From: a virus
Strand: one strand, 5' to 3'
IMG/VR virus record: IMGVR_UViG_3300042934_000619
Span: 38,443 to 102,442 of that record
Length of the DNA stretch: 64,000 nucleotides
The notes beneath the pieces were generated by a model. That model saw only the letters and a program-made list of their open reading frames with translations, was not told the DNA's origin and ran no database searches. Shown here in pieces: positions 1 through 64,000 of the stretch; the first letter of the stretch is position 1; every line of letters starts with the position of its first letter. The translations under genes were made by a program, and so were the position numbers.

Positions 1-66
1 AGTTGAGGCATAAGACGACAGGGATAGCGCTCTGGTGCTAGCTGCTCCGTAGCGGGTCTCAGCGAG

Positions 67-91
67 GGTGGTTCGAGTCCATCCGCTCCGG
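67..91 (+). other. isolated tRNA T-arm and acceptor 3' strand
   Basis: A T-arm (stem GGTGG/CCATC around TTCGAGT) is followed by a 7-nt acceptor-like strand CGCTCCG and a G discriminator. No matching 5' acceptor strand (CGGAGCG) is found upstream in the window, so this is not a complete tRNA. It could be a decayed tRNA, part of a larger structured RNA, or a remnant. The rest of 1-229 holds nothing else I can support. Confidence 0.3.
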
Positions 92-229
92 CTGCTTCTT
101 CGTCTGTGGGGATGGGCGAGGGGGTCAGCACCACCTCTGCGAGTGGCTGAGGTCATTGAGGGTCGGCTCCGCCCAAGAAGTGCGCAAGGAGTCTCACCGT
201 GTCCGCTGCTTGGCGGTGCCGGGCACGAT

Positions 230-266
230 GGAACGCGCACCCATTCATCCGGTGGGTGCGCGTTCC
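230..266 (+). terminator. 14-bp perfect hairpin before first gene
   Basis: GGAACGCGCACCCA pairs perfectly with TGGGTGCGCGTTCC across a 9-nt loop. It lies just upstream of the ribosome binding site of the small membrane gene at 286. There is no U-tract, so it may be a terminator of the U-less actinobacterial type or an mRNA leader hairpin. Confidence 0.5.
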
Positions 267-285
267 ACGTACAGAAGGAGACAGT

Positions 286-531
286 GTGAGTAATTCACAC
301 GCAGCAGAAGGTCTTATCGGTTCACTCGACACAACGCCATGGCTTTACCCTCTGGTTATCGGGCTTGTCCTTATCTTCGTGTCCGCCCTTTTGTTTCGTG
401 CGGCCGATCGTTTCACCAAGGGTGGCGCCAGTTCGGACGGATGCATCAACGTGCTGCTCGTCATGGTCGGGCTTGTACTGGGGGCCACGGGATTCATCTG
501 CCTGTGCCTCGGACTCTTCGGGTGGTTCTGA
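286..531 (+). CDS. small two-TM membrane protein
   Basis: About 81 residues, starting at a GTG preceded by AGAAGGAGACA. Two hydrophobic segments (roughly residues 19-40 and 56-80) flank a short charged loop, so it is probably an inner-membrane protein with both ends on the same side. No family recognised. It stands alone between the hairpin at 230 and the vWA gene at 606. Confidence 0.7.
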   Translation: MSNSHAAEGLIGSLDTTPWLYPLVIGLVLIFVSALLFRAADRFTKGGASSDGCINVLLVMVGLVLGATGFICLCLGLFGWF

Positions 532-605
532 ACACACCCGAAGGGCGTGCTTTACCCGGCCCTGGATGAAAAAATTCAAGGCCGACAGACAGGCGAAGGA
601 GAAGC

Positions 606-1724
606 GTGAAGGATCAGCAGAACTTCATCAACCACATAGCTCTGGTGCTCGACGCCTCCGGATCGATGGGGCGGCACAAGCGCAGCCTGATCAAGGTGGC
701 CGACGAGCAGATCGCCTACCTCGCCCGGCGCTCCGAAGAGCTGAACCAGGAAACCCGGGTCACCATCTACACCTTCGACGACCAGGTGAAGTGCCTGGTC
801 TACGACAAGGACGTGCTCCGCCTCCCCAGCATCAAGGATCTGTATGTGGTCGGCGGTATGACCGCTCTGATCGACGCCACGATGCAGTCGCAGGACGACC
901 TCGCGCACACCTGGGAAGGGTACGGCGACCACTCGTTCCTGACCTTCGTCCTCACCGACGGCCTGGAGAACGCCAGCGGTACTACCGGCGGCTACTACCG
1001 AGAGTCCCGGGATGTCCTGGCCGAGCGCCTGACCAGCCGCCTGGAGGCAATGCCGGACCACTGGACCGTGGCCGTGCTCGTGCCCGACCAGATGGCCAAG
1101 CGGGAGGCGATGGGCTTCGGGTTCCCGAAGGACAACATCGCCATCTGGGACACCAACTCCTCGGACGGCGTGGAGGAGGCGGTCAGCACCATCCGAACCG
1201 CCACTGACACGTACATGACCAACCGCACCAAGGGTGTGCGCGGGACCAAGACCCTGTTCGTCGGCGAGAACGTGGACGCCAGCGCGATCAAGAACGCCAA
1301 GCTCACGCCGCTGTCGAACAGCGACCGGAAGATCGTCGTCGTCGCCAAGACGAGGGACACCGAGTCCCTGTTCTTCGAGAAGCCGATCAACCGGGCCACG
1401 AAGACACGTCCTGTCCCGGACAAGGCGCTGCACGTGGAGATCAAGCCGTTCGTGGACGCCGCCTTCCCTCCCTACCGGGTGGGCATGGCGTACTACGAGC
1501 TGATCAAGTCCGAGCGTGTCACCGGCGACAAGCAGATCGCGGTGGTCGACGTGGACACCAATCAGGTGTACGTCGGGGACGGTGCCCGGCAGCTCCTTGG
1601 GCTGCCTGCCGGTCAGTGCCGGGTGAAGCCGACGCTCAACCCGAACTACAAGGTCTTCGTCGAGTCGACGTCGCTGAACCGGCACCTGCGTGTCGGCTCG
1701 CAGCTTCTGCTGCTGACGAAGTGA
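606..1724 (+). CDS. von Willebrand factor A (vWA) domain protein
   Basis: A 372-residue protein starting at GTG after GCGAAGGAGAAGC. The N-terminal half is a vWA domain with a complete metal-ion-dependent adhesion site: DASGSMG near residues 17-23, the conserved Thr in GGMTALID and the Asp in LTDGLEN. The C-terminal third is unassigned. Proteins of this kind bind a divalent metal and act as scaffolds. The next large gene (2208) is a TerD-family protein; vWA proteins (TerY-like) and TerD proteins are regular partners in bacterial ter stress-response clusters, so the two may act together. That partnership is inference from context. Confidence 0.85.
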   Translation: MKDQQNFINHIALVLDASGSMGRHKRSLIKVADEQIAYLARRSEELNQETRVTIYTFDDQVKCLVYDKDVLRLPSIKDLYVVGGMTALIDATMQSQDDLAHTWEGYGDHSFLTFVLTDGLENASGTTGGYYRESRDVLAERLTSRLEAMPDHWTVAVLVPDQMAKREAMGFGFPKDNIAIWDTNSSDGVEEAVSTIRTATDTYMTNRTKGVRGTKTLFVGENVDASAIKNAKLTPLSNSDRKIVVVAKTRDTESLFFEKPINRATKTRPVPDKALHVEIKPFVDAAFPPYRVGMAYYELIKSERVTGDKQIAVVDVDTNQVYVGDGARQLLGLPAGQCRVKPTLNPNYKVFVESTSLNRHLRVGSQLLLLTK

Positions 1725-1730
1725 CATGGC

Positions 1731-1759
1731 GGAGCCGGGGCCGAACAAGGCCCGGCTCC
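1731..1759 (+). terminator. terminator-like hairpin
   Basis: GGAGCCGGGGCC and GGCCCGGCTCC form a GC-rich stem just after the vWA gene and before the next ribosome binding site, followed by TTCATC rather than a clean U-run. Confidence 0.55.
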
Positions 1760-1784
1760 TTCATCGAAGGAGACATGACAACCA

Positions 1785-1997
1785 ATGAGACGGCGGAGTC
1801 GTCCTCTCCCTGCGTACCGTGCCCTCCTTGAGTGTGGGCGTGAGATCTGGCTGGCGGACTCACCAATCACGAGTGCGGTGAAGTACGGCTGCAACATGGG
1901 GCTCGGCTGTGGATACCGACTGAACTGGATCTCTTGGTGGCACGTCGATGATCCCGATAGCAAGAGGCCGAATCGAGGGAGTGAGGGCGCTGAGTAG
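1785..1997 (+). CDS. small hypothetical protein
   Basis: A 70-residue frame with three cysteines (LLECGRE, YGCNMGLGCGYR) and two aromatic clusters. The ribosome binding site GAAGGAGACA is at 1765-1774; an ATG at 1775 would give only an 18-residue peptide, while the ATG at 1785 opens this frame at slightly long spacing. No family recognised. It overlaps the next gene by 14 bases. Confidence 0.45.
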   Translation: MRRRSRPLPAYRALLECGREIWLADSPITSAVKYGCNMGLGCGYRLNWISWWHVDDPDSKRPNRGSEGAE

Positions 1998-2211
1998 TCC
2001 ACGCGTCTACAAGAAAGTGATCAGAGGTCGCCTGGTCGTCGCTCGCCCGCGCCGAGGCTTCTGCGAGGTGCTGGTGTACGCCGGTGAGACCCCGGACACC
2101 GAGCTGGTCGGCGACTGGGAAATGCCCAGGGAGATGAACAGCGTGCTGTATCTGGCAGCTCAGCAGGCGGAGCTTCAGACTCCGCGCAACTACGAAGGAG
2201 ACAGCGCATGA
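1984..2211 (+). CDS. small hypothetical protein
   Basis: About 75 residues from the GTG at 1984, which sits directly after GAGGGA; an upstream in-frame ATG at 1948 lacks a ribosome binding site. The sequence is basic at the start (RVYKKVIRGRLVVARPRR) and otherwise beta-rich. Its stop overlaps the ATG of the TerD gene (ATGA), so the two are probably translationally coupled. No family recognised; the start is uncertain. Confidence 0.55.
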   Translation, partial: RALSSPRVYKKVIRGRLVVARPRRGFCEVLVYAGETPDTELVGDWEMPREMNSVLYLAAQQAELQTPRNYEGDSA

Positions 2212-2819
2212 CCACGAACACCGTCCCGTCCCTGAGCAAGGACCAGGTCGCCACGCTCAACGGCAAGATCCGTGTCGGGGCCGCCTGGGACACCTCCACG
2301 CGCGGACACGGCGGGTTCCTCGGCCGCATCTCGAAGAGGGCGGGCGCCGACCTCGACGCTGTGGCCGTGCTGTTCGAGGATGGCGTGCCCGTCCGTATGG
2401 CCGGGCTCGACAACAACGACCCGCTCAAGAACGGCTCCGTCCTGCACTCCGGCGACAACCAGACCGGCAAGGGTGAGGGCGACGACGAGTCCATCGACTT
2501 CGACCTCGGGCGGATCGACGAGGAGATCGACAAGATCGTCGTCATGGTGGCCGCCTTCAAGGAGGCCAACAAGCGCATGGGAGACCAGGGGTTCCAGGGC
2601 GCCGACAACGTCGAGTTCACCGTCTACGACATGGATGGGGGTCGCCCGGAGAAGGCGTTCCGCATCCGCCCGTCGCTCATGGGCCGGGAGAACTGTGTCA
2701 TCGTCGCCACGCTTGAGCGCGTGGGCCAGGGGTGGCTCATGAAGAAGGCCAACGCCAAGGTCCACGTCGAGCACGGCAACCGCGACAAGCTCCTCATGGC
2801 GGCCGTCAACGCCGACTGA
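2208..2819 (+). CDS. TerD-family (tellurium/stress resistance) protein
   Basis: A 203-residue protein. The centre carries the TerD signature, a calcium-binding acidic loop and strand: KGEGDDESIDFDLGR followed by IDKIVVMVAAF. TerD-domain proteins are cytosolic or membrane-associated calcium-binding beta-sandwiches linked to resistance to tellurite, phage and chemical stress; Streptomyces genomes hold many. With the vWA gene at 606 it forms a TerD plus vWA pair. It ends just before a strong terminator. Its role in a phage (stress protection, or interference with host ter defences) is not known. Confidence 0.85.
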   Translation: MTTNTVPSLSKDQVATLNGKIRVGAAWDTSTRGHGGFLGRISKRAGADLDAVAVLFEDGVPVRMAGLDNNDPLKNGSVLHSGDNQTGKGEGDDESIDFDLGRIDEEIDKIVVMVAAFKEANKRMGDQGFQGADNVEFTVYDMDGGRPEKAFRIRPSLMGRENCVIVATLERVGQGWLMKKANAKVHVEHGNRDKLLMAAVNAD

Positions 2820-2828
2820 GTATGTTGA

Positions 2829-2861
2829 GGGCCCGGACGCTTCGGCGTCCGGGCCCTTGTT
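2829..2861 (+). terminator. Rho-independent terminator, UUCG loop
   Basis: A 12-bp perfect stem (GGGCCCGGACGC) closed by TTCG and followed by TTGTT. It ends the TerD transcript. Confidence 0.9.
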
Positions 2862-2882
2862 CAACGGAAGGAGACAACTGAC

Positions 2883-3470
2883 ATGGGACTGACCGCATCC
2901 GCGCAGCGGATGGACGAGCACCTGCTGCCGTTCGTCGACAGCTTGCTGGCGGTGCACCCGGACAAGCTGGTTGCCCGAAGCCACCTGTGCGCAGCGGCTG
3001 CCTCGTTCCTGACGGTGACCCGGCAGGCGGTGTCTGGCCGTATCGCCGACGCCGTGGCGGACGGGAAGTTGATCGAGATCTTTCCCCGCTCGGACTGGCT
3101 GGTCATGCTGCTCGGCGGCACGGATCTGCCGAATCTGTACGCCGTGCAGAGCGGCAAGAACAGCGGCCTCTACGGACTGGTCAGGGATCGGCCGGTCTCT
3201 CGGGGTTCCGGCGGGGTCAGCTTCATCACCACCGGCGCCGCGCTGAGAGAACTCGTGACCGGGCTGCGGAAGGAGTACGGTCTTCCGGACCCCGGAGAGG
3301 CGTTTTACTACGTGCCCGCCATCGAGCGGCATGTGCGCGCCGACGCCTATATGCAAATGCTGGAGGTTCTGTCCCGTTACCGCGCACATAGCCCCGGTGA
3401 TGCGTCAAATGCACTCGTCGTCAACGAACTGCTGGCGGTTGTCAATCTGAAGCCGCCGCAAGGGCACTGA
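2883..3470 (+). CDS. hypothetical protein, possible winged-helix
   Basis: A 195-residue soluble protein starting at ATG after GGAAGGAGACAACTGAC. The N-terminal half is helical, and a stretch near residues 45-65 (VTRQAVSGRIADAVADGKLIE) looks like a helix-turn-helix followed by a wing. No catalytic motif is visible. Calling it DNA-binding is tentative. Confidence 0.65.
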   Translation: MGLTASAQRMDEHLLPFVDSLLAVHPDKLVARSHLCAAAASFLTVTRQAVSGRIADAVADGKLIEIFPRSDWLVMLLGGTDLPNLYAVQSGKNSGLYGLVRDRPVSRGSGGVSFITTGAALRELVTGLRKEYGLPDPGEAFYYVPAIERHVRADAYMQMLEVLSRYRAHSPGDASNALVVNELLAVVNLKPPQGH

Positions 3471-3480
3471 AGCCGTCACG

Positions 3481-3705
3481 ATGGGCAGCGATATGAAGAC
3501 GCGAAGGACGTGGCACGACCGTCCTGTGATTGCCCCGCTGGTGTACGGAGTCTCGACCGTGGCGATAGGCGGTGTCGGGTATGCATCCGGCTTCCTGGCC
3601 ACGGATTCCGTTATCCACGCAATCTACGCATCTCTATTCATAGAGGCGTTGCTCGTGCTGTACTTGCGAGCAAGTCACAAAGAGGCGAGGAGGAAAAGCG
3701 CATGA
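3481..3705 (+). CDS. small two-TM membrane protein
   Basis: A 74-residue protein with two hydrophobic helices (about residues 17-35 and 42-62) and a basic C-terminus (RASHKEARRKSA). An alternative ATG exists at 3493. Its stop overlaps the start of the next gene by four bases. Confidence 0.6.
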   Translation: MGSDMKTRRTWHDRPVIAPLVYGVSTVAIGGVGYASGFLATDSVIHAIYASLFIEALLVLYLRASHKEARRKSA

Positions 3706-4007
3706 ACCATGCGATGAGTACCGTCCCGTTCGGTGAACGATTCAGTGCGTCCTGTGAGTGGGCGCAGAGCCGGGCCGCCAAGTCCGTCAGTCCGGAGCGG
3801 TACATGGAACTGTTCCACAACGCGATGGCGGAGGCTCGACGGAACGGGGAGAACGCGATCGTCGACCAGTCCCCTGACTGGGGCGACCCCACACACCTGG
3901 CCGCCGAGGTCGAGGCACTGGCCGCACGCCGGGCGATGAGGCACTGGGGTACCACGTGGGGGATCTGCCTGAGACGCCGCGTGAGCAAGCAGGATCTGGC
4001 AGCATAG
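3702..4007 (+). CDS. hypothetical protein
   Basis: A 101-residue soluble protein starting at an ATG that overlaps the preceding stop, with a good ribosome binding site (GCGAGGAGG). Mostly helical, with a basic C-terminus (RRRVSKQDLAA). No family recognised. Confidence 0.6.
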   Translation: MNHAMSTVPFGERFSASCEWAQSRAAKSVSPERYMELFHNAMAEARRNGENAIVDQSPDWGDPTHLAAEVEALAARRAMRHWGTTWGICLRRRVSKQDLAA

Positions 4008-4046
4008 GTCCAACGAGACAGACGGAAAGAGCGGAAGGAGACGGTC

Positions 4047-4307
4047 ATGTCGTGCGCAGAGGCGGACGAGGAGCCGACGCACCACATCTCGAAGGAGCTG
4101 GAACAGAAGCTGGTCGAGGCCAAGGAGTGGTACGACCGGCGTGCGAGGCTTGAGTTCGTCATCCGGACCTACGGCGGCAGTGCTCAGCGCAACCAGGAAG
4201 ACCGAGACGAGAGCGACCGTGAGGGCGCGTCCCTGCTGACCGAGATCGCCGAGATCGTCGACGAGACGTGGGGCTTCGAGAAGCCGCTGCGGGAGGCGGG
4301 GGAGTGA
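4047..4307 (+). CDS. small acidic helical protein
   Basis: An 86-residue, strongly charged, probably all-helical protein behind GGAAGGAGACGGTC. The stop is coupled to the next start (GTGA). No family recognised. Confidence 0.65.
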   Translation: MSCAEADEEPTHHISKELEQKLVEAKEWYDRRARLEFVIRTYGGSAQRNQEDRDESDREGASLLTEIAEIVDETWGFEKPLREAGE

Positions 4308-4495
4308 CTCACTTCAAGGACGTCGGGCGTATGGTCCTGGAGATCACGATCGAGGACCGGCTCGGGGACACGGCTGCGCTGTACGACCTCTTGGCGCTGG
4401 TCGAGGGGTACGTGGAGCGCTTCGGCTTCGTGGATCTCGATGAGGTGGACACCGCCGAGTTCGAGGCGCTGGCCAAGCGGTACCTTCGCAGCTGA
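4304..4495 (+). CDS. small hypothetical protein
   Basis: A 63-residue protein from a GTG overlapping the previous TGA, with GGAGGCGGGGG upstream. Acidic and helical (LEITIEDRLGDTAALYDLLALVEGYVERFG). Function unknown. Confidence 0.6.
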   Translation: MTHFKDVGRMVLEITIEDRLGDTAALYDLLALVEGYVERFGFVDLDEVDTAEFEALAKRYLRS

Positions 4496-4594
4496 CACAG
4501 GGCTCCGGCCGAGTGTGTAGAACACATGACCGGCGCCCTTCAGCGTGTGGTAGGTTTCGACCCGTCAGGCGGTGCGTCTGAGGAAAGAGACAAC

Positions 4595-5380
4595 GTGGAA
4601 CGAGACAGCGCCTCCGAGGTAGAAGGTTGTCGGAGGCAGAACGAGCGTCTGCGTGAGCGTCTGCGTCAGGAGCAGAAGCAGACGGAAGCCCTGCGTGCGA
4701 AAGCCGACCGTTGGTATCAGTCGGCAGCGAATCTCACCTGGGCGCTGGTCGACGCCAACGCGAGGCTGAACGAAGCGCAGAACGACCTGGCGGAGCTGAG
4801 CAAGTTCAACGGTGTGCAATGGCTGCGCGACGAACTGGCTTGCGAACGCGGCAAGGTCGCGACACTCAAGGCGCGGAGACAGGGATGGAACGACCTGGCC
4901 CGTCGAGCCACCACCGCCAAGGCGGAGGAAGCGCAACGGGCCCGTGACCTCGACGCGGTGGTCGAAGAGCTGCGAGGCAAGCTCGTAAAGAACGAGCAGA
5001 AGCTGGAAGGCGTTATCAGCCGAGCTGAGGGGATGGTCTGGGAGCGCGACAAACGTGAGCGCCGTTTTTTGCAATGGTGTGAGCGTTGGCAGCGGGGCGA
5101 GGTGGGAGCCCATGAGGTAGTCGCGGGCATCACCGCCGAACTGGGCGGCCACCAGATGGAGGAGACCTCCGTACTGGACCGGCGCCGCGCGATCGAGCAT
5201 GCCAAGACGGTGTCGATCATGAACGAGGCGACCGATCAACTCTCCGCTATCGTGCGGCTGTTGGCTGCTGAGGGTGTCCCGTTCAAGGGGACGGCGGTCG
5301 AGCTGGTAGGGGACTACATCGCCCGGGTCAACGGGCGAGTGGCAGCGTCGGAGGGTGACGCTGAGAAGAAGCGGCAGTAG
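4595..5380 (+). CDS. coiled-coil protein
   Basis: About 261 residues from the GTG at 4595, behind GAGGAAAGAGACAAC. Residues 1-160 are one long heptad-rich coiled coil (RLRERLRQEQKQTEALRAK and onward), followed by a more globular end. No catalytic motif. It may be a structural or scaffold-like cytoplasmic protein; no family recognised. Confidence 0.7.
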   Translation: MERDSASEVEGCRRQNERLRERLRQEQKQTEALRAKADRWYQSAANLTWALVDANARLNEAQNDLAELSKFNGVQWLRDELACERGKVATLKARRQGWNDLARRATTAKAEEAQRARDLDAVVEELRGKLVKNEQKLEGVISRAEGMVWERDKRERRFLQWCERWQRGEVGAHEVVAGITAELGGHQMEETSVLDRRRAIEHAKTVSIMNEATDQLSAIVRLLAAEGVPFKGTAVELVGDYIARVNGRVAASEGDAEKKRQ

Positions 5381-5402
5381 CCGCACAAGGGAGGGGAAAG
5401 TA

Positions 5403-5573
5403 ATGTCCGACAACGGACAGCTCGCACAAACCGGTCTGGGCACGGTCGTGGTGGGCGGTACCGCCTACTACGTGGGTGGGTGGATGATCACCGCCGCCGC
5501 CGTGCTCGTCGTCGCCGGTGCTCTTCTGGTGCGCATGCGCTTCCGGCGCGGGCGCGGTGTGGGAGAGGTGTGA
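5403..5573 (+). CDS. tiny protein with LAxTG sortase signal
   Basis: A 56-residue protein consisting almost entirely of a cell-wall sorting signal: a short N-terminus, LAQTG at residues 7-11, a hydrophobic segment (about 12-42) and an Arg-rich tail (RMRFRRGRG). LAxTG is the motif used by class E sortases of Streptomyces (as in chaplins). There is no separate signal peptide. The stop overlaps the start of the adjacent glycosyltransferase (GTGA), suggesting coupled synthesis. Whether it is actually a sortase substrate or simply a small membrane protein is unknown. Confidence 0.7.
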   Translation: MSDNGQLAQTGLGTVVVGGTAYYVGGWMITAAAVLVVAGALLVRMRFRRGRGVGEV

Positions 5574-7078
5574 CCGGCAAACGCCGTCGGACCACGGTGC
5601 TGGCTGCGCGCCAGCACCGTTCCGGCACGGTACTGATAGGTATCGCTGTCCTTGGTCTGGCGGCCCTGTGGTCTGCTCATCACGCCATCGCGGCGGCCGA
5701 CTGGGACGAGCGTACGGCCAGTCGCCTCACCGTGGTCTGGCTTGCTCTGTTCTTCGTGTTCATGGCGCAGACCCTCATGTATCACTTCGAACGTCCGTAC
5801 CGTCCGACGCCCCGTCAGAAGCGGCAGCTCGACAGTCTCCACGTAGCGATCCTCGTACCGGCGTACAACGAGGACCCCGGGTATTTCGAGCTGTGCCTGA
5901 AGTCCTTTCTTCGTCAGACGCGTCTCCCTGACTCCGTCCACATTGTCGACGACGGTTCGACGAACGGGGATTACGCGGATATACGGGCGTGGTGGGAACG
6001 CGAGGCGGGGAAGGCGGGGGTTGCCACTACCTGGCAACGCGTTCCGAACGGCGGAAAGCGCCACGCGCAGGCGCGGGGGGTGGATGTCAGCCCTGACGCG
6101 GACGTTTACATAACCTGCGACTCCGACAGCTGCTTTGCCCCTACCGCAGTGGCAGAAGTCATCGCCCCGTTCGTACGTCCTCGGGTTCAGTCGGTGGCAG
6201 GAATCGTGGTCGCCACCAACAACCGAGCCAATCTGCTGGCGCGGATCACGGACCTTTGGTTCACCACCACGCAGCTTGTCGACCGGTCCGGGCAGTCCGC
6301 CGTCGGAGCTGTCATGGTCAACTCCGGCCCGCTCGCTGCATACAGGGCGGAGGTGGTTCGCGACAACCTGGGATCCTACCTCAACGAGACATTCATGGGT
6401 CGCCCCGTCATGTTCTCGGACGACAGCCTCCTCACCCTCTATGCGCAGGAGCGTGGGCTCACCGTTCAGCAGCCATCGGCTGTTGTCTTCACGGCGATGC
6501 CGGAGAAGTGGTCACACTTCTGCCGCATGTACCTCCGGTGGATGCGCGGGTCGACGATCCGGTCTGTGTGGCGGATGAAGTATCTGAGCCTTGCGCGCCC
6601 CGCGTTCTGGCTGCATCTGCTGCGCTGGTTCCAGATGTTCCTCGTCCAGATGGTCACCGTCTGGCTGCTCCTGGTCGAGCCGATTGCGTACAGCAATCTC
6701 CCTCCTGCGAGCATGCTGTGGGTGCCCTTCTTCATCGGATGGGCACAGGGCCTGCGCTACATCAGCATCATCCGGAGCGACGAGCGAATTCGTTCTCGCG
6801 CGGTGACGTGGCTGCTGATGCCGCTGGCCATCGTGTTCGCCTGGACGGTACTCCGCTGGCTCCGCTGGTATGGCATCGCCACCTGCTACGTAACGGGTTG
6901 GGGTACCAGGCAAAACGGCGCGGAAGTATCCCTCGGGACGCCGAGCATTCCAAAGCAACGCACCGGTGAGACGGAGCAAGGGCATGAGGACACTGTCCCG
7001 CTCAAAGTGCTCCTCGACCCGTATGCGGAGATCACCACGGAGCTGGAGATCGAACAGCTCCGCAACACCAACCAGTAG
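5570..7078 (+). CDS. membrane glycosyltransferase family 2 (hyaluronan-synthase-like)
   Basis: A 502-residue processive-type GT2 enzyme. Two N-terminal membrane helices (about 19-41 and 53-72) precede the cytosolic GT-A domain with VPAYNED (97-102), VDDGS (126-130), NGGKRHA (160-166), the metal-binding DSD (184-186) and SDDS. An RMYLRWMRGS motif resembles the (Q/R)xxRW product-binding motif of hyaluronan, chitin and cellulose synthases, and three or more membrane helices follow. It would polymerise a UDP-sugar and extrude the chain. Coupled to the LAxTG peptide. A surface polysaccharide that blocks superinfection is one possible role (inference). Confidence 0.85.
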   Translation: MTGKRRRTTVLAARQHRSGTVLIGIAVLGLAALWSAHHAIAAADWDERTASRLTVVWLALFFVFMAQTLMYHFERPYRPTPRQKRQLDSLHVAILVPAYNEDPGYFELCLKSFLRQTRLPDSVHIVDDGSTNGDYADIRAWWEREAGKAGVATTWQRVPNGGKRHAQARGVDVSPDADVYITCDSDSCFAPTAVAEVIAPFVRPRVQSVAGIVVATNNRANLLARITDLWFTTTQLVDRSGQSAVGAVMVNSGPLAAYRAEVVRDNLGSYLNETFMGRPVMFSDDSLLTLYAQERGLTVQQPSAVVFTAMPEKWSHFCRMYLRWMRGSTIRSVWRMKYLSLARPAFWLHLLRWFQMFLVQMVTVWLLLVEPIAYSNLPPASMLWVPFFIGWAQGLRYISIIRSDERIRSRAVTWLLMPLAIVFAWTVLRWLRWYGIATCYVTGWGTRQNGAEVSLGTPSIPKQRTGETEQGHEDTVPLKVLLDPYAEITTELEIEQLRNTNQ

Positions 7079-7092
7079 TGAAGGAGGGAGAC

Positions 7093-7503
7093 GTGGACGA
7101 AGACAGCACCATCGAGGTGCAGGTAACGATGAAGCCTTACCAGGCGCTTCGATTCGCCTGCGCCATGCGGCGCCTCGCCGAAATGTCCACGGCGAAAGAA
7201 GACAGGGAATTCTGGCGGTCCATCTATCACGAGGTGGGCGACCAGTGTGCAGGGGTGTACATCACCTCCCGTCGTCACGTCTGGCGGCCCGCCTACGACG
7301 ATGAAGTGGCTCTGAAGCGCGTGGTCGACGGGGACGAACCGTTCCCTGTTCTGTCGCGCATGGATGCCCGTCGAGCGCTTGTCGCGCTCAAAGACAAGCT
7401 GAGTGCTCGGCAGTTGGGGGAGCGCCTGTACATGGACCGCCGCACGGCATCCATGTGGCGTGCGGCATACAACCGGGGGGAGTGGAAGAAGTATGGGTTC
7501 TAG
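7093..7503 (+). CDS. putative HTH DNA-binding protein
   Basis: 136 residues from the GTG at 7093 (ribosome binding site AAGGAGGGAGAC). The C-terminal 35 residues (SARQLGERLYMDRRTASMWR) read as a helix-turn-helix. The N-terminal part is helical with no known motif. Overlaps the next gene by 11 bases. Confidence 0.6.
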   Translation: MDEDSTIEVQVTMKPYQALRFACAMRRLAEMSTAKEDREFWRSIYHEVGDQCAGVYITSRRHVWRPAYDDEVALKRVVDGDEPFPVLSRMDARRALVALKDKLSARQLGERLYMDRRTASMWRAAYNRGEWKKYGF

Positions 7504-7717
7504 GAGCAAGCCACTCAGCAGTGCCGAACAGGCTGTTCTCAGGAAGCTCATCGCGCGAGGCGGCACGTGGGCGAACGGGGACACTCCCCTGTGGGAGAGC
7601 AGGTACTGGACCCTGCATCTGCTGAACCGCCTGGCCAGCCAAGGACTGGTCAGCGAGGTGGAGCAGGACAGGAAATACCAGGCGACCCGCGACGGCCTGG
7701 CCGTCAACCGCTGGTGA
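7493..7717 (+). CDS. small winged-helix-like protein
   Basis: A 74-residue protein (LSSAEQAVLRKLIARGG ... LHLLNRLASQGLVSEVE ... YQATRDG) with the pattern of a winged helix: helices followed by a beta-hairpin with a Tyr-x-x-Thr wing. Probably DNA-binding. It ends the cluster; a 156-base gap follows. Confidence 0.6.
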   Translation: MGSRSKPLSSAEQAVLRKLIARGGTWANGDTPLWESRYWTLHLLNRLASQGLVSEVEQDRKYQATRDGLAVNRW

Positions 7718-7873
7718 CTCTGGCCTTCCAGTGGCACTGCCGTTAGAGTTCAATCACCGCCTGCGTACCCTGTGTAGAACCAAGGGACGTAACTGAACGT
7801 CTTGCAGACAAAGGGCCCGGCTGACAGATGATGCGTAAGGGCATCACGAGGGGCCCGCTAGGAAGGAGACAGC
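7718..7873 (+). promoter_or_regulatory. intergenic region with TGTGTAGAAC motif
   Basis: TGTGTAGAAC at 7771-7780 is repeated exactly at 4514-4523, also upstream of a gene, and as CTGTAGAAC at 57225-57233. It may be part of a phage promoter (-10-like TGTAGA). A nested inverted repeat (GGGCCC arms, TGATGC/GCATCA inner stem) lies at about 7812-7857, before the ribosome binding site of the next gene. Confidence 0.3.
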
Positions 7874-8896
7874 ATGGAAAACGTCGAGATCGAGGTCGAC
7901 GGTTGGATGTACCCGGTGGCGCCGCTCGACCCGGAGATGCACGACCGCCCCAGCCCCGCGTTCCCGATCGTCATCACTCCGGCGGTCGCCCAGTCGTGGC
8001 TGCGGTACAACTGGCGTAACCGCAACAAGCGCGGCAAGGGCATCAACGACTACAGCGCCGACATGACCAATGACCGCTTCGACCTCAACGGCACGACCAT
8101 CACCTTCTCCCGTCCGCTCGGACAGGGAGAGGACCCGGACGTCCCCGGCGGCAAGCCGGTCCTGATCGATGGTCAGCACCGGCTGGAGTCCTGCGTCAAG
8201 AGTGGGAAGCCGTTCCTCACCTACGTCATCTACGGACTCGACCCCACCGCCCGGCGTACCGTGGACGGCGGCATAAAGCGTCGCTTCCAGGACATCCTCC
8301 AGATGGATGGCGAGGTCAAGACGGACGTCCTCTCGTCGGTCACGGCGCGCTGTTTCGCCTGGACCATCGGCGACCGTCACCTCACCCTCAAGCGGGCGGG
8401 CATGACCAAGGCGGCGCTGGAGGGATTCCTCAAGGAGCACCCCGAGCTCCGGCGCAGTGTGGACGTGGCGGTCCAGGTTCACGGGGATTTCATCGGATCG
8501 GGCATCCGTAAGTCGGTGGTCGGCACGGCGCACTGGCTGCTCATGCAGGCCGATCCGACCGTCGCTCCCGAGTTCTTCATCCGCCTCGGCGACGGAGCGG
8601 AGATGCCCAAGGACCACCCGATCATGGTCCTGCGTCGGCGCATCATGAAGGACAAGACGGACCGGGAAGCGCGCAGCAAGCGTGACGTCCCGCACGTGCC
8701 GGACTGGCAGCAGCTCTGCTACATCATCCGTACGTGGAACGCGCTGATGGAGGACAAGTCGGACTTCGCGCTGGTGAGCCGGTACGACCACCAGCGTATG
8801 CCCGTCCCGATGACGGCCGTCGAGATCGATCCGTCGAAGAATGTCTGCCTCTCTCTGCTGGTGGACGACGACGACGAGATGCCCAAGGCATCCTGA
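7874..8896 (+). CDS. ParB/sulfiredoxin-fold (DGQHR) protein
   Basis: A 340-residue protein with good ribosome binding site (GGAAGGAGACAGC). The N-terminal domain holds LIDGQHRLESC near residue 98, the DGQHR version of the ParB/Srx nucleotide-binding loop. Unlike partition ParB proteins it has no obvious central helix-turn-helix; the C-terminal half is helical. Proteins of this class in actinophages are usually called ParB-like nuclease-domain proteins; their activity is unclear. The presence of parS-like sites at the right end makes the fold interesting, but direct ParB function is doubtful. Confidence 0.65.
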   Translation: MENVEIEVDGWMYPVAPLDPEMHDRPSPAFPIVITPAVAQSWLRYNWRNRNKRGKGINDYSADMTNDRFDLNGTTITFSRPLGQGEDPDVPGGKPVLIDGQHRLESCVKSGKPFLTYVIYGLDPTARRTVDGGIKRRFQDILQMDGEVKTDVLSSVTARCFAWTIGDRHLTLKRAGMTKAALEGFLKEHPELRRSVDVAVQVHGDFIGSGIRKSVVGTAHWLLMQADPTVAPEFFIRLGDGAEMPKDHPIMVLRRRIMKDKTDREARSKRDVPHVPDWQQLCYIIRTWNALMEDKSDFALVSRYDHQRMPVPMTAVEIDPSKNVCLSLLVDDDDEMPKAS

Positions 8897-8903
8897 CGTA
8901 GCG

Positions 8904-8931
8904 CAGCCGGGGCACATCAGTGCCCCGGCTG
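8904..8931 (+). terminator. terminator hairpin
   Basis: An 11-bp perfect stem, CAGCCGGGGCA/TGCCCCGGCTG, with a 6-nt loop, directly after the DGQHR gene. No U-run. Confidence 0.7.
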
Positions 8932-8950
8932 TACGTATGAAGGTGATGAG

Positions 8951-9409
8951 ATGACAGCTGACTACCGTGTATTGGTCACAGCCAGCCGGGACCTGAAGGA
9001 CCGGCTCCTGGTGCGGCAGCTGCTCGACGACTGCCTGACGATCGCTTTGTACGAAGAGTACGAGCGCCTCGTCGTGGTGCATGGCGCATGCCCGACCGGT
9101 GGTGACGCGTTCGCCGACGAGTGGGCCGTCGAAATGAAGAATGCGGGTATGCCGGTCGACTACGAACGGCATCCCGCTCAAGGGCACCCCACGCAGGACT
9201 TCGGCCCGTGGCCGGGGTGCGGTCCGCGACGGAACGGCTACATGGTTTCCCTGGGTGCGCACGAGTGTCTGGCCCTCATCGGCCCGTGCACATCGACCCG
9301 CTGTCGACGGATTGATCCTCATGGCAGTCATGGCGCCAGTGGCTGCGCCGCCGCAGCGCTCAGGGCGGGGATCAAGGTGGATAAGTGGGATCTGTGGAAG
9401 GCATCCTGA
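8951..9409 (+). CDS. SLOG/YspA-like (DUF2493) protein
   Basis: 152 residues. The start YRVLVTASRDLKD and the later VVVHGACPTGGDAFADEWA match the Rossmann-like SLOG fold of the DUF2493/YspA family, which binds nucleotide-derived ligands (the GxxxGGD loop). HPAQ and a GPCTST loop follow. SLOG proteins are sensors or effectors in nucleotide-signal and conflict systems. Its phage role is unknown. Confidence 0.75.
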   Translation: MTADYRVLVTASRDLKDRLLVRQLLDDCLTIALYEEYERLVVVHGACPTGGDAFADEWAVEMKNAGMPVDYERHPAQGHPTQDFGPWPGCGPRRNGYMVSLGAHECLALIGPCTSTRCRRIDPHGSHGASGCAAAALRAGIKVDKWDLWKAS

Positions 9410-9741
9410 CGGCAGCCGGGCAGCTGGCCCACGTATCCGAGTTCCGGTTCGACTACTGGCACACCGATGTTGAGCACCGGTACTACACGGTGCGTCGTGG
9501 CGTAAATCGCTATGACGGCCGATGGGGTGTCAATGAAGGTGGCGTCATGGGTGTGTACTGGGACGGTGAGGGCTGGGCCCACGTGCGTGGCTCGGGCGCG
9601 TATCGCTATGAGCTGGAAGAGGCGTTGCCGATTGCTCAGCGTCTTGCGTTCGAAGAGAACCAACACGTCATCATGGTCATGGAGAACCGGTTCCCTGGAG
9701 AGTTCCGGGGTGGACCATATGACATGTCCGCAGGAAGGTAG
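9394..9741 (+). CDS. hypothetical protein
   Basis: About 115 residues, probably from the GTG at 9394 overlapping the SLOG gene. Aromatic-rich beta-type sequence (FRFDYWHTDVEHRYYTVRRG, MGVYWDGEGWAHVRG). No family recognised; start uncertain. Confidence 0.55.
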   Translation: MEGILTAAGQLAHVSEFRFDYWHTDVEHRYYTVRRGVNRYDGRWGVNEGGVMGVYWDGEGWAHVRGSGAYRYELEEALPIAQRLAFEENQHVIMVMENRFPGEFRGGPYDMSAGR

Positions 9742-9749
9742 GGAGAGGC

Positions 9750-10151
9750 ATGGCTGAGGAAAAGTACCCCAAGGGATTCACTGTCTGCGTCTACCTGCCG
9801 AACGGGGTGACCGACGAGCAGATCAACCGCGTTGCGGATCACATCTCGGAGGGGGTGTACGGTGACCTGCTCGCCGATCGCGGGCAGTGGGCTCCGTTCG
9901 TGGTCGGGCATAAGGGCGACCTGCTTCAGATCGACCACGAGGGACACGACTGCTGTCCTCCGCACATCTACCTCTCGACGTCGTGCTTTCACGGCAACCA
10001 CAATTACTGTCAGGCTGAGCGTGGCCTGATCGGGAACAAGACGCCCGCTGTTTGCAAATTCTGTGATGCTCCGTGTACGTGCGTCTGTCATGCGCAGATG
10101 CAGGGTAAGAGGCAGGCGGAAGGAGAAGGGCCCCATGTGGATACTCCGTGA
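9750..10151 (+). CDS. Cys/His-rich putative zinc-binding protein
   Basis: 133 residues with a C-terminal cluster of Cys and His (CFHGNHNYC ... CKFCDAPCTCVCH) that could bind two zinc ions. The N-terminal half is alpha/beta. Ribosome binding site GGTAGGGAGAGGC. Function unknown. Confidence 0.65.
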   Translation: MAEEKYPKGFTVCVYLPNGVTDEQINRVADHISEGVYGDLLADRGQWAPFVVGHKGDLLQIDHEGHDCCPPHIYLSTSCFHGNHNYCQAERGLIGNKTPAVCKFCDAPCTCVCHAQMQGKRQAEGEGPHVDTP

Positions 10152-10163
10152 AGGAGAGAGGTA

Positions 10164-10535
10164 ATGACCGGAATCCTGGCGGTATCCGTCTTCCTCAACG
10201 CGCTCCTGATCATCGCGCTCCTGATCAAGCGCGAGTCGCGGAACTGGATGGACGGAATCAAGGAAGCGGATGTTCCGCTTCCGCAGGGGATTCATCGTCC
10301 CGCGTTCCGGCGGTTCGTCTTCGATCGAAAGGTCGACGTGACCGGCATCTCGGGTACGGGCATCCGCGTCGAGGGTGTCGTGTTCAGCGACGGATGGGGC
10401 GTGTCGCACTGGCTTGACATGCCCCCGATGAACGAGCCGAAGACCGAGGTGTGGCACAACCCCGGTGTCGCACCACTCGTCAAGATCAGCGGACACAACG
10501 GGGCCAGCGAGGTAGTCTGGCTCGACAGGCCGTGA
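10164..10535 (+). CDS. membrane-anchored hypothetical protein
   Basis: 123 residues: an N-terminal membrane anchor (residues 3-21, ILAVSVFLNALLIIALLI) followed by a soluble beta-rich domain. Ribosome binding site GAAGGAGAGAGGTA. No family recognised. Confidence 0.65.
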   Translation: MTGILAVSVFLNALLIIALLIKRESRNWMDGIKEADVPLPQGIHRPAFRRFVFDRKVDVTGISGTGIRVEGVVFSDGWGVSHWLDMPPMNEPKTEVWHNPGVAPLVKISGHNGASEVVWLDRP

Positions 10536-10570
10536 TACCTTCAACTCGAAGGCGACAAGGGAGAGATGAC

Positions 10571-10765
10571 ATGACGGACAACCAGAAGGACAAGACGGTG
10601 CAGGAGATTCGAGAGGAAGAGCGCAAGCGCCTTGAGCGGTTCACTCGCGGCGCCGCGAGCGAGAGCGCCGCGACCGTGGTCGCGATTACCGTGGCTTCGG
10701 TCAGCTCCTCGTCTTCGTCGAGCTGCGACACCTCGTCCTCGTCGGACGGCGGATGCGCCGCCTGA
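10571..10765 (+). CDS. small protein with Ser/Cys-rich tail (RiPP-precursor-like)
   Basis: A 64-residue protein behind AAGGGAGAGATGAC. A charged helical first half (QEIREEERKRLERFTRG) leads to an Ala/Val stretch and a C-terminus of Ser runs and two Cys (SSSSSSSCDTSSSSDGGCAA). The leader-plus-core arrangement resembles precursors of ribosomally made modified peptides such as lanthipeptides. No modifying enzyme is seen nearby, so this may be coincidental low complexity. A terminator follows. Confidence 0.55.
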   Translation: MTDNQKDKTVQEIREEERKRLERFTRGAASESAATVVAITVASVSSSSSSSCDTSSSSDGGCAA

Positions 10766-10770
10766 AAAAC

Positions 10771-10797
10771 CCCCGCCTTCCCTGAATGAGGGCGGGT
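10771..10797 (+). terminator. terminator-like hairpin
   Basis: CCCGCC (10772-10777) pairs with GGCGGG (10791-10796) right after the Ser-rich gene. The stretch 10798-10979 holds no gene I can support. Confidence 0.5.
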
Positions 10798-10979
10798 CAG
10801 GGCAGCACCCGTCCGAGCCCCCAGCTCCTGCGGGTTGTGGTGAAACCGGCTGACGTCCCGGTGCCCGACGGCGTCATGCGTCACTGGTGGCCGTGCGTAG
10901 GTTTTCTTCCATTTCCTTACGTACGGGCCCGGGGCAACTCGGCTGACATGCCCGAGGGCGCATGCATGTCACCGTACAT

Positions 10980-11080
10980 GGGCGGGTAGCTCAATGGGCG
11001 CATGAGGAGGTGGCCACCTTCGATTGCATATGCCGATGGTAGAGCGCCGGAGGTTGCGGGTTCGAGTCCCGTCCCGTCCA
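10980..11080 (+). ncRNA. tRNA-like RNA without anticodon arm
   Basis: A 101-nt element. The acceptor stem GGGCGGG/CCCGTCC pairs over all 7 bp, TA and a D-stem (GCTC ... GAGC) are present, and the T-arm is perfect (GCGGG TTCGAGT CCCGT) with discriminator A. But only GCCGG and AGGTT separate the D-stem from the T-arm, so no anticodon arm exists. Instead, about 35 extra bases sit inside the D-loop, including the palindrome AGGTGGCCACCT. It cannot decode codons and resembles tRNA mimics rather than tRNAs; a relative of the Y-RNA modules at 21,639 is possible. Confidence 0.6.
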
Positions 11081-11141
11081 CGCAGGGTGCGCCAGAGATG
11101 TCTGCCGTCGGGTGGACGCGCACGGAGACCCGACACCGCGA

Positions 11142-11178
11142 AGCGTCCGAACGTGTGATCCAGTTCGGACGCTTTTGC
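11142..11178 (+). terminator. Rho-independent terminator
   Basis: An 11-bp perfect stem, AGCGTCCGAAC/GTTCGGACGCT, followed by TTTTGCT. It ends the transcript of the tRNA-like RNA. Confidence 0.9.
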
Positions 11179-11219
11179 TGTATCATTCTGCATAGGCAGG
11201 CGAATGGAAAACCGGGGAA

Positions 11220-11465
11220 ATGAAGAAGATGGTTCAAGGCGCCACTATTGCTGGCGCCTTTTTCGTTCTCACTGGGTGTGTTTCCGGGGCGGTTGACGAC
11301 AAGCGCGCCCCTGGAATGCCGGGGGAGAAGCAGTACGAGATACTGGTCGAGAACGACCAGCCGTACGGACCGGACAGATTCTGGCTTAAAGTCACCGAAA
11401 GAACGTGGGATAACTGCCATCTCGGTGACCAGATAGAGGACTGCCAGGTTGACGGAGCTTCTTGA
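11220..11465 (+). CDS. small lipoprotein
   Basis: 81 residues with a bacterial lipoprotein signal: MKKM, a hydrophobic stretch and the lipobox LTGC (Cys 20). The mature part is short, acidic and has two Cys (NCHLGDQIEDCQ), which could form a disulfide. Probably anchored on the outer face of the membrane. A surface lipoprotein fits a superinfection-exclusion role, but that is inference. Confidence 0.75.
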   Translation: MKKMVQGATIAGAFFVLTGCVSGAVDDKRAPGMPGEKQYEILVENDQPYGPDRFWLKVTERTWDNCHLGDQIEDCQVDGAS

Positions 11466-11491
11466 TCCCGAGTAGCCTCGGGATCAAGAAG
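11458..11491 (+). terminator. 15-bp terminator hairpin
   Basis: CTTCTTGATCCCGAG pairs perfectly with CTCGGGATCAAGAAG across a TAGC loop. The stem overlaps the stop codon of the lipoprotein gene. Confidence 0.8.
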
Positions 11492-11510
11492 GTGAAAGTG
11501 GAAGGTGACA

Positions 11511-11801
11511 ATGACGATGGATGGTCTTTTCGGTGTGTTCGATGGTGTCGATCGTGTGGCGCAGTTCAGCGACGACGAGGCGGCCGAGGAGTTCCGGCGC
11601 GAAGCGCTCGAACTCGATGTCCCCGAGTTCTTCCGCCGACCGGCGTACGATGACCTCCAGGTCTACGAGGTCCCACAGGGTTACGATGTGCTGCACCGCC
11701 TGCTCCTGGGACTCCGACGGTCGCGGAACCAGGATCTCGCGGTGACGGCGGCCCTGACCAGGCTGAACCGGGAGCGGAGGGCGGCGGACCGTGACGCGTG
11801 A
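11511..11801 (+). CDS. small hypothetical protein
   Basis: 96 residues, acidic first half (FSDDEAAEEFRREALELDVPEFF) and basic C-terminal helix. Ribosome binding site GAAGGTGACA. Overlaps the next gene by 11 bases. No family recognised. Confidence 0.6.
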   Translation: MTMDGLFGVFDGVDRVAQFSDDEAAEEFRREALELDVPEFFRRPAYDDLQVYEVPQGYDVLHRLLLGLRRSRNQDLAVTAALTRLNRERRAADRDA

Positions 11802-12012
11802 GTGTGACAACGATGACTGTGACTACGAGACGTACGTCAACGACGACGGACGCCCCCGAGTCCGGTGGATTCACGTGGAGGGATGTGAGGGTCCTGTGCC
11901 CTTCGATGAACTTCGTGAAGAGAATGCGCCAAGGGACAGCTTCCTCGCCTACTTGGAGGCGCGCATGCCGGGAATCCGTAGCGTCAAGGGACCTGAGTTG
12001 ACGGAAAGTTGA
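11791..12012 (+). CDS. small putative zinc-binding protein
   Basis: 73 residues from a GTG. CDNDDCDYETYVNDDGR then HVEGC suggests a small CxxxxC/HxxxC metal site. Otherwise acidic. Function unknown. The 173-base gap after it has no recognised feature. Confidence 0.55.
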   Translation: MTRECDNDDCDYETYVNDDGRPRVRWIHVEGCEGPVPFDELREENAPRDSFLAYLEARMPGIRSVKGPELTES

Positions 12013-12185
12013 CGGCGCTGTTCGTTGAACAGTGTTCCACAGGTGATCGTTTGTAAGGTGCAACCTGTCTGTTACTGTTCGGTCAGAAGGAGAAAAGAAG
12101 CGCCAGGAACTCACCGTTCGCCCCGCATCGTGTCGGGTAATCGGGAGGAAGCCGGAAAGCGCCTGGAGAAGGAGAAGGAAGACTG

Positions 12186-12743
12186 ATGACAGTGACCAAT
12201 GAGAACGAACCGGGCGCAGCGCGGAAGATCGTTGTGAGAGACCAGGTGGGTCCCCTTGAGTTCTACGGGGAACTCGTCGCCGACCTCTCCTGGACCAACG
12301 TCGAAGCGGAACAGTACGGACACCATCGGTGGACGAACCTCACGCTGTACCGCGTCCTGCAAGACGGCTCGGCGTACGCGTACGCACTCCAGGTCGTAGG
12401 CCGGAGCGTGATGTACCACCGGGCCGGTGGGGATTGCAAGAGCGGCCAGCCACGCACGGTGGCGTCGCTGAAGGGTGACAGCAGGCGGTGGGACGAGCTT
12501 AAGGTCTGCCCGAAATGCTACCCGGAGGATCTTGAGGACATGACGCCGACCACCGTGGTCTTCGTGGAGGAAGACATCCCGACCCTCTTCCGGTGCGTCG
12601 ATGCCTCGGAGGTGGTCAAGGTTCTGCATGGCCGGAGCAGGAGGGAGCGAGGCAGCAACGGGCTCAGTCTGAAGCTGCTCCAGATCTCCTCGGAGCGTGA
12701 CGAGGAGATCGCGAAGGTACTTCGTCAGGCGCGGAGTCTCTGA
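12186..12743 (+). CDS. hypothetical protein
   Basis: 185 residues with a strong ribosome binding site (GAGAAGGAGAAGGAAG). Alpha/beta sequence; a CKSG ... CPKC pair could be a zinc site. It is the last gene before the terminator and the replication promoter. No family recognised. Confidence 0.65.
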   Translation: MTVTNENEPGAARKIVVRDQVGPLEFYGELVADLSWTNVEAEQYGHHRWTNLTLYRVLQDGSAYAYALQVVGRSVMYHRAGGDCKSGQPRTVASLKGDSRRWDELKVCPKCYPEDLEDMTPTTVVFVEEDIPTLFRCVDASEVVKVLHGRSRRERGSNGLSLKLLQISSERDEEIAKVLRQARSL

Positions 12744-12795
12744 GGGGTTACATCCTCGGACTCCGGGAACCCGTGCAGTAGCCCATCCCGAAGCG

Positions 12796-12829
12796 CCGCC
12801 CGTCGAGCATCCCCCCGCTCGACGGGCGG
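12796..12829 (+). terminator. terminator hairpin
   Basis: A 13-bp perfect stem, CCGCCCGTCGAGC/GCTCGACGGGCGG, with an 8-nt loop, followed by TCCTCATTTCC. It insulates the replication module from the upstream genes. Confidence 0.85.
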
Positions 12830-12848
12830 TCCTCATTTCCGGCCCAGG

Positions 12849-12877
12849 TTGACAGGTCGGGTTGACGAACGTATAAT
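12849..12877 (+). promoter_or_regulatory. consensus sigma-70/HrdB promoter
   Basis: TTGACA at 12849-12854 and TATAAT at 12872-12877 are separated by exactly 17 bases: a perfect consensus vegetative promoter. It faces the DNA polymerase gene, with a start expected near 12884. It probably drives the whole overlapping replication cluster. Confidence 0.93.
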
Positions 12878-12904
12878 CTCCCATCCGGCGAGATCCGGTG
12901 TTAT

Positions 12905-12926
12905 CTTCCTGCTCTGAGGCAGGAAG
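12905..12926 (+). promoter_or_regulatory. hairpin covering the polymerase ribosome binding site
   Basis: CTTCCTG (12905-12911) can pair with CAGGAAG (12920-12926), which includes the Shine-Dalgarno sequence AGGAAGG of the DNA polymerase gene (start 12935). This 7-bp hairpin in the leader could limit polymerase translation. Confidence 0.45.
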
Positions 12927-12934
12927 GCAGACAT

Positions 12935-14716
12935 GTGACATCACCACTCGCTGACGTAAGCCTTCACCTCGTCGAGAGCATCGACGACGCGATGGCGCTC
13001 AAGCGGTGGCTTGGTGAACGACACGACGGCATCGTTGCGTTCGACACCGAGTCCGGAGGGCTTTCGCCCTGGAAGACTGAACTGCGCATGGTTCAGTTCG
13101 GAGACAAGCGGACCGGCTGGGCTGTCCCCTGGGAGCGATGGGGCGGTGTCGCCCTGGAGATCTTCCAGTCCTACGAGGGTGAGTGGGCCGCCCACAACGG
13201 CATCCATGACTGGAAGTTCCTCTCCGTCAAGGCCGGGTACGACGTGCCGTGGGAGCGGATGCACGACACGCTCACCATGGCCCGAATAGATGACCCCTCC
13301 CGGGCCAACGGCCTGAAGCCGCTGGGCAGTTCGCTGATCGACCGGCGTGCCGTCGCCGGGCAGAAGGCCCTCGACGAGGGCATGGCGGCGAACAAGTGGA
13401 ACTGGGCTACGGTGCCCATCAACTACCCGCCGTACTGGATCTACAGTGCGCTCGATCCCGTGATCACGTCGCACCTGCATGACCACCTGGCCCCACGGGT
13501 CCTCGCCTCCGCGCCGGAGGCGTACGACCTGGAGCGCGCGGCCAACCGGATCTGCACCAAGATGATGATGAAGGGGATGCAGCTCGACGTCCCCTACGTC
13601 GAGCGGGCCATCGCGACGTACGAGGAGACCAGCGGCAAGATCCGGGACTGGCTGATCAAGGCTCATCAGATCACGAGCCCCGTGTCCGCCGGGCAGATCC
13701 GCCGGGCCTTCGAACGTCTCGGGCAGGACGTCCTGTTCTGGACGAGGACCGGCCAGCCGCAGTTCACCAAGGCGACCCTCGGCTTCTACGTGGAGCAGGG
13801 GCAGAACGATGCCGTCAAGCAGCTGGCCAAGTACCTGCTCGCCGTCCGCAAGGCCGACAAGTTCCCGCGCGACTACCTGCACAAGTTCCTCAACCTGCGG
13901 GACGCCGGGGACATCCTGCGGATGAACATCAACGTCATGGGCGCGATCACCAGTCGCATGTCCGTGTCGGAACCACCGCTCCAACAGCTCTCCCGTGACG
14001 AGGCGATGATCCGGGGGTCGTTCGTTCCGCGCGACGGGCTGGTCCTTCTCTCGTGCGACCTCGACCAGATCGAACTGCGGATGATCGCCGACGCCTCGGC
14101 CGACGAAGGACTCATCCGGGCGATCCATGAGGCCGACGCCACCGGCACCAACGTGTTCCTCGTCATCGGCCGTGAGATGTACGGCGAGAAGATCACGAAG
14201 AAGGATCCGCGCTATACCTCACTGAAGGCGTTTGTGTACGCCCGTGCGTATGGCGCCGGGCCGGAGGAACTCGCGGAGACGGCTGGCATCCCTATCGAGA
14301 CCGTGGTCCACATCGAGACCCTGTTCAACGAGAACTTCCCCGGCATGCGCCGGATCTCGGACGAGCTGATCAGCGCGGCCAGGCAGATGCGCGCACGAGG
14401 TGAACGAGCCGGTGTCCGGCTGAAGTCGGGCCGCTTCATCCCGCTCAAGCAGGGCAAGGACTACACCGCCCTGAACTACAAGACGCAGGGACCGGCCGCC
14501 GAGTACATGAAGCGCTCGCTCGTGAACCTCGACGCGTCCGGCCTCGGGGACAACCTGCTCCTCCCGATCCACGACGAAGTCCTCCTCGAAGCTCCGGCGT
14601 CGGAAGCCGAGGAAGTCCTGAAGGTCGTTGAGGAGTGCATGACAGACCGCGAGAACTACGCGGTTCCTCTGACGGCGGGCGGTTCGATCCTGCCGGAACG
14701 GTGGGTGAAGACGTGA
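12935..14716 (+). CDS. DNA polymerase, family A with 3'-5' exonuclease
   Basis: 593 residues. The N-terminal DEDD exonuclease has FDTES (residues 36-40, metal-binding Asp/Glu), HNGIHDWKFL and YSALDP. The polymerase domain has motif A (CDLDQIELRMIA, near 370), motif B (KAFVYARAYGAG) and motif C (IHDEV, near 537). There is no 5'-3' nuclease domain, as usual for phage enzymes. It replicates the phage genome in the cytosol. It starts at GTG, heads a run of overlapping replication genes, and follows the consensus promoter and the SD hairpin. Confidence 0.95.
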   Translation: MTSPLADVSLHLVESIDDAMALKRWLGERHDGIVAFDTESGGLSPWKTELRMVQFGDKRTGWAVPWERWGGVALEIFQSYEGEWAAHNGIHDWKFLSVKAGYDVPWERMHDTLTMARIDDPSRANGLKPLGSSLIDRRAVAGQKALDEGMAANKWNWATVPINYPPYWIYSALDPVITSHLHDHLAPRVLASAPEAYDLERAANRICTKMMMKGMQLDVPYVERAIATYEETSGKIRDWLIKAHQITSPVSAGQIRRAFERLGQDVLFWTRTGQPQFTKATLGFYVEQGQNDAVKQLAKYLLAVRKADKFPRDYLHKFLNLRDAGDILRMNINVMGAITSRMSVSEPPLQQLSRDEAMIRGSFVPRDGLVLLSCDLDQIELRMIADASADEGLIRAIHEADATGTNVFLVIGREMYGEKITKKDPRYTSLKAFVYARAYGAGPEELAETAGIPIETVVHIETLFNENFPGMRRISDELISAARQMRARGERAGVRLKSGRFIPLKQGKDYTALNYKTQGPAAEYMKRSLVNLDASGLGDNLLLPIHDEVLLEAPASEAEEVLKVVEECMTDRENYAVPLTAGGSILPERWVKT

Positions 14717-14982
14717 CCCGGATCCTCAGGTACATCGTCCCGGTCGATGACGAGTGGCACACCGTCTACACCGCCGGGCGCCCACTTCATGTCGCCTGCC
14801 GATCCGCCGACGTGGTGGAGTTCTGGGCATGGGAGTCAGCAACGGAACTCCCCACGGAGTACCGGGTCTACGGCACCGGACACCCGGTCGAGCCCGGCGC
14901 AACGTATGTTGGTACAGCACTTACTCCCGGAGGTCACCTGGTCTGGCACCTGGTGACGCGCGTGGCAGGAGGATCGTCGTGA
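14713..14982 (+). CDS. small hypothetical protein (replication cluster)
   Basis: 89 residues from a GTG overlapping the polymerase stop. A short beta-rich protein (TRILRYIVPVDDEWHTV ... GTGHPVEPGATYVGTA) of a type common beside polymerase genes in actinophages. Function unknown. Coupled to the RuvC-like gene by a GTGA overlap. Confidence 0.7.
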   Translation: MTRILRYIVPVDDEWHTVYTAGRPLHVACRSADVVEFWAWESATELPTEYRVYGTGHPVEPGATYVGTALTPGGHLVWHLVTRVAGGSS

Positions 14983-15464
14983 GCGAAGAGCGGAACCTCG
15001 TCGTCTGGGCTGACCCCGGTCTCATGACCGGCCTGGCCTGGTATGACGTCGCGGCGGGAGACTTCCAGTCGGGCCAGTACGGACCCGACGACCTCGTGCG
15101 CAAGCTCGACCAGCTTGGCGCCGTCCATGCCGCTCGCATGGTGCTGGGGTATGAGAAGTTCATCGCCACGTCCGGTGGCGCGAGGACCAGTTCGTCTTCG
15201 CACTCGCAGCGAGCGATCAGGGTTCTCGACGACTGGGCGTACGGATCCCAGGTGCCGGTGCTCCGGTCGCAACCGTCGTCAGCTCGCAACCTCGGACAGG
15301 TCGTGTGGCTTCGTCGGCTCGGCTGGTACAAGCCCGGCAAGGGGCACGCAAATGACGCCGCTCAGCACCTTCTTGCGGATCTGCTCAAGCGTCAGCCCAT
15401 GCCACACGCGATACGAGCGAAGCTCTTCCCGGGATACACAGCGCGTGGTAACCTCGCCACCTGA
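14979..15464 (+). CDS. RuvC-like Holliday junction resolvase
   Basis: 161 residues with an RNase H fold: VVWADPGLMTGLAWYD at the N-terminus (first catalytic Asp), a Glu in LGYEKF and the C-terminal HANDAAQHLLADLL (final Asp pair). This is the layout of RuvC/phage resolvases that cut four-way junctions before packaging. Starts at GTG overlapping the previous stop. Confidence 0.75.
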   Translation: MSEERNLVVWADPGLMTGLAWYDVAAGDFQSGQYGPDDLVRKLDQLGAVHAARMVLGYEKFIATSGGARTSSSSHSQRAIRVLDDWAYGSQVPVLRSQPSSARNLGQVVWLRRLGWYKPGKGHANDAAQHLLADLLKRQPMPHAIRAKLFPGYTARGNLAT

Positions 15465-15515
15465 GCAAACAAGCAGCTCAGAGCGCTCTTCAAGCGCAGC
15501 ACACAGGGAGATGGT

Positions 15516-15845
15516 GTGCCTGTCGCTGAGATAGTTGACGGAAGAGTCGCAATCCGTACGCAGTACCACGAACGTCACCTGGTTCAACAGGTCCCCGGAG
15601 CACGCTATGACAAGCGCGGGGGATACTGGACGGCGCCGCTCAGTTGGCCGACATGTGTGGTCCTTCGTGGTCTCTTCGGAGAGCGACTAGAAATCGGTAC
15701 CGACCTCGCCGAGTGGTCTTGGCGGATTTACAGGGCGAGGATCGGTCCCGCACTCCAACTCAGACACGCAATGGAGTTGTCCCCGGACGACCCCGTGGCA
15801 AAGATCATCGACCTCGTGGAATCACGCATGGAAGGCGGCGGATGA
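15516..15845 (+). CDS. helicase-associated small protein
   Basis: 109 residues from a GTG. The pattern YHERHLVQQVPGARYDKRGGYWTAPL resembles the HARP-like N-terminal domain that precedes SNF2/SMARCAL1-type helicases. Its stop overlaps the helicase start (ATGA), so the two probably form a split version of such an enzyme and recognise DNA together. Confidence 0.7.
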   Translation: MPVAEIVDGRVAIRTQYHERHLVQQVPGARYDKRGGYWTAPLSWPTCVVLRGLFGERLEIGTDLAEWSWRIYRARIGPALQLRHAMELSPDDPVAKIIDLVESRMEGGG

Positions 15846-17353
15846 AGCTCCTCGGCTACCAGCGTTCTGGTGTCGCATTCCTTGTCAAGAGTCGACGGGC
15901 TCTGCTCGCCGATCCTCCGGGTACCGGCAAGACGGCACAACTGATCCGCACCTTGCAGGTGTTGCAGGAACTGGGCGAGAACCCCTTTCCGGCTCTCGTA
16001 GTCTGTCCGAACAGCCTGAAGCTGTCAACCTGGGCTCGCGAACTGTCAACCTGGGCTCCGGAAGTCACGTACCAGGTGGTGGATGGCAACGCGACCCAGC
16101 GTCGGAAGCAACTCGCCTCCGAAGCGCAGGTGTTCATCCTGAACTGGGAAGCCGTCAGGCTCCACTCCCGGCTCGCCGGGTACGGAACCATCGCGCTCAA
16201 GGACAAGGAGAAGGAGCCCAAGGAGCTGAACAAGCTCGGGCTCCGGACCGTCATCCTCGACGAGGCGCACAAGGCCAAGGACCCGAACGCCTCGCAGACC
16301 CGCGCAGTATGGGCGGTCCTGCACGACGCCGAGTTCCGGTACCTCGCGTCCGGTACGCCGGTGGCTCAGCACGTCGGAGACCTGTGGTCCCTGCTTCACG
16401 GCATCGACCCCGTGTGGTTCCCGGCCAAGACGAAATACCTCGACTACTTCGCCGACATTTCCCTCAATCACTTCGGCGCCCTCGAAGTTCACGGCCTCAA
16501 GCCGGAACATCGCGACGAGTTCTTCCGCATCGTCGACCCGTTGATGCGACGGATCCCGAAGGAAGCAGCTCTCCCCCAGCTGCCCCCCGTCCTTCCGGTA
16601 CAGATCCGGCATACGGTCATGTCGGCGAAGCAGAAGAAGTCGTACGACGAGATGGAGCGCGACATGGTCGCGCAGCTTGACGATCTCGTCGTGGCGCCGA
16701 ACCCCCTCAGTCAGCTGATCCGGCTGAAGCAGTTCGCAGCCGCGTGCGGGGAGACGTCGCCGGGGGTCCGGCGGGAGAAGCAGCAGTTCTGGGAGAACGG
16801 CGAACTGGTCGAGAGGATCGTCGAGGTTCCGACGATCAACGTGAAGCTGCTCGCCCCCTCGGGGAAGGTGGACGACCTCGTCGACCTGCTCGACGAGATG
16901 GGAGACGACGAGCCCCTCGTCGTGGCCGCCGTCTCCCGGCAGCTGATCGAGCTGGCGGCCGAGAAGCTGACCAAGCTCAAGATCTCCCACGGCCTGATCA
17001 CCGGCGCGCAGTCGCAGTACGAGCGCGACCAGGCGGTACAGCGGTTCCAGAACGGACAGATCCGCGTGGTCCTGCTGACGCTCGGAGCCGGAGCCGAAGG
17101 GATCACCCTCACCCGGTCCCGGACGATGCTCTTCATGCAGGAGAGCGACTCCGAGATCCAGAACCAGCAGGCCCGTGATCGGGTCCACCGCATCGGATCC
17201 GAGCGGCACGACGCGATCCGGATCATCAAGCAGGTCGCCCCCGGCACCGTCGAGGAACGCCAGGAAGAACTGCTGGCCACCAAGAAGATCCGCATGGAAG
17301 AGGTCGTTCGCGACCGCGAGACGTTGGCGAAGCTCCTGGGAGTCGCAGCATGA
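15842..17353 (+). CDS. SNF2-type DEAH helicase
   Basis: 503 residues. Motif I DPPGTGKT (near residue 25), motif II DEAH, motif III SGTP, and the C-terminal helicase domain with GAGAEGITL and QARDRVHRIG (motifs V and VI of SNF2 enzymes). It would use ATP to move along or remodel double-stranded DNA, for example at stalled forks. Preceded by the HARP-like gene. Confidence 0.9.
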   Translation: MKLLGYQRSGVAFLVKSRRALLADPPGTGKTAQLIRTLQVLQELGENPFPALVVCPNSLKLSTWARELSTWAPEVTYQVVDGNATQRRKQLASEAQVFILNWEAVRLHSRLAGYGTIALKDKEKEPKELNKLGLRTVILDEAHKAKDPNASQTRAVWAVLHDAEFRYLASGTPVAQHVGDLWSLLHGIDPVWFPAKTKYLDYFADISLNHFGALEVHGLKPEHRDEFFRIVDPLMRRIPKEAALPQLPPVLPVQIRHTVMSAKQKKSYDEMERDMVAQLDDLVVAPNPLSQLIRLKQFAAACGETSPGVRREKQQFWENGELVERIVEVPTINVKLLAPSGKVDDLVDLLDEMGDDEPLVVAAVSRQLIELAAEKLTKLKISHGLITGAQSQYERDQAVQRFQNGQIRVVLLTLGAGAEGITLTRSRTMLFMQESDSEIQNQQARDRVHRIGSERHDAIRIIKQVAPGTVEERQEELLATKKIRMEEVVRDRETLAKLLGVAA

Positions 17354-17580
17354 ATGCACTGAATGAGGTCGAGCGGCTCCTGTACACCACGGAGGAAGCC
17401 GCCGCCGCGCTCGGGATCGGGGTCACCAAGGCCAAGGAGCTGATCCGCGAAGGTGACCTGCGCAGCGTGAAGATCGGTACGCTCCGCCGGATCCCGGTCA
17501 GCGCCCTCAAGGAGTACGTGAGCCTGCTGCACCTTGAGCAGGCGGTCGGTGCCCCTGTGCTGAAGGCGGAAGCCGCATGA
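17350..17580 (+). CDS. excisionase/MerR-type HTH protein
   Basis: 76 residues. LYTTEEAAAALGIGVTKAKELIREGDLRSVKIGTLRRIPVSAL is a classic small winged helix of the AlpA/Xis type (helix_turn_helix_17-like). It may regulate the cluster or assist DNA transactions. Overlaps both neighbours by 4 bases. Confidence 0.8.
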   Translation: MNALNEVERLLYTTEEAAAALGIGVTKAKELIREGDLRSVKIGTLRRIPVSALKEYVSLLHLEQAVGAPVLKAEAA

Positions 17581-17798
17581 CGGCGCAAGGTATGCACCCT
17601 CCGGCGACCAGGCGGTGCCAGATCTACGTGGACGCCAGCGGTGACGGATCCGATCTGCATCGGTGCATCAACGAAGGCACGCACTGGGAGGAGTGGCCGG
17701 GTTGTGGCTGCGCCGACGAGGACGAGGGCATGTGCGCCGAAGATTTCTTCACCTGGGAGTGCGGCGGCCCTCATCGCCTCCACGGAGGAACGGTATGA
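17577..17798 (+). CDS. small Cys-rich protein
   Basis: 73 residues with CGCADEDEGMC and several other Cys and His residues, likely metal-binding. Coupled to its neighbours by four-base overlaps. Function unknown. Confidence 0.65.
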   Translation: MTAQGMHPPATRRCQIYVDASGDGSDLHRCINEGTHWEEWPGCGCADEDEGMCAEDFFTWECGGPHRLHGGTV

Positions 17799-17956
17799 GC
17801 GAGTCGGGCGACCCCCTGGTCGGCATGGACGAAGGCGCCGTCACCCAGCACGAGCTGTACATGTCGTGGGTACGTGCGGGATTCACCCCGGACCAGGCGC
17901 TGGACCTGGTGAAGACGGTGATCAGCGAGATCTTCCGGAGGAACGATGAGGAATGA
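17795..17956 (+). CDS. very small hypothetical protein
   Basis: 53 residues, acidic and helical (TQHELYMSWVRAGFTPDQALDLVKTVISEIFRR). Start ATG overlaps the previous stop, with GGAGGAACGGT as ribosome binding site. Confidence 0.65.
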   Translation: MSESGDPLVGMDEGAVTQHELYMSWVRAGFTPDQALDLVKTVISEIFRRNDEE

Positions 17957-18281
17957 GCCCTACGAGGTGTCGGAGCGGGCGGCGATCCGTATCCGTGCCT
18001 TCCGGAAGACGCGCCGCATCAGTGCCGAACTGCTGGCGGAGAAGCTGACCAAGGCCGGATACCCGATCACCCGCAGTGCGCTGGCGAACTTCGAGAACGG
18101 GCGGTTCCGTACTGTCCCGCTCGATCTGGTCGTGGCCGCGATGAAGGTCTTCGAGGTCGGCTTCGGGACGTTCATGCAGGGCCCGCTGTGCGGTACCTGC
18201 GCGGACAAGCCGCCGCTCGGCTTCGGCTGCCAGACGTGCAAGCGCACCATGACGGAACGCGGGGAGCTGGTGGCGTGCTGA
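17946..18281 (+). CDS. XRE-type HTH protein with zinc ribbon
   Basis: 111 residues. The N-terminal 70 form a Cro/CI-type helix-turn-helix (IRAFRKTRRISAELLAEKLTKAGYPITRSALANFENGR). The C-terminus has two Cys pairs (CGTC, CQTC) that would hold one zinc. Probably a transcription regulator of the replication region. Confidence 0.75.
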   Translation: MRNEPYEVSERAAIRIRAFRKTRRISAELLAEKLTKAGYPITRSALANFENGRFRTVPLDLVVAAMKVFEVGFGTFMQGPLCGTCADKPPLGFGCQTCKRTMTERGELVAC

Positions 18282-19246
18282 AGGTCAGCCCGTCGGAGAT
18301 CGCCAAGTTCAGGCGGTGCCGCCGGAGTTGGGCCCTCACGTACCACTACCGGTGGGGGCTGAACCCGCTGACGGCACCGGTGACCGGAGCCGCGCAGTTG
18401 GGAACGCGTATCCATGCCGCGCTGGAGGCGTACTACGGGTACGACATCGACCCGTGCTCGGCGATCGGGATCATCTACGACTTCGAGCGGGACCGGCGAC
18501 CGGACGCGGCAGCGGAGCTGACGGCCGAACAGGACTGGGCCATGATCATGGTCTCCGGGTACCTGGACTGGGCCGCCGAGACAGGTATCGACGAGGAGTA
18601 CGACGCGGTCACCGTCGAGCGTGCCGTCGAGGTGCCGATCCTGCTGTCCAGCGGCGAGATGGCCATCGTCACCGGCAAGCTCGACCAGATCGTCAGGCGG
18701 CGGATGGACGGCGCACTGTGCGTACGCGACTGGAAGACCGTCGCATCCCTGCACAAGGCCGACCTCCTCGTGCTCGACGAGCAGATGCGTATCTACTCGG
18801 CCCTGTTGTCGATCGCCTCCGACGGGATGCGGGTGGACGGCGCCATCTACGCCATGCTGCTCCGCTCCAAGCGGACGGCGCGAGCCAACGGACCGTTCTA
18901 CGAGCAGGTGCACATCGGCTACAACGGGGCCGACCACAACAGCATGATGATGCGTCTGCGCGGTGTCCTCGATGACATGGACCGGGTGACCCGACAGCTG
19001 AATCAGGGAGTCGTCGACCACAGGGTGGCGGCGTATCCGAACCCGATGACGGACCGCTGCAAGTGGGACTGCTCCTTCACTCACGTCTGTCCGCTGTTCG
19101 ACGACGGCTCCCGTGCCGACGCGGCGATGCGTGCGAACTACATACAGCTCGACCCCTACCACTACCGCAACAACGACCTGATCGACACGGTGAAGGCGGC
19201 GTTCGGCGTGACCTCTCCCGTGATCGGGGAGGGCTCCGATGGCTGA
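18275..19246 (+). CDS. PD-(D/E)XK nuclease, Cas4/RecB-like
   Basis: 323 residues from the GTG at 18275. An N-terminal Cys (FRRCRRSW) and a C-terminal CKWDCSFTHVC could hold a 4Fe-4S cluster as in Cas4 and AddB. Between them GKLDQI ... CVRDWKT provides the D and E/D-x-K residues of the nuclease core. It would resect DNA ends for the recombination system formed with the Sak4-like ATPase and SSB that follow. Confidence 0.85.
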   Translation: MLKVSPSEIAKFRRCRRSWALTYHYRWGLNPLTAPVTGAAQLGTRIHAALEAYYGYDIDPCSAIGIIYDFERDRRPDAAAELTAEQDWAMIMVSGYLDWAAETGIDEEYDAVTVERAVEVPILLSSGEMAIVTGKLDQIVRRRMDGALCVRDWKTVASLHKADLLVLDEQMRIYSALLSIASDGMRVDGAIYAMLLRSKRTARANGPFYEQVHIGYNGADHNSMMMRLRGVLDDMDRVTRQLNQGVVDHRVAAYPNPMTDRCKWDCSFTHVCPLFDDGSRADAAMRANYIQLDPYHYRNNDLIDTVKAAFGVTSPVIGEGSDG

Positions 19247-19973
19247 CGACGGCCTCTCGATGATCGTCTACGGTCCCAGCAAGGGCGGCAAGTCCACGCT
19301 CGGCGACACCACTCCAGCTCCGCGCCTGGTGCTTGACGCGGAGATGGGGTCACGCTTCACCCCCAGCAAGAAGATCAAGTGGGATCCGATACGTGAGGCT
19401 CCTCCGGAGGCCGACGGATCATGGGACACCGCGCTGGTGCCGGTCCACTCCTTCACCGCAGTGCAGAAGGCGTACGAGTGGCTCAACTCCGGTAAGCACC
19501 CCTTCCGTTCGGTCGTCATGGACTCGATCTCCGAGGTCCAGCAGCGGATGGTGGACTCCCTCGTCGGCACCAACCCGATGCAGCTTCAGGACTGGGGCAC
19601 CCTGCTACGTCAGGCGTCCGACCTGGTCCGCAAGTTCCGTGACCTGACGACCAACCCCGTTAGGCCCCTCGACATCGTGCTCTTCATCGCGATGGCGCAG
19701 CAGCGGCAGGACGGGACGCAACACCCTTATGTGCAGGGGCAGCTGAAGACGACGCTCCCCTACTACACGGACCTGCTGGCGTATCTCGCGCCCGTCCCGG
19801 CGGAGGACGGCACCATCGTGCGGCGCCTGCTGGTCGGCCCGACTCAGGGCTACGAGACCGGTGAGCGAGTCGGAGGGCGACTCGGTCACTTCATCGACAA
19901 CCCGAACATCACAGACATGCTCAGCAAGGTCCGCGAAGACGCGGTCCCGGCGACGACGAACGAGGTGGCGTGA
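19239..19973 (+). CDS. Sak4-like RecA-fold ATPase
   Basis: 244 residues. Walker A GPSKGGKST at residues 12-20, Walker B near SVVMDS, and a RecA-like core with an MAQQRQ segment. This matches AAA_24/Sak4 single-strand annealing ATPases, which work with a phage SSB. Overlaps the nuclease upstream and the SSB-like gene downstream. Confidence 0.8.
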   Translation: MADDGLSMIVYGPSKGGKSTLGDTTPAPRLVLDAEMGSRFTPSKKIKWDPIREAPPEADGSWDTALVPVHSFTAVQKAYEWLNSGKHPFRSVVMDSISEVQQRMVDSLVGTNPMQLQDWGTLLRQASDLVRKFRDLTTNPVRPLDIVLFIAMAQQRQDGTQHPYVQGQLKTTLPYYTDLLAYLAPVPAEDGTIVRRLLVGPTQGYETGERVGGRLGHFIDNPNITDMLSKVREDAVPATTNEVA

Positions 19974-20482
19974 ACATGGCGAGCGCGAATTTCTCTGACC
20001 TGCTCAAGGCAGCCGAGGACGCGGGTTTCAGCAACTGCCCGCCCGGAACCTATGACGTCCGCATCGTCGAGGGCGTCGCCAAGACGACCAGCGCGGGCAA
20101 GGACATGATCGTCGTCAAGTTCGAGATCGTCGGCGGCCCGCACGGTGGGCGCAAGGTCCCGAACAACTTCGTCATCTCGCCGGAGAACGCCAACGCGCTC
20201 GGCTTCTTCTTCCGCCACATGCGGGCCATGGGCCTGGACGGTGCGTACTTCAGCCAGAACCCCGCGCCGCAGAAGGTGGCCGCCGACCTGGTCGGTCAGA
20301 CCTGTCGTATCGAAGTCGGTACGCGAGTCTGGAACGGCGAGGAGCGTGAGGACGTTAAGAAGATCATGCCGCCTCTCACGGAAGCCGGACCGGCTCCGGC
20401 GGCGCCTGCTGTCGCCACCGCGACGACCCCTGCTGCACCCGCTCCGACCGCCGATCCGATGGCTCCTCATGTGCCGTTCTAG
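19970..20482 (+). CDS. SSB-like (DUF669-type) protein
   Basis: 170 residues. A beta-rich OB-like domain (PPGTYDVRIVEG ... KDMIVVKFEIVGGPHGGRKV) is followed by a flexible Pro/Ala tail ending in HVPF. This is the usual partner of Sak4 and binds single-stranded DNA. Start at GTG 19970 or ATG 19976. Confidence 0.75.
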   Translation: MNMASANFSDLLKAAEDAGFSNCPPGTYDVRIVEGVAKTTSAGKDMIVVKFEIVGGPHGGRKVPNNFVISPENANALGFFFRHMRAMGLDGAYFSQNPAPQKVAADLVGQTCRIEVGTRVWNGEEREDVKKIMPPLTEAGPAPAAPAVATATTPAAPAPTADPMAPHVPF

Positions 20483-20507
20483 TCGTTCCCTCGTCAACCT
20501 TCCGCAC

Positions 20508-20537
20508 GGGTGCCTCGCCTGTTAGTGTGAGGCACCC
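20508..20537 (+). terminator. terminator hairpin after recombination genes
   Basis: A 9-bp perfect stem, GGGTGCCTC/GAGGCACCC, with a 12-nt loop. No U-run. Confidence 0.65.
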
Positions 20538-20540
20538 TGG

Positions 20541-21008
20541 TTGGAAAACTTGGAAGAAGTGGAAAAAGGCGTGCTTTTCGACTCATGGTTGCACACGGTG
20601 CGCGCCCAGGAGCGGGACGGCGGGGTTGACTACCGGAACCTCGCGTGCTATCCGGACAAGCTCACGGACTACATACAGGACCACATGTCCACTGCGCTCC
20701 AGGGTCTTGAGGAGCTGTATGCCGAGCTTCCGTCCAAGGTTGCGAAGGACGATGAGCAGCGCGAGGCGTGGATCACGCAGCGCGAGAGCTTCATCATCAG
20801 GACGCGGGCTGCTCTTGATCATCTCGCTGCCGCTCTGTCCGCCGTCGGATGCACCGACGAGGAGCTGAGCGGATCCACGAAGGGGCGGGAAGAGAGCGAC
20901 GGGGCTCCTCGTACCGGTACACCGTCCTGGGTTCGCGTGGACATCGAGGGCGCCTCGCTGTCCCCCTCCGACGTCACGTGCGTCTCCGGCGACGTAATCG
21001 AAAAGTGA
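20541..21008 (+). CDS. hypothetical helical protein
   Basis: 155 residues if translation starts at the TTG at 20541. Mainly helical in the first 100 residues, then a low-complexity linker and a short beta segment. No motif recognised. The start is uncertain because no strong ribosome binding site precedes it. Confidence 0.55.
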   Translation: MENLEEVEKGVLFDSWLHTVRAQERDGGVDYRNLACYPDKLTDYIQDHMSTALQGLEELYAELPSKVAKDDEQREAWITQRESFIIRTRAALDHLAAALSAVGCTDEELSGSTKGREESDGAPRTGTPSWVRVDIEGASLSPSDVTCVSGDVIEK

Positions 21009-21079
21009 GCAGGTAGAAGGGACCCCCACACCCTTCATTCGAACTGTTCGTCGTATCATTCAGGGAGCGGTGGCCGCGT

Positions 21080-21154
21080 AGCGGGATAGCGCAGTTCGGT
21101 TAGCGCGCCGGGGCCATGACTCGGAGGTCGCAGGTTCAAATCCTGCTCCCGCAA
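21080..21154 (+). tRNA. tRNA-Met(CAU), initiator-like
   Basis: A full cloverleaf: acceptor AGCGGGA/TCCCGCA with an A1-A72 mismatch, D-arm GCGC/GCGC, anticodon stem CCGGG/CTCGG with loop GCCATGA (anticodon CAT) and T-arm GCAGG TTCAAAT CCTGC. The unpaired 1-72 position and GGG at 29-31 are initiator hallmarks, although 39-41 read CTC instead of CCC. CCA is not encoded. Confidence 0.85.
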
Positions 21155-21179
21155 CACCGCTCGGTTCGGGGAGGTTGGG

Positions 21180-21530
21180 ATGACGGAATCGGTTGCTGAA
21201 CGTCCCGCTGAACCGGTTGGAATGGGCACCACGTACGGAGGATTCGCCGACATAGCGCGTCTCCTCAATGCACGGCACCCGGAACGACCGACACCGTTCA
21301 GCCGACAACTGGCAGCGAAGTGGCACAAGCATCGGGACACGAACGGCTTCCCCGAGCGATGTCCTGTGGAGCTGGGACCCGGCAAGGTGAAGTATCTCTT
21401 CGACCTCGACGCTGTCGAACGGTGGCACACCGGCCGAAAGGTGATCCGCCGTCCCGTGAACCCCCCGATCGAGACGATCCCTCTGTTCCAGGTGGACAGC
21501 CGGGGGTTCTGGACTCCGCTCGCTTCGTAG
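21180..21530 (+). CDS. putative DNA-binding protein
   Basis: 116 residues behind GGGGAGGTTGGG. FADIARLLNARHPERPTPFSRQLAAKWHKHRDTNGFP reads like a helix-turn-helix, and KYLFDLDAVERWHTGRK like the following wing. It separates the tRNA-Met from the Y-RNA promoter. Confidence 0.65.
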   Translation: MTESVAERPAEPVGMGTTYGGFADIARLLNARHPERPTPFSRQLAAKWHKHRDTNGFPERCPVELGPGKVKYLFDLDAVERWHTGRKVIRRPVNPPIETIPLFQVDSRGFWTPLAS

Positions 21531-21550
21531 CGGGAATTCGGAAAAAGCGT

Positions 21551-21580
21551 TTGACCTTGAGGGCGGGGACCCGATAGGTT
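21551..21580 (+). promoter_or_regulatory. putative promoter of Y-RNA array
   Basis: TTGACC (21551-21556), an 18-base spacer and TAGGTT (21575-21580) form a plausible vegetative promoter. The expected start, near 21588, is about 50 bases before the first Y RNA. Confidence 0.55.
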
Positions 21581-21638
21581 GAACACATCGAACGACAGGT
21601 GCGAAGGGTACAGCTGCTTCTTTCGTTCGGAAGTTTTT

Positions 21639-21775
21639 CTGTCTGGTGCGCAGACGACGGATACTTCACTGTTAATGAAGAGGTCCGGGGTTCGAGTCCC
21701 CGCCCGCTGGTAAAAAGGTGGGTAGCTCAGTTGGTAGAGCACTTACGTTTCCGTTGTCGACTTGATCTCAGACAG
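21639..21775 (+). ncRNA. Y RNA 1, with internal permuted tRNA-like module
   Basis: A 137-nt RNA. The lower stem CTGTCTG/CAGACAG is followed by the shared 5' motif GTGCGCAG and 3' motif TTGATCT, then a 9-bp stem GACGACGGA/TCCGTTGTC. Inside comes a T-arm (CGGGG TTCGAGT CCCCG), an acceptor-like 6-bp stem closed by GGTAAAAA, TA, and a D-arm (GCTC ... GAGC). The order is T-arm, closed acceptor, D-arm: a tRNA circularly permuted so that the Y stem replaces the anticodon arm. This is the YrlA-type design known from bacterial Y RNAs that bind Ro60. The adjacent Ro60 gene supports it. Confidence 0.85.
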
Positions 21776-21795
21776 TTCAATTCAAAAGTGCGCAA

Positions 21796-21870
21796 GCGTC
21801 CGGTGCGAAGGCAACGACGGCTACTTCTTTTGGTGAAATCACGCCGTCACGCCGTACTGATCTCGGACGC
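21796..21870 (+). ncRNA. Y RNA 2, short form
   Basis: 75 nt. The lower stem GCGTCCG/CGGACGC encloses the same motifs (GTGCGAAG, CTGATCT) and a GC-rich inner stem (ACGGC/GCCGT or GACGGC/GCCGTC), with CTACTTC after it. No tRNA-like part is present, so it resembles a minimal Ro60-binding Y RNA. Confidence 0.8.
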
Positions 21871-21879
21871 GTACAACTT

Positions 21880-22019
21880 GTGCCTGGTGCGCAGATGAGG
21901 AGTTCTTCGCCTTGGGAGCGGGAGGTCGCGGGTTCAAATCCCGTTCGGTCGGCAGAGCTGACCGGTAGCTCAGTCTGGAAGAGCGCCTACGATCGCCTCG
22001 TCGACTTGATCTCAGGCAC
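21880..22019 (+). ncRNA. Y RNA 3, with internal permuted tRNA-like module
   Basis: 140 nt. Lower stem GTGCCTG/CAGGCAC, motifs GTGCGCAG and TTGATCT, upper stem GATGAGG/CCTCGTC. Inside: T-arm GCGGG TTCAAAT CCCGT, an 8-bp acceptor-like stem (TCGGTCGG/CTGACCGG) closed by CAGAG, TA and a D-arm GCTC/GAGC. Same permuted layout as Y RNA 1 but with different stem sequences, so the fold is supported by covariation. Confidence 0.87.
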
Positions 22020-22029
22020 GAAAATCAGA

Positions 22030-22150
22030 TGTCCGGTGCGCAGGACGACGCGTTCATCGATGGTTCGACCCCACCCGGGAGTCCCTCGCAAGAGGCTCGC
22101 TCCTGTTGCCCACTTGGGGGCAGCTCGCGTTTCCGATCTGATCTCGGACA
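22030..22150 (+). ncRNA. Y RNA 4, divergent inner module
   Basis: 121 nt. Lower stem TGTCCG/CGGACA, motifs GTGCGCAG and CTGATCT. The inside differs: a weak T-like hairpin (TGG TTCGACC CCA), a GNRA-capped stem CCTC GCAA GAGG inside GGGAG/CTCC, and a stem TGCCC/GGGCA. It keeps the Ro60-binding ends but not a recognisable full tRNA fold. Confidence 0.7.
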
Positions 22151-22156
22151 GTACAA

Positions 22157-22308
22157 GGGTGCGTAGCTCAGAAGGTAGAGCGGCCCGAAAACGGACGGGC
22201 GGCGTGTCGAGACGGTTGCGGATGCACCGAATGGCTCTCGCAGGGTCTGTAGGGAAGCGCGTTTTCCAAGCTCGGCTCACGGCGCGGGTTCGAGTCCCGT
22301 CGCATCCA
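22157..22308 (+). ncRNA. tRNA-like RNA with about 80-nt insertion
   Basis: The acceptor stem GGGTGCG/CGCATCC, D-arm (GCTC AGAAGGTA GAGC) and T-arm (GCGGG TTCGAGT CCCGT) are intact, with discriminator A. Between the D and T arms lie about 100 bases rather than the usual 22 to 40. A stem GCCCG/CGGGC with an 8-nt loop AAAACGGA occupies the anticodon position but lacks U33. It is not a normal decoding tRNA; it may be an intron-bearing tRNA, a tRNA mimic or a relative of the Y RNAs around it. Confidence 0.6.
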
Positions 22309-22322
22309 CGGCACATAATCGG

Positions 22323-22415
22323 CTCCGACGTCCCTACTCGACTTCAGTCGTCGGAGAAACGAGGACTCTGGCATTGACGATGGTTATGTCCTCGTTGCCC
22401 CGGCGCAAGCCGGGG
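22323..22415 (+). ncRNA. three consecutive hairpins
   Basis: CTCCGACG/CGTCGGAG (22323-22356), AACGAGGAC/GTCCTCGTT (22358-22396) and CCCCGGC GCAA GCCGGGG (22398-22415) are perfect stems in tandem between the tRNA-like RNA and the next tRNA. They lack the Y motifs. They may form a separate structured RNA or processing and termination signals. Confidence 0.5.
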
Positions 22416-22421
22416 TTACCC

Positions 22422-22496
22422 GGGAGGCCCTGGCCAGGCACACGGCTAAAACACCGGCGCACCCGGTGCGAGACGGTTCAAGTCCGTCAACTCCCA
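22422..22496 (+). tRNA. tRNA-like, possible tRNA-Cys(GCA)
   Basis: 75 nt with a T-arm GACGG TTCAAGT CCGTC, a partial acceptor stem (GGGAG/CTCCC, then two mismatches), a D-arm with GG and an anticodon stem CACCG/CGGTG. The 7-nt loop GCGCACC would place GCA as anticodon, but position 33 is C instead of U. It is either a degenerate tRNA-Cys or another tRNA mimic. Confidence 0.4.
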
Positions 22497-22498
22497 CT

Positions 22499-22585
22499 GG
22501 TTCCTGGTGCGAAGCCACCACGGGTACTTCATTTCTCTCTCAAAGAAACCCGAACCCCGTATCGGCACCCCTGATCTCAGGAACC
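22499..22585 (+). ncRNA. Y RNA 5, short form
   Basis: 87 nt. An 8-bp lower stem, GGTTCCTG/CAGGAACC, encloses GTGCGAAG and CTGATCT, with an inner stem CGGGT/ACCCG and a U/C-rich loop. It has the GGGTACTTC box also seen in Y RNAs 1 and 2. No tRNA module. It ends 47 bases before the Ro60 gene. Confidence 0.83.
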
Positions 22586-22631
22586 GCATGACCACCGGCA
22601 CGACCGGTGCGACAGGAAGGAAGATGGAGAC

Positions 22632-24314
22632 ATGGCGCGCTTCAACTCGCGTGGACACCGGGCGAAGCCTGCGGTGGCGACGGTAAGCAGTCCGATCGGT
22701 ACTGCCACGAAGAAGGCGAACACCCGTACGTTCGAAGGCGGCGCGGGATACACGCGTGATGCCAAGACGGAGCTGTTCCTGCGTGCGACCGGTGCGTTCC
22801 ACGGCGGCGAGGGCAGCTTCTACGAGTCCGCCGACAAGCGCGACAACCGGCTTCGTGAGCTGGTACGTACGATCGCGATCGAAGACCCGGACTGGGGATT
22901 CGAGTTCGCGCGCTGGCTCCGGTCCGAGGGTCACATGCGCACGGCATCGCTGATGTTCGCCGTCGAGTACGTGCACGAGCGACTCGATGCGGAAGCGCAG
23001 GAGCCGCGCACCACCAAGTACACCAACCGTCAGATCATCGACGTCGTATGCCAGCGTCCCGACGAGCCTGGCGAGATCCTCGCGATCTGGACGGCGTGGT
23101 ACGGGCGGAACATCCCGCAGTCGGTCAAGCGCGGCGTCGCCGACGCGGTTCGGCGTCTGTACAGCGAGCGCTCGCTGCTCAAGTACGACACGGACTCGAA
23201 GGCGTACCGCTTCGCCGACGTGCTGGATCTGACGCACCCGACGCCGTCCCCCGAGAAGGCCGCATGGCAGGGCCTGCTGTTCTCGTACGCCCTCAACCGG
23301 CGGCACGGACGTGGGGATGACATCCCCAGCACGCTGGATATCATCCGCAACAACGCCTCGTTCCGAGCGCGGGCGGCTGAGACGCACTCGTTGCTGTGCT
23401 CGCCGGACGCTCTGCGTGCAGCGGGCATGACGTGGGAGGACGCGCTGTCCCTCGCGGGCCAAGTAGGCGTCGACAAGCGCAAGGTCTGGGAGGCCATGAT
23501 CCCCTCCATGGGGATCATGGCGCTGATCCGCAACCTGCGGAACTTCGACCAGGCTGGCGTCTCCGACGAGGTGGCCATGACGGTCATGGAGCGCCTGGCC
23601 AACCCCGAGGAGATCGCCCGGTCCAAGCAGTTCCCGTTCCGGTTCCTCGCCGCGCACCGCGCGACCAAGGACTCCCTGCGGTGGGCGTGGCCGCTGGAGC
23701 AGGCGCTTGGTCACTCGCTGGTCAACGTCCCCCGGCTCGACGGCCGGACGCTGATCCTCGTCGACCGGTCGCCGTCCATGTTCCCGGAGTACGACCACTG
23801 GTTCCCGACGCTGAAGAAGTCGGACATCAGCCGCGCCGACCAGGCTGCGGTGTTCGGCGCCGCGCTGGCCGTCCGTGCAGAGCAGCCGACGCTCGTGGAG
23901 TTCGGCGGCGGCTCGCGGGTGATCACCTTCCAGCGCGGTACGTCCGTGCTGAAGCTGGTCGACAAGTTCTACCGGGACCCGGGTACGGACATCCCGAGCG
24001 CGGTGAAGAAGCATTACGACGGGCACGACCGGGTCGTCATCCTCACCGACGAGCAGACCCGCCCCGGGTCCCTTCCGTCGAACATGTGGCGGAGCTACGG
24101 TGGCATGCGTGAGACGGAGGTCAACGACCTCGTCCCGAAGCACGTCCCTGTATTCATGTGGAATTTCGCCGGTTACTCGGCGGCGGCCATGCCGTCCGGG
24201 AACGAGGCGCGGTTCCACCTCGGCGGACTCACCGACAAGGCATTCCAACTCATTCCGATTCTGGAATCCGGAGTGAATGGCAGCTGGCCCTGGGAACTGG
24301 ACAGCACACCCTGA
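22632..24314 (+). CDS. Ro60 (TROVE domain) RNA-binding protein
   Basis: 560 residues, close to the size of bacterial Ro60 (Rsr). Residues about 30-365 are the TROVE domain, a ring of helical repeats (DWGFEFARWLRSEGHMRTASLMFAVEYV is typical) that binds Y RNA outside and misfolded RNA ends inside. Residues about 372-540 are a vWA domain with a full MIDAS: DRSPS at 378-382, Thr in PGTDIPS and Asp in LTDEQT. Ro60 stores, checks or directs decay of structured RNA. Start ATG follows AGGAAGGAAGATGGAGAC. The five Y RNAs directly upstream are its likely partners. Confidence 0.95.
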   Translation: MARFNSRGHRAKPAVATVSSPIGTATKKANTRTFEGGAGYTRDAKTELFLRATGAFHGGEGSFYESADKRDNRLRELVRTIAIEDPDWGFEFARWLRSEGHMRTASLMFAVEYVHERLDAEAQEPRTTKYTNRQIIDVVCQRPDEPGEILAIWTAWYGRNIPQSVKRGVADAVRRLYSERSLLKYDTDSKAYRFADVLDLTHPTPSPEKAAWQGLLFSYALNRRHGRGDDIPSTLDIIRNNASFRARAAETHSLLCSPDALRAAGMTWEDALSLAGQVGVDKRKVWEAMIPSMGIMALIRNLRNFDQAGVSDEVAMTVMERLANPEEIARSKQFPFRFLAAHRATKDSLRWAWPLEQALGHSLVNVPRLDGRTLILVDRSPSMFPEYDHWFPTLKKSDISRADQAAVFGAALAVRAEQPTLVEFGGGSRVITFQRGTSVLKLVDKFYRDPGTDIPSAVKKHYDGHDRVVILTDEQTRPGSLPSNMWRSYGGMRETEVNDLVPKHVPVFMWNFAGYSAAAMPSGNEARFHLGGLTDKAFQLIPILESGVNGSWPWELDSTP

Positions 24315-24364
24315 ATGCAGTAGATTCTTACACAACGGAGAAGGAACTCTAGCGCCAACTCCGA

Positions 24365-24395
24365 CACCAATTTACATCCTGCGAGTGAATTGGTG
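24365..24395 (+). terminator. hairpin downstream of Ro60
   Basis: CACCAATT/AATTGGTG forms an 8-bp AT-rich stem 50 bases after the Ro60 stop. A second stem, GTCCGGC/GCCGGAC, follows at about 24408-24441. Possible terminator or processing signals; no U-run. Confidence 0.35.
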
Positions 24396-24445
24396 ATCTG
24401 CCCAGAGTCCGGCTGATGCATGCCCACGCGTCGGCCGGACGGCAG

Positions 24446-24514
24446 GGGGCCGCCGGTAGCTAAAGGGAGGACTGAGCAGCTCCCCGAAGATAGGTTCAAT
24501 TCCTACTGGTCCCA
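24446..24514 (+). tRNA. truncated tRNA-like element
   Basis: 69 nt. The acceptor GGGGCCG/TGGTCCC pairs with two G-U wobbles, and there is a T-arm ATAGG TTCAATT CCTAC (first pair A-C). The 37 bases between cannot form both a D-arm and an anticodon arm; the best stem is GGGAG/CTCCC with a 10-nt loop. Probably a tRNA relic or mimic. Confidence 0.4.
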
Positions 24515-24518
24515 CGAA

Positions 24519-24592
24519 GACCTCGTAGCTCAGTTGGATAGAGCGGTGGATTCCTAATCCGCAGGTCGCAGGTTCGAGTCCTGCCGTGGTCA
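24519..24592 (+). tRNA. tRNA-Arg(CCU)
   Basis: A 74-nt cloverleaf: acceptor GACCTCG/CGTGGTC (one U-U mismatch), D-arm GCTC/GAGC, anticodon stem GTGGA/TCCGC with loop TTCCTAA (anticodon CCT), T-arm GCAGG TTCGAGT CCTGC, discriminator A. It reads AGG, a rare codon in GC-rich hosts. Confidence 0.9.
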
Positions 24593-24593
24593 C

Positions 24594-24667
24594 GGACGCG
24601 TAGCCCAATTGGTAGAGGCGTCTGGCTCAGGTCCAGAAGGTTGGGGGTTCGAATCCCTCCGTGTCCA
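24594..24667 (+). tRNA. tRNA-Leu(CAG), short variable arm
   Basis: 74 nt: acceptor GGACGCG/CGTGTCC, D-stem GCCC/AGGC, anticodon stem TCTGG/CCAGA with loop CTCAGGT (anticodon CAG, G37 as in leucine tRNAs) and T-arm GGGGG TTCGAAT CCCTC. The variable region is only AGGTT, although bacterial leucine tRNAs normally have a long variable arm. Begins one base after tRNA-Arg. Confidence 0.85.
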
Positions 24668-24703
24668 CTTGCTTCACCGGGACAGTCGAAGGAGATATGG
24701 CAA

Positions 24704-25012
24704 ATGCTGGTTGTGACGGTGAGTGTGTGGCCCGGCGGAGACTTCGAACGGGGCACCGAGGTGGCCCGTGTCGGACTGTTGAACAGGACGCAGCTCGGAG
24801 ACTTCGCGAACTACGATCTGGTGGCCCTGCTGGCTCGTGACAAGGAGGAGCGGGTCATCCGGTCGGAGGTCAACCAGCATGAGCGGGCGCACGGTTGGGT
24901 GCCACTCGTCCGGCGGGCCATGACCGAAATTCACCTCAGCGATCCGTGTATGCATGGCGCCCCGTACGATGACCCCACCGCTGTACTACTTCGGAAGGGG
25001 AGCCATGAGTGA
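24704..25012 (+). CDS. small hypothetical protein
   Basis: 102 residues, beta-rich start (MLVVTVSVWPGGDF) then helical. Ribosome binding site GAAGGAGAT. Overlaps the next gene by 8 bases. No family recognised. Confidence 0.65.
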   Translation: MLVVTVSVWPGGDFERGTEVARVGLLNRTQLGDFANYDLVALLARDKEERVIRSEVNQHERAHGWVPLVRRAMTEIHLSDPCMHGAPYDDPTAVLLRKGSHE

Positions 25013-25289
25013 CGAGGTTCTCGACTCAGGTGACGTGATTGATGCGCGGGAGCTGTGGCTGCCGCAGTTCCGACACGAGGGAGGTGCGTGGACGGACATC
25101 GCCACGCATCGCGCGGACCCCGCAGAAGCGCTGCGCATCTACGACTTCTGGGTGGGAAATCATGCGGACGTTGAGCTTCGGATGACGAAGACATACGTGA
25201 CGACTGTAGGCGTATCCCTCGATGTGCTACGTGAAGCGGTCGCGCAGAAGGCTGACGAAAAGAACGAGACAGCCGTACAATCCGAGTAA
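25005..25289 (+). CDS. small hypothetical protein
   Basis: 94 residues, acidic and helical, with GGAAGGGGAGCC as ribosome binding site. Function unknown. Confidence 0.65.
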   Translation: MSDEVLDSGDVIDARELWLPQFRHEGGAWTDIATHRADPAEALRIYDFWVGNHADVELRMTKTYVTTVGVSLDVLREAVAQKADEKNETAVQSE

Positions 25290-25319
25290 TCAGCACTGCG
25301 CTGAAGCGGGGTGACGGGC

Positions 25320-25493
25320 ATGACACGAGAACAGCAAGTGTACGCCGACACACTGAACCTCCTCGGGTCCGACGTGATGGACGACCCCGAGATACAGAGC
25401 CTCCTGGATCAGGAGCACGCGAGGGCGGATCGCTCCTTCGCCTTCACCCTCGCCAAGCGTTACGCGGTGAGGTGCCTGTCCAACCCGAGTTGA
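25320..25493 (+). CDS. small helical protein
   Basis: 57 residues from the ATG at 25320, helical and charged (EIQSLLDQEHARADRSFAFTLAKRYAVRCLS). Followed directly by a terminator. Confidence 0.55.
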   Translation: MTREQQVYADTLNLLGSDVMDDPEIQSLLDQEHARADRSFAFTLAKRYAVRCLSNPS

Positions 25494-25502
25494 CTAAAAA
25501 CG

Positions 25503-25546
25503 AAAGAGCCTCCCCCGGACCAATACGGTCACGGAGGAGGCTCTTT
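25503..25546 (+). terminator. Rho-independent terminator
   Basis: AAAGAGCCTCC pairs with GGAGGCTCTTT (11 bp) with an inner CCG ... CGG pairing; the stem itself ends in the T-run. Works in both orientations by sequence. Confidence 0.85.
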
Positions 25547-25572
25547 GAAGTTTCTGCATTTACAATGCGGCC

Positions 25573-26199
25573 ATGCATGCTGATCCGGGGAGTCTTCGGG
25601 AACGCCTGAAGAGCAGCACAGAAACAGCGTGGCGCTTGTATTGCGCTCTCGAAGTGATGCTCCCTTATAAGGAACCCAGTCGTGGCCAGCCCATTAGTCG
25701 CCAGAAACTCACAGCTTCACCGATTCCGTGGCACGGTACGGCTGCCGGGCTGATCGGCGACCTCTACGCCGAGGTCCGGCGAATGGAAGTCAACCTCAAG
25801 GCAGCGGTCACAGGGATACGTGGAGTCCGGCGCGGCGGGTCCGACGGCAACACGCAGATGGCGATGCGTTCGATCGTCAACTTCTCGCACACGGTTGACG
25901 ATCAGACGGTCATCGGGGTCCTCAACTACTTCGACCGGTGGGCACGCAAGGCGAACGCCGTATTCAACCCGGACCTCGGACTGCATCGAATTCCGCGCTC
26001 ACCGGGCGAAGAAGAACTGCGTTGTCCTTGGTGCGAATACCAAACAATGCGTTGGCAGCCGGCCAGTGGCGTCATTGTTTGTGTAAATCCCGAGTGTATT
26101 ACCGATACGGGTGTGCGTCCTCGCTGGCGGGCAGACTATGAAGTAGTGGGCGACCAGATGCAGTTCACCTGGGAGCCGTTCTCGGAGGGAGACGGATGA
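25573..26199 (+). CDS. hypothetical protein with C-terminal zinc ribbon
   Basis: 208 residues. Two thirds are helical; the C-terminus has CPWCEYQTM ... CVNPEC, a four-Cys zinc ribbon. This arrangement is common in actinophage accessory proteins and suggests nucleic-acid or protein binding. Overlaps the next gene by four bases. Confidence 0.7.
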   Translation: MHADPGSLRERLKSSTETAWRLYCALEVMLPYKEPSRGQPISRQKLTASPIPWHGTAAGLIGDLYAEVRRMEVNLKAAVTGIRGVRRGGSDGNTQMAMRSIVNFSHTVDDQTVIGVLNYFDRWARKANAVFNPDLGLHRIPRSPGEEELRCPWCEYQTMRWQPASGVIVCVNPECITDTGVRPRWRADYEVVGDQMQFTWEPFSEGDG

Positions 26200-26456
26200 C
26201 CCGGCGAGGGTGGACGACGGCAGGGCTGACGCTCGTCGAGGCGGATGACCGGCTCTGGACCATAGGAGAGGCGGCCCGCCTTCTGGGGCCGCCTGTGCTG
26301 AAGGAATATCAGGTTCGGCAGCTCGTCGTCATGATGCAGCTGAAGCCGGTAGGTACCCGACGTCCGGACCGTGTCGACAAGCGAGGGCGACAGCCTCGGG
26401 TGTACCGAGCTATCGACTTCATACGGGCGTACGACGTGCTTGCGAAGGCAGCCTGA
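26196..26456 (+). CDS. MerR-like HTH protein
   Basis: 86 residues. RLWTIGEAARLLGPPVLKEYQVRQLVVMMQLKPVGTRR is a MerR-type winged helix with a longer wing. Likely a small DNA-binding protein coupled to the zinc-ribbon gene. Confidence 0.65.
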   Translation: MTRRGWTTAGLTLVEADDRLWTIGEAARLLGPPVLKEYQVRQLVVMMQLKPVGTRRPDRVDKRGRQPRVYRAIDFIRAYDVLAKAA

Positions 26457-26592
26457 CGACTGACTGTATGACCCGAACGGGGGATTTTCGGCGGCGGCGC
26501 GTATGTCGTAGCTTCGGTCACGCATCAAAGTGGTCACTCATAGTGATTGTGTGATTACGCGCTCGACGACACCTGACCGCAAGGAGACAGTT

Positions 26593-27042
26593 GTGACAGT
26601 TGCGCCCGAGAGGCCCATCGCTGTAGCCGTCCGCCGTGGGCGTGACCTCGTTCTCGATGAGGACTTCAAGATGCTGTCCGAGTTCTGCGCGGACGAGTAC
26701 AAGATGCTCCCCGAGCTGGCCGACCGAGTCATCGACCAGGCGCTGGCCATGGTCTACGTCATGGGGGCCACGAGGTCTGGCGGCACCATGTCGCCTTCGG
26801 CGATGGTCGACCCCGGGTGGCACACCCTCATTCTGCATACCGACTGGTACGCCGACTTCTGCAATCAGCACTTCGGGTACTTCCTGCACCACCAACCCAA
26901 CCGAGCGGTCCGCAACAAGGGCATCATGGGCCACGTCACCGGGTGTATCGAAGGGGCGGGATTCCAGGTCGACCGGATGCTGTGGGGCGCTGTAGCAGAA
27001 TGTAACCCACCTGCCTGCTGTGGAGATGGAGACGGCTGCTGA
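26593..27042 (+). CDS. hypothetical protein with Cys-rich C-terminus
   Basis: 149 residues from the GTG at 26593 (AAGGAGACAGTT). The core DPGWHTLILHTDWYADFCNQHFGYFLHHQP resembles a Streptomyces family of small glycine-rich-domain-like proteins, from memory. The end (CNPPACCGDGDGC) has four Cys in 13 residues, perhaps for metal or disulfides. The 136-base gap before it holds no clear feature. Confidence 0.6.
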   Translation: MTVAPERPIAVAVRRGRDLVLDEDFKMLSEFCADEYKMLPELADRVIDQALAMVYVMGATRSGGTMSPSAMVDPGWHTLILHTDWYADFCNQHFGYFLHHQPNRAVRNKGIMGHVTGCIEGAGFQVDRMLWGAVAECNPPACCGDGDGC

Positions 27043-27095
27043 CCGGCGGCCGATAGGGTCCGTGGTTCGCGGACTCCGACTGACAGGGGAGAGCC

Positions 27096-27515
27096 ATGAC
27101 AGCCACTGTGGTGACCGGACAAGGGCGTATTACGGTCTTCAGTATGTTCGGCCCGACCTTCGCATACGTCAGCCAGATCGTGGAGGGCGAGCGGGTCGCC
27201 TACATCGGGCCTGTCACTCCCGGCGTACAGTGGCGGAAGCTGCGGCAAATGGCGGCGCAATGCAGTCGAATCAACGCCACTGCCCAGGAGAAGGCGCGAT
27301 GGGTCGTTCTGCAAGCGCATCGCGCCCTCGTCTGTGGTGATGTCATCGTCAAGCTCTCCGACGAGAAGTGGGAGATGACGAACAGGGCTCAAATGATCGA
27401 CGTCGGCAACTGGTGCGGGCACAGTGCACTAGTGCTCGGTGACATGTATGTCCCGTCCCTGGCAGCCGACCAGGTCGCCAGTCGACCCACACGTTGGCCG
27501 AACTACGCAGCCTGA
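27096..27515 (+). CDS. hypothetical protein
   Basis: 139 residues, beta-rich N-terminus and helical middle. Ribosome binding site AGGGGAGAGCC. It ends 18 bases from the convergent thyX gene. No family recognised. Confidence 0.65.
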   Translation: MTATVVTGQGRITVFSMFGPTFAYVSQIVEGERVAYIGPVTPGVQWRKLRQMAAQCSRINATAQEKARWVVLQAHRALVCGDVIVKLSDEKWEMTNRAQMIDVGNWCGHSALVLGDMYVPSLAADQVASRPTRWPNYAA

Positions 27516-27533
27516 CGATTCGGCCGTGTCGAC

Positions 27534-28253
27534 CTATGGGGCGACGCGGCCGTTGGCGTTGAAGGCGGCGTACGTGAGCGGCATGAGACGGGCCCATTCG
27601 GCCTCCATCTTCTCGCCGACCATCTCGATCTCCCGCTGCGGGAAGGACGGGACCTTCGCCAGCTCGTGCTGTGTGCGCAGGCCGAGGAAGTGCATCAGCG
27701 ATCGGGCGTTGCAGGTGGCGTACATCGAGGAGTACAGACCGACCGGGAGGACGGAGCGGGCGACCTCGCGGGCGACGCCAGCGTTGAGCATCTTCTGGTA
27801 GCTCTCGTAGGCGGTGATGTAGGTGCCGGTCATCATGCCGCATGCTGCATAGCGCAGTTCTTGCGAGCCGTCAGTGAACTCGTACTTCCCCGGTTTGCCA
27901 GTCTGTACGAGCTTGCGGTCCTCATCCGGGACGTAGAAGACCGGCTGAAGCTCCCGGTATCGCCCGGACTCCTCGTTGTACGACCAGCCCACGCGGTGCC
28001 GCATGAACTCCCGGAACACGAAGATCGGGGCGCTGATGAAGAAGGTCATCGAGTTGTGCTCGAAGGGGCTGCCGTGCCGGTCCCGCATCAGGTAGTTGAT
28101 CAGGCCCTTGGAGCGCTCGGGGTCCTTGTCCATCTCGGCCAGGGACTGCTCGCCGACGGTCGAGACGCGGGCGGCGTACAGCACGTCGGCGTCGGACGCG
28201 GTGTGCTTGACCAGCTCGACAGTGACGTCCGAGCGGAACTCTATGTCTGTCAT
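27534..28253 (-). CDS. thyX: flavin-dependent thymidylate synthase
   Basis: 239 residues from the ATG at 28253. The ThyX signature RHRVGWSYNEESGRY is complete (RHRxxxxNxxSxR type). The enzyme makes dTMP from dUMP using FAD, NADPH and methylenetetrahydrofolate, supplying thymidine for phage DNA. It is the last gene of the leftward structural and lysis transcript, separated from the lysis genes by a terminator. Confidence 0.95.
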   Translation of the reverse strand: MTDIEFRSDVTVELVKHTASDADVLYAARVSTVGEQSLAEMDKDPERSKGLINYLMRDRHGSPFEHNSMTFFISAPIFVFREFMRHRVGWSYNEESGRYRELQPVFYVPDEDRKLVQTGKPGKYEFTDGSQELRYAACGMMTGTYITAYESYQKMLNAGVAREVARSVLPVGLYSSMYATCNARSLMHFLGLRTQHELAKVPSFPQREIEMVGEKMEAEWARLMPLTYAAFNANGRVAP

Positions 28254-28278
28254 GTTCTCCCCTGGTCCAACGCAAAAA

Positions 28279-28310
28279 GCGGGTGCCTGGCAATTCTGCC
28301 AGGCACCCGC
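28279..28310 (-). terminator. Rho-independent terminator
   Basis: A 14-bp perfect stem, GCGGGTGCCTGGCA/TGCCAGGCACCCGC, with a 4-nt loop; on the minus strand it is followed by TTTTTGCG. It ends the lysis transcript just after the gene at 28315. Confidence 0.92.
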
Positions 28311-28314
28311 GAAT

Positions 28315-28527
28315 TCACGTGAGGATGTGGACCAGGAACCATGTGGCGAACCCGCACCACGCGGCCCCGAAGACAACTGCTCCGGCCCGCGTGCGGACCT
28401 GGAACCATGACCTCGTCCTCTCGGACAGGGTGTCGCCGTCACGCCCGTTGGCCAGGGCGTAGACCTCGAACGCTGCACCTGCGGTCAGCAGACCGCCCCA
28501 CACCAGGTCGGCGGACGAGACGTCCAT
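28315..28527 (-). CDS. small membrane protein (lysis cluster)
   Basis: 70 residues with two hydrophobic helices (about 8-26 and 48-68). Its place after the holin and coiled-coil gene suggests a second holin or pinholin partner; the sequence alone does not prove it. Confidence 0.65.
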   Translation of the reverse strand: MDVSSADLVWGGLLTAGAAFEVYALANGRDGDTLSERTRSWFQVRTRAGAVVFGAAWCGFATWFLVHILT

Positions 28528-28528
28528 G

Positions 28529-28765
28529 TCAGGCGCCTATCCCCTGGGCAAGATACGGTACGGCCATTCCGACCAGTGCTGCCGCGCCACTGGCCATCCA
28601 TACGCGGCGTTCAAGTTGCGTGACGCGCGTTTCCAGTTGTGCGATGTCCGCGTCCGCTCGGTCCAAATGCTTCTCAATGGATGTCAGTCGGCCGTCGATC
28701 CTTGCGAGGCCGACCTCAAGGGCAAGACGGATGTCCTCCAAGGTGCATGCCTCCGAATTCGCCAC
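28529..28765 (-). CDS. coiled-coil membrane protein (lysis cluster)
   Basis: 78 residues from a GTG one base into the previous stop. A long coiled coil (LEDIRLALEVGLARIDGRL ... LETRVTQLERRV) precedes a C-terminal membrane helix (WMASGAAALVGMAVPYL). This layout is typical of small proteins between holin and structural genes in actinophages, perhaps a holin regulator. Confidence 0.7.
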   Translation of the reverse strand: MANSEACTLEDIRLALEVGLARIDGRLTSIEKHLDRADADIAQLETRVTQLERRVWMASGAAALVGMAVPYLAQGIGA

Positions 28766-28977
28766 TACACGCCTCCGTTGAGGGAGGCGCTGTCCTTGTT
28801 GCCGACCTTCTTGGCGACGAGTCCCTTCAGAAGTGCACCGACAGCGGCCACGCCGCCACCCGCAGCGGCAAGCCACGCCGACTTGTCCGACAGCTCGGTC
28901 ACGACGAGCGAGCCCAGGAAGCCCTGAGCGAAGGTCACGACGACGCGTTCGGCGAGGTCGCGGAAGTACACGTTCAT
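28765..28977 (-). CDS. holin, r1t-like
   Basis: 70 residues: a helical start FRDLAERVVVTFAQGFLGSLVV, a second hydrophobic segment (SAWLAAAGGGVAAVGALLKGLVA) and a charged end. This matches r1t-type holins, which form membrane holes that release or activate the endolysin. It directly follows the endolysin gene. Confidence 0.85.
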   Translation of the reverse strand: MNVYFRDLAERVVVTFAQGFLGSLVVTELSDKSAWLAAAGGGVAAVGALLKGLVAKKVGNKDSASLNGGV

Positions 28978-28986
28978 GAAGGACTC

Positions 28987-29919
28987 CTAGTTGTCGGCTA
29001 CTTCCAGGCGCACGGTGACCATCTCGATCTCGCCCTTGATGCGGGCAATGAGGGCATCCGCGTCGATCTTCTCCGCGTTCGCGGCCAGCTGGGCAACTAC
29101 CTTGACCAGCTCGTCGATGGTGGTCTGCTGTGCGGCCGTACGGACGTCGATGGCACGTACCCGGTTACCGACGTCCTTGAGGTAGCTCTGCGGCTGCCAG
29201 GTTTTGTTCGTGTCCCTGTCGGCCGCCGTGTCCGGGGCGGTGAACTTGTCGGTGAGCCAGACAGCGTTGTAGACGTCGTCCTTGGTTATGCCGGACAAGC
29301 CGTCCTCCTCGTCTCCCGGGGACCAGTCCGCCGGGTGCTTGAGCCGCTCGTCGATCTCGGCCCGGAATGTGTCCATGTCAAAGGTGGGGTCGATCTTGCG
29401 ACGTGTCCCCTCCTTGTGGCCGATGACGGAATCCGCAGACCAGCCATGCGCCCGGCAGATCGCCGTCGCCCAGCGAACGGCCGCCTCGTACTGCACGTCG
29501 GGGTACGGGTCCCTGCCGTTGCCGAGGTTCTCGATCTCGATGCCGTAGTAGTGGCGGTTCCCGTCCACCGGCTCCGAGCTGTCGGGGCGGGGGTGATTCG
29601 AGGACTCCGCGACAACGGCATCGTGGGCGTTCTGGGCGAACGTTCCGGCGTGGTTGGCCCGGCCGTAGCCGACCATCGTCGCTGTACCGTCCTTGGCCAG
29701 GTGGGTGTGGCAGAGCGGGCCGGGCAGAGCGGTCGTGCCGTTGAAGCACAGGCTCAGGCTGTCCGATCCGGCGGTGTGATGGATGACGACCCCGTTGAGG
29801 TTGTCCCACTTGCCCTTGTGGTTGCGGTTGTTGGAGCGCCAACCGGTGCGCTCGACGACCTGCACGCCTTCGTCACGGAGTGCAGAGACGAGCCGATCGG
29901 CAGACAGGGGAGCAGCCAC
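28987..29919 (-). CDS. endolysin, N-acetylmuramoyl-L-alanine amidase
   Basis: 310 residues. The amidase_2/PGRP catalytic domain spans about 30-200 with VVIHHTAG (zinc His), YYGIEIEN (Glu), and GHKEGTRRKIDP (second zinc His and Lys). The C-terminal part is a helical, probably cell-wall-binding or oligomerisation region ending in a coiled coil. It cuts the amide bond between MurNAc and the stem peptide at lysis. Confidence 0.92.
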   Translation of the reverse strand: MAAPLSADRLVSALRDEGVQVVERTGWRSNNRNHKGKWDNLNGVVIHHTAGSDSLSLCFNGTTALPGPLCHTHLAKDGTATMVGYGRANHAGTFAQNAHDAVVAESSNHPRPDSSEPVDGNRHYYGIEIENLGNGRDPYPDVQYEAAVRWATAICRAHGWSADSVIGHKEGTRRKIDPTFDMDTFRAEIDERLKHPADWSPGDEEDGLSGITKDDVYNAVWLTDKFTAPDTAADRDTNKTWQPQSYLKDVGNRVRAIDVRTAAQQTTIDELVKVVAQLAANAEKIDADALIARIKGEIEMVTVRLEVADN

Positions 29920-29928
29920 GCCTTCTCC

Positions 29929-30450
29929 TTACGCTGCCTGGTAGTGACCGAAAGCGCGGATCGAGTCCGTGCTGGCCCACGTGAACGGTGTGACGGCGTC
30001 GATCAGTCCGACGGAGGTGGCGGCATAGCCACCGGCAGCGCCGGTCGATCCGCCTGATGTCTCGAATTCGAGGTCGGTGGTGGCGGTGAGGCGACAACGC
30101 ATCGGATAGCGCGCGGCGGATGGCGTGCCGCCGGTCGCGGTGTCCTGTGCTTCGGCGGAACCGACGATCAATGCGGTCGTGGAGGCTGTCACGGGAAGAG
30201 AGAATCGCCAGTTGTCGGACGACCCGCCCCCTCCGAATGACGTGGTGGTTCCGAAGGTGATTTCCAGACGGAAGAACACAACGTCCCCGGTCTGGCAGTA
30301 CGATCCGCTGACCGTCGCATTGCCGATGCTGGGTGTATTCGCTCCGGTCGACGTGGTCCATGTCGGTGTCCATGAAGACCATGTCGGTGTTATCTGGTTC
30401 AGCCGGGCAGCGGTTATTCGCTGCCCGGCCTGCCAAGGGGTGACACCCAT
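29929..30450 (-). CDS. tail fibre-like protein
   Basis: 173 residues. Starts MGVTPWQAGQRITAARLNQITPTWSSWTPTWTT, a common start of actinophage tail-tip decoration proteins, followed by a Thr/Ser/Gly-rich beta-sandwich-like domain. Probably a trimeric tip protein exposed on the particle. Confidence 0.75.
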   Translation of the reverse strand: MGVTPWQAGQRITAARLNQITPTWSSWTPTWTTSTGANTPSIGNATVSGSYCQTGDVVFFRLEITFGTTTSFGGGGSSDNWRFSLPVTASTTALIVGSAEAQDTATGGTPSAARYPMRCRLTATTDLEFETSGGSTGAAGGYAATSVGLIDAVTPFTWASTDSIRAFGHYQAA

Positions 30451-30461
30451 CGGGCGGCTCC

Positions 30462-33400
30462 TTACAGTGCCGTAATGGCGGGATATGCGAGGCGCACGTC
30501 AGCTCCGGCCGAATGTGCCTTGACGACCCCGTTCACGGACCGAGTCACAGTAAAGGTCTGCGGATTCACGACCTTGAAGTTGTCGAACCTGGCCTGCGGA
30601 CCGACGTTGGTGTTCCCTGACCCTGCGAAAGCGCGTACGCCGACGCTGGACGATGTGGTGACTGATGTGTCCGTGGTCGACAGTTGCCATGCTCCTGGCT
30701 CAAGGCCAGTCGGCTGCCAGATGCGTGCCTTGATGGCGGTCCCGGTTACTTGAAACCGGACACGGACATTTGTTCCCGGGGTGTGACTGAATGGCACCGT
30801 GTATGTGGCGAGCTGCGCTTCCACGCCAGCCACGCGTTCACGCAGGGTTGCCGTGATCGTGTTGGTCGTGGTGAATTCCAGCCGACACATGTACAGGTCG
30901 ACGTTTCCGTTGGCCCGAACGACCGGTCCGGCGAAAATTGATGCGCCTGTCGCGGTTGCGGCAGTGGTGACATCCACGTACATGTCAATGTCGGCGTTGG
31001 GGGCGGTGACCAGTGCCAGTCGTGAGGAGTTGACTGCGGACATGGTGATGGCGCCGTATCCACCCGTCACGGAATAGTCCGATGCCGTACCGGATACCGA
31101 CCAGGTCTGCCCGGAGTCCGCCGTACCCCATGAACCGGCGGCAACCGCTGTGCTGAAATCGTCGTAGACGCTGCGGGTGCATCCCGTGACGCGCATGACT
31201 TCTCCGCCGACCCGTATGTCGAACGGGAAGTCGTCCGGAAGTTCGTTCTCCACGGTGAGACGGAGCGTCAGCATGTCGGAGTACAGAACGTCGGTCGCAG
31301 GGGGGAAGTCGGGGACCGTCGGAGAAATGTTGACGTACGCCGCGCTCGCCGGGGCGGTGGCCGACGACTGGAACCATGTCCATTCCCCGGCCGTCAGTGA
31401 CTCGGTGGCCGAGTCTGTGGACAGGTAGCCGAAGGAGGCGTCGAACCAGTTGATGTTCAAGTCCACGCTGCGCGTGGTTTCGCACATCTGCCAACCGGAG
31501 AAGGTGTACGTCTTCCCGACGGTAACGGGAGTCATGTCCGAACCGACGTTGGGGAACTCTGTCACTCCGTCCGGGGTGAGCTTCATGGACCATTCACCCA
31601 GGAACGGAGGGATGCCCGGGGTGACCACTCGTTCGACGGTGCATCCGTTACCGGTCCATCCGGTAATGCTGTCCTCGAAGTCGTAGTTCGTGACCAGGGA
31701 CGGGGCCGCGATCACCCACTCCGGACCTTCGGTGACCTTTACGTCGACTTCGGTCTCCGTGGTGGTCAGATCCTCCACCAGTTCGCTGCCGTCGGTGTCC
31801 ACGTGGGTGTAGAGGCTCTGCGGAGACTCCGCCTCGTACGCGACGTTGTACGGACCGTACGGCGTGCAGTTGTACCTGATCGTCCAGTGGTATTGGTCGA
31901 ACGTCTCCGTGTAGCCCTGCACGAGCAGATCGATCGTGTCCGGCGGAAGCCAGACGGGAGGATTGGTGATCTGCATACGACACCCGATGTCCACCAGGAC
32001 AGCATCGGGAATGGACTCCGGAGCGCTGGCCAGATCCACAGTGACCTGCGGGAACCGCGTCTCGTCCCACGTACCGCGATGGAGCAGCCATCCTGCGTGA
32101 TGTGGAGGCTGGTCGTCGTCGTAGAGGTGGAAGGTGTAAGACGTGTCGTACAGTCCGACGCCGTCTGGTGGTGTCTGAGTAGACAGGGCTCCAGTCGTCA
32201 GCGTGGTGCGAGCGAAGGAGCCGCCTTCTCTTGCGACAGTCACGTCATTGGTGACTTGCTGATCATCATCGACCGGGTCGAGGGGCGATACGAGACCGTC
32301 AGATCCTTCGTAATCCAGGGTCAGCGAAGATGTCTGGTTGTAGATGCTGGTGCGTTGCACCAACTTCAAGCCGAGGATGTCACGCTGTTCACCCAGAATC
32401 CCTTGGTCAACTTCTTCTGCACCACGCAGCAGGTCGATGATGGTTCCGCGCGACTGCACACCCATCTGCTGATCACCGAATGCTGTGGTGTACGCGTTGA
32501 TGCTCTCCTCGACTCCGAAACGGTGAACGCGAGCGGCAGCCGTTTCGCCAACCCACCCAATTAGGGCGTTGGTGGCGTTATTGAGCCCCGTGTTCAAGTC
32601 CGACAGCGCAAGATGACCGAACGCGGTGTCGTTCATCAAGCCGTTTTCGCCGAACCGGAACTGCGTCACACGCCCAACGGTGTAGCCGGTGAGCGTGCCG
32701 GAGATGGCGCTGCTGCTGTAGCTGTTGAGCGTGCTGTCGGTGAGGTCGTAAGAGATGACGCGGTAGTCGATGTCGCTACCGTCTTGCGTCAACTCGATAC
32801 CCAGGCTCTTCTTCTTCCCGTTTATGGCGAAGAGGAAGTAGCCAGTGTTCAGGATCTCCGTGCCGTCGTCGTCGTACGCGCGCAGACTCAGTGATCCGTT
32901 GGTGTTCAGGAACACCGACCAGTGCTTTGCTGTACCGGTCTGCGTGAAAGAGTACAGACGTTGCTCAGCAGCGACTCCGGCCTCGGGTACCGCCACGAAT
33001 ACGCGAGTGAAGATGTAATCCGTCTCCGTGTACGCCGGGACGTTCACTTTGAGAGACCCGGTCCCGATCGTCAGAACAGGATCGGAGCCTGCCCAGTCGC
33101 TGTAGGCGGCAGGAGTGACAGTTCCGGTGATCGTCATGGCGGGATGCCCGTCAAAAGCGGAAGCGATACTCGTCGCATCGCTTCCGTCTTCCATCGGCCA
33201 GTAGGCGATGATGTTCTCGCGAAAGGGAGACGTGAATTCCCGATACGCAGGAGACTTTGCAGCGATGGCACCCTGGGAGAGGCGTCGCAGGATGCCAGAT
33301 GCTTCTACCCTCGTGACAACGTCGAAGCCTCCGGTGTCCCATTCGGGTGTCCAGGAAGAGATCTCTCCGACGAACCGAACCTTACGGGTGGCTATCTCCG

Positions 33401-34337
33401 CGTTGCCGTCCTCGTCGTACACCCAGGTCAGACCCGCCTCGTCCACGAAAGACGCGAGGCCCTCAGCCTCGTTCGCGAAGACAGGGTTGGCGACGATGGT
33501 TCCGTCGATCCCGTTGCGGACCTCTGCCGCGTGAACGTAACCCTGCGGTCTCTCGTACGTCGCACCGTTGTAGGCGTTACCGATCTGGAGAGCTGCGGTG
33601 CTGTTGAAAATGCTGGTGGGCGCTCCGCCGGTCTCCGTATCGCCTAGCTGCGTCCAGACGCCGTCGATGGAGTCAGAGGTGTAGAACTGGCAGGTGAAGC
33701 CACCGCTTCCGTTGTCGACGTCCAGGGTGACGCGTACAGCGAGACGCCCGGTCGGCGGGACGGGGAGCGTTTCGGAACACGTGACGGTGTATCCCGTACT
33801 ACCAGTGCCGTCTTCCGACCACGCGAACGTGAGCGCGCCGTTCTGGACGTACATAACCCAGGATCGCTGATCCCCGCTCGTCGTGTACTTCCCCATCAGC
33901 TCCGTCAGGATGGATGCGGTGCCGGAGCCGACCACTCCATCAGCCAGATGCCAGTTGAGCAGCGTCGCGTCCAGGCGGACGTCGATGTCTCCAGTGATGT
34001 CCAGAGCAGCAGTGTCGAGGACGCCGGTGGTATCCGCAGACGATTGTCCAGGGAGCCAGAGCGCCGCGTCTCCCGTCTTGATGGAGACGCGAACGGGCGT
34101 GTTGCGTCCGATCTGCCCGTAGTACGGACTCTCGGGGTTGCGAGGGCTGTACTTGCCATCGCGATTGTCCAGGGAGAAGGAACACCGCCCAGGGTCAATC
34201 TGCTGTCCCCAGTCGGAGCGACCACGCGTGATCTCGATCTGATCGGCGGAACGAACGTCGCCGGTGATGTCGGTCCACGTGGTGCCGTCGAGGCTAATTT
34301 CCACAGAGATCGGAAGTGGAGTCTCCGGAAAAGCCAC
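30462..34337 (-). CDS. minor tail protein (tip/receptor-binding)
   Basis: 1291 residues. The start PISVEISLDGTTWTDITGDV and RGRSDWGQQIDPGRCSFSLDNRDGKYSP are typical of large actinophage minor tail proteins. Several beta-sandwich modules follow (LamG or carbohydrate-binding-like, with repeats of WSVFLNTNGSLSLRAYDDDG type). Likely forms the tail tip and host contact. Follows the tape measure gene as usual. Confidence 0.85.
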   Translation of the reverse strand: MAFPETPLPISVEISLDGTTWTDITGDVRSADQIEITRGRSDWGQQIDPGRCSFSLDNRDGKYSPRNPESPYYGQIGRNTPVRVSIKTGDAALWLPGQSSADTTGVLDTAALDITGDIDVRLDATLLNWHLADGVVGSGTASILTELMGKYTTSGDQRSWVMYVQNGALTFAWSEDGTGSTGYTVTCSETLPVPPTGRLAVRVTLDVDNGSGGFTCQFYTSDSIDGVWTQLGDTETGGAPTSIFNSTAALQIGNAYNGATYERPQGYVHAAEVRNGIDGTIVANPVFANEAEGLASFVDEAGLTWVYDEDGNAEIATRKVRFVGEISSWTPEWDTGGFDVVTRVEASGILRRLSQGAIAAKSPAYREFTSPFRENIIAYWPMEDGSDATSIASAFDGHPAMTITGTVTPAAYSDWAGSDPVLTIGTGSLKVNVPAYTETDYIFTRVFVAVPEAGVAAEQRLYSFTQTGTAKHWSVFLNTNGSLSLRAYDDDGTEILNTGYFLFAINGKKKSLGIELTQDGSDIDYRVISYDLTDSTLNSYSSSAISGTLTGYTVGRVTQFRFGENGLMNDTAFGHLALSDLNTGLNNATNALIGWVGETAAARVHRFGVEESINAYTTAFGDQQMGVQSRGTIIDLLRGAEEVDQGILGEQRDILGLKLVQRTSIYNQTSSLTLDYEGSDGLVSPLDPVDDDQQVTNDVTVAREGGSFARTTLTTGALSTQTPPDGVGLYDTSYTFHLYDDDQPPHHAGWLLHRGTWDETRFPQVTVDLASAPESIPDAVLVDIGCRMQITNPPVWLPPDTIDLLVQGYTETFDQYHWTIRYNCTPYGPYNVAYEAESPQSLYTHVDTDGSELVEDLTTTETEVDVKVTEGPEWVIAAPSLVTNYDFEDSITGWTGNGCTVERVVTPGIPPFLGEWSMKLTPDGVTEFPNVGSDMTPVTVGKTYTFSGWQMCETTRSVDLNINWFDASFGYLSTDSATESLTAGEWTWFQSSATAPASAAYVNISPTVPDFPPATDVLYSDMLTLRLTVENELPDDFPFDIRVGGEVMRVTGCTRSVYDDFSTAVAAGSWGTADSGQTWSVSGTASDYSVTGGYGAITMSAVNSSRLALVTAPNADIDMYVDVTTAATATGASIFAGPVVRANGNVDLYMCRLEFTTTNTITATLRERVAGVEAQLATYTVPFSHTPGTNVRVRFQVTGTAIKARIWQPTGLEPGAWQLSTTDTSVTTSSSVGVRAFAGSGNTNVGPQARFDNFKVVNPQTFTVTRSVNGVVKAHSAGADVRLAYPAITAL

Positions 34338-34359
34338 GGTGTTCCTCCCCTGGAATCAC

Positions 34360-37300
34360 TTATTTTCCGAGGACCGCCTGAACGTTTCCACCACGATGAC
34401 GAATGGACTTGCGCAGGGGGTCGATGATGACTTCGCCGATGTTGTTACCGCCGATGTTCAGCTGAATGATCATCGGCTCACCCGCCCGAGCACTGGTGTG
34501 GCTCGCCCCACCGGAACTGCCCGACGAAACGTCGAGCATCGAATCCCAGGAGTGCTGCGGACGGCTGTTCTTCTCGATACCGAGAGCGAAGCCTTCGGCC
34601 GTGAAGTGTCCGAGTTTTTGCATGACGCGGGAAGGGGACCTGATCCCCAGCGCCCGCTTGATCGCCTTCTCCATGGATTTGGCGATACTCATCATCGTCT
34701 TCTCGATGACTTTCTTCTGGGCCGTGAGACCCTTGACCAGACCCTCGGCGGCCTTGATTCCCGCCGCGTACAAGGCGTCAGAAGCAACGTCACCTGCATC
34801 GTCAGCTGACTGACGAATGCTCTGGTTCATGGCGTTGATCTGCTTGATCTGGGACGACGAAGCGCTCATCAGCGCTGTTGCCGTCTCCAGTCCTCCGCCT
34901 GTAACACCCGCCTGAGCCACCTGCTCCAGAATGTGTCCCGAGAACCCGCGCTTCTTGAGCGTGGCGAGGACCGACTGGAACTGCTTGGCGCTGTTGGAGT
35001 CGCCGGTCATCTGGCTCATGATGGTGTTGAGCGTGACCTGCGAGTCCTCACGGGACGCGGACCTTGTGAGGTCCAGCTCGCTGATGATTCCGTTCTTGAC
35101 GGATTCCTTGAGCTGCGCTGCGGCATCCTTGAGGCCGTCCAGTTTCTCCTTGGCCTTCTCCAAGGACTTGTTCACCGACGACAGTTTGGTCTGGTACTTG
35201 AGCAGGCCCTTGCCCGCCGAGTCCAGCTGCTTGAGCAGGCGGGACTCGGTCCGGCCGCTGGTGGACTTCTTAATGGATGAGCGCATCCGGTTCAGGTCGT
35301 CAACCAGATCCTGACGGCTGTCCATCTTCGTCATGGCGGAGAGGAACTCGGAGTTCTTGTTGCCAGCGAACTGGCCGAACCGGGACACCGTCAGATACGG
35401 GACCAGATCGTCGCGGGCCTCGCGCATCTTCTTTGCCGCACTGCCACCGCTGGCGAACTTCGGAAGCAGTCCCATGTTGATGCGCCGCATGGCGTCAACG
35501 CCGTACTTGTCGACGGCGGCAGCGCGCATGACGAACTCGCCTCGGGAGAGGCGCGCGACGATACCGTCCGACGTCTTCGTACCCGGACCTTGAAGAACGC
35601 TGCCGGAGATGCTGGCGCCCTTGGCGAACCGCCTCATCGGGAGAGAGGAAGCGGAGCCGCCCTGTGCACCGAACGGCCGTGCCACTTGGTTGTCGTATCG
35701 GCGTTGTACGTTGATGTATGCCGTACCGAGAACGGAACCGACGATACCGCCGACGGCGCCATGGAATTGTGAGGCGTCGGCCGAAATGAAGATCTTCTTG
35801 TTGCTGAGTCGGTTCCGTGCCTCTTGTGCTGCGGCAATGGGGCCGAGGGCGTTGCCCACCGCTGCCGAGAACGAGAGTTTTTTGCCGCTGAGTCGGTCCC
35901 GTGCTCCTTGAACGGCGCCTATGTCGGCGCTGGCCGCCCCTGTCTCTGCCGATATTTTGAATGACCCGTCGGGCATGCGGGTGACCGTGTACCCGAGGTC
36001 CTCCAGAATCCGCTGAGCTTCACTGGTGAGCGCCTGAACCGTGATGGTCTCCGCGTGCGGTGTCGCTTCCATCGCCGCGATGACGGCATCAAGGCTGGTG
36101 ATGGCTCCGGCCGTCTCCGCCTTGACGACGAGGTCTCTTGACGGGGGGATGCCGAGGATCTGGTCCGCCAGTGCTTGGGCCTGCTCTTCGTTCAGGCCCC
36201 AGCCGTCGGCCATCTCGATGAGACTCTTCCGGCCGTCCTTCCAGCGCTGGTTGATCTGTTCCCAGGGGGCGTTGGCATCGACGGCCGTGTCCGTGGCTTC
36301 GCGCGTGGTGCGTGCGATGTTGGACAGCATCTCGTAGGCGTCACGGCCTGCCTGTCCGTGGCGGACAAGCTGTCCGTTCGTCCACGACAGCGACTCGCCC
36401 CACTTGTTCTGCTTCTTCGTCGCGTCGGCGATGGCCTGTTCCTGCGCCGCCTGAGCGTCGAGGTGGCCACGGTTCAGGTCGGCCAGGGCCTGGATCTGCC
36501 CGATCAGCTCCTTGACGGAGCTGGCGTGGTTCCGTGTCTCGGCAGCCGCAGTGGCCTCTGCTTCAGCGACTTGCCTGGCCAGGGACTCACGCTCGCTCAG
36601 GGCTTCATTCAGGTCTTCGTCCGTGGCGCCGACACCGGCAAGGAAGTCGGCCCCGTTGTCGCCCAGAGCGAGGTCGCTGTTACGTGCCTCCTTCATCTTC
36701 GCGATGCGTTCGTCGACCTGGGACAGCTTGTTCTTGAGGGAGTCGACGTCTGAGCCGGTGGAACGGAAGACGCCGCCGAGGCCGTCGATGCGCTGCTCGA
36801 ACTTTCCGACGCCGCCGATGCTGCCCGTGATCTGAGAAAGCACATCGCCGAACATTCGGTCGAGGAACGACATGCCGCCCTCGACCAGGTGGAGAACCCC
36901 GGACAGTGCACGGAAGACACCGACCAGCAGGGCCGTTGCCGTTGCGGACTGCGACATGGCGTTGGTGAACTGGCCGAAGTTGACCAGCAGGTTCTTGACC
37001 TCTGTGCCGAGGGTCTTCCAGACGTTACTGAGACCTTCGGCGCCGCCGCCTTCCGTCATCGACGCGAACATGTCGCCGAGGCCGGAGCCGATCATGCCCA
37101 TGGCCGATCGGAAGCCCTCCATCACCGGGCCGGACCTGCTCAGCGCCTGCTCGAATCCGGGCAGCGCGTACTCGATCAGGTCGGTGAGACCGCCCATGAA
37201 GTCTTTGGCCAGTGGCGCGGACGCCGCGAAGGCGCGCGTCAGTGCGGGCTGCATCCGTCGAGCGGAGGCTCCCACCTGATCCAGACCATCGGAAAGAGCG

Positions 37301-38688
37301 GACTGCATAGGGAGAGCGGACTCCGACAGGACATCGTCCAGGGTGTCCTTCATCCGGCTGAAGGCGGACCTCACCTGTGTGCTGCCGCGTAGCGCGAAAG
37401 CTCCCAGGGCGATGAACGCGCCACCAAGTGCCGTGACAAGCAGGGCGCCCAATGCCTGAGCGATAGGACCGATCAGGACCAGCGCGGCGATCAGGATCGC
37501 TGTCCAGCGTCGGTTGACGTTGATGACGCTGCCCACTTGGCGCAGCGCTCCCAGCAGTCCGCCGACGCCGCGAACGGCCCCGCGCATGCTGCTGGTCATA
37601 CCGTCGCCGATGCCGATCAGGGAACGGCGGAGCGCACCACTGTGATGGCTGGTGTCGCGCATCCGGTGCTGGAATATCAGCAGACGGGAGTCGAGCCTGT
37701 CGAAAACGCTCCCGTCGTCACCCAGCAGGCGCAACTGTGCCCGCAGGTAGGCGATCTCGCGGGAGCTGTCACGAAAGGCGCCGCGCGTCAGGGCACCGGC
37801 GCTCCGCAGTCCACGTGCCCCGTTCGCGGCCTGAGTCAGACCGCGCGACAAGGCGTTGAACTCGCGCTGGCTCAGGCGCCCGTTCCGTGCCGCTTCTCCG
37901 AGGAGGCGCGTCATGACGCGCAGGTCTCCGGAGAGTGACTGTGCCGTGCTGTGCGCCCGCGCGTTGCTGGTGCTGACGCCGTTCATGGCGTTGCTGACGG
38001 CCTGAAGCGCACGAGCCATGCGGTTGAGGTCGTTTCCGCCGAGGCCCTGGAACCGGCCCGTCATTCCCTCGTCGTTGTCCCCGATGCTGGACAGGCGGGT
38101 GACGTGGCGGCGGAAGTCCGCCTCCTCCTGGCGGAGTCGTGCCGCCGTCTGTGCTGCGATACGACGGCGCTCTGCTTCTGCGCGACGGTTGCGCGCTGTT
38201 GCTTCGCGTTGGAGCCGCGCCTCTTCCGCATCACGTCGAGCGTTCTCACGCAGGGCTTCGGCGTGCGCCTGAGCGATCTCACGTGCACTGCGCTGTGCAA
38301 CAGCGCTGTGACGCCGGATCTCGTTGTCCAGGCGGTCGAACTCCAGCCTGGACTCTTCGAGTTCGTTGCGGAGGCTGTGGAACTCTTCCTCTGTGACTTC
38401 ACCTGCGCGGGCGGCCAGCCGGAGATCGCGCCCCAGGAGACCCATGGACCGCCGCATGTAGTCCATCTCGTGCCCGGCCAGGCTTCCGGCGCGCTGCATC
38501 TGTCCGAGGCGTCCGGAGACGCCTCGGATGCTCTGGCTGAGCCGGTCGGCGCGGTTGGACGCCATGTTGCTGGTCTGCGCCAGGCCACGGATGTCGCCGT
38601 CCATGCCATTCATTCGCCGACGAATGTCGGCGAATTCGCCCCGTGTCATGTCCCGGACTCGGACAGTAAGAGTGATGTCATCAGCCAT
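34360..38688 (-). CDS. tape measure protein
   Basis: 1442 residues, the longest gene of the window. The N-terminal 350 residues are coiled coil; a hydrophobic stretch lies near 390-440 (AILIAALVLIGPIAQALGALLVTALGGAF), and the C-terminus is helical again. It sets tail length; by the usual 0.15 nm per residue the tail would be roughly 200 nm. It overlaps the tail assembly chaperone extension by 8 bases. Confidence 0.93.
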   Translation of the reverse strand: MADDITLTVRVRDMTRGEFADIRRRMNGMDGDIRGLAQTSNMASNRADRLSQSIRGVSGRLGQMQRAGSLAGHEMDYMRRSMGLLGRDLRLAARAGEVTEEEFHSLRNELEESRLEFDRLDNEIRRHSAVAQRSAREIAQAHAEALRENARRDAEEARLQREATARNRRAEAERRRIAAQTAARLRQEEADFRRHVTRLSSIGDNDEGMTGRFQGLGGNDLNRMARALQAVSNAMNGVSTSNARAHSTAQSLSGDLRVMTRLLGEAARNGRLSQREFNALSRGLTQAANGARGLRSAGALTRGAFRDSSREIAYLRAQLRLLGDDGSVFDRLDSRLLIFQHRMRDTSHHSGALRRSLIGIGDGMTSSMRGAVRGVGGLLGALRQVGSVINVNRRWTAILIAALVLIGPIAQALGALLVTALGGAFIALGAFALRGSTQVRSAFSRMKDTLDDVLSESALPMQSALSDGLDQVGASARRMQPALTRAFAASAPLAKDFMGGLTDLIEYALPGFEQALSRSGPVMEGFRSAMGMIGSGLGDMFASMTEGGGAEGLSNVWKTLGTEVKNLLVNFGQFTNAMSQSATATALLVGVFRALSGVLHLVEGGMSFLDRMFGDVLSQITGSIGGVGKFEQRIDGLGGVFRSTGSDVDSLKNKLSQVDERIAKMKEARNSDLALGDNGADFLAGVGATDEDLNEALSERESLARQVAEAEATAAAETRNHASSVKELIGQIQALADLNRGHLDAQAAQEQAIADATKKQNKWGESLSWTNGQLVRHGQAGRDAYEMLSNIARTTREATDTAVDANAPWEQINQRWKDGRKSLIEMADGWGLNEEQAQALADQILGIPPSRDLVVKAETAGAITSLDAVIAAMEATPHAETITVQALTSEAQRILEDLGYTVTRMPDGSFKISAETGAASADIGAVQGARDRLSGKKLSFSAAVGNALGPIAAAQEARNRLSNKKIFISADASQFHGAVGGIVGSVLGTAYINVQRRYDNQVARPFGAQGGSASSLPMRRFAKGASISGSVLQGPGTKTSDGIVARLSRGEFVMRAAAVDKYGVDAMRRINMGLLPKFASGGSAAKKMREARDDLVPYLTVSRFGQFAGNKNSEFLSAMTKMDSRQDLVDDLNRMRSSIKKSTSGRTESRLLKQLDSAGKGLLKYQTKLSSVNKSLEKAKEKLDGLKDAAAQLKESVKNGIISELDLTRSASREDSQVTLNTIMSQMTGDSNSAKQFQSVLATLKKRGFSGHILEQVAQAGVTGGGLETATALMSASSSQIKQINAMNQSIRQSADDAGDVASDALYAAGIKAAEGLVKGLTAQKKVIEKTMMSIAKSMEKAIKRALGIRSPSRVMQKLGHFTAEGFALGIEKNSRPQHSWDSMLDVSSGSSGGASHTSARAGEPMIIQLNIGGNNIGEVIIDPLRKSIRHRGGNVQAVLGK

Positions 38689-38893
38689 CGTGGCTGCCCT
38701 TTCTGTCCTTGCCCATGTCGTACAGCTCGACCAGCTGAAGAAGCTCTACGTCCTCATCGAGGATCTGGCTGGGCAGTACGTGGAAGAATTGACACAGGGA
38801 GATGAGGAGTTCGGCCCTGGCGTATTCCGCAGGCTTCGTTACAACGTTTCCGTCGGAATCGACTCCACCAGGGAAGGCTCGCCAGTCACGGAC
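38681..38893 (-). CDS. tail assembly chaperone, frameshift extension
   Basis: This frame continues the tail assembly chaperone after a -1 slip on A-AAA-AAG at 38899-38893 and reads VRDWRAFPGGVDSDGN ... DMGKDRKGSHDG (about 70 residues). It has no good start of its own. The long product would be the GT-type chaperone that guides tail tube assembly around the tape measure. Confidence 0.8.
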   Translation of the reverse strand, partial: VRDWRAFPGGVDSDGNVVTKPAEYARAELLISLCQFFHVLPSQILDEDVELLQLVELYDMGKDRKGSHDG

Positions 38894-39228
38894 TTTTTTT
38901 CCGTGGCCTCCGGAACGGTGGCGAGAGCCTGCGTCCATGCGTTGATGACGTACATGTTCATCACGAAGTCGTTGGTGACAACGCCGTCGTACGTCGTCGG
39001 CACCGCCTCTCCGGTCACCTCGTCTTCGAGGTTCCAGGAGACGAGGTGGTCCGCGAACATGCGCAGCATGCCCTCGGTCTCCGCGTCTCCCTCAGTGCCA
39101 GGAGCACTGAGGGAGACGATCTCCAGGTACTCGCCCGTGGTGAGGCCACGGACCTTGACCTCAAGACCCTCGTACTCCGTGCCGGTGAAGTCGAGGTTGT
39201 AGATCTTGCGCTTGCGCTTGAACGCCAT
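38839..39228 (-). CDS. tail assembly chaperone (short form)
   Basis: 129 residues in the unshifted frame. FTGTEYEGLEVKVRGLTTGEYLEIVSL is typical of siphovirus tail assembly chaperones. It sits immediately upstream of the tape measure gene, with the frameshift site near its end, as in gpG/gpGT of lambda. Confidence 0.85.
   Translation of the reverse strand: MAFKRKRKIYNLDFTGTEYEGLEVKVRGLTTGEYLEIVSLSAPGTEGDAETEGMLRMFADHLVSWNLEDEVTGEAVPTTYDGVVTNDFVMNMYVINAWTQALATVPEATEKKSVTGEPSLVESIPTETL
38893..38899 (-). promoter_or_regulatory. -1 ribosomal frameshift slippery site
   Basis: The minus strand reads GAA AAA AAG in the upstream frame: heptamer A-AAA-AAG, the same as in dnaX. A -1 slip joins the chaperone frame exactly to the downstream frame. 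Confidence 0.8.
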
Positions 39229-39256
39229 TGCTTCTCCCCGGTGTTGGGCATGAAGA

Positions 39257-39284
39257 AGACCCGTCGCAAGAATGCGACGGGTCT
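39257..39284 (-). terminator. terminator hairpin after HNH gene
   Basis: A 12-bp perfect stem, AGACCCGTCGCA/TGCGACGGGTCT, with a 4-nt loop, followed on the minus strand by TCTTC. It separates the HNH gene from the tail assembly chaperone. Confidence 0.8.
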
Positions 39285-39303
39285 ACCGAGTTGTTCTATT
39301 TTG

Positions 39304-40071
39304 TTAGTGTCCTTCGTGTGGACACTTTCCGCCGTTGAGTTGTCGTCCGTGGTTGCAGTTATGGCACAGGACGCGGAACCCTTCGGGGTATCCGTTTTTC
39401 CTCAACCAGATCCAGAACCCTCCGCCACCCGTGGCGAGCCTGTGCTGCCGTCCTCCACCGTCGATGTGATCAAGGGCGAGGAACAGCGGCTGGGTTTCGC
39501 CGCAGCAGATGCACTGGGGCGTACCGCTGCTGTAGTGGGTGAGGGCGGCGTGCCGCTGAGCGCGATACCGCTCCGCCCGCTGCTCGCCGAGAAGCGCTTC
39601 TCGGCAATCCGGCGAACAGTATTTTTTCTGCGTCTGCGATCCGACGAACTCGGCACCGCAGTGCTTGCACTTGCGGCCAACGAGCGGGCGGCAATCGTGG
39701 CAGTTCGTTTCTGAGCTGTTGATGTGACGCCAGAACCGGCGCGAACAGTTGTGGCACGTCAGCGATTCATACTTCTTGTTTTCGCAGGACTTGCAACTGT
39801 TCCGTGGTCCACGGTTCGGTCCACGGCTCTGGAACTGGTCGATGGGCTTGGTCTCCTGGCACTTCCGACACACCTTCATGCCGTCAGGTGCCACAAGTCC
39901 GAGGCAGGCATCGCAGATTCCGCAGTTCCGGCAGGGCCGATCGTAACTCTCTCGGGGCGGCTTGGGCTTCCGAAGAGCGGCGATCTGCTGCGGGCGACAC
40001 GCGCGACACCAGGCGTGCGCTTGCCCGCATGACTTGACGGAGTACCTGCCTGCGGCAGCCCCCTGGACCAT
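39304..40071 (-). CDS. HNH endonuclease with multiple zinc motifs
   Basis: 255 residues. At least four CxxC-type pairs (CRNCGICDAC, CRKC, CKSC, CHNC, CKHC, CCGE) form zinc knuckles. The C-terminal ALDHIDGGG ... VLCHNCNHGR is the HNH active site (His, Asn). Free-standing HNH genes of this type behave as homing endonucleases. It sits between two tail genes and is bracketed by hairpins, as an inserted cassette would be. Confidence 0.88.
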   Translation of the reverse strand: MVQGAAAGRYSVKSCGQAHAWCRACRPQQIAALRKPKPPRESYDRPCRNCGICDACLGLVAPDGMKVCRKCQETKPIDQFQSRGPNRGPRNSCKSCENKKYESLTCHNCSRRFWRHINSSETNCHDCRPLVGRKCKHCGAEFVGSQTQKKYCSPDCREALLGEQRAERYRAQRHAALTHYSSGTPQCICCGETQPLFLALDHIDGGGRQHRLATGGGGFWIWLRKNGYPEGFRVLCHNCNHGRQLNGGKCPHEGH

Positions 40072-40079
40072 GACTAGAC

Positions 40080-40105
40080 CTCCGGGTCAGCGACTTGACC
40101 CGGAG
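40080..40105 (-). terminator. terminator hairpin before HNH gene
   Basis: A 10-bp perfect stem, CTCCGGGTCA/TGACCCGGAG, with a 6-nt loop, just after the tail protein gene at 40112. Confidence 0.7.
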
Positions 40106-40111
40106 ACTATA

Positions 40112-40519
40112 TCAAGACCAAGTTGGCACGGTTCCATCACTCAGCTGACCAGGAACAGCCCAGGTGAGTTCACCGGAGTCCGAGCGGGTCAGCGGGTAGT
40201 CGGTGAAGATGCACTCGTTGTTGAGCGACTGGCCCGACACGGTGATGCTGACGGTGCGTGAGACGGAGGTCGACGGAACCGTCTTGAAGACCGCGTGAGA
40301 GGCGTTCGCGGCGTCGTTGAAGACGCCGTTCAGGGTGACCGTGAAGTCGGCCAGCAGAAGCAGACGCTCGAACGCCGACTTGTCGATACCCGTGGTGTCC
40401 TGAGTCGCGCGCGGCGTCGCGAACTCAAGGTTGGTCACATCGTTGCGGATGTCCTGCGGAGACCCCGAGCTGTCGTCGACCGACAGCGTAGTCCACGCGA
40501 GGCCACTCTCCTTTGCCAT
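40112..40519 (-). CDS. tail tube-like protein
   Basis: 135 residues. It shares TGIDKSAFERL and the general layout with the larger tail protein at 41007, so the two are paralogues. Probably a tail tube or tail-associated beta-sandwich protein. Confidence 0.75.
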   Translation of the reverse strand: MAKESGLAWTTLSVDDSSGSPQDIRNDVTNLEFATPRATQDTTGIDKSAFERLLLLADFTVTLNGVFNDAANASHAVFKTVPSTSVSRTVSITVSGQSLNNECIFTDYPLTRSDSGELTWAVPGQLSDGTVPTWS

Positions 40520-40541
40520 TGCAAATCACTCCCTCAAGAGT

Positions 40542-40982
40542 TCAGCCCCGCTGGATCTGCTGGGCGATCTTTTCCTGGTGCTCGGCAAAGTCTTCTTGCC
40601 AGTGATCAGGACGCGTGTGCTTCCGGACGTTGCCGGTGGGATTCCCCCGGTAGTCACCGTCTCGGACGATGAAGATCTCCTGCTTGTCGAGGAGGGTTCG
40701 GTGTAGCTGTGTACGGAAACACGGTTGGCCAGATTCGAAGATCAGCCAGTTCTCGGTCGCCGTGACGTTCAGCTCCGTGTACTTTCGCCCGGAGGTCTTC
40801 GCCGCATGCAGCATCTCCGGCGGCAGCCCCTCGACACGGAGCTTCCAGCCTTTGGTGTACTCCGGACAGTCCACCTCGGCACACGTGGCGGGACGCCAAT
40901 GCGTGCTGAGAGGAGAGACGATCTGGTATGTCTTGTAGTCCTGAACCTTGCCTTGCGGCGGAATCCGGTTCATGCGCTGCAT
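40542..40982 (-). CDS. conserved phage structural-region protein
   Basis: 146 residues. HWRPATCAEVDCPEYTKGW and FRTQLHRTLLDKQEIFIVRDGD are typical of a protein found among tail genes of actinophages; the two Cys could bind metal. Exact role unknown. Confidence 0.65.
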   Translation of the reverse strand: MQRMNRIPPQGKVQDYKTYQIVSPLSTHWRPATCAEVDCPEYTKGWKLRVEGLPPEMLHAAKTSGRKYTELNVTATENWLIFESGQPCFRTQLHRTLLDKQEIFIVRDGDYRGNPTGNVRKHTRPDHWQEDFAEHQEKIAQQIQRG

Positions 40983-41006
40983 GCTGATCTCCCCGATGAA
41001 TGCAGA

Positions 41007-41756
41007 CTAGAAAACGACGCTCGTGTCATTGCGCACGGCGACCACGGCGAACGAGCACTCCGTGAACGTTCCGGTCGTCGCCACTCGCAGATACCGTTCG
41101 ACCGTCTGATCGCGCGCCGTCTGTATGCGTTCAACCGCCGGTGCCGCCGTCACTTCCGTGAAGGCCCCGCCGGTGACTGCCGCGAACGCGTCAGCAGCGG
41201 CGTTGTCCGAGGACTCCTCGATCGTGAAGGTGATGTCCGTCCCGGTGAACGAGAAGACCTGGAGGTAGAACTGCGCGCCGAAATCGGTCGAGCCGGTGCC
41301 GAAATCAACGCTCGTGCCGTTGGTCGCTGCGGTGTCGCTGCGGACACCGGCCGTCAGGCTCTTCCCCCACTCGATGCCGTAGCCGTTCGATTCGGCCCGG
41401 ACCTTCATGGTGACCTTGCCGTCGTCACCACGGGTCCAGTCGTAGTTCAGCTGCTTGCCGATCAGGGCAGCCGCAGCATTCCCGAGGGTGGTTCCACGGA
41501 AGTACATGAGGTGACGGTCCGTGGACGGCAGGGTCGCGAGCACTTCGTGCTGCTTGCCCTCGGCGGGGTTGAAGTGCGACGTCCACTCGATACGGCCGTC
41601 TCGTAGCCCACCGATACGTTCGAACGCGGACTTGTCGATGCCGGTGACGTCGATGACGGCAGGTCCGCCGCCTACTTCGTCGAGCGATGCGGTGTCGCCG
41701 GAAAGGTTGTACCCGCCGACGTAAAAATTGTCGCCGAGGCCGCTGGACTTTGCGAT
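41007..41756 (-). CDS. major tail tube protein, apparent ATC start
   Basis: About 249 residues: AKSSGLGDNFYVGGYNLSGD ... IDVTGIDKSAFERIGGLRDG ... HFNPAEGKQHEVLATLP, a standard actinophage major tail protein. The family normally starts MAKSSGLGDN. Here the codon in that place is ATC at 41756-41754, 9 bases after GAGGAGG; no ATG, GTG or TTG lies upstream in frame before a TAG. The nearest usual start (GTG at 41543) would remove about 70 conserved residues. So translation from ATC is the simplest reading, unless there is a base error. Confidence 0.82.
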   Translation of the reverse strand: MAKSSGLGDNFYVGGYNLSGDTASLDEVGGGPAVIDVTGIDKSAFERIGGLRDGRIEWTSHFNPAEGKQHEVLATLPSTDRHLMYFRGTTLGNAAAALIGKQLNYDWTRGDDGKVTMKVRAESNGYGIEWGKSLTAGVRSDTAATNGTSVDFGTGSTDFGAQFYLQVFSFTGTDITFTIEESSDNAAADAFAAVTGGAFTEVTAAPAVERIQTARDQTVERYLRVATTGTFTECSFAVVAVRNDTSVVF

Positions 41757-41789
41757 ATCTACTGCCCTCCTCGGGACGTTACGATGCGA

Positions 41790-42245
41790 CTAGGGCGATT
41801 CGGCCCAAACGTCGTTGATGATGATCGGCAGTACGATCTGAAAGACCCGGAACTCGCGGCCGTCCATGTTCATGTAGCCGACGCGTACGCTCAGTGGATT
41901 TCCGTGGGCGCCGAAGATGTCGATGTGCCTGACATTGCTTCCGAGATCGAAGTCACCGATGTAAGCGGTGAAGAGATCGTCGACCGCCTTCGTGAGATTG
42001 GCGTCGATATCGTCGTACGGTTCCGCCATCGTGGATCCGTACAGCCGCATCTGAAGTTCCAGGCGGACAGAGACGTTGCTCAGGCCGGAAGACTTGACCG
42101 GAACGACACTCTCGACCCAGACACCGGCTGTGAGTCCGTTCGTCCCGGACTGCTTGGATTCGTACTCCGTGACGGACTGGAACCATCCGGTGTTCTGAGC
42201 GTGCGTGACGACAATGTCGAGAATGTCGTTGATGGCGAGAGTCAC
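41790..42245 (-). CDS. tail terminator/head-tail joining protein
   Basis: 151 residues, placed between the connector gene and the tail tube gene, where tail terminators usually lie. Alpha/beta with a long beta-hairpin region. Assignment rests on position. Confidence 0.65.
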   Translation of the reverse strand: MTLAINDILDIVVTHAQNTGWFQSVTEYESKQSGTNGLTAGVWVESVVPVKSSGLSNVSVRLELQMRLYGSTMAEPYDDIDANLTKAVDDLFTAYIGDFDLGSNVRHIDIFGAHGNPLSVRVGYMNMDGREFRVFQIVLPIIINDVWAESP

Positions 42246-42254
42246 GGGTTCCTC

Positions 42255-42665
42255 CTAAATCAGGCGACCCCGTGCCTGGTGCTGCTCCAGGATTTGTTCA
42301 GCGATCGGTCGACGCCGCATCTTCATTTCTGCCTTGGTGTCCCGCATCGACCAGTAACCGGGGAATCGGGTGACTGGCGAGTTACGGGAACCCGTACCTT
42401 CAAGCCAGTGACCGTAGATAACCCCATTGTCATGAATCTTGTAGCGATTCCAGGCAAGGCGACGAGTGTCGATCCTCGTCATGTAGTAAGGGGTCTGATG
42501 CCGGAGTCGAGAGTTCAGGAAGTCGCGCCACGCGCGTTCGGCTTCCTCTCCGAGTTCCTCCGCAACGTCCTTCTCGTAATCACGGACATGCTTGTGGATC
42601 GCCCCGGACGAGATCGGGCCCTGAGTCCTGGAGCGGAAGCTGATGTGGTAACTGACAGAAGCCAC
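42255..42665 (-). CDS. head-tail connector, HK97 gp10-like
   Basis: 136 residues, helical start (GAIHKHVRDYEKDVAEELGEEAERAWRDFL) with a basic C-terminus. Its size and position match HK97 gp10-like stopper proteins. Confidence 0.65.
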   Translation of the reverse strand: MASVSYHISFRSRTQGPISSGAIHKHVRDYEKDVAEELGEEAERAWRDFLNSRLRHQTPYYMTRIDTRRLAWNRYKIHDNGVIYGHWLEGTGSRNSPVTRFPGYWSMRDTKAEMKMRRRPIAEQILEQHQARGRLI

Positions 42666-42676
42666 GGCATCCCCCT

Positions 42677-43753
42677 TCAGATGGCTCGGGTACGCGCCTT
42701 CCGGCCGTAGGTCTGGTAGGTCTGATCGCGGAAGTCGATCAGCGCCTCGACCGTGGCCGCGCGCTTCGCCGTACCGCCGAAGATCGACGAGGCGGACATG
42801 GTGCGGAACCAGCCGGTCTGTTCCTGCATCAGTTCGTGGATTGCCTCAGCCGTGACGTACTGACGTAGTCCGGAGGGGACGCGCCACATCTGGATCGTCG
42901 CGCCGGAGACATGTGTCGCAGCGGTACTCCCCAGGGCGCCACGCTCGATCACGAGAGTGCGCGGTGCGTAGATCGTCGTATCGGCCGCGTGGGCAGCGGA
43001 GGTAGATCCCTCGAAGGCGCGCTCGATGGTAAGCGTGTTGCCAGCGATCTCCGTGACCAGGACGCGCTCGGAGCCGATGAGGAGCGTCTCGTCGACAGCA
43101 AAGGACGTGCCATCGGCCACCGTCAGCGAGGTGTCGCCCTTCGAGACGGTGAGTCCTGCTCCTCCGACGGTCTGCCCGGTGTCGAGCTGGCGTCGCTCTG
43201 TCACCAGGAGACGTTCACTGTCGATCTTCAGAATCGATCCGACGCCCACCTGAACCCCGACCTCGGCATCGACGTCGACTTCCGTCTCGGAAGCGTCGAG
43301 CGCCTCGATCGTCGCTCCAGTGTTGATGTGCTCGTCGTTCCAGCCCCACAGGCCGGTCAATGTGATGTCACGCTGGTACGTCGACCCGCCGCCGAACGCC
43401 GACGAGGTCCCGATGTTGATCTCGATCCGGTTGTACGGCGGGCCGGAGGTGTTCGGCTCCAGCAGGATGTTCCCTGTCGGAATCGAATCGTCGCCGGACG
43501 TGGCCGTCGTCAGGGAGATCAGGTCGTTGTCATCGAGCCACAGTCGCCACGGCAACGACCCTTGTGCATTCGGCCAGTTGAAGTACTTGGTCGCGATGTG
43601 CGGGTAGAACGTGCGGTGACACAGCAGCTCGGCGTTGCGGGACGCGGACTCGATGCAGCGGTCGATGTTGCGGTTGTTGCGCGCAACCTCGCCCTGGTCG
43701 AGTGCGCGCTTGATCGTCTCCCGGGTGGTGTAGACGGGCGTGGTGATTGCCAT
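42677..43753 (-). CDS. head-tail adaptor with duplicated domain
   Basis: 358 residues. The N-terminal part (TTRETIKRALDQGEVARNNRNIDRCIESASRNAELLCHR) and the C-terminal helices fit gp6-like connectors. Between them lie two similar segments (VGVGSILKIDSERLLVTE and FAVDETLLIGSERVLVTE) of a repeated beta-domain. That insertion makes it longer than usual for the family. Confidence 0.75.
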   Translation of the reverse strand: MAITTPVYTTRETIKRALDQGEVARNNRNIDRCIESASRNAELLCHRTFYPHIATKYFNWPNAQGSLPWRLWLDDNDLISLTTATSGDDSIPTGNILLEPNTSGPPYNRIEINIGTSSAFGGGSTYQRDITLTGLWGWNDEHINTGATIEALDASETEVDVDAEVGVQVGVGSILKIDSERLLVTERRQLDTGQTVGGAGLTVSKGDTSLTVADGTSFAVDETLLIGSERVLVTEIAGNTLTIERAFEGSTSAAHAADTTIYAPRTLVIERGALGSTAATHVSGATIQMWRVPSGLRQYVTAEAIHELMQEQTGWFRTMSASSIFGGTAKRAATVEALIDFRDQTYQTYGRKARTRAI

Positions 43754-43769
43754 CAGCCCTCCCGGGAGA

Positions 43770-43952
43770 TCAGATCAGACGCCGCATACGCGGCCAGGAA
43801 TAGTTGCCGAGTTGGCAGAACAGGCTGCCGTCAGGGCCCTGGTCCAGAGGCTCGCCGTCGTAAGGGCAGGCCGTCGGGGGTTCTGACTTCTCCTGCTCGA
43901 CGTAGCCGATCGCCTCGGCGTAGATGCTGGAGAGCTGGTACCAGGACCCCAT
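43770..43952 (-). CDS. small zinc-ribbon-like protein
   Basis: 60 residues with CPYDGEPL and FC. Lies just after the SAP-domain gene. A small protein of this type is usual next to connector genes in actinophages; role unknown. Confidence 0.6.
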   Translation of the reverse strand: MGSWYQLSSIYAEAIGYVEQEKSEPPTACPYDGEPLDQGPDGSLFCQLGNYSWPRMRRLI

Positions 43953-43955
43953 GGC

Positions 43956-44522
43956 CTACTCCTCGTCGGCGCCCTTGAGGCGCTCGATGAGCTGCGCCTT
44001 CGTACCGTAGGTCGGGAGCCTGGCAGCGTCGGCGGCAGCGCGAAGCTCCGCCAGCGTCATGCCGTCGTAGTCGACAGCGGGCTCGTCCGCCTCGACAACA
44101 GCCTCGACCGTCGTCTCTTCAGGGGTTGGATGCCCCAGGTCGTCCTCGGCTACGACCTGGGGCGCACTCGCGACAGCGACCGGGGAGACGTTCGCCTCGC
44201 GAGCGTTGGTGGCACCGCCAGTGACGGTGATCTTGGGGGACATCGGCTCCTCCTCGGGAGGCCAGGTGACCGGCACCCGGCTACCGCACGAGGCGCAGGC
44301 CAGAGTCGGAAGTTCGATGAGGCCGGAGGTGACGGACTGCATCCGCACCGTCCAGGGTCCGCGTCCGCAGTCGGCGCAGGAAACGGTGACGAACAGAGGG
44401 AGTCGTCGAGCGACGACCCCCTCCTGTTCGACGTAGTCACTGCTGCCGCAATGCGGGCACGCAGCCAGGTCCAGCGCATACTGCGTGGAGCAGCTCGCGC
44501 ACGTCCGCAGGTTTGCAGGCAT
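43956..44522 (-). CDS. zinc-ribbon and SAP-domain protein
   Basis: 188 residues. Six Cys pairs at the start (CASC, CPHC, CADC, CASC) give two zinc ribbons; the last 35 residues (MTLAELRAAADAARLPTYGTKAQLIERLKG) are a SAP motif. Probably binds nucleic acid or the capsid; found in head regions of related phages. Confidence 0.7.
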   Translation of the reverse strand: MPANLRTCASCSTQYALDLAACPHCGSSDYVEQEGVVARRLPLFVTVSCADCGRGPWTVRMQSVTSGLIELPTLACASCGSRVPVTWPPEEEPMSPKITVTGGATNAREANVSPVAVASAPQVVAEDDLGHPTPEETTVEAVVEADEPAVDYDGMTLAELRAAADAARLPTYGTKAQLIERLKGADEE

Positions 44523-44542
44523 CAGTTACTCCGAGGTGTTGA

Positions 44543-44989
44543 TCAGGCAGCGGTCAGGGTCGCGCCGTCGTCCAGCGGAACCCAGGTGCAGTACCACTTG
44601 ATGACGCCATCGCCGCCGGTGGCGACGGTGTGCTCGATGACGCCGGTTTCCACGGCGAGCGGGAACCCGGTGAGGTCGTCAGCGCCGATGGCGATCGAAG
44701 CGCCCTTGGTGACGACGAGGATCTCGCCAGCCGCCGTGTCGGTCGTACCGAGGTCCGTGGCGGTGCACAGATCCACGCTCGTACCGGCAGTCGGGTTGGC
44801 GGTCAGCTTGGTCGTGCCCGCCACCGTGATGGCCGTGGTGACACGGCCGACCAGCGAAGTGACCAGAACGAGGCCGCCGGTGACGGTGAAGACGCTCTGG
44901 GTACCGGCGCCGGACTGGGTGATCGAGTTGCTGGCCATGCGTCCGAGACCGATGTCCCGGAGCTGGTTGCCATGGATGATCGTGCTCAT
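44543..44989 (-). CDS. head decoration-like protein
   Basis: 148 residues, beta-rich and Thr/Gly/Val-rich, following the capsid and another small gene. Position and composition fit a head decoration or spike protein; no specific match. Confidence 0.6.
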   Translation of the reverse strand: MSTIIHGNQLRDIGLGRMASNSITQSGAGTQSVFTVTGGLVLVTSLVGRVTTAITVAGTTKLTANPTAGTSVDLCTATDLGTTDTAAGEILVVTKGASIAIGADDLTGFPLAVETGVIEHTVATGGDGVIKWYCTWVPLDDGATLTAA

Positions 44990-45001
44990 GTGTCAGCCCC
45001 C

Positions 45002-45418
45002 TCAGACCACGTTGCGTGCGAGGTTGGCGGGCTTCCGCTGCACGAGCAGGTCGTGAACGATGGCGACGCAGATGCCGCCGTCGACCGTGACCTCGACGCA
45101 GTTGTAACCGTCGTCGAGCTGCTCGTGCCCGACGGTGAACACCATGCAGTCGTTGGTGGCGTCGTCGGCCAGGTCGAACGAGGACGCCTCCGTGTCCGAC
45201 ATGGCGGTCCAGGTGCCACCGACACCCGGAGCCTTGTGCGGGTAGCCCTTGACAGACAGAGCCGCCTCAGACGCACCGTCGACAGACTGCTTGACGGTGG
45301 CGATCTGCGAGCCTGCGTCCAGGTAGGTCACGAACGAGACAGCCAGCCCCTGCTTGAGGGGGATGTGAACACCGCTCGCGGCGGCGACCACGTTGAAAAC
45401 GCGTCCCAGGCCCTTCAT
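45002..45418 (-). CDS. head-associated protein
   Basis: 138 residues, beta-rich (VDGGICVAIVHDLLVQRKPA). First gene after the capsid, separated from it by a terminator hairpin. Possibly a decoration protein; unassigned. Confidence 0.6.
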   Translation of the reverse strand: MKGLGRVFNVVAAASGVHIPLKQGLAVSFVTYLDAGSQIATVKQSVDGASEAALSVKGYPHKAPGVGGTWTAMSDTEASSFDLADDATNDCMVFTVGHEQLDDGYNCVEVTVDGGICVAIVHDLLVQRKPANLARNVV

Positions 45419-45480
45419 GGTCTGGTCCTTTCAGTACGGCGCGATACTTGGCGCAGGGGTGCCGGTGCCTGCGTTGCGAG

Positions 45481-45512
45481 CCCCCGGGCGGGGTTTTACT
45501 GCCGCCCGGGGG
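45481..45512 (-). terminator. terminator hairpin after major capsid
   Basis: An 11-bp perfect stem, CCCCCGGGCGG/CCGCCCGGGGG, with a 10-nt loop rich in A/T. Such hairpins often follow capsid genes and limit read-through. Confidence 0.8.
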
Positions 45513-45585
45513 TCGAGATGCCGCCGAACGACGGCATCAAAAAACGCCAGTTCACGAAGAACCGGCGTGCGTGCGTCCGCTCAGA

Positions 45586-46947
45586 TCAGGAGCGGGTCTC
45601 CAGCCGTACGAACGGCGAGAGGGTGTTGGAGCCCTGGTTCGGGGTGATCGCCGACTGGATCCAGGGGCGGCCGTCCAGGCGCGAGATGAAGCGCACCGTG
45701 GTCTGGTCGTTCTGGAAGCGGTAGTGCGGCGAGGTGTCGGCCTGGATCGCCTGCCGGTCACCGATCAGGTAGTACGAGAAGTCGACCAGGTTGATGTCAC
45801 CCGCCGTACCGAGGGTGTTGACCTTCTCGGTGAACACGACGGGGCGACCCAGGATCGTCATGGGCGGACCCTGGACACCGTTGTTCAGCCAGATCGCGGA
45901 GCCGCCGGTACCGACCGAGAGCGCCATGGTGGCCAGCTCCGGGAAGGTGTCGATGTGGGCGACCCACACCGCCGAGTCCAGCGAGCTGGGAAGCATCCGG
46001 GCGTACATCTTGACGATGTTCTCCCAGACGATGCTGTTCGCAGCCTGGCCGGACTCCTTGGAGACCTCGACCGTGGCCGAAGCGTTCAGGAAGCCGAGAG
46101 GCTCACCGACGCCGGAGCCACCGATGAACGCCTGGTCCTCGAACCAGGCGATGGCCTCGGGGAAGATCTCGTTGATGAACATCTCCAGGGAGATGATCGA
46201 GTCCGCGAACAGCTCGTTCGGGATCTCGCTGTAGGCCGTGAGCTTCTTGGCCTCCAGCTTGACGCGGCCGAAGGTCGGCGAGGAGTCCGTGAGGGACGCC
46301 GCCTCCTCGGTCCAGTACGCGGTGACGCCGCCGTAGATGTTCGACGCGTTGGAGGTCGTGTCGATCATCGGGAACGGAACGGTGAGCGTCTCCATCGGGA
46401 TGACGCGCGCACGGCCACGGACCAGCGCCTTCTCCAGCGACACGCGCAGCAGCTCGGAGCGCAGCGTCTCCGGGATCAGGAATCCGCCGTCCGCCGGGAC
46501 CGTGGACCCGAAGGAGTTCTGGATCTCCTTGATCTTGTGCTGGTTGGCCAGCGCCTCGGAGGTGCGGGCGCCGTGCCAGATCGCCGACATGAACTCGGTG
46601 ACGTTGGAGAAGTGCTCGTCGAGCTTGGCGCCCGGAGCGTTCTTGTTGTACTTGTCGCCGACGCGCGAACCCTTGGTGGAGTTCGACGGGCGCAGGTCCA
46701 GACGCTTGGCGTCGCCCTTCGGGTCGATGGACCCGGAGTCGGCGAGGTACTTGAGGATGCCGCTCTGGACCTGGGCGTCGATCTGGCCCTCAAGGTCACC
46801 GTGAGAAGCGGCGTTGAACTGGTTCGCGTAGTCCCGCACGAACTTCAGAGCGTTGTCCCGGGAAGCGAAGACTTCCTTGACGGCAGTGCCGTCGTTGAAC
46901 AGCTCTTCCAGTTCGGCGTCGTTGCGCGGAGTGGTGGGCGTGGACAT
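45586..46947 (-). CDS. HK97-fold major capsid protein
   Basis: 453 residues from the ATG at 46947. An N-terminal helical region (delta-like, about 1-130) is followed by the HK97 core: VPADGGFLIPETLRSELL, YWTEEAASLTDSSPTFGRVKLEAKKLTAYSEIPNEL, FEDQAFIGGSGVGEPLGFLN. Forms the head shell. Its start overlaps the protease stop by one base. Confidence 0.95.
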   Translation of the reverse strand: MSTPTTPRNDAELEELFNDGTAVKEVFASRDNALKFVRDYANQFNAASHGDLEGQIDAQVQSGILKYLADSGSIDPKGDAKRLDLRPSNSTKGSRVGDKYNKNAPGAKLDEHFSNVTEFMSAIWHGARTSEALANQHKIKEIQNSFGSTVPADGGFLIPETLRSELLRVSLEKALVRGRARVIPMETLTVPFPMIDTTSNASNIYGGVTAYWTEEAASLTDSSPTFGRVKLEAKKLTAYSEIPNELFADSIISLEMFINEIFPEAIAWFEDQAFIGGSGVGEPLGFLNASATVEVSKESGQAANSIVWENIVKMYARMLPSSLDSAVWVAHIDTFPELATMALSVGTGGSAIWLNNGVQGPPMTILGRPVVFTEKVNTLGTAGDINLVDFSYYLIGDRQAIQADTSPHYRFQNDQTTVRFISRLDGRPWIQSAITPNQGSNTLSPFVRLETRS

Positions 46948-48209
46948 TACCAAGCCTCCTTCAGGCTCGTGAACACGTCGTCCGCGCTGGGCGACGGTGC
47001 GGTGAGGCGGGCGACGAGTCCGGCCCATTCGTCGGTCGGCTCGTCTTCCTCCTCTTCCTCGTCCTCATCGGGCTGAAGGAAGGGAGGCAGCTTCTTGTCG
47101 GCGTCCTCGGGGTCGGGCTCTTCGGCCGGTTCCGCCGGTGTCGTGCCCTTGAGTTCCGGCTCCGGAGGCGCGGGGTTCTCAGGGGCAGGAGTTTCGGGCG
47201 CGGGAGTCTCCGGCGCCGGGTTCTCGGGTGCCGGAGACTCCGGCGTGCTCGGCGCGGGAGGTGCCGGAGGTTCGGAACCCTCTTCGATGGGCGCCATGGC
47301 GGTCGTCACGACTTCCCGAATGAGGGCGACCAGGTCGTCACGGGTCATGTTCGCAATGGACTCCGAGCTGGTTGCCGACGTGGTGTCGGTGGCTTCGTTC
47401 GTCACGGGGCGGACCGCCTCCCGGAGCAGGTCGGTGACCTGTTCCGTTCCGTTGGCCAGGTTCAGTTCGACCCGGGTCGTGCCCTGCTTCTGCGGGGCCG
47501 GAGCGTTGTCGCGACCGGCGTAGCGGTACATCGACAGGTCCCATGTCCGGTTCATGACATGGGGAGAGGCGGAGGCAGCCGGTGCCTCCTCCTTGGCGGG
47601 CTTCATCGGCATAACCTCGTCGGCCAGGCCGACAGCCACAGCCTCCTCGGCGGTGAACCAGGTCTCCGCGTCCATGTACGCCTGCCAGTCGGCGAGTGAG
47701 CCGCCGGTGTGCTGTGCGTACGCCTCGGCGATGTTGCGGGACTGCTTGTCCAGCAGATCCGCCATCTTCGTCATCTCGGTCGCATCGCCGTAGACGGCGC
47801 CGGATGCGTTGTGGACCATGAACTGTGACTGCGGCATCATTACGACCCGATCGCCCGCGAGGGCGATCACGGAGGCGATGGACGCGGCCAGCGAATCCAC
47901 GTAGACAGTGACCGTCGCGGGATGCGAGCGGATCGAGTTGGCGATGGCGATGCCGTCGAATACCGAACCGCCCGGCGAGTTCAGCCGTAGGTTGATCTTC
48001 GAGGTGGCGACCTGCTTCAGCTCGCGGATGAAGTCATCCGCCCACATCCCGAACCATCCGCCGATGGACTCGTAGACGTAGATATCGGTCGTGTCTTCCT
48101 CATCGATGGAATTCTCGATGCGGAACCAGTCCTTGGCGTTCTCAGGCGCTTGCATCCCCGGCGGAGGCGCCGGTGAGCGACGCTGAGCCGCCAGCTCAAT
48201 GAAAGGCAT
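46947..48209 (-). CDS. ClpP-type prohead protease with scaffold-like tail
   Basis: 420 residues. Residues 1-200 are an S14 ClpP-like protease: NSPGGSVFDG, DSLAASIAS (catalytic Ser) and MVHNASGA (catalytic His). The C-terminal 200 are Pro/Glu/Ala-rich (PAPENPAPETPAPE) ending in an acidic and helical segment that looks like a scaffold. It processes or is processed during head maturation. Confidence 0.92.
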   Translation of the reverse strand: MPFIELAAQRRSPAPPPGMQAPENAKDWFRIENSIDEEDTTDIYVYESIGGWFGMWADDFIRELKQVATSKINLRLNSPGGSVFDGIAIANSIRSHPATVTVYVDSLAASIASVIALAGDRVVMMPQSQFMVHNASGAVYGDATEMTKMADLLDKQSRNIAEAYAQHTGGSLADWQAYMDAETWFTAEEAVAVGLADEVMPMKPAKEEAPAASASPHVMNRTWDLSMYRYAGRDNAPAPQKQGTTRVELNLANGTEQVTDLLREAVRPVTNEATDTTSATSSESIANMTRDDLVALIREVVTTAMAPIEEGSEPPAPPAPSTPESPAPENPAPETPAPETPAPENPAPPEPELKGTTPAEPAEEPDPEDADKKLPPFLQPDEDEEEEEDEPTDEWAGLVARLTAPSPSADDVFTSLKEAW

Positions 48210-49509
48210 TGGTCGCCTCCTCGGGTGGTGTGTTTTCTTCCTGCGGGGGTGGCAGAGCCGGACGCGCCGAAGGCGGGGGAGTGCGTGGCTCTGGCAGCTC
48301 CGCCATGTCGGGCAGGCCGACGGCGGAGAGAATGTCGGCCGCTTCCCACAGGCCGGTGTCGGCCAGGAACTTCGCGGACTGTGCCTTGTTCACCAGCACC
48401 TGGGCAGCGATCTCGTCGTCCTCGGGGACCGGGTTGACGAAATCGAATTCGAGGCCCTCACCTGCGCGGCCGAACATGGGCAGCAGCAGGCAATTGAGCG
48501 CTTCCTTGGTCCGCATCAGGCGCGGCTTCGTCATCCACCGGGCGAACATGACCTCGCCTGCGTAGGCGTTGGCCTTGTTCACGTCGTCGGTGGCGCCGGT
48601 CATCGCCTTCGGAAAGCCGAAGGCTTCGCGGATCGTCTCGCGGGACGCCTCACGCAGTTCGACGAACTGCATGTCGTCCATCGTGTACTTGCGGTCGACC
48701 CACTTCATCCCGGCTTCGAGGATCGCCACCCGGTGCGCATTCGCGACACCCTTGTGGGTTTCCGCCCACCGTGCCTGGAACTGGTGGAAGTCCTCGTCCG
48801 AGATGTTGTTCTCGGCCTCGATGATCCCGCCGGGAGTGGCCGAGTTTCGGAAGAAGTTCCGGTTGTACTCGGTGGCCAGGTAGGTCGCGTCCAGATCGCC
48901 GAGGATCGACTGAACGGCACCCAGTCCCCGGTACGGGTCCAGCGGGTGCGGACGGCGCATGAAGATGACGTCGTCCCGGCTGAGCGGGATGTCCTCGCCA
49001 CCCGGACCGTGGTAGATGTACCCGGCTAGGTAGTCGTTGGCGTCCGGCACCGGCTCCATCCGGTCGGGCCGGACGAACCACATCTCAGCGGGGATGTTGA
49101 ACCGGCGTACGATGATCCAGTACTGCTCGCCGGTCAGCTCTTCGTGCTGCTGCGTCGACTCACGGAAAGCGGAGCCGAAGAAGAACTGATTCGGCTTGTG
49201 CCACAGATCCAGTGCGGGATGCTTGGTGACCTCGATGCGGTTGTCCTGCATGCCGGATGTACCGCCGCTGTACCGGCGCCGCCCGTCGCGGGGGATGCGG
49301 TACAGCTTCCACTCGACCTGCGAATAGGCCGTGATGATGCGGTCGACGATGGCGAACAGGGTTCCGACCTGGCCCTGCGCCTGCATCTGGGCGACCATGC
49401 CGCCAGGTGGCGTGGTGCCCGCAAGCCAGCTCCTGCGTCCTGCGCCCCGTGGGACGTAAGGGACAGGGGCCTTGTTCTTGAGGACCGCGCCGAGCAGTGT
49501 GCGTCCCAT
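48196..49509 (-). CDS. portal protein
   Basis: 437 residues from the ATG at 49509. YSQVEWKLYRIPRDGRRR, HKPNQFF, GEQYWIIVRRFNIPAEMWFVRPDRMEPVPD and RNFFRNSATPGGII are typical of HK97/SPP1-type portals. It forms the 12-fold ring for DNA entry. Overlaps the protease gene. Confidence 0.93.
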   Translation of the reverse strand: MGRTLLGAVLKNKAPVPYVPRGAGRRSWLAGTTPPGGMVAQMQAQGQVGTLFAIVDRIITAYSQVEWKLYRIPRDGRRRYSGGTSGMQDNRIEVTKHPALDLWHKPNQFFFGSAFRESTQQHEELTGEQYWIIVRRFNIPAEMWFVRPDRMEPVPDANDYLAGYIYHGPGGEDIPLSRDDVIFMRRPHPLDPYRGLGAVQSILGDLDATYLATEYNRNFFRNSATPGGIIEAENNISDEDFHQFQARWAETHKGVANAHRVAILEAGMKWVDRKYTMDDMQFVELREASRETIREAFGFPKAMTGATDDVNKANAYAGEVMFARWMTKPRLMRTKEALNCLLLPMFGRAGEGLEFDFVNPVPEDDEIAAQVLVNKAQSAKFLADTGLWEAADILSAVGLPDMAELPEPRTPPPSARPALPPPQEENTPPEEATNAFH

Positions 49510-49553
49510 GCGCGCTCCTGTTCTACTGTTCAAAGGAAACGAAGGAGACAGAA

Positions 49554-49841
49554 ATGACCATGACGCTCGCGGATCTGCGCAGGAAGGCTGGGCTTTCCCA
49601 GGCGCAGATGGCAAAGAAGATGGGCGTGAGCAACACGCAGGTGAGCCGCATCGAGGCCAGCTACCCGGACGTCATGTTCCCGTCACTGCGGCGGTACATG
49701 GACGCGCTCGGCACGACGATCAAGTTCGTGGGCATTGAGACGGAATGCGACTCCGACGACGTCGAGAAGGACGCGACCCGTATTTACGGAGAGACGAGGC
49801 GACAGGATCCGACTCGTGCGTTCGGCCGCAAGAGCGCCTGA
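49554..49841 (+). CDS. XRE-family HTH regulator on opposite strand
   Basis: 95 residues behind GAAGGAGACAGAA. LADLRRKAGLSQAQMAKKMGVSNTQVSRIEAS is a clear XRE helix-turn-helix; the C-terminus (MDALGTTIKFVGIE) resembles HigA-type antitoxins. It is encoded against the flow of the structural genes, between portal and a small membrane gene, so it is probably expressed on its own. No toxin gene is adjacent. Confidence 0.85.
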   Translation: MTMTLADLRRKAGLSQAQMAKKMGVSNTQVSRIEASYPDVMFPSLRRYMDALGTTIKFVGIETECDSDDVEKDATRIYGETRRQDPTRAFGRKSA

Positions 49842-50039
49842 TCACTGACCGGCGAAGAACTGCCACTGGAGTACCGCAGCGCCGAGACCGGCGGCGATCA
49901 CTCCTGCCGGGATGTAGATCATCCCGATGCCGAACGCGACCAGCGCGACGGCGGCCAGGGCCAGAAGGCCCGACATGATCGACCCTGCTGCCCCTGGTGC
50001 AAGCTTGGGCAGCAGGGTCTTCCTCGTACTCGCGTGCAT
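49842..50039 (-). CDS. small membrane protein
   Basis: 65 residues with two hydrophobic helices after a basic start. Lies between the regulator and the terminase. Function unknown. Confidence 0.6.
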   Translation of the reverse strand: MHASTRKTLLPKLAPGAAGSIMSGLLALAAVALVAFGIGMIYIPAGVIAAGLGAAVLQWQFFAGQ

Positions 50040-50257
50040 CAGCGACTCCCCTGTACGCGGAAGTACGGCGGATGGTCGGCAATGAAAGCGTCCGGCGATA
50101 CCACCGTGTCCACCGAAACCCAGCCGGTGCTGTACCCGCAGTTGCAGTAGTAGAGGACCAGACCCGTCAGCTCACGGTGCATGGCGTGTTCCGTACCCGT
50201 GCAGGATTGAACCTGACGGACGACGGTCGGTTCGTGGCGTGTTTCGAGCTGCTCCAT
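50039..50257 (-). CDS. small Cys-containing protein
   Basis: 72 residues. YYCNCGYSTGWVS could bind metal together with an earlier Cys and His residues. One-base overlap with its neighbour. Function unknown. Confidence 0.6.
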   Translation of the reverse strand: MEQLETRHEPTVVRQVQSCTGTEHAMHRELTGLVLYYCNCGYSTGWVSVDTVVSPDAFIADHPPYFRVQGSR

Positions 50258-50290
50258 GGGTTCTCCCCTCGTGCGCGCCCGGATGCCGAG

Positions 50291-51808
50291 TCACAGGAAG
50301 CGCATACGTGGTGTCGTGCCGTTGTAGTACGCCAGCAGCAACGCGTCAGCGTTGTCCGGCGACCTGCCGCAGCGGCGGATGATGTCGTCCTTCGGCTCGA
50401 CCTGGATTTTGCCCTTGGAGTCCAGGAACCAACGAGGCCACAGGAGTTGGGCGCATGCGGTGTCCGCGTTCTCCATCTGGGACAGATCCCACGCTCCGGA
50501 AGCGGAGAACTCCCGGCCGATCGTCCACCACATCTCGGCCCGCAGGTTCACGAACTTCTTCTTGTCGTGCGGTTTCGTCGAGACGTTCACGCCGACGATC
50601 TGCGCCTGATGCTCGCCCCGACGGGCCGCGTTGCGCAGCTCGCCGATCACGCCGAAGCCGACACCGATCGAGTCGATCTTCACCTTGGTCGCACCACTGA
50701 TCCGCAGTGCTCGCAGTACAAGAGGTGCGATCTTCTCGGGTCGGTCCGTCCGGATCCGCCATTCGCGTCCGGCGAGGATGCCCCGGCGTTCGCGGATGAC
50801 CGTCTCGTCGGAACCACCGCCCACGTCCACGCCCAGTTCCACAGGCGAGAGATCAGCGGGGGAGTACTTGGTCTCCGGGTCCAGTCGGCAGGCTGCCACA
50901 TCGGATGCCCTCACCACCGTGTCCGCCGCGTCGACCGAGAACTCGCCGAGCACCTTGCTTCGGTAGAGGGCGTTGTCCTCGCCCCAGTCCAGCTTCTTCT
51001 CGTCGACCCACACTCTGGAGACCAGCGAGGCGGCGACGTTCTCACTGACGTGCTCGCCGGTGAAGTTCGGTGAGTCGAACGCCGAGATGCCCATGGTGTT
51101 CCATCCCGAGCCGGGCTGGCACACCTTGAAGAAGTGCGTCGCCGAGTTGTCGGGGTTGCCGATCGCGAGGATGCGGCAGTCCGGGCCGGTGGCCAGGGCG
51201 TCGGCCGCGACCCAGAGCTGCTCCGGCACGCCGCACGCCTCGTCGATCACGACCAGTACGTACCGGGCGTGGATACCCTGGAACGCCGACTCGTCCTGGT
51301 CGGCAGGCTTGCGGCCGTAGGCGACGATCTCCTCGTCGATCAGCCACTCGGTCTGGTTCACGCGGCCCGGCAGACCCACCGACTTGTGGAACCGGCGCAC
51401 GTAGCGCCAGAGGATCGCGCGGACCTGCGCCGTCGTCGGAGCCGTCGTCACCACGAACGCTTCGCCGGGCGGGTGCGAGTCCAGCCACCAGGAGATGGCG
51501 AGTGCCGCGACGTGCGACTTGCCGATGCCGTGACAGCTGTGCACGGCGGTACGGCGATAGTCGCGTACCGACTCCAGGATGTCCCGCTGCTTCGACCAGA
51601 CCGCCTGTCCGAGACGTTCGTCGACCCACAGTGCGGGGTCCGTCATGTACTTGGACTGACGCTGGTTCGACTGCTTGCGGTCAACCGCTGCCTTGAGCTG
51701 ATCGCGGACGATCTTCAGGCGCTTGGTGTCACCGGTGCGGATCAGGCGCTCGACCAGCTCCTGCATTCCCTGGGGATCGAGCCCGCCGAGTTCAGCTTCC
51801 GTTGTCAC
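50291..51808 (-). CDS. terminase large subunit
   Basis: 505 residues. The ATPase domain has CHGIGKSH (Walker A-like, near residue 93) and YVLVVIDEA (Walker B); the nuclease domain includes VELGVDVGGGSDETV, KVKIDSIGVG and DNADALLLAYY. It packages phage DNA through the portal. Confidence 0.93.
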   Translation of the reverse strand: MTTEAELGGLDPQGMQELVERLIRTGDTKRLKIVRDQLKAAVDRKQSNQRQSKYMTDPALWVDERLGQAVWSKQRDILESVRDYRRTAVHSCHGIGKSHVAALAISWWLDSHPPGEAFVVTTAPTTAQVRAILWRYVRRFHKSVGLPGRVNQTEWLIDEEIVAYGRKPADQDESAFQGIHARYVLVVIDEACGVPEQLWVAADALATGPDCRILAIGNPDNSATHFFKVCQPGSGWNTMGISAFDSPNFTGEHVSENVAASLVSRVWVDEKKLDWGEDNALYRSKVLGEFSVDAADTVVRASDVAACRLDPETKYSPADLSPVELGVDVGGGSDETVIRERRGILAGREWRIRTDRPEKIAPLVLRALRISGATKVKIDSIGVGFGVIGELRNAARRGEHQAQIVGVNVSTKPHDKKKFVNLRAEMWWTIGREFSASGAWDLSQMENADTACAQLLWPRWFLDSKGKIQVEPKDDIIRRCGRSPDNADALLLAYYNGTTPRMRFL

Positions 51809-52016
51809 TCGCGCTGTCCTCGCGGTGCGCCGACACGAACAGGTCCGACTTGAACGCGGCCACGACCTGGTGCGCGCTGTTCTTGAACAGCACCAGCGAC
51901 TGGTCCTCGACGAAGTAGGCCGCCATCACGTCGCGGGTGTACGTCGTCATGGACGCCGGGTTCAGGAGGGCGACCGTGTGCCGGTGCATGGATGGGGCGG
52001 TGTTGGGAGCGGTCAT
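51792..52016 (-). CDS. small hypothetical protein
   Basis: 74 residues from the ATG at 52016 (GGAGAACGAC). Overlaps the terminase start by 17 bases. VMAAYFVEDQSLVLFKNSAHQVVAAFKSDLF suggests an alpha/beta fold. Function unknown. Confidence 0.55.
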   Translation of the reverse strand: MTAPNTAPSMHRHTVALLNPASMTTYTRDVMAAYFVEDQSLVLFKNSAHQVVAAFKSDLFVSAHREDSASDNGS

Positions 52017-52085
52017 GTCGTTCTCCGGCAACTCTGCTGCGGTGGTGGTAAGTTCGTTGGTCCTGGTGAGAGAAGGAGACGCAAG

Positions 52086-52280
52086 ATGGAGCAGAAGGCG
52101 TCCAGCTGCACAACCGGCTGGGACTGGAAGACGGCCAGCTACACGGCCGCCAACAACACGTGTGTGGAGACGAAGGCGGACGCCCTGTCCGTCCGTGTGC
52201 GTGACACGAAGGACCGCGCCATTCCGGGGATCCGGGTGGCTCCCGCCACCTGGGCGCAGTTCATCGGGATGGTGCGCTAG
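52086..52280 (+). CDS. DUF397 protein on opposite strand
   Basis: 64 residues behind AGAAGGAGACGCAAG. TGWDWKTASYTAANNTCVETKADALSVRVRDTKDR ... WAQFIGMV matches the DUF397 pattern (W-x-x-S/A-S-Y, CVE, VRD-KD, W-x-x-F). In Streptomyces these small proteins sit beside XRE regulators of the WhiJ type and help control development and antibiotic production. Encoded against the structural genes and convergent with the gene at 52277. Confidence 0.85.
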   Translation: MEQKASSCTTGWDWKTASYTAANNTCVETKADALSVRVRDTKDRAIPGIRVAPATWAQFIGMVR

Positions 52281-52585
52281 TCCTCGACCGGCGTCAGCAG
52301 GTACATCGGCGGGTTGATCTCCAGCGGAGTCGTCTTCGTCTGTACGTACACGTCATCGGGGTCGGTCGGGGACACCTGCACCCGGCCGTCCTCGGTGAGT
52401 ACGTGTGCCTCGTAGTCGATCACCCACGTGCCGGGTGAGATCTCACGAACCGTGACGTCGCTGTCGACCGGGACGTGGTAGGGATCGACTCCGTTCATGC
52501 GCAGCCAGTTGCGCAGCTCTTCCCGGCGGATCTCGGGAAGCCGTTTCCAGATCTCCCCGCTGCTGGCCAGCCAGCGGCTGGTCAT
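52277..52585 (-). CDS. hypothetical protein next to terminase small subunit
   Basis: 102 residues. Helical start (GEIWKRLPEIRREELRNWLRMNGVDPYHVP) then beta-rich. Coupled to the terminase small subunit. Common in actinophages at this place; function unknown. Confidence 0.65.
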   Translation of the reverse strand: MTSRWLASSGEIWKRLPEIRREELRNWLRMNGVDPYHVPVDSDVTVREISPGTWVIDYEAHVLTEDGRVQVSPTDPDDVYVQTKTTPLEINPPMYLLTPVED

Positions 52586-53163
52586 TCGTCGTCGCCCGTG
52601 TCGAGGACAGCCTTGGTGACGTCCTCGGTCGCGTTGATCATCGCGATGAGCTGGCTGATCTCGCTGCCGATCTGGTCGGCCTCGACGGACAGGCGGACCT
52701 GTGCGTCCAGACCCAGGTACTTGGCCCGCCGTTCCTTGATCTTCAGGATGCGGTCCAGGGCTTCGAGCACGAAACGCTCGTCCTGGACGACCTGTCCCTC
52801 GACCATGATGACCCGGCCCTGCTGCACGAGGACGTGTTCACGGCGCAGCTGTCCCCACAGGTGCCGCTCCATCTCGTCCAGCGACTGGAGTTCTTGGAGC
52901 TTGGTCTCGTCCGCCGAGAAGCGGTAGACCGCGTGGAGCCCGCGCCGGATCGCCGCTATCGCACGGCGGGGGTCCGGGAGCTTGGTCTCGTAGTCGGTGA
53001 GGTTCAGGATCTCGGCGATCTCGTCGGGGCTGTGCCCGATCGCGGAGAGGCGCGAGGCTTCCCTGTCCCGCTTCCAGTTGTGGTAGCCCGGGTAGTCGTC
53101 GGGCCGCTGGTCGGGGAAGAACTCTTCGTTGCCCGTGAAGGGCTTGGGGAGGTTGTCGCTCAC
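52582..53163 (-). CDS. terminase small subunit-like
   Basis: 193 residues from the GTG at 53163. SRLSAIGHSPDEIAEILNLTDYE is a helix-turn-helix, followed by a long helical region (LDEMERHLWGQLRREHVLVQ ... ALDRILKIKERRAKYLGLDAQ). It begins the leftward structural transcript. DNA recognition for packaging is the likely role. Confidence 0.75.
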   Translation of the reverse strand: MSDNLPKPFTGNEEFFPDQRPDDYPGYHNWKRDREASRLSAIGHSPDEIAEILNLTDYETKLPDPRRAIAAIRRGLHAVYRFSADETKLQELQSLDEMERHLWGQLRREHVLVQQGRVIMVEGQVVQDERFVLEALDRILKIKERRAKYLGLDAQVRLSVEADQIGSEISQLIAMINATEDVTKAVLDTGDDE

Positions 53164-53200
53164 TGATACCTGCCGAGGTTCTCTGGAAGCAGGGCAAGAG

Positions 53201-53235
53201 AAGCGCCCGTACGTGTTACGTACGGGCGCTTTCTC
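53201..53235. terminator. strong hairpin upstream of terminase genes
   Basis: A 14-bp perfect stem, AAGCGCCCGTACGT/ACGTACGGGCGCTT, with a 3-nt loop and TTCT after it on the plus strand. It lies in the leader of the leftward transcript, so it may be a leader hairpin or a terminator. Confidence 0.75.
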
Positions 53236-53293
53236 CTGCCCCCAGGAGCAGGACAGCGGCACAGTGCGATGGGTGCCAGCGTGTCCGGATTCC

Positions 53294-53321
53294 AGTATAC
53301 GAAGTGAATATTGTTTATAAA
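53294..53321 (-). promoter_or_regulatory. putative leftward structural promoter
   Basis: On the minus strand TATACT (53299-53294) has TTTATA 16 bases upstream (53321-53316). The region 53290-53430 is the most AT-rich of the window. It would drive the terminase-to-thyX genes. No gene is supported between 53164 and 53498. Confidence 0.5.
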
Positions 53322-53498
53322 TACCCATCCGACTATGTGGCGCGTGTCACATCATCGACAAGTTGGATGGCGATCGTTCAGGTCGTTTTCCCAGGTCACA
53401 CAGAAAAAACGAAAAAATTTGCAGAATCTACCTACGTGGGGAAACCCTCATGGGTATACCTTCAAATGGATCTAGGAACATGTCGACTTGGAGATCAC

Positions 53499-53780
53499 GT
53501 GACCGACACGCTTACCAACGTCCCCAATGAAGAGGACGTGTTCGAAGCTCTTCTGACCCCGCGCGAGGCGGCCACGCTTCTCGGCGTGTCCACACGGACG
53601 CTGGTGATGTGGTCGGACAAGGGGCGCATCCGCAGCACCCGGACCCACGGTGGACACCGCCGGTACTTCGTGTCGTCCATCCGTGGCGCTCACTGCGGCG
53701 ACTGGGATCTGGCCGGACGCAGGCCCTCCGTGGCAGAGCTGCTCCCCGAGGAGAAGCTCGTCCTGGTGGACGAGGCGTAG
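53499..53780 (+). CDS. BldC-like MerR-family regulator
   Basis: 93 residues from the GTG at 53499 (TTGGAG 6 bases upstream). LLTPREAATLLGVSTRTLVMWSDKGRIRSTRTHGGHRRYF closely follows the DNA-binding domain of BldC, the Streptomyces developmental regulator (TPAEVA..F.VDPKTVTRWAKAGKL.S.RT.GGHRRY, from memory). The C-terminus differs. It heads the rightward group of control genes. Confidence 0.8.
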   Translation: MTDTLTNVPNEEDVFEALLTPREAATLLGVSTRTLVMWSDKGRIRSTRTHGGHRRYFVSSIRGAHCGDWDLAGRRPSVAELLPEEKLVLVDEA

Positions 53781-53783
53781 GGA

Positions 53784-54479
53784 ATGGCGCGACCGCGTCT
53801 GCTCGACCTTTTCTGTGGGCAGGGCGGTGCCGGATGGGGGTACCACCTCGCCGGGTTCGATGTGACCGGCGTGGACGTACGGCCCATGCCGCTGCATCCA
53901 CCGCAGATGGAGTTCATACAGGCCGACGCCCTGGAATACGTGAGAGAGCGCGGCCATGAATACGACGCCATCCACGCGTCCCCGGTTTGTCGTGCCCACA
54001 CCAGAGCCAGGGGCGCGGCCACCGGCCGGTACCGGCACGCCGACTACATCCCTGGCCTGCGGAAGGCGTTCGGCGAGATGAGGGCACGGGGACTGCGTAC
54101 GCCGTATGTCATCGAGAACGTCGTCGGTGCCCCGCTCGTCGATCCCGTCGTCCTGTGCGGTGCCATGTTCGGCCTGCCCATGTATCGGCACCGGCTCATC
54201 GAGTTCGGCAACATCGAGCGGCCCGAGCCACCGGCGCACCCTGAGCACACCGCCCCGGTCGCGTCCATGGGGCGCAAGCCGCGCGAGGGGGAGTACTGGT
54301 CCATCGCCGGGAACTTCTCCGGGGTATGGGAGGCGGGGGATGCCATGGGGATGCCGTGGGCCAACCAGGACGGCCTCCGTCAAGCCGTACCGCCTGCGTA
54401 CACCTGGTGGGTGGGTTCTTATCTGATGCATGTACTCCACTCGCAGTGGCCCACATCCGCTGCTAAAGTTGAGGCATGA
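53784..54479 (+). CDS. C5 cytosine DNA methyltransferase
   Basis: 231 residues. Motif I LLDLFCGQGGAGWGYHLAGF, motif IV ASPVC (Pro-Val-Cys; the usual form is PPC) and motif VI YVIENVVG are present; the target-recognition region is minimal. It would methylate cytosine in DNA with S-adenosylmethionine, perhaps to evade restriction. Coupled to the next gene by overlap. Confidence 0.88.
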   Translation: MARPRLLDLFCGQGGAGWGYHLAGFDVTGVDVRPMPLHPPQMEFIQADALEYVRERGHEYDAIHASPVCRAHTRARGAATGRYRHADYIPGLRKAFGEMRARGLRTPYVIENVVGAPLVDPVVLCGAMFGLPMYRHRLIEFGNIERPEPPAHPEHTAPVASMGRKPREGEYWSIAGNFSGVWEAGDAMGMPWANQDGLRQAVPPAYTWWVGSYLMHVLHSQWPTSAAKVEA

Positions 54480-54808
54480 CGGAGAAGAACGGAAAAGTCA
54501 GAAAGCATGTGCCGCTCGACAGGGAAGACCTCGCCGACCTCACCACACTGAGGATCACGGGAACCAACAAGGCGGACGCACTGGCCGATCTCCTCGGAAA
54601 GCCGGTCAAGGAGAACGCGTCCGAAGCCGAAGTGCTGCACGACCTCGTCGTCCTCGGACGGCGGGCCGTCGCCGACAAGGCCCTCGAACTCTCCTACCGG
54701 CGGGCAGCGGAAGTCGACGCCCGTGACCCGGAGCGGATCACCTGGCGAAGGGCCATGCGCAGGCATCGCGTCGCTCGCCCCTTCCTCGACGGCGAGGCCA
54801 CCGCGTGA
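54476..54808 (+). CDS. putative antitoxin-like protein
   Basis: 110 residues. RKHVPLDREDLADLTTLRITGTNKADALADLL may be a ribbon-helix-helix; the rest is helical and basic. Its position two genes before a MazF-like protein suggests it may be the antitoxin. That is inference. Confidence 0.55.
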   Translation: MTEKNGKVRKHVPLDREDLADLTTLRITGTNKADALADLLGKPVKENASEAEVLHDLVVLGRRAVADKALELSYRRAAEVDARDPERITWRRAMRRHRVARPFLDGEATA

Positions 54809-55182
54809 ACAACCCTGTGGTCATCGTCAAGGCCGAGCAGACATCCCTGGGATTCCCCTCGCAGTGGAACGCATGGGACACCGAGGGCCGGTACTACTAC
54901 ATGCGCTACCGGCGCGGACACGGAACCGTACTGAGGTGCGCCGATCCATCCCCCTCCGCCTGGACCGAGGAGGAGTGGTACAACCCCGTGGCCAGCTTCG
55001 ACTACGGTGACCCTCTGGACGGAGTCATCGCCTTCGACGTCTTCTGTGAGCAGGCAGGACTCGCCCTGGCCCCCATGATCGAATACGCCTGCTTCGACCG
55101 CTATCTCTCCGGCCTGGTCGACTCGGTTCTTCAGGCGGCGAGCGAAGATCACGGCACGAACACCCAGGAACACACTTCATGA
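54805..55182 (+). CDS. hypothetical protein
   Basis: 125 residues from a GTG overlapping the previous stop. Aromatic-rich beta start (WNAWDTEGRYYYMRYRRGHGTVLR) and acidic helical end. No family recognised; it overlaps the MazF-like gene by four bases. Confidence 0.65.
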   Translation: MNNPVVIVKAEQTSLGFPSQWNAWDTEGRYYYMRYRRGHGTVLRCADPSPSAWTEEEWYNPVASFDYGDPLDGVIAFDVFCEQAGLALAPMIEYACFDRYLSGLVDSVLQAASEDHGTNTQEHTS

Positions 55183-55499
55183 ACATCATCGCCAAGCGCG
55201 GCCACATCTACCGCGTCGCCCTGGAGCAGGACTCCACGGTCCTCGGGCTGATCCTGTCCAACGACCGCCTCAACGGTGAGTACGACGAGTACGTCACCGC
55301 ACAGGTCGCGGCCAGCAAGGACCACGAGGGGACCGGGGGAGCGGTCCGGCTCAAGTCCGGCGACCCCGTGTTCGGGTACGTGATCTGCCGGGACATCGGC
55401 ATGGTGCATCAGGAAGAACTCAAGGAAGACCTCGGCAAGTTGTCCATGGAGACAATGGTCGAGGTCGAGCGTTCCCTGCGCACAGTGGTGGGGCTGTAG
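55179..55499 (+). CDS. MazF/PemK-like toxin fold protein
   Basis: 106 residues. KRGHIYRVAL, VLGLILSNDRLN, GAVRLKSGDPVFGYVICRDIGMV and LSMETMVEVERSLRTVVGL follow the MazF/PemK order (strand, S-N loop, GxV strand, C-terminal helix). MazF enzymes cut RNA. The classic RP in the first loop is replaced by LG, so activity is uncertain. Confidence 0.7.
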   Translation: MNIIAKRGHIYRVALEQDSTVLGLILSNDRLNGEYDEYVTAQVAASKDHEGTGGAVRLKSGDPVFGYVICRDIGMVHQEELKEDLGKLSMETMVEVERSLRTVVGL

Positions 55500-55596
55500 G
55501 CGAAAAGAGTGGCGCACCCTACACCACGGCATATGTCTGTGTCTGTCGGGGTGCCAACTCTTCTATGACCGGGGTAAGAAGGAAGAAGGAGACAAG

Positions 55597-55755
55597 ATGG
55601 CTGACGGAGACTCGACCTGGTACTGCAACAACTCCGGACATCCGCATGCAACCTATGGCGCCGCTCAGCAATGTGATCTGACGGCACACAGGCAGCGGAG
55701 GCTGGAACAAGAGCGTGCCGAGGCGGAGGCTCGTCGAAGGCGAGAGGGAAAGTGA
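55597..55755 (+). CDS. very small Cys/Arg-rich protein
   Basis: 52 residues behind GAAGGAGACAAG, ATG at 55597: MADGDSTWYCNNSGHPHAT, then QQC and a helical Arg/Glu tail. C-x(6)-H ... C suggests a small metal site. The stop overlaps the GntR start. Confidence 0.65.
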   Translation: MADGDSTWYCNNSGHPHATYGAAQQCDLTAHRQRRLEQERAEAEARRRREGK

Positions 55756-56207
55756 TGGACAGTGACCCTGGCCCCGTGCGGAAGATTCCTCGATACCAGG
55801 AAATCGCCCGGCACTTCGAGCAGGCCATCGACACCCATGATCTGATGCCCGGACAGAAGCTCCCGCCGATTCCCCGCATCGCCGAGCAGTTCGGCGTGGC
55901 CACCGAAACAGCGGCCAAGGCGGTCCGGGATCTGCGGGACAAGGGGTACGTCCAGACCAGCACGCAGGGGACGATCGTCCTGGACCGGCTACGGGTCGGG
56001 GTGTTCGGGGCGGAGGTGCTGCCGCCCCGGCATATGACCGGCTGTCGGTCCACCATCCACTGCGCCAGCTTCGGTTTCTGCCACCGGTGCTCACCCGAGC
56101 TGGCCGAGGCGAGCAGTCACGTGATGCTGGCGCTTGCGACCGTGGGGCAGGAACGTAACGGCGGGCTGTACGAGCGGGTCATGAACCTCCTGAAGGCCGA
56201 CGGGTGA
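55752..56207 (+). CDS. GntR-family transcription regulator
   Basis: 151 residues. PRYQEIARHFEQAIDTHDLMPGQKLPPIPRIAEQFGVATETAAKAVRDLRDKGYVQTSTQGTIV is a GntR winged helix. The C-terminal part is short, with CHRC. In Streptomyces plasmids GntR proteins (KorSA type) control transfer and copying. It is the last gene before the iteron region and is a good candidate to bind it. Confidence 0.85.
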   Translation: MMDSDPGPVRKIPRYQEIARHFEQAIDTHDLMPGQKLPPIPRIAEQFGVATETAAKAVRDLRDKGYVQTSTQGTIVLDRLRVGVFGAEVLPPRHMTGCRSTIHCASFGFCHRCSPELAEASSHVMLALATVGQERNGGLYERVMNLLKADG

Positions 56208-56332
56208 TTTGCCCGTTATGTCGGAATTCTTTAGAGGTTCGTGGAGGGTGCAAAAATCTTGAGGGACCGCGCGCCCGGCCATGATCATTTTCGAGGTAAC
56301 TGTACGTAGCGGTAACATAGCTGTGAGTAGTC

Positions 56333-56502
56333 GCTCATATGAGCAGGGGTGCTGCTCGTATGAGCGCTCACATGAGCAGACATCCGCTCCTTTGAGCCAA
56401 TGCCGGTTCACGCTCAGTTGCGTCACCCTGCGCTCACATGAGCGGCATGCCGGTTCACGCTCAGTTGAGCACGGGCATGCACACCGGAGCGCTCAAACGA
56501 GC
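56333..56502. repeat. eight GCTCAnnTGAGC palindromes (iterons)
   Basis: Sites start at 56333, 56354, 56366, 56386, 56412 (right half degenerate), 56432, 56459 and 56491, all variants of the 12-bp palindrome GCTCAnnTGAGC, with centres 12 to 32 bases apart. Two of them lie in a 20-bp direct repeat (56401-56420 and 56448-56467). GGTAAC/GTTACC motifs flank the block. This is a protein-binding array, such as operators or an origin. Confidence 0.85.
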
Positions 56503-56574
56503 ACGACCATACTCATACGTCCGTTATACGCCCGTTACCTTCGCGTTACGGTTACGAGACCAACGACCCTATAT

Positions 56575-56609
56575 ACTGGGGTCACCCCAAGGGGGAGGTT
56601 CCCTCCCCC
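56575..56609 (+). repeat. 35-bp element, copy 1
   Basis: Starts ACTGGGGTCACCCC and contains the hairpin GGGGGAGG TT CCCTCCCCC, preceded by TATACT (56572-56577), a good -10 box. A second copy is at 56683. Confidence 0.8.
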
Positions 56610-56682
56610 AGCGGGGGACTCCCGGAGGGAAGGGCCGAAAGGCCCGGACCGAAGGGGGGACAGGACCCCGGGGCTCTGATAG

Positions 56683-56717
56683 ACTGGGGTCACCCCAAGG
56701 GGGAGGTTCCCTCCCCC
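56683..56717 (+). repeat. 35-bp element, copy 2
   Basis: Identical to 56575-56609 over 35 bases and preceded by TAGACT. The two copies with -10-like boxes look like a duplicated promoter-plus-hairpin unit. Confidence 0.8.
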
Positions 56718-56844
56718 GAAGGGTCTGGTTCCCTATGGAAGGAGAGTGGTTGGCCCCCCGCGTGCGGGAGTGCGCCGACGTATGCCGACCTGGCACAGCG
56801 CCAGGAGTCTCCTCGGCTTGTGCGGATTGGCTTCGGCCGGTCCA

Positions 56845-56864
56845 TTGAGAACTGAACAGCGTGC
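56845..56864 (+). promoter_or_regulatory. rRNA-spacer-like motif
   Basis: TTGAGAACTGAACAGCGTGC resembles the sequence found before 23S rRNA in actinobacterial ribosomal operons (TTGAGAACTnnACAG, from memory). It may serve in antitermination or RNA processing of the long leader. A hairpin with CGAGACA/TGTCTCG follows at 56874-56898. Confidence 0.35.
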
Positions 56865-57333
56865 AATATGCCCATACCGAGACACGTGTGTCTCGTATGC
56901 GTGAGTTCCCTATGACTTCCGCAATCACCGGCGGGACGAGGGACCCTGTAACCCCGTGCCCCATAGTGCGGGATAAGGGACCGACAGAACCCCCAAGGTG
57001 GGGTTGGGTGTCGAGAGAACCTGAGACCCCGGAGTGATCGGGTGAGGATACCCGTGTGTCCAAGAGGGCGCATGGTCAGGGTGCTATTTCAGACCACTCA
57101 TGCATGCGCGCGTCAATCCGGGTTCGCACATCACTTTGCTTACGTGCGATCGGCCCTCTAGCCCTGACGCCTCTAACGGTTACGACTGTGGTGGTGCGGG
57201 ATGACGTACTCGCCGGATAACCCCCTGTAGAACGGAGGCCCGGACGGCAGTCATTCGCTAGCTGTGGCCAATGGGCGAAAACGCCAACTTACCTCCCCGG
57301 AATACCTCGCAAGTTGAACGGGGGGAGGGGTCT

Positions 57334-57476
57334 TCTCTGCGTAGCGGAGAGGCCGGTGGGGGAGCGTAAGTCTGGGATGACTGCCTGCGGGTTGTAAACC
57401 AGTGACTCCCCCGTTCGTAAGGTGGCGAACGGTGTGTGACCTTTCCCGTAGGGAACGTGTGTCGCCTCCGTTCGCC
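57334..57476 (+). promoter_or_regulatory. structured mRNA leader
   Basis: Several stems in a row before the gene at 57508: TCTCTGC/GCGGAGA (57334-57351), GGGGGAG/CTCCCCC (57358-57412) and GGCGAACGG/CCGTTCGCC (57424-57476) with TTCCC/GGGAA inside. A leader with so much pairing suggests attenuation or translational control. The interval 56900-57330 holds no gene I can support. Confidence 0.5.
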
Positions 57477-57507
57477 CCTTGAAGGGTGACAATCGGAAGG
57501 ATGCGCT

Positions 57508-58551
57508 ATGCGCAAGTTGGCAACTAGTCCGGTTCCTCCGCTGCCTCGCTATGGGACAGCCAAGGGGACCAGTGCGCGCATTATGCCGCGTACGATCAAG
57601 AATGAGGTCCGTGCGCCCCGGTGGTTGGGTTACGCCACTGGCAAGGGACACGCGTTCCTCGTTCCGGCCGGACCGATCGACCGTGACACCGTCAAGGGCG
57701 TGTGCGGTCGCGTTATGGAAGCTGGACGGCTCATCCCGTCCAAGGGTGAGCGCTGCAAGACGTGCTCGTCTGCCATGGCGGAGGACACGCGTAAGCGTGG
57801 CACCGGCTTGACCGAACCGACTGTCGACATTGTTGACACCGGGTCGGCCAAGGGTGACCCGCGCGAGGCGGAGTTGCGCCGTAGGGCGGAGTTGGCTCCG
57901 TTGTCCGGCGACGCTGGTGAATCGAATGCGGAGATTGTTGCTTCTCTCCGTTCGGGCGACAAGAAAGCGGCGATTGCGGACGCCCGTAAGTTGGATGCGC
58001 GCTCTCGTGAGCTGCGGTCCAAGGGGCGTAAGGGTCCCGTTCCGGTAGCGGAGCGTGCCCCGATCGGCAATCGGGATCATGGCGCAATCGATGGCGTGGC
58101 CATGGTTCAGGGACCGAACATGAACGGGAATGAGGGTGCGCTCACCAATTGGACGCGTCCCGCGCTCCCGAAGGGTGGTCTGCCAGCGTGCCTCGATGGG
58201 GCACCGATGGCGGAGGACAACCCGGACGCTCCCCGTCGGACGTGGCGTAATCCCGCTACGGGTGAGATTGAGCCTGCATCTGCGCGGCTTGACGGCTCCC
58301 TGCGTGAGCGTGGTGACCGCGAGATCGTCGAACGGGTTGACCGTGATGGTTTCCGGCTGGAGACCGCTAAGCGGACTAAGGCGTCGAAGCGTCGGCACCG
58401 TGCGCGTAAAGTCGCGGAGCGAAAGCTTCGGGAGCGCATTGAGGGCCGTGGGGAGAAGTTCGTCCCCAAGGGGCGCATGGTCGACCCGGTGCAGGTGGAG
58501 TTGAAGCGTTTGCGTAAGGGCGGCGCCGATCTCCCCACCCATGGGTGGTAG
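57508..58551 (+). CDS. hypothetical basic protein
   Basis: 347 residues behind TCGGAAGGATGCGCT. Rich in Arg and Lys, with CKTC near residue 84 and a coiled, very basic C-terminus (KRTKASKRRHRARKVAERKLRERIEGRG). Likely nucleic-acid binding. First gene of the right-end cluster, after the structured leader. No family recognised. Confidence 0.7.
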   Translation: MRKLATSPVPPLPRYGTAKGTSARIMPRTIKNEVRAPRWLGYATGKGHAFLVPAGPIDRDTVKGVCGRVMEAGRLIPSKGERCKTCSSAMAEDTRKRGTGLTEPTVDIVDTGSAKGDPREAELRRRAELAPLSGDAGESNAEIVASLRSGDKKAAIADARKLDARSRELRSKGRKGPVPVAERAPIGNRDHGAIDGVAMVQGPNMNGNEGALTNWTRPALPKGGLPACLDGAPMAEDNPDAPRRTWRNPATGEIEPASARLDGSLRERGDREIVERVDRDGFRLETAKRTKASKRRHRARKVAERKLRERIEGRGEKFVPKGRMVDPVQVELKRLRKGGADLPTHGW

Positions 58552-58568
58552 TTCCGGGCAGTGGTTGG

Positions 58569-58606
58569 ACCGTAGGGGCACCGTTTCAGAACGGTGTCCC
58601 TACGGT
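58569..58606 (+). terminator. terminator hairpin
   Basis: ACCGTAGGG-CACCGTT pairs with AACGGTG-CCCTACGGT (one G-T in the stem) around TCAG, followed by GTTTC. Confidence 0.85.
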
Positions 58607-58643
58607 GTTTCAGGCCGTCCGGTCTGACAGCAAGGGGAGAGAT

Positions 58644-58937
58644 ATGTTCAGGCGTTCGTGGATCAGGGTGACTGTCGACGGGGAAACGCGTCGCGTTGTT
58701 TTCGAGCGTTGCCCGCACTGCTCTCGTGGCACTCGGGTATGGGTGCCGGACGGGTTCAGGCGCCGTATGGCCGGGCACGTCCTCATGGGCCGGGGCAACG
58801 GTTCGGAGGCTGTGATCAACGCTGCGTGTCCGGGTGACGTGAGCGTACGGATGGCATACGGCATCGTGAGGCGTGGCCCGTACCGCACGGCCACGTTCAT
58901 GCGGTCGGTGCGGTCGGTCGTCGCGCTCATGGACTAG
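58644..58937 (+). CDS. small hypothetical protein
   Basis: 97 residues behind AAGGGGAGAGAT. A CPHC pair and a basic C-terminal half. No family recognised. Confidence 0.65.
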   Translation: MFRRSWIRVTVDGETRRVVFERCPHCSRGTRVWVPDGFRRRMAGHVLMGRGNGSEAVINAACPGDVSVRMAYGIVRRGPYRTATFMRSVRSVVALMD

Positions 58938-58956
58938 GTCCTGCGTGGTCACGTTT

Positions 58957-58988
58957 GGGGGTGTCTGTCTCGTACAGGCACCCCCCCC
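58957..58988 (+). terminator. terminator hairpin
   Basis: GGGGGTG/CACCCCC with inner CTGT/ACAG pairing, after the gene at 58644. Confidence 0.65.
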
Positions 58989-59013
58989 CATGCATGACCA
59001 GGGAGGAATGCGT

Positions 59014-59094
59014 ATGTGGGTTGCCATCGTGGTGATGGTCGGGGCTGGAGTCGCGCTCATGGTCGCGATTGCTGTCACGCCGAACGACAACTAG
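59014..59094 (+). CDS. 26-residue membrane peptide
   Basis: MWVAIVVMVGAGVALMVAIAVTPNDN, one membrane helix, behind GGGAGGAATGCGT (ATG at 59008 is too close to the ribosome binding site). Possibly expressed small peptide; function unknown. Confidence 0.45.
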   Translation: MWVAIVVMVGAGVALMVAIAVTPNDN

Positions 59095-59106
59095 GAAGGG
59101 AATGGC

Positions 59107-59193
59107 GTGTTGGTTCTGAAGGACGACATTCCGCAGGTCGTGATGGTTGAGGCTCGTGGTTGGGTGTCGTTCGTTTCGGAGTATGTGCCGTAG
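59107..59193 (+). CDS. 28-residue peptide
   Basis: GTG start at 59107 behind GGAAGGGAATGGC; VLVLKDDIPQVVMVEARGWVSFVSEYVP. Very short but well placed after the membrane peptide. Confidence 0.4.
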   Translation: MLVLKDDIPQVVMVEARGWVSFVSEYVP

Positions 59194-59217
59194 GGGTGTT
59201 CTGGTGTCCGGGGTGCA

Positions 59218-59233
59218 TGTTCCACGTGAAACA
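59218..59233. promoter_or_regulatory. parS-like site 1
   Basis: TGTTCCACGTGAAACA: one mismatch from the perfect palindrome of the bacterial parS site (TGTTTCACGTGAAACA), in the gap before the gene at 59295. Confidence 0.85.
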
Positions 59234-59294
59234 TCGTGGGCGTGCATTCCCGGTCTCGGCGCATCGCTGAGTGGTGACGGTCGGAGGGTGAGAT

Positions 59295-59738
59295 ATGACG
59301 GTGGCGTTGGCGACGGCGGTCCCGTATCCGGTAGTTGGGTTGCCGGGTGTGGCGCTCATGTGGGGGCCTGTGTGCCTCGATCATTGGCGCGTGACGGACC
59401 GTCCGACGGACGTGACGCGTGCGAGTGCGGAGAGGTTCGCGCACGCGATGCAGTGCACGAACGTGGACCACGGGCACGTGGACGCGTCCGGGTGGCACAA
59501 GCGGGTCGCCGGTGTGGTCGGGTGTCTGCACTGTGAGGACGGCTCGTTCGCGTCAGGGCATTACGTGTGCACGCATGGTGCGCCGTGCGATGACTGCATG
59601 GATGCCGGTGTGTCGGCGGCGGAGAACATCGCGGCGGGGTACGGCGCGAACGGTGAGGACACCGACGACGAAATGTACTACGACGACAGCTCATCCAACT
59701 ACGCATCGTGCGGATGGGACGGGCCGATCGAGTACTGA
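59295..59738 (+). CDS. hypothetical protein, Cys-rich
   Basis: 147 residues. Several Cys and His (CLHCEDGSF, CTHGAPCDDC) suggest zinc binding; the C-terminus is acidic (DTDDEMYYDDSSS). The ribosome binding site GGAGGGTGAGAT precedes it. Function unknown. Confidence 0.65.
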   Translation: MTVALATAVPYPVVGLPGVALMWGPVCLDHWRVTDRPTDVTRASAERFAHAMQCTNVDHGHVDASGWHKRVAGVVGCLHCEDGSFASGHYVCTHGAPCDDCMDAGVSAAENIAAGYGANGEDTDDEMYYDDSSSNYASCGWDGPIEY

Positions 59739-59760
59739 CGCGCGCAACGTCCGGGGTGCA

Positions 59761-59776
59761 TGTTTCACGTGGAACA
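59761..59776. promoter_or_regulatory. parS-like site 2
   Basis: TGTTTCACGTGGAACA, the exact reverse complement of site 1, between the genes at 59295 and 59831. Confidence 0.85.
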
Positions 59777-59830
59777 TGCACGCCCGGTCCTGGCGTGCGC
59801 TGGGAATGGTCAGCGAAGAGAGGGGCTGTT

Positions 59831-60091
59831 ATGGCGCGCAGCATCGACTACCCGACGGGTAACCCGAACGGGATGTCGTTCATCTGTAATCGGTGGGTGT
59901 TCACGGGGCCGGAGGGGTACCGGGTGCAGTTCGTCGATGGCGAGGGTGACGCGCGATGGGGCGTGTTCCGGTACGACGGCGCGTACACGCATCGGGCGTA
60001 CATCAAGCCGATGGCGGAGGACGACGCGCACGCGTTCGCGGCGCGGTTGTCGGGCCGTCCGGTCAACGTGGCGCAGGAGGTGACGGCATGA
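59831..60091 (+). CDS. small hypothetical protein
   Basis: 86 residues behind GAGAGGGGCTGTT. Beta-rich start (SFICNRWVFTGPEGYRVQFVDGEGDARW). Coupled to the next gene by overlap. Function unknown. Confidence 0.65.
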   Translation: MARSIDYPTGNPNGMSFICNRWVFTGPEGYRVQFVDGEGDARWGVFRYDGAYTHRAYIKPMAEDDAHAFAARLSGRPVNVAQEVTA

Positions 60092-60519
60092 TCATTGAGT
60101 ATGCGGGCCCGGCTGATCGTTCGGCCGGACCGGGGTGGATCCACAAGGCACGCGCCTGGTGGAACGTCCACACCGACGATCAGGGTGAGGTGAGGCGCGC
60201 GGTGCTCCGCGCCGTCAAGGCGGCGGTACCGGAGGACAGCACGGTCACGTTCGTGTCCTGGCACATGGACACGTCCACGCACCCGACGATCAACGCGTGG
60301 CCGAGTGTACGGGTGCTCGACGCGGAGAGTCAGCGGCTGCGCAAGGTGGTCGCCCGTGCATGCGACTTCTGTTCCAGTCCGAACCCGTGCAACTACCTGC
60401 GCATGCCGGACAAGAGCAACAAGGCGGCGTGCTTCACGTGTTTGCGTGGTGAGCAACTGGCCGCCGTGCGCTACGTGACCGTCGCATGGATCAAGGCAGA
60501 CGGCACGTTGCAGATCTGA
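60088..60519 (+). CDS. hypothetical protein with Cys pairs
   Basis: 143 residues. CDFCSSPNPCNYL ... CFTC could form a zinc ribbon in the C-terminal half. Start overlaps the previous stop. Function unknown. Confidence 0.65.
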   Translation: MIIEYAGPADRSAGPGWIHKARAWWNVHTDDQGEVRRAVLRAVKAAVPEDSTVTFVSWHMDTSTHPTINAWPSVRVLDAESQRLRKVVARACDFCSSPNPCNYLRMPDKSNKAACFTCLRGEQLAAVRYVTVAWIKADGTLQI

Positions 60520-60540
60520 CCGTGCGGGTTCGGGGCGCAG

Positions 60541-60556
60541 TGTTCCACGTGAAACA
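60541..60556. promoter_or_regulatory. parS-like site 3
   Basis: TGTTCCACGTGAAACA, identical to site 1, in the gap before the gene at 60604. Confidence 0.85.
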
Positions 60557-60603
60557 TCGTGCGAGCGCTGCGCCCAGTGTCCACACGGAAGGTGACAATC
60601 GAC

Positions 60604-60819
60604 ATGACGGAATTGAAGATCGAGCGCGTGCGCAGCGTGCTGTGGGTGACGGTGATATGCCCCGTGAGCAAAAGCAAGGGCGCGTCGGCGTCGGCGGACA
60701 AGGCGGCCCGTAAGTGGGTGCAGGAGAACAAGGGGTATCGGCAGGCGTTCCGGCGGTCGTCCAGTCAGACGTCCGGTGCGAAGGGGTTCCACTACCGGGC
60801 GGCGTTCGCCTTGCACTGA
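60604..60819 (+). CDS. small basic protein
   Basis: 71 residues, basic C-terminus (KWVQENKGYRQAFRRSSSQ). Ribosome binding site GGAAGGTGACAATCGAC. Function unknown. Confidence 0.6.
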   Translation: MTELKIERVRSVLWVTVICPVSKSKGASASADKAARKWVQENKGYRQAFRRSSSQTSGAKGFHYRAAFALH

Positions 60820-60845
60820 CCTGGTCGTGCGGGTCGTGGGCTCAA

Positions 60846-60861
60846 TGTTTCACGTGGAACA
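60846..60861. promoter_or_regulatory. parS-like site 4
   Basis: TGTTTCACGTGGAACA, identical to site 2, before the gene at 60900. Confidence 0.85.
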
Positions 60862-60899
60862 TTGGGTCCCCTGTCCGCATGGATGAGAGGAGAATGATC

Positions 60900-61370
60900 A
60901 TGTTCACGATCCACAAGCGTCCGCAAACGCGTATCGGCACCGATGGCGTGGTGCGCGAGGTACCGGGTGAGACGCGCACGATCACCACGTCGATGGGGCT
61001 GCTGAGGTTCGCGCTGCGGGAGCGGCTGTTCACCCACCGCACCGGCGGCCGTCCGTACCCGGCCCGGCCGGACAATGTGCACTTGGGGCGTGAGGGTGCA
61101 CCGACGTACGGGCTGTTCGACCCGCTCAAGCGGTGGGAAGTGACGTACGACCACGTTGAAGCGATGCGCCGTGCGCAGCGCGCGTACAACGAGCGCATGC
61201 ACTACCGGCGGGAGGTCGCGCCGATGTGGCGTCCGGACACGGAGTACGCGGGCAACGAGTCGGGTGTGGTGCACTACGCGGACAACTCGACCGTCCAGTA
61301 CGAGATCGACAAGGATGGTAACCGGCGTCACCGGACGATCATCGCGCCGGGTGGGGACGCCTGTTTCTAG
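60900..61370 (+). CDS. hypothetical protein
   Basis: 156 residues. Start ATG at 60900 or 60894; GAGAGGAGA fits the former. Rich in Arg and Tyr with no motif recognised. Confidence 0.65.
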   Translation: MFTIHKRPQTRIGTDGVVREVPGETRTITTSMGLLRFALRERLFTHRTGGRPYPARPDNVHLGREGAPTYGLFDPLKRWEVTYDHVEAMRRAQRAYNERMHYRREVAPMWRPDTEYAGNESGVVHYADNSTVQYEIDKDGNRRHRTIIAPGGDACF

Positions 61371-61383
61371 GGAGGGATAACCC

Positions 61384-61797
61384 GTGTTCGGGTACCGCAT
61401 GTGCACGGCGGAGGATGAGCAGTACGACCTACGACAGCTGTTCGCCTCCGCCATGGACCACCGCGCACCGGTGCGCGTGTCGTACTTCAAGCAACTGAAG
61501 CGGCCGGACCGGGCGATCGTTCCGGGTCAGTACGTGAAGGTGACGCGCGTGGTCGAACCGTTCGATTTCGACGTGGCGAAGATCGGCGCACGCATCGTGC
61601 GCGTGGTGGACCGCACCCCTGATGGGGTGTGGGGTCCCGCGTACCGGGCGATCCGGCTGGACCGGGTCGCGTTCAGCCGCAGCACGGGCAAGCCGTTGGC
61701 TGTCCGGCTGCTGTCGCAGGGGTTCATCTGTCCGACGCTGTTGGACGGTAAGCCGCTGCATTCGACAAAGCGTGTGCTTACCGCACGCGCGGCGTGA
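61384..61797 (+). CDS. hypothetical protein
   Basis: 137 residues from a GTG behind GGAGGGATAACCC. Alpha/beta, basic. No family recognised. Confidence 0.65.
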   Translation: MFGYRMCTAEDEQYDLRQLFASAMDHRAPVRVSYFKQLKRPDRAIVPGQYVKVTRVVEPFDFDVAKIGARIVRVVDRTPDGVWGPAYRAIRLDRVAFSRSTGKPLAVRLLSQGFICPTLLDGKPLHSTKRVLTARAA

Positions 61798-61826
61798 CAA
61801 ACCGAAGGTGACAGGAGACAGCAGGA

Positions 61827-62246
61827 ATGATGAACCACAAGGCGCGCCGTGCGCGCACGGGTCTGGCGTTCGGCACGGTCACCGGCCTGTTCCTGGGGCT
61901 GGCAGCGCTGTTCAGCGCGTCCGCCACGGAGGGGGCCGCGTCCACCGTGTCGAAGGTGAGCATCTGCGAGACCGGGTTCCCGAGCGACCCGGACTACGCG
62001 GCCGAGTGCATGAGGGACGGCACGAGGGAGGACGCTGCCGTCCTGTGGTACTTCGGCTACTCCGACGCGCAGCGCACGGCCGACTGCCGTACGGGGCGAC
62101 GCACGGGCGACCTGATCGGTGTGGTGCGTGAGACGCGCGGCGACGTGATCACGGACAACTTCCGCAACGGTGAGCAGATGATCCGCTGGACGGCGCGCAT
62201 GGGTGTGGCCGACTGCGAATCGCTCGGTTTCGGCGACGTCCGCTGA
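61827..62246 (+). CDS. putative secreted protein
   Basis: 139 residues. A basic start (NHKARRARTG), a hydrophobic stretch (LAFGTVTGLFLGLAALFSASA) and an A-x-A type site near residue 34 form a signal peptide. The mature part has four Cys (ICETG, ECMRD, DCRTG, DCESL), which could make two disulfides. Probably exported. Confidence 0.7.
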   Translation: MMNHKARRARTGLAFGTVTGLFLGLAALFSASATEGAASTVSKVSICETGFPSDPDYAAECMRDGTREDAAVLWYFGYSDAQRTADCRTGRRTGDLIGVVRETRGDVITDNFRNGEQMIRWTARMGVADCESLGFGDVR

Positions 62247-62264
62247 CAACCAGGAAGGGGAACG

Positions 62265-62528
62265 ATGATGTCCCGACGCAAGAGCCTGCCCACCCTGCAC
62301 GGGCGGGACGACGGCGTGATCATGTTCCGATCACGCCTGCTCGTCGACGAGAAGGACGGTGCCGACCTGTGCACGGCACTCGACCGCATGGTGCGCAGTC
62401 ATCCGCGCATCGGTGACGCGGTGATCCGCATGGGCGGGTGCGGTGGTGCGAGCGCGTATGTCAACGCGCTCGATTCGCTGCGCACGTACGAGAGCACCGG
62501 CGTGGCGATCGTCCCGCTGCGTCCGTAG
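62265..62528 (+). CDS. small hypothetical protein
   Basis: 87 residues behind AAGGGGAACG. Alpha/beta sequence with two consecutive possible ATG starts. Function unknown. Confidence 0.6.
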   Translation: MMSRRKSLPTLHGRDDGVIMFRSRLLVDEKDGADLCTALDRMVRSHPRIGDAVIRMGGCGGASAYVNALDSLRTYESTGVAIVPLRP

Positions 62529-62570
62529 TACCTGAGCGTCCCGCTTCGGGGCGTCTCCACGGTCACGTAT

Positions 62571-62586
62571 GTTTCACGTGGAACCG
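62571..62586. promoter_or_regulatory. parS-like site 5 (imperfect)
   Basis: TGTTTCACGTGGAACC: as sites 2 and 4 but with the last base changed. Confidence 0.7.
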
Positions 62587-62623
62587 TGGGGGCGTCCCCG
62601 TGGCACGGACGATAGGTGTATCT

Positions 62624-62821
62624 GTGATCAAGTCGAGTCGCATCCCCAAGGGGTGGGAGTTCGTGTCCATAGATCACGGATGGGAGGCGGCATGGTCAAC
62701 CGCGATGCGCTTCAAGCACGAGCGCGAGAGGCTGCGGCCCGACTTGTTCGTCCGCGTCAAGGTGGTCCCGTCGGGGAGCACCAACGTGTGGTGGATCTTG
62801 AAGAAGGAGGAGAGCAGATGA
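62624..62821 (+). CDS. small basic protein
   Basis: About 65 residues from a GTG at 62624 (an in-frame GTG at 62600 is possible). IKSSRIPKGWEFVSIDHGWEAAWSTAMRFKHERERLRPD. Overlaps the next gene by four bases. Confidence 0.5.
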   Translation: MIKSSRIPKGWEFVSIDHGWEAAWSTAMRFKHERERLRPDLFVRVKVVPSGSTNVWWILKKEESR

Positions 62822-63072
62822 GCGCCGAGGTGAGCCGCGTACTGTCCATCGACCCCGATGCGCAGCATCTGGAATTCCGCGCCAACGCTTGCCGGGAGTG
62901 CAACGAGTACAGTCCGCTGACCACGATCGACAACCCCTCCTGGAGTGTGTGGTTCGACGTGCACTCGCGCGAGACCGGGCACCAGAAGTTCTATCAGCTC
63001 AAGGTCGAGCGCAGCATGGGCGAGATCCACACCATGCCGAAGCCGAAGCGCCGGATGCTCGGCCAGCGCTGA
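62818..63072 (+). CDS. hypothetical protein with zinc motif
   Basis: 84 residues behind GGAGGAGAGCAG. CRECNEYS with later His residues; DVHSRETGHQKFYQLKVERS resembles small Streptomyces proteins of unknown function. The gene is followed by the perfect parS site. Confidence 0.65.
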   Translation: MSAEVSRVLSIDPDAQHLEFRANACRECNEYSPLTTIDNPSWSVWFDVHSRETGHQKFYQLKVERSMGEIHTMPKPKRRMLGQR

Positions 63073-63090
63073 GAAACAAGCACGCGTGAT

Positions 63091-63106
63091 TGTTTCACGT
63101 GAAACA
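63091..63106. promoter_or_regulatory. parS site 6 (perfect consensus)
   Basis: TGTTTCACGTGAAACA: the full 16-bp palindrome, identical to the consensus parS of Bacillus and containing the 14-bp GTTTCACGTGAAAC of Streptomyces. Confidence 0.92.
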
Positions 63107-63119
63107 TGGAAGGCAGGAC

Positions 63120-63329
63120 ATGGGAGTCACCGAAGAACTGAAGGCGCAGCTCGACACGCTTGAGCTGGTGTACGCCGACCTGACCGACGGGCGTGCGCTG
63201 GTCGTGGCGCAGGAAGAGGGCCGGTACGTCTTCGCCGACGGCGCGACCGCCCGTAACCTGCCGGACGCCGTGGACCAGGGACGCGCACTCGTGCGGTTCG
63301 CGATCAACCAGATGCGCCAGTCGGCGTGA
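63120..63329 (+). CDS. small hypothetical protein
   Basis: 69 residues, ATG at 63120 behind GAAGGCAGGAC. Helical start (GVTEELKAQLDTLELVYADL) and a beta part. Function unknown. Confidence 0.6.
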   Translation: MGVTEELKAQLDTLELVYADLTDGRALVVAQEEGRYVFADGATARNLPDAVDQGRALVRFAINQMRQSA

Positions 63330-63330
63330 A

Positions 63331-63346
63331 TGTTCCACGTGAAACA
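63331..63346. promoter_or_regulatory. parS-like site 7
   Basis: TGTTCCACGTGAAACA, starting two bases after the stop of the gene at 63120. Confidence 0.85.
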
Positions 63347-63370
63347 TCGACAGCCCAGGAAGGCGACAAC

Positions 63371-63871
63371 ATGACCGACACCCTCACCGTGGAGATCCCG
63401 CTCGAAGTGCGGGACAACTCCGAGACCGTGACCGACTACGCGTTCATGCGGCACCGCTCCCCGGGCCGGGGCGTGGTCACGGTGGTCGACCGAGACCGCT
63501 CGATCGACCTCTGTACCGCACTCCCCTCCCTCCAGTACACGCACCACCAGTGGCACGACACGAACCAGCGGAACGGCCAGCGTTGCCGCTTCGACATGAT
63601 CGTCAGCCACACCGGGCACGTGGTGTACCTGTTCCACACGGAACTGTGGACGCGTGTGGCCTGCCACATGGGCGACGACTGCTACTACTACGCCGCCTAC
63701 TACGTGCGCGAGGACGACCCGCGCGAGGAGATCGAGGACCAGCGTCCGTTCTGCGACGAGCACACCGCCGAGATCATCGGTGCGCCGCTCGTGCTCACGC
63801 AGGACAGCTACATTCGCGACGACGGCATCGCGGTCCGCCTGTCCGAGCGTCTGCTCGTCGGGCAGCACTGA
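63371..63871 (+). CDS. hypothetical protein
   Basis: 166 residues behind AGGAAGGCGACAAC. DRSIDLCTALPSLQYTHHQW, CHMGDDCYYYAAYYV and FCDEHTAE give several Cys and His that may bind metal. Ends with a terminator. Function unknown. Confidence 0.65.
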   Translation: MTDTLTVEIPLEVRDNSETVTDYAFMRHRSPGRGVVTVVDRDRSIDLCTALPSLQYTHHQWHDTNQRNGQRCRFDMIVSHTGHVVYLFHTELWTRVACHMGDDCYYYAAYYVREDDPREEIEDQRPFCDEHTAEIIGAPLVLTQDSYIRDDGIAVRLSERLLVGQH

Positions 63872-63891
63872 CCCCGTCACCTCAAGCCGAG

Positions 63892-63919
63892 CACCCCGCC
63901 ACCTCTCCCCGGCGGGGTG
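63892..63919 (+). terminator. terminator hairpin
   Basis: A 9-bp perfect stem, CACCCCGCC/GGCGGGGTG, with a 10-nt loop, followed by TTCCC. Confidence 0.75.
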
Positions 63920-63941
63920 TTCCCTTGACCTGACGGCGCAA

Positions 63942-63957
63942 TGTTCCACGTGAAACA
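63942..63957. promoter_or_regulatory. parS-like site 8
   Basis: TGTTCCACGTGAAACA, just before the last, truncated gene. Confidence 0.85.
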
Positions 63958-63975
63958 TCGACGAAAGGACACCGC

Positions 63976-64000
63976 ATGCCGGTGAAGGAATGGATCATCG
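63976..64000 (+). CDS. start of a gene cut by the window edge
   Basis: ATG at 63976 behind GAAAGGACACCGC; only MPVKEWII is visible. Nothing can be said of its function. Confidence 0.5.

What the first reader, a model, noticed from the sequence alone, without database searches (positions are those of the whole stretch)
59218..63957. Eight parS-like centromere sites in the gaps between right-end genes
Seen: eight copies of TGTT(T/C)CACGTG(A/G)AACA in 4.7 kb, at 59218, 59761, 60541, 60846, 62571, 63091, 63331 and 63942. One is the perfect 16-bp palindrome, four read TGTTCCACGTGAAACA, two are its reverse complement, and one has a changed last base. All lie in the gaps between translation units. 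Known: this sequence is the parS site bound by chromosomal ParB in Bacillus and Streptomyces (GTTTCACGTGAAAC core). Inference: the phage DNA could load host ParB, to borrow segregation, to position itself near the chromosome origin, to titrate ParB, or to use ParB spreading to silence the region.
Basis: partly seen in the sequence, partly recalled or inferred. Interest (0 to 1): 0.88.

Follow-up and report, generated by a model that had tools for sequence, protein, structure and literature searches.

The report
Phage carries host chromosome-segregation centromeres
A large virus of Streptomyces-type bacteria carries 14 copies of the exact DNA address that the host's chromosome-sorting protein ParB binds, and its relatives carry 20-32 copies plus a copy of the host's sorting motor ParA but never ParB itself, which suggests that these viruses ride on the host's chromosome-segregation machinery.

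Summary
The window is the end of a circular 102,315-bp phage record. The eight sites plus six across the contig join form one 6.9-kb array of 14 perfect GTTYCACGTGRAAC sites; about 0.001 is expected by chance.

Three related 104-117-kb phages carry 32, 20 and 24 sites. Of 90 sites, 84 read GTTCCACGTGAAAC in the direction of the genes, and 72 stand just before a ribosome-binding site and start codon. TGTTCCACGTGAAACA is published as the optimal B. subtilis parS.

Relatives of the phage's portal lie in Streptomycetaceae genomes. The chromosomal parS sites there show the same limits as the phage sites: only the T/C position varies, there are no decayed copies, and the flanks lean to the same ATCG.

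No ParB was detected in any of the four phages. The three relatives carry, inside the array, a ParA 64-66% identical to the host's chromosomal ParA. The window phage lacks ParA.

Best reading: host ParB loads on the arrays and makes the phage genome cargo of the host ParABS system, plausibly for carriage along hyphae and into spores. phi29 is the known precedent. ParB binding is near-certain from sequence but untested; the biological purpose is inferred.

The parts
59218..59233 (+). parS-like site TGTTCCACGTGAAACA
59761..59776 (-). parS-like site, reverse form (TGTTTCACGTGGAACA on +)
60541..60556 (+). parS-like site TGTTCCACGTGAAACA
60846..60861 (-). parS-like site, reverse form
62570..62585 (-). 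parS-like site, reverse form with last base changed (TGTTTCACGTGGAACC); 14-bp core intact
63091..63106 (.). parS-like site, perfect palindrome TGTTTCACGTGAAACA, about 15 nt before a start codon
63331..63346 (+). parS-like site TGTTCCACGTGAAACA, about 26 nt before a start codon
63942..63957 (+). parS-like site TGTTCCACGTGAAACA; lies in the 127-bp end overlap, same site as contig position 69
63874..64000 (.). 127-bp end of the record identical to its start (circular assembly); six further sites lie beyond it at contig 327, 851, 925, 1391, 1699 and 2234 (record coordinates, outside the window)
59448..59738 (+). small ORF in the array, 96 aa, no Pfam match
59831..60091 (+). small ORF in the array, 86 aa, no Pfam match
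60088..60519 (+). small ORF in the array, 143 aa; homologue in relative G011 (79%)
60604..60819 (+). small ORF in the array, 71 aa
60894..61370 (+). small ORF in the array, 158 aa; homologue in G018 (51%)
61384..61797 (+). small ORF in the array, 137 aa
61827..62246 (+). small ORF in the array, 139 aa
62265..62528 (+). small ORF in the array, 87 aa
62624..62821 (+). small ORF in the array, 65 aa
62818..63072 (+). small ORF in the array, 84 aa (sub-threshold DUF7848)
63120..63329 (+). small ORF in the array, 69 aa; its homologue in G018 also has a site upstream
63371..63871 (+). small ORF in the array, 166 aa; homologue in G011 (47%)

Best explanation
The array is a phage-borne copy of a chromosomal centromere. 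Host ParB (a CTP-dependent DNA clamp) nucleates at the 14 parS sites, spreads over this part of the phage genome and forms a partition complex. ParA (host ParA for the window phage; host ParA and/or the phage's own chromosomal-type ParA for the relatives) can then move and position the complex, so that phage genomes are distributed along the multigenomic hyphae and carried into spores. Shown here: the sites, their number and conservation, their identity to proven parS, the absence of a detectable phage ParB, and the chromosomal-type ParA inside the array in relatives. Inferred: binding of host ParB, movement by ParA, and carriage into hyphae or spores as the selected benefit. The one-way orientation is most simply explained by the sites being transcribed next to ribosome-binding sites: of the four permitted parS variants, the one used in the sense direction makes the weakest mRNA hairpin.
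For: TGTTCCACGTGAAACA is described as the optimal B. subtilis parS (PMC8299390) and is the parS inside B. subtilis parB (PMC4333373). Across four phage genomes with only about 50-57% protein identity between shared genes there are 90 exact 14-mers and almost no 1-2-mismatch intermediates. Five streptomycete chromosomes show the same pattern: 75 exact sites in 218 kb, variation only at the T/C (A/G) position, no 1-2-mismatch intermediates, and flanks leaning to A..CG, with ATCG in Actinacidiphila and S. niveus, as in the phage. Portal relatives (48-58%) lie in Streptomyces, Kitasatospora and Actinacidiphila genomes, and the closest isolated phage portal is Streptomyces phage Dagobah at 49.5%. 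No ParB_N domain in the window phage or the relatives and no HTH_ParB above cut-off. ParA (PF13614, E about 1e-62) lies inside the array in G011 and G015 and at its edge in G018. The G011 ParA is 64-66% identical to the ParA of the host chromosomal parA-parB operon against 42-44% to the host paralogue, and all three group with chromosomal ParA at 100/100 support. Sites are retained upstream of orthologous genes: 24 reciprocal pairs with a site on both sides, 36 on one side, 388 on neither; odds ratio 29. RNA hairpin of the used form -2.2 kcal/mol against -5.8 to -8.7 for the other three forms. Streptomyces ParAB distribute chromosomes into prespores (PMC4852455).
Against: The window phage itself has no ParA and no integrase or resolvase, so a plasmid-like prophage state is not shown for it. 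A partition site does not need 14-32 copies, nor a position tied to start codons in one orientation; this suggests an added regulatory or recombinational role. The host was inferred from portal homology only. Binding by host ParB was not tested.
Confidence: 0.6

Rival explanations
1. ParB-controlled regulon: host ParB bound and spread at the start-associated sites represses the 14-32 small genes, so the phage reads the host's developmental state (ParB complexes form strongly in sporogenic hyphae) and defers lytic growth, possibly together with segregation into spores.
For: 72 of 90 sites stand a median of 19 nt before a start codon behind a Shine-Dalgarno, against 21% of random positions. The site stays with the gene across orthologues. 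In 33 of 76 cases in the relatives the site overlaps a predicted frame yet is mostly still next to the next start. ParB represses promoters next to parS in Pseudomonas (title of PMC5521831). Phage phi29 pairs Spo0A-mediated arrest with Spo0J-mediated spore entrapment (PMC9437464).
Against: No conserved promoter element follows the sites (information content near zero beyond +19). Internal sites in an operon are poor places for repression of initiation. Chromosomal parS sites sit inside genes of Streptomyces (the parA frame carries DVSRET) without such a rule.
Confidence: 0.17
2. Start-associated sequences and recombination joints: the repeat is primarily a gene-cassette element, like the SAS of cluster K mycobacteriophages, read by a phage or host factor other than ParB or used for recombination between short repeats; its identity to parS is incidental or ancestral.
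For: Asymmetric, one orientation, directly upstream of starts, as described for SAS (PMC3203893). Gene order around sites differs between relatives while the site stays with the gene. The phage encodes a Sak4-like annealing protein.
Against: A chance identity of an unrelated SAS with parS is of the order of 1e-8. The permitted variation and flanks match host parS. The ParA in the array has no reason in this reading.
Confidence: 0.1
3. ParB sponge: many phage copies titrate host ParB, with loss of host segregation and origin positioning.
For: 14-32 sites per phage genome against 10-50 per host chromosome and 16-24 in model species (PMC4852455).
Against: The relatives carry a ParA as well. ParB is not essential in Streptomyces (deletion gives anucleate spores, PMC4852455), so titration would bring little.
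Confidence: 0.07
4. Operators of a phage-encoded repressor that resembles parS by convergence.
For: The phage encodes several HTH proteins (XRE at window 49554-49838, GntR at 55755-56204).
Against: No candidate is shared and placed with the array in all four genomes as far as examined: the GntR gene has no homologue in the relatives. The host's own extended consensus is matched.
Confidence: 0.04

Closest known systems
Bacillus phage phi29 and host ParB (Spo0J): spore entrapment (Meijer et al. 2005, read here through PMC9437464)
   Same: Phage genome carrying several perfect host parS sites and no known own ParB; I find four exact GTTTCACGTGGAAC plus one near match in phi29, all on one strand. 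The host segregation protein carries phage DNA into the spore.
   Different: phi29 sites are scattered and few, not start-associated and without ParA. Here there are 14-32 sites in a dense array, in actinobacterial phages of about 100 kb, with a chromosomal-type ParA in three of four.
Chromosomal ParABS of Streptomyces
   Same: Identical parS core, same permitted variant and flank preference; ParA of relative G011 64-66% identical.
   Different: No parB in the phage. Sites in the sense direction before small phage genes; the asymmetric form is dominant, whereas most of the sampled hosts use the palindrome.
Start-associated sequences (SAS) of cluster K mycobacteriophages (PMC3203893)
   Same: Short asymmetric repeat, one orientation, directly upstream of gene starts, kept with gene families.
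   Different: SAS is GGGATAGGAGCCC (includes the ribosome-binding site), unrelated to parS; no known binder and no ParA.
Phage-plasmid ParABS (P1; extrachromosomal mycobacteriophages)
   Same: ParA and centromere sites on a circular phage genome; a tyrosine recombinase in the three relatives.
   Different: These encode their own ParB and a private centromere; here ParB must come from the host.

Membership tests
ParABS partition system | parS centromere sites | tested here: met
   14 exact sites; core identical to proven parS
ParABS partition system | own ParB (ParB_N, HTH_ParB) | tested here: not met
   no match in the window phage or in three relatives above cut-off
ParABS partition system | ParA ATPase | tested here: not met
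   absent in the window phage; present in relatives G011, G015 and G018
ParABS partition system | sites bound by ParB in vivo and active segregation | not testable with these tools
   needs ChIP-seq or imaging
phi29-type use of host ParB for spore entrapment | host-type parS sites on the phage genome without phage ParB | tested here: met
phi29-type use of host ParB for spore entrapment | carriage of phage DNA into spores dependent on host ParB | not testable with these tools
   experiment needed
phi29-type use of host ParB for spore entrapment | spore-forming host | tested here: inconclusive
   portal relatives lie in Streptomycetaceae genomes, but the host is not known directly
Start-associated sequences (SAS) | asymmetric repeat, one orientation, directly upstream of starts | tested here: met
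   84 of 87 asymmetric sites in sense orientation; 72 of 90 before a Shine-Dalgarno and start; weaker in the window phage (3 reverse, 2 palindromes of 14)
Start-associated sequences (SAS) | SAS consensus GGGATAGGAGCCC of cluster K | tested here: not met
   sequence unrelated

The most novel reading that the evidence does not exclude
A clade of streptomycete phages has turned the host centromere into the start element of a regulon: host ParB is at once the segregation handle for the phage genome and the switch that holds 14-32 small phage genes, so that the phage stays quiet and is sorted into spores when the host raises ParB complexes during sporulation.
Probability: 0.15. Interest if true: 0.9.

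Novelty: new variant of a known kind. Interest (0 to 1): 0.74.

Why it matters
If true, these phages keep two thirds of a partition system (parS, and in relatives ParA) and take ParB from the host, a way for a virus to be inherited without integrating and without its own centromere protein. It would extend the single well-known case (phi29 in Bacillus endospores) to actinobacterial exospores. The system is directly testable in Streptomyces, where ParB ChIP-seq and imaging are routine and parA and parB deletions are viable.

Tried and rejected
Chance was rejected. 'Right-end feature' was rejected: the array crosses the contig join. A phage-encoded ParB was rejected (the weak PF02195 match in G018, 12 bits at 20761, lies in a protein that begins like a VWA-type protein). 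An RNA hairpin as the functional unit was rejected: the dominant sense form is the one that folds worst.

A general habit of viruses was tested in IMG/VR with oriented patterns of site, Shine-Dalgarno and start. Both orientations occur in similar numbers of contigs (64 and 56 stretches), but repeated use in one contig is found only in the three relatives.

No near DNA relative in the phage collection. The parS probe of GenBank phages showed scattered sites, mostly few per record among the listed rows. Prophage relatives of the portal in streptomycete genomes have no site within 10 kb. Paper searches found no report of parS arrays in Streptomyces phages, but the library lacks most subscription papers, and the original phi29 paper is not held.
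Full report
OBSERVATION. The eight sites are in the window at the stated places (62570 instead of 62571). With up to 3 mismatches the window has 10 matches against 0.52 expected, and no shuffle reaches 10. The window is positions 38443-102442 of a 102,442-bp virus record. The record's last 127 bases equal its first 127, so it assembles as a circle of 102,315 bp; the length 127 suggests an assembler word length, so this shows circularity or circular permutation, not a true terminal repeat. On the circle the eight sites continue across the join: contig 97660, 98203, 98983, 99288, 101012, 101533, 101773, 69 (= window 63942), 327, 851, 925, 1391, 1699 and 2234. That is 14 exact GTTYCACGTGRAAC sites in 6,903 bp and none in the other 95 kb; 0.0009 (base composition) to 0.0015 (third-order Markov) are expected in the genome. 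All 14 fall outside genes called by my own codon-usage script; 19% of the arc is non-coding, so this is not chance (about 1e-10).

WHAT THE PHAGE IS. It encodes DNA polymerase I, helicases, primase/polymerase, exonuclease, Sak4-like annealing protein, thymidylate synthase, endolysin, portal, terminase, capsid and ClpP-type protease. Its portal is 49.5% identical to that of Streptomyces phage Dagobah. Relatives at 48-58% lie in genomes of Streptomyces, Kitasatospora, Actinacidiphila, Thermoactinospora and Catellatospora. The host is therefore very probably a streptomycete or close relative; this is inference. No integrase, resolvase, ParA or ParB was found in it. The Pfam listing for the smaller proteins was cut at 25 of 35 families.

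RELATIVES. A portal search of IMG/VR gave 17 contigs. The large ones with the array are G011 (104,344 bp, 32 sites) and G015 (111,555 bp, also a 127-bp end overlap, 20 sites); G018 (116,662 bp, 24 sites) came from the motif search. They share 56-64 reciprocal best hits with the window phage at about 51% mean identity. The window phage's array corresponds by orthologues to the second half of the relatives' arrays.

FORM OF THE SITES. Of 90 sites in four genomes, 84 are GTTCCACGTGAAAC in the direction of the neighbouring genes, 3 are the reverse form (all in the window phage) and 3 the palindrome. Outside the T/C position almost no intermediate exists: only two 1-mismatch sites (both in G018) and a few 2-mismatch matches in 435 kb. 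Flanks extend the palindrome to CGAT-core-ATCG. 72 of 90 are followed by a Shine-Dalgarno and start codon, median 19 nt, against 21% of random positions. In the relatives 33 of 76 overlap a predicted frame, often the end of the upstream gene, where the site reads NVPRET or DVPRET, and most of these are still next to the following start. Sites stay with orthologous genes: both 24, one 36, neither 388; odds ratio 29 (pairs are not independent). In IMG/VR as a whole, oriented site-plus-start patterns occur once per contig in both orientations, and repeatedly only in this clade.

COMPARISON WITH HOST parS. In eight streptomycete-family genomes there are 10-50 exact sites. In 218 kb of five of them, 75 exact sites and no 1-2-mismatch intermediates were found; variation is only at the T/C position, and flanks lean to A, then T or G, C, G. 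The window phage and relatives thus obey the rules of chromosomal parS. The literature names TGTTCCACGTGAAACA as the optimal B. subtilis parS (PMC8299390; PMC4333373). Published counts are 24 sites in S. coelicolor and 16 in S. venezuelae, with ParB ChIP peaks at parS (PMC4852455).

THE ORPHAN ParA. All three relatives encode a ParA (PF13614, E about 1e-62; PHROG ParA-like partition protein), inside the array in G011 and G015 and at its edge in G018. The G011 protein is 64-66% identical to the ParA found in host parS clusters, which is followed by a ParB with the LGRGLGALI motif, and 42-44% to a second host ParA. In a tree all three group with chromosomal ParA at 100/100, outside the sampled streptomycete crown, with the phage rows not resolved among themselves. 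Other ParA-bearing viral contigs are at most 45% identical (short segments included) and have no site in the fetched flanks. No ParB was found in the relatives. So the relatives carry parS and chromosomal-type ParA and lack ParB; the most plausible partner is host ParB.

ORIENTATION. Four core variants are permitted by the host pattern. In RNA, the sense form used by the phages leaves a C-A mismatch; its local hairpin averages -2.2 kcal/mol, against -6.3 (palindrome), -5.8 (reverse) and -8.7 (G-C palindrome). Selection for ParB binding in DNA plus avoidance of a hairpin before the ribosome-binding site would give the observed orientation. This is an inference; copying of site-gene cassettes in direct orientation is an alternative, and the two palindromes close to starts in the window phage do not fit it.

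MECHANISM. Most likely host ParB nucleates and spreads on the array and the phage genome is positioned by ParA. In Streptomyces ParA and ParB distribute chromosomes along sporogenic hyphae, and their loss gives anucleate spores (PMC4852455). phi29 is the precedent: host Spo0J carries phage DNA into the endospore (reported in PMC9437464), and I count four exact and one near site in phi29, all in the same strand. Shown: sites, conservation, ParA, lack of detectable ParB. Inferred: binding, movement, purpose. Other unrelated viral contigs carry 4-7 sites without ParB or ParA (most are fragments), so the trick may have arisen several times.

NOVELTY. It works like a partition centromere but is not a complete ParABS system: own ParB tested and absent, ParA absent in the window phage. 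Compared with phi29 it differs in number, density, start-association and the orphan ParA; hence a new variant of a known kind. The literature search is limited to open papers.

Noticed in passing
window 49554-49838 and 52086-52277 (+): A lone XRE-type HTH protein and a DUF397 protein on the opposite strand around terminase and portal; from memory, HTH plus DUF397 pairs are typical of streptomycete developmental regulators (WhiJ type).
   Followed up: partly
L144 and L185 (IMG/VR, GC 0.45): Five sites GTTCCACGTGGAAC, most followed at short distance by a shared TGCTACG-(A/C)T-(A/G)T element that looks like a -10 promoter box, as if the parS sat at the -35 position.
   Followed up: no
L408 (phi29) 10446, 15904, 17244, 18761: The four exact parS-like sites of phi29 are all the same asymmetric form on the same strand.
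   Followed up: no
L345 and L364 (169-kb contig, GC 0.36), L287 (96-kb contig), L147, L360: Other viral contigs with 4-7 parS-like sites and no ParB or ParA domain; L360 has four sites in near-tandem units of about 36 bp, and in L147 and L287 several sites precede start codons.
   Followed up: partly
L429, L431 and L436 (host parA): Host parA genes carry in-frame parS sites that read DVSRET or similar; the phage sites read in the same frame give NVPRET or DVPRET.
   Followed up: no
whole phage: The phage encodes proteins matching MazF-like toxin, TerD, Tad2-like, restriction-alleviation Lar and RlaP nucleotidyltransferase families.
   Followed up: no
L409 (Dagobah) 20593-21057: Streptomyces phage Dagobah, the nearest isolated phage by portal, is annotated with an SsgA-family sporulation regulator; it has no parS-like site.
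   Followed up: no
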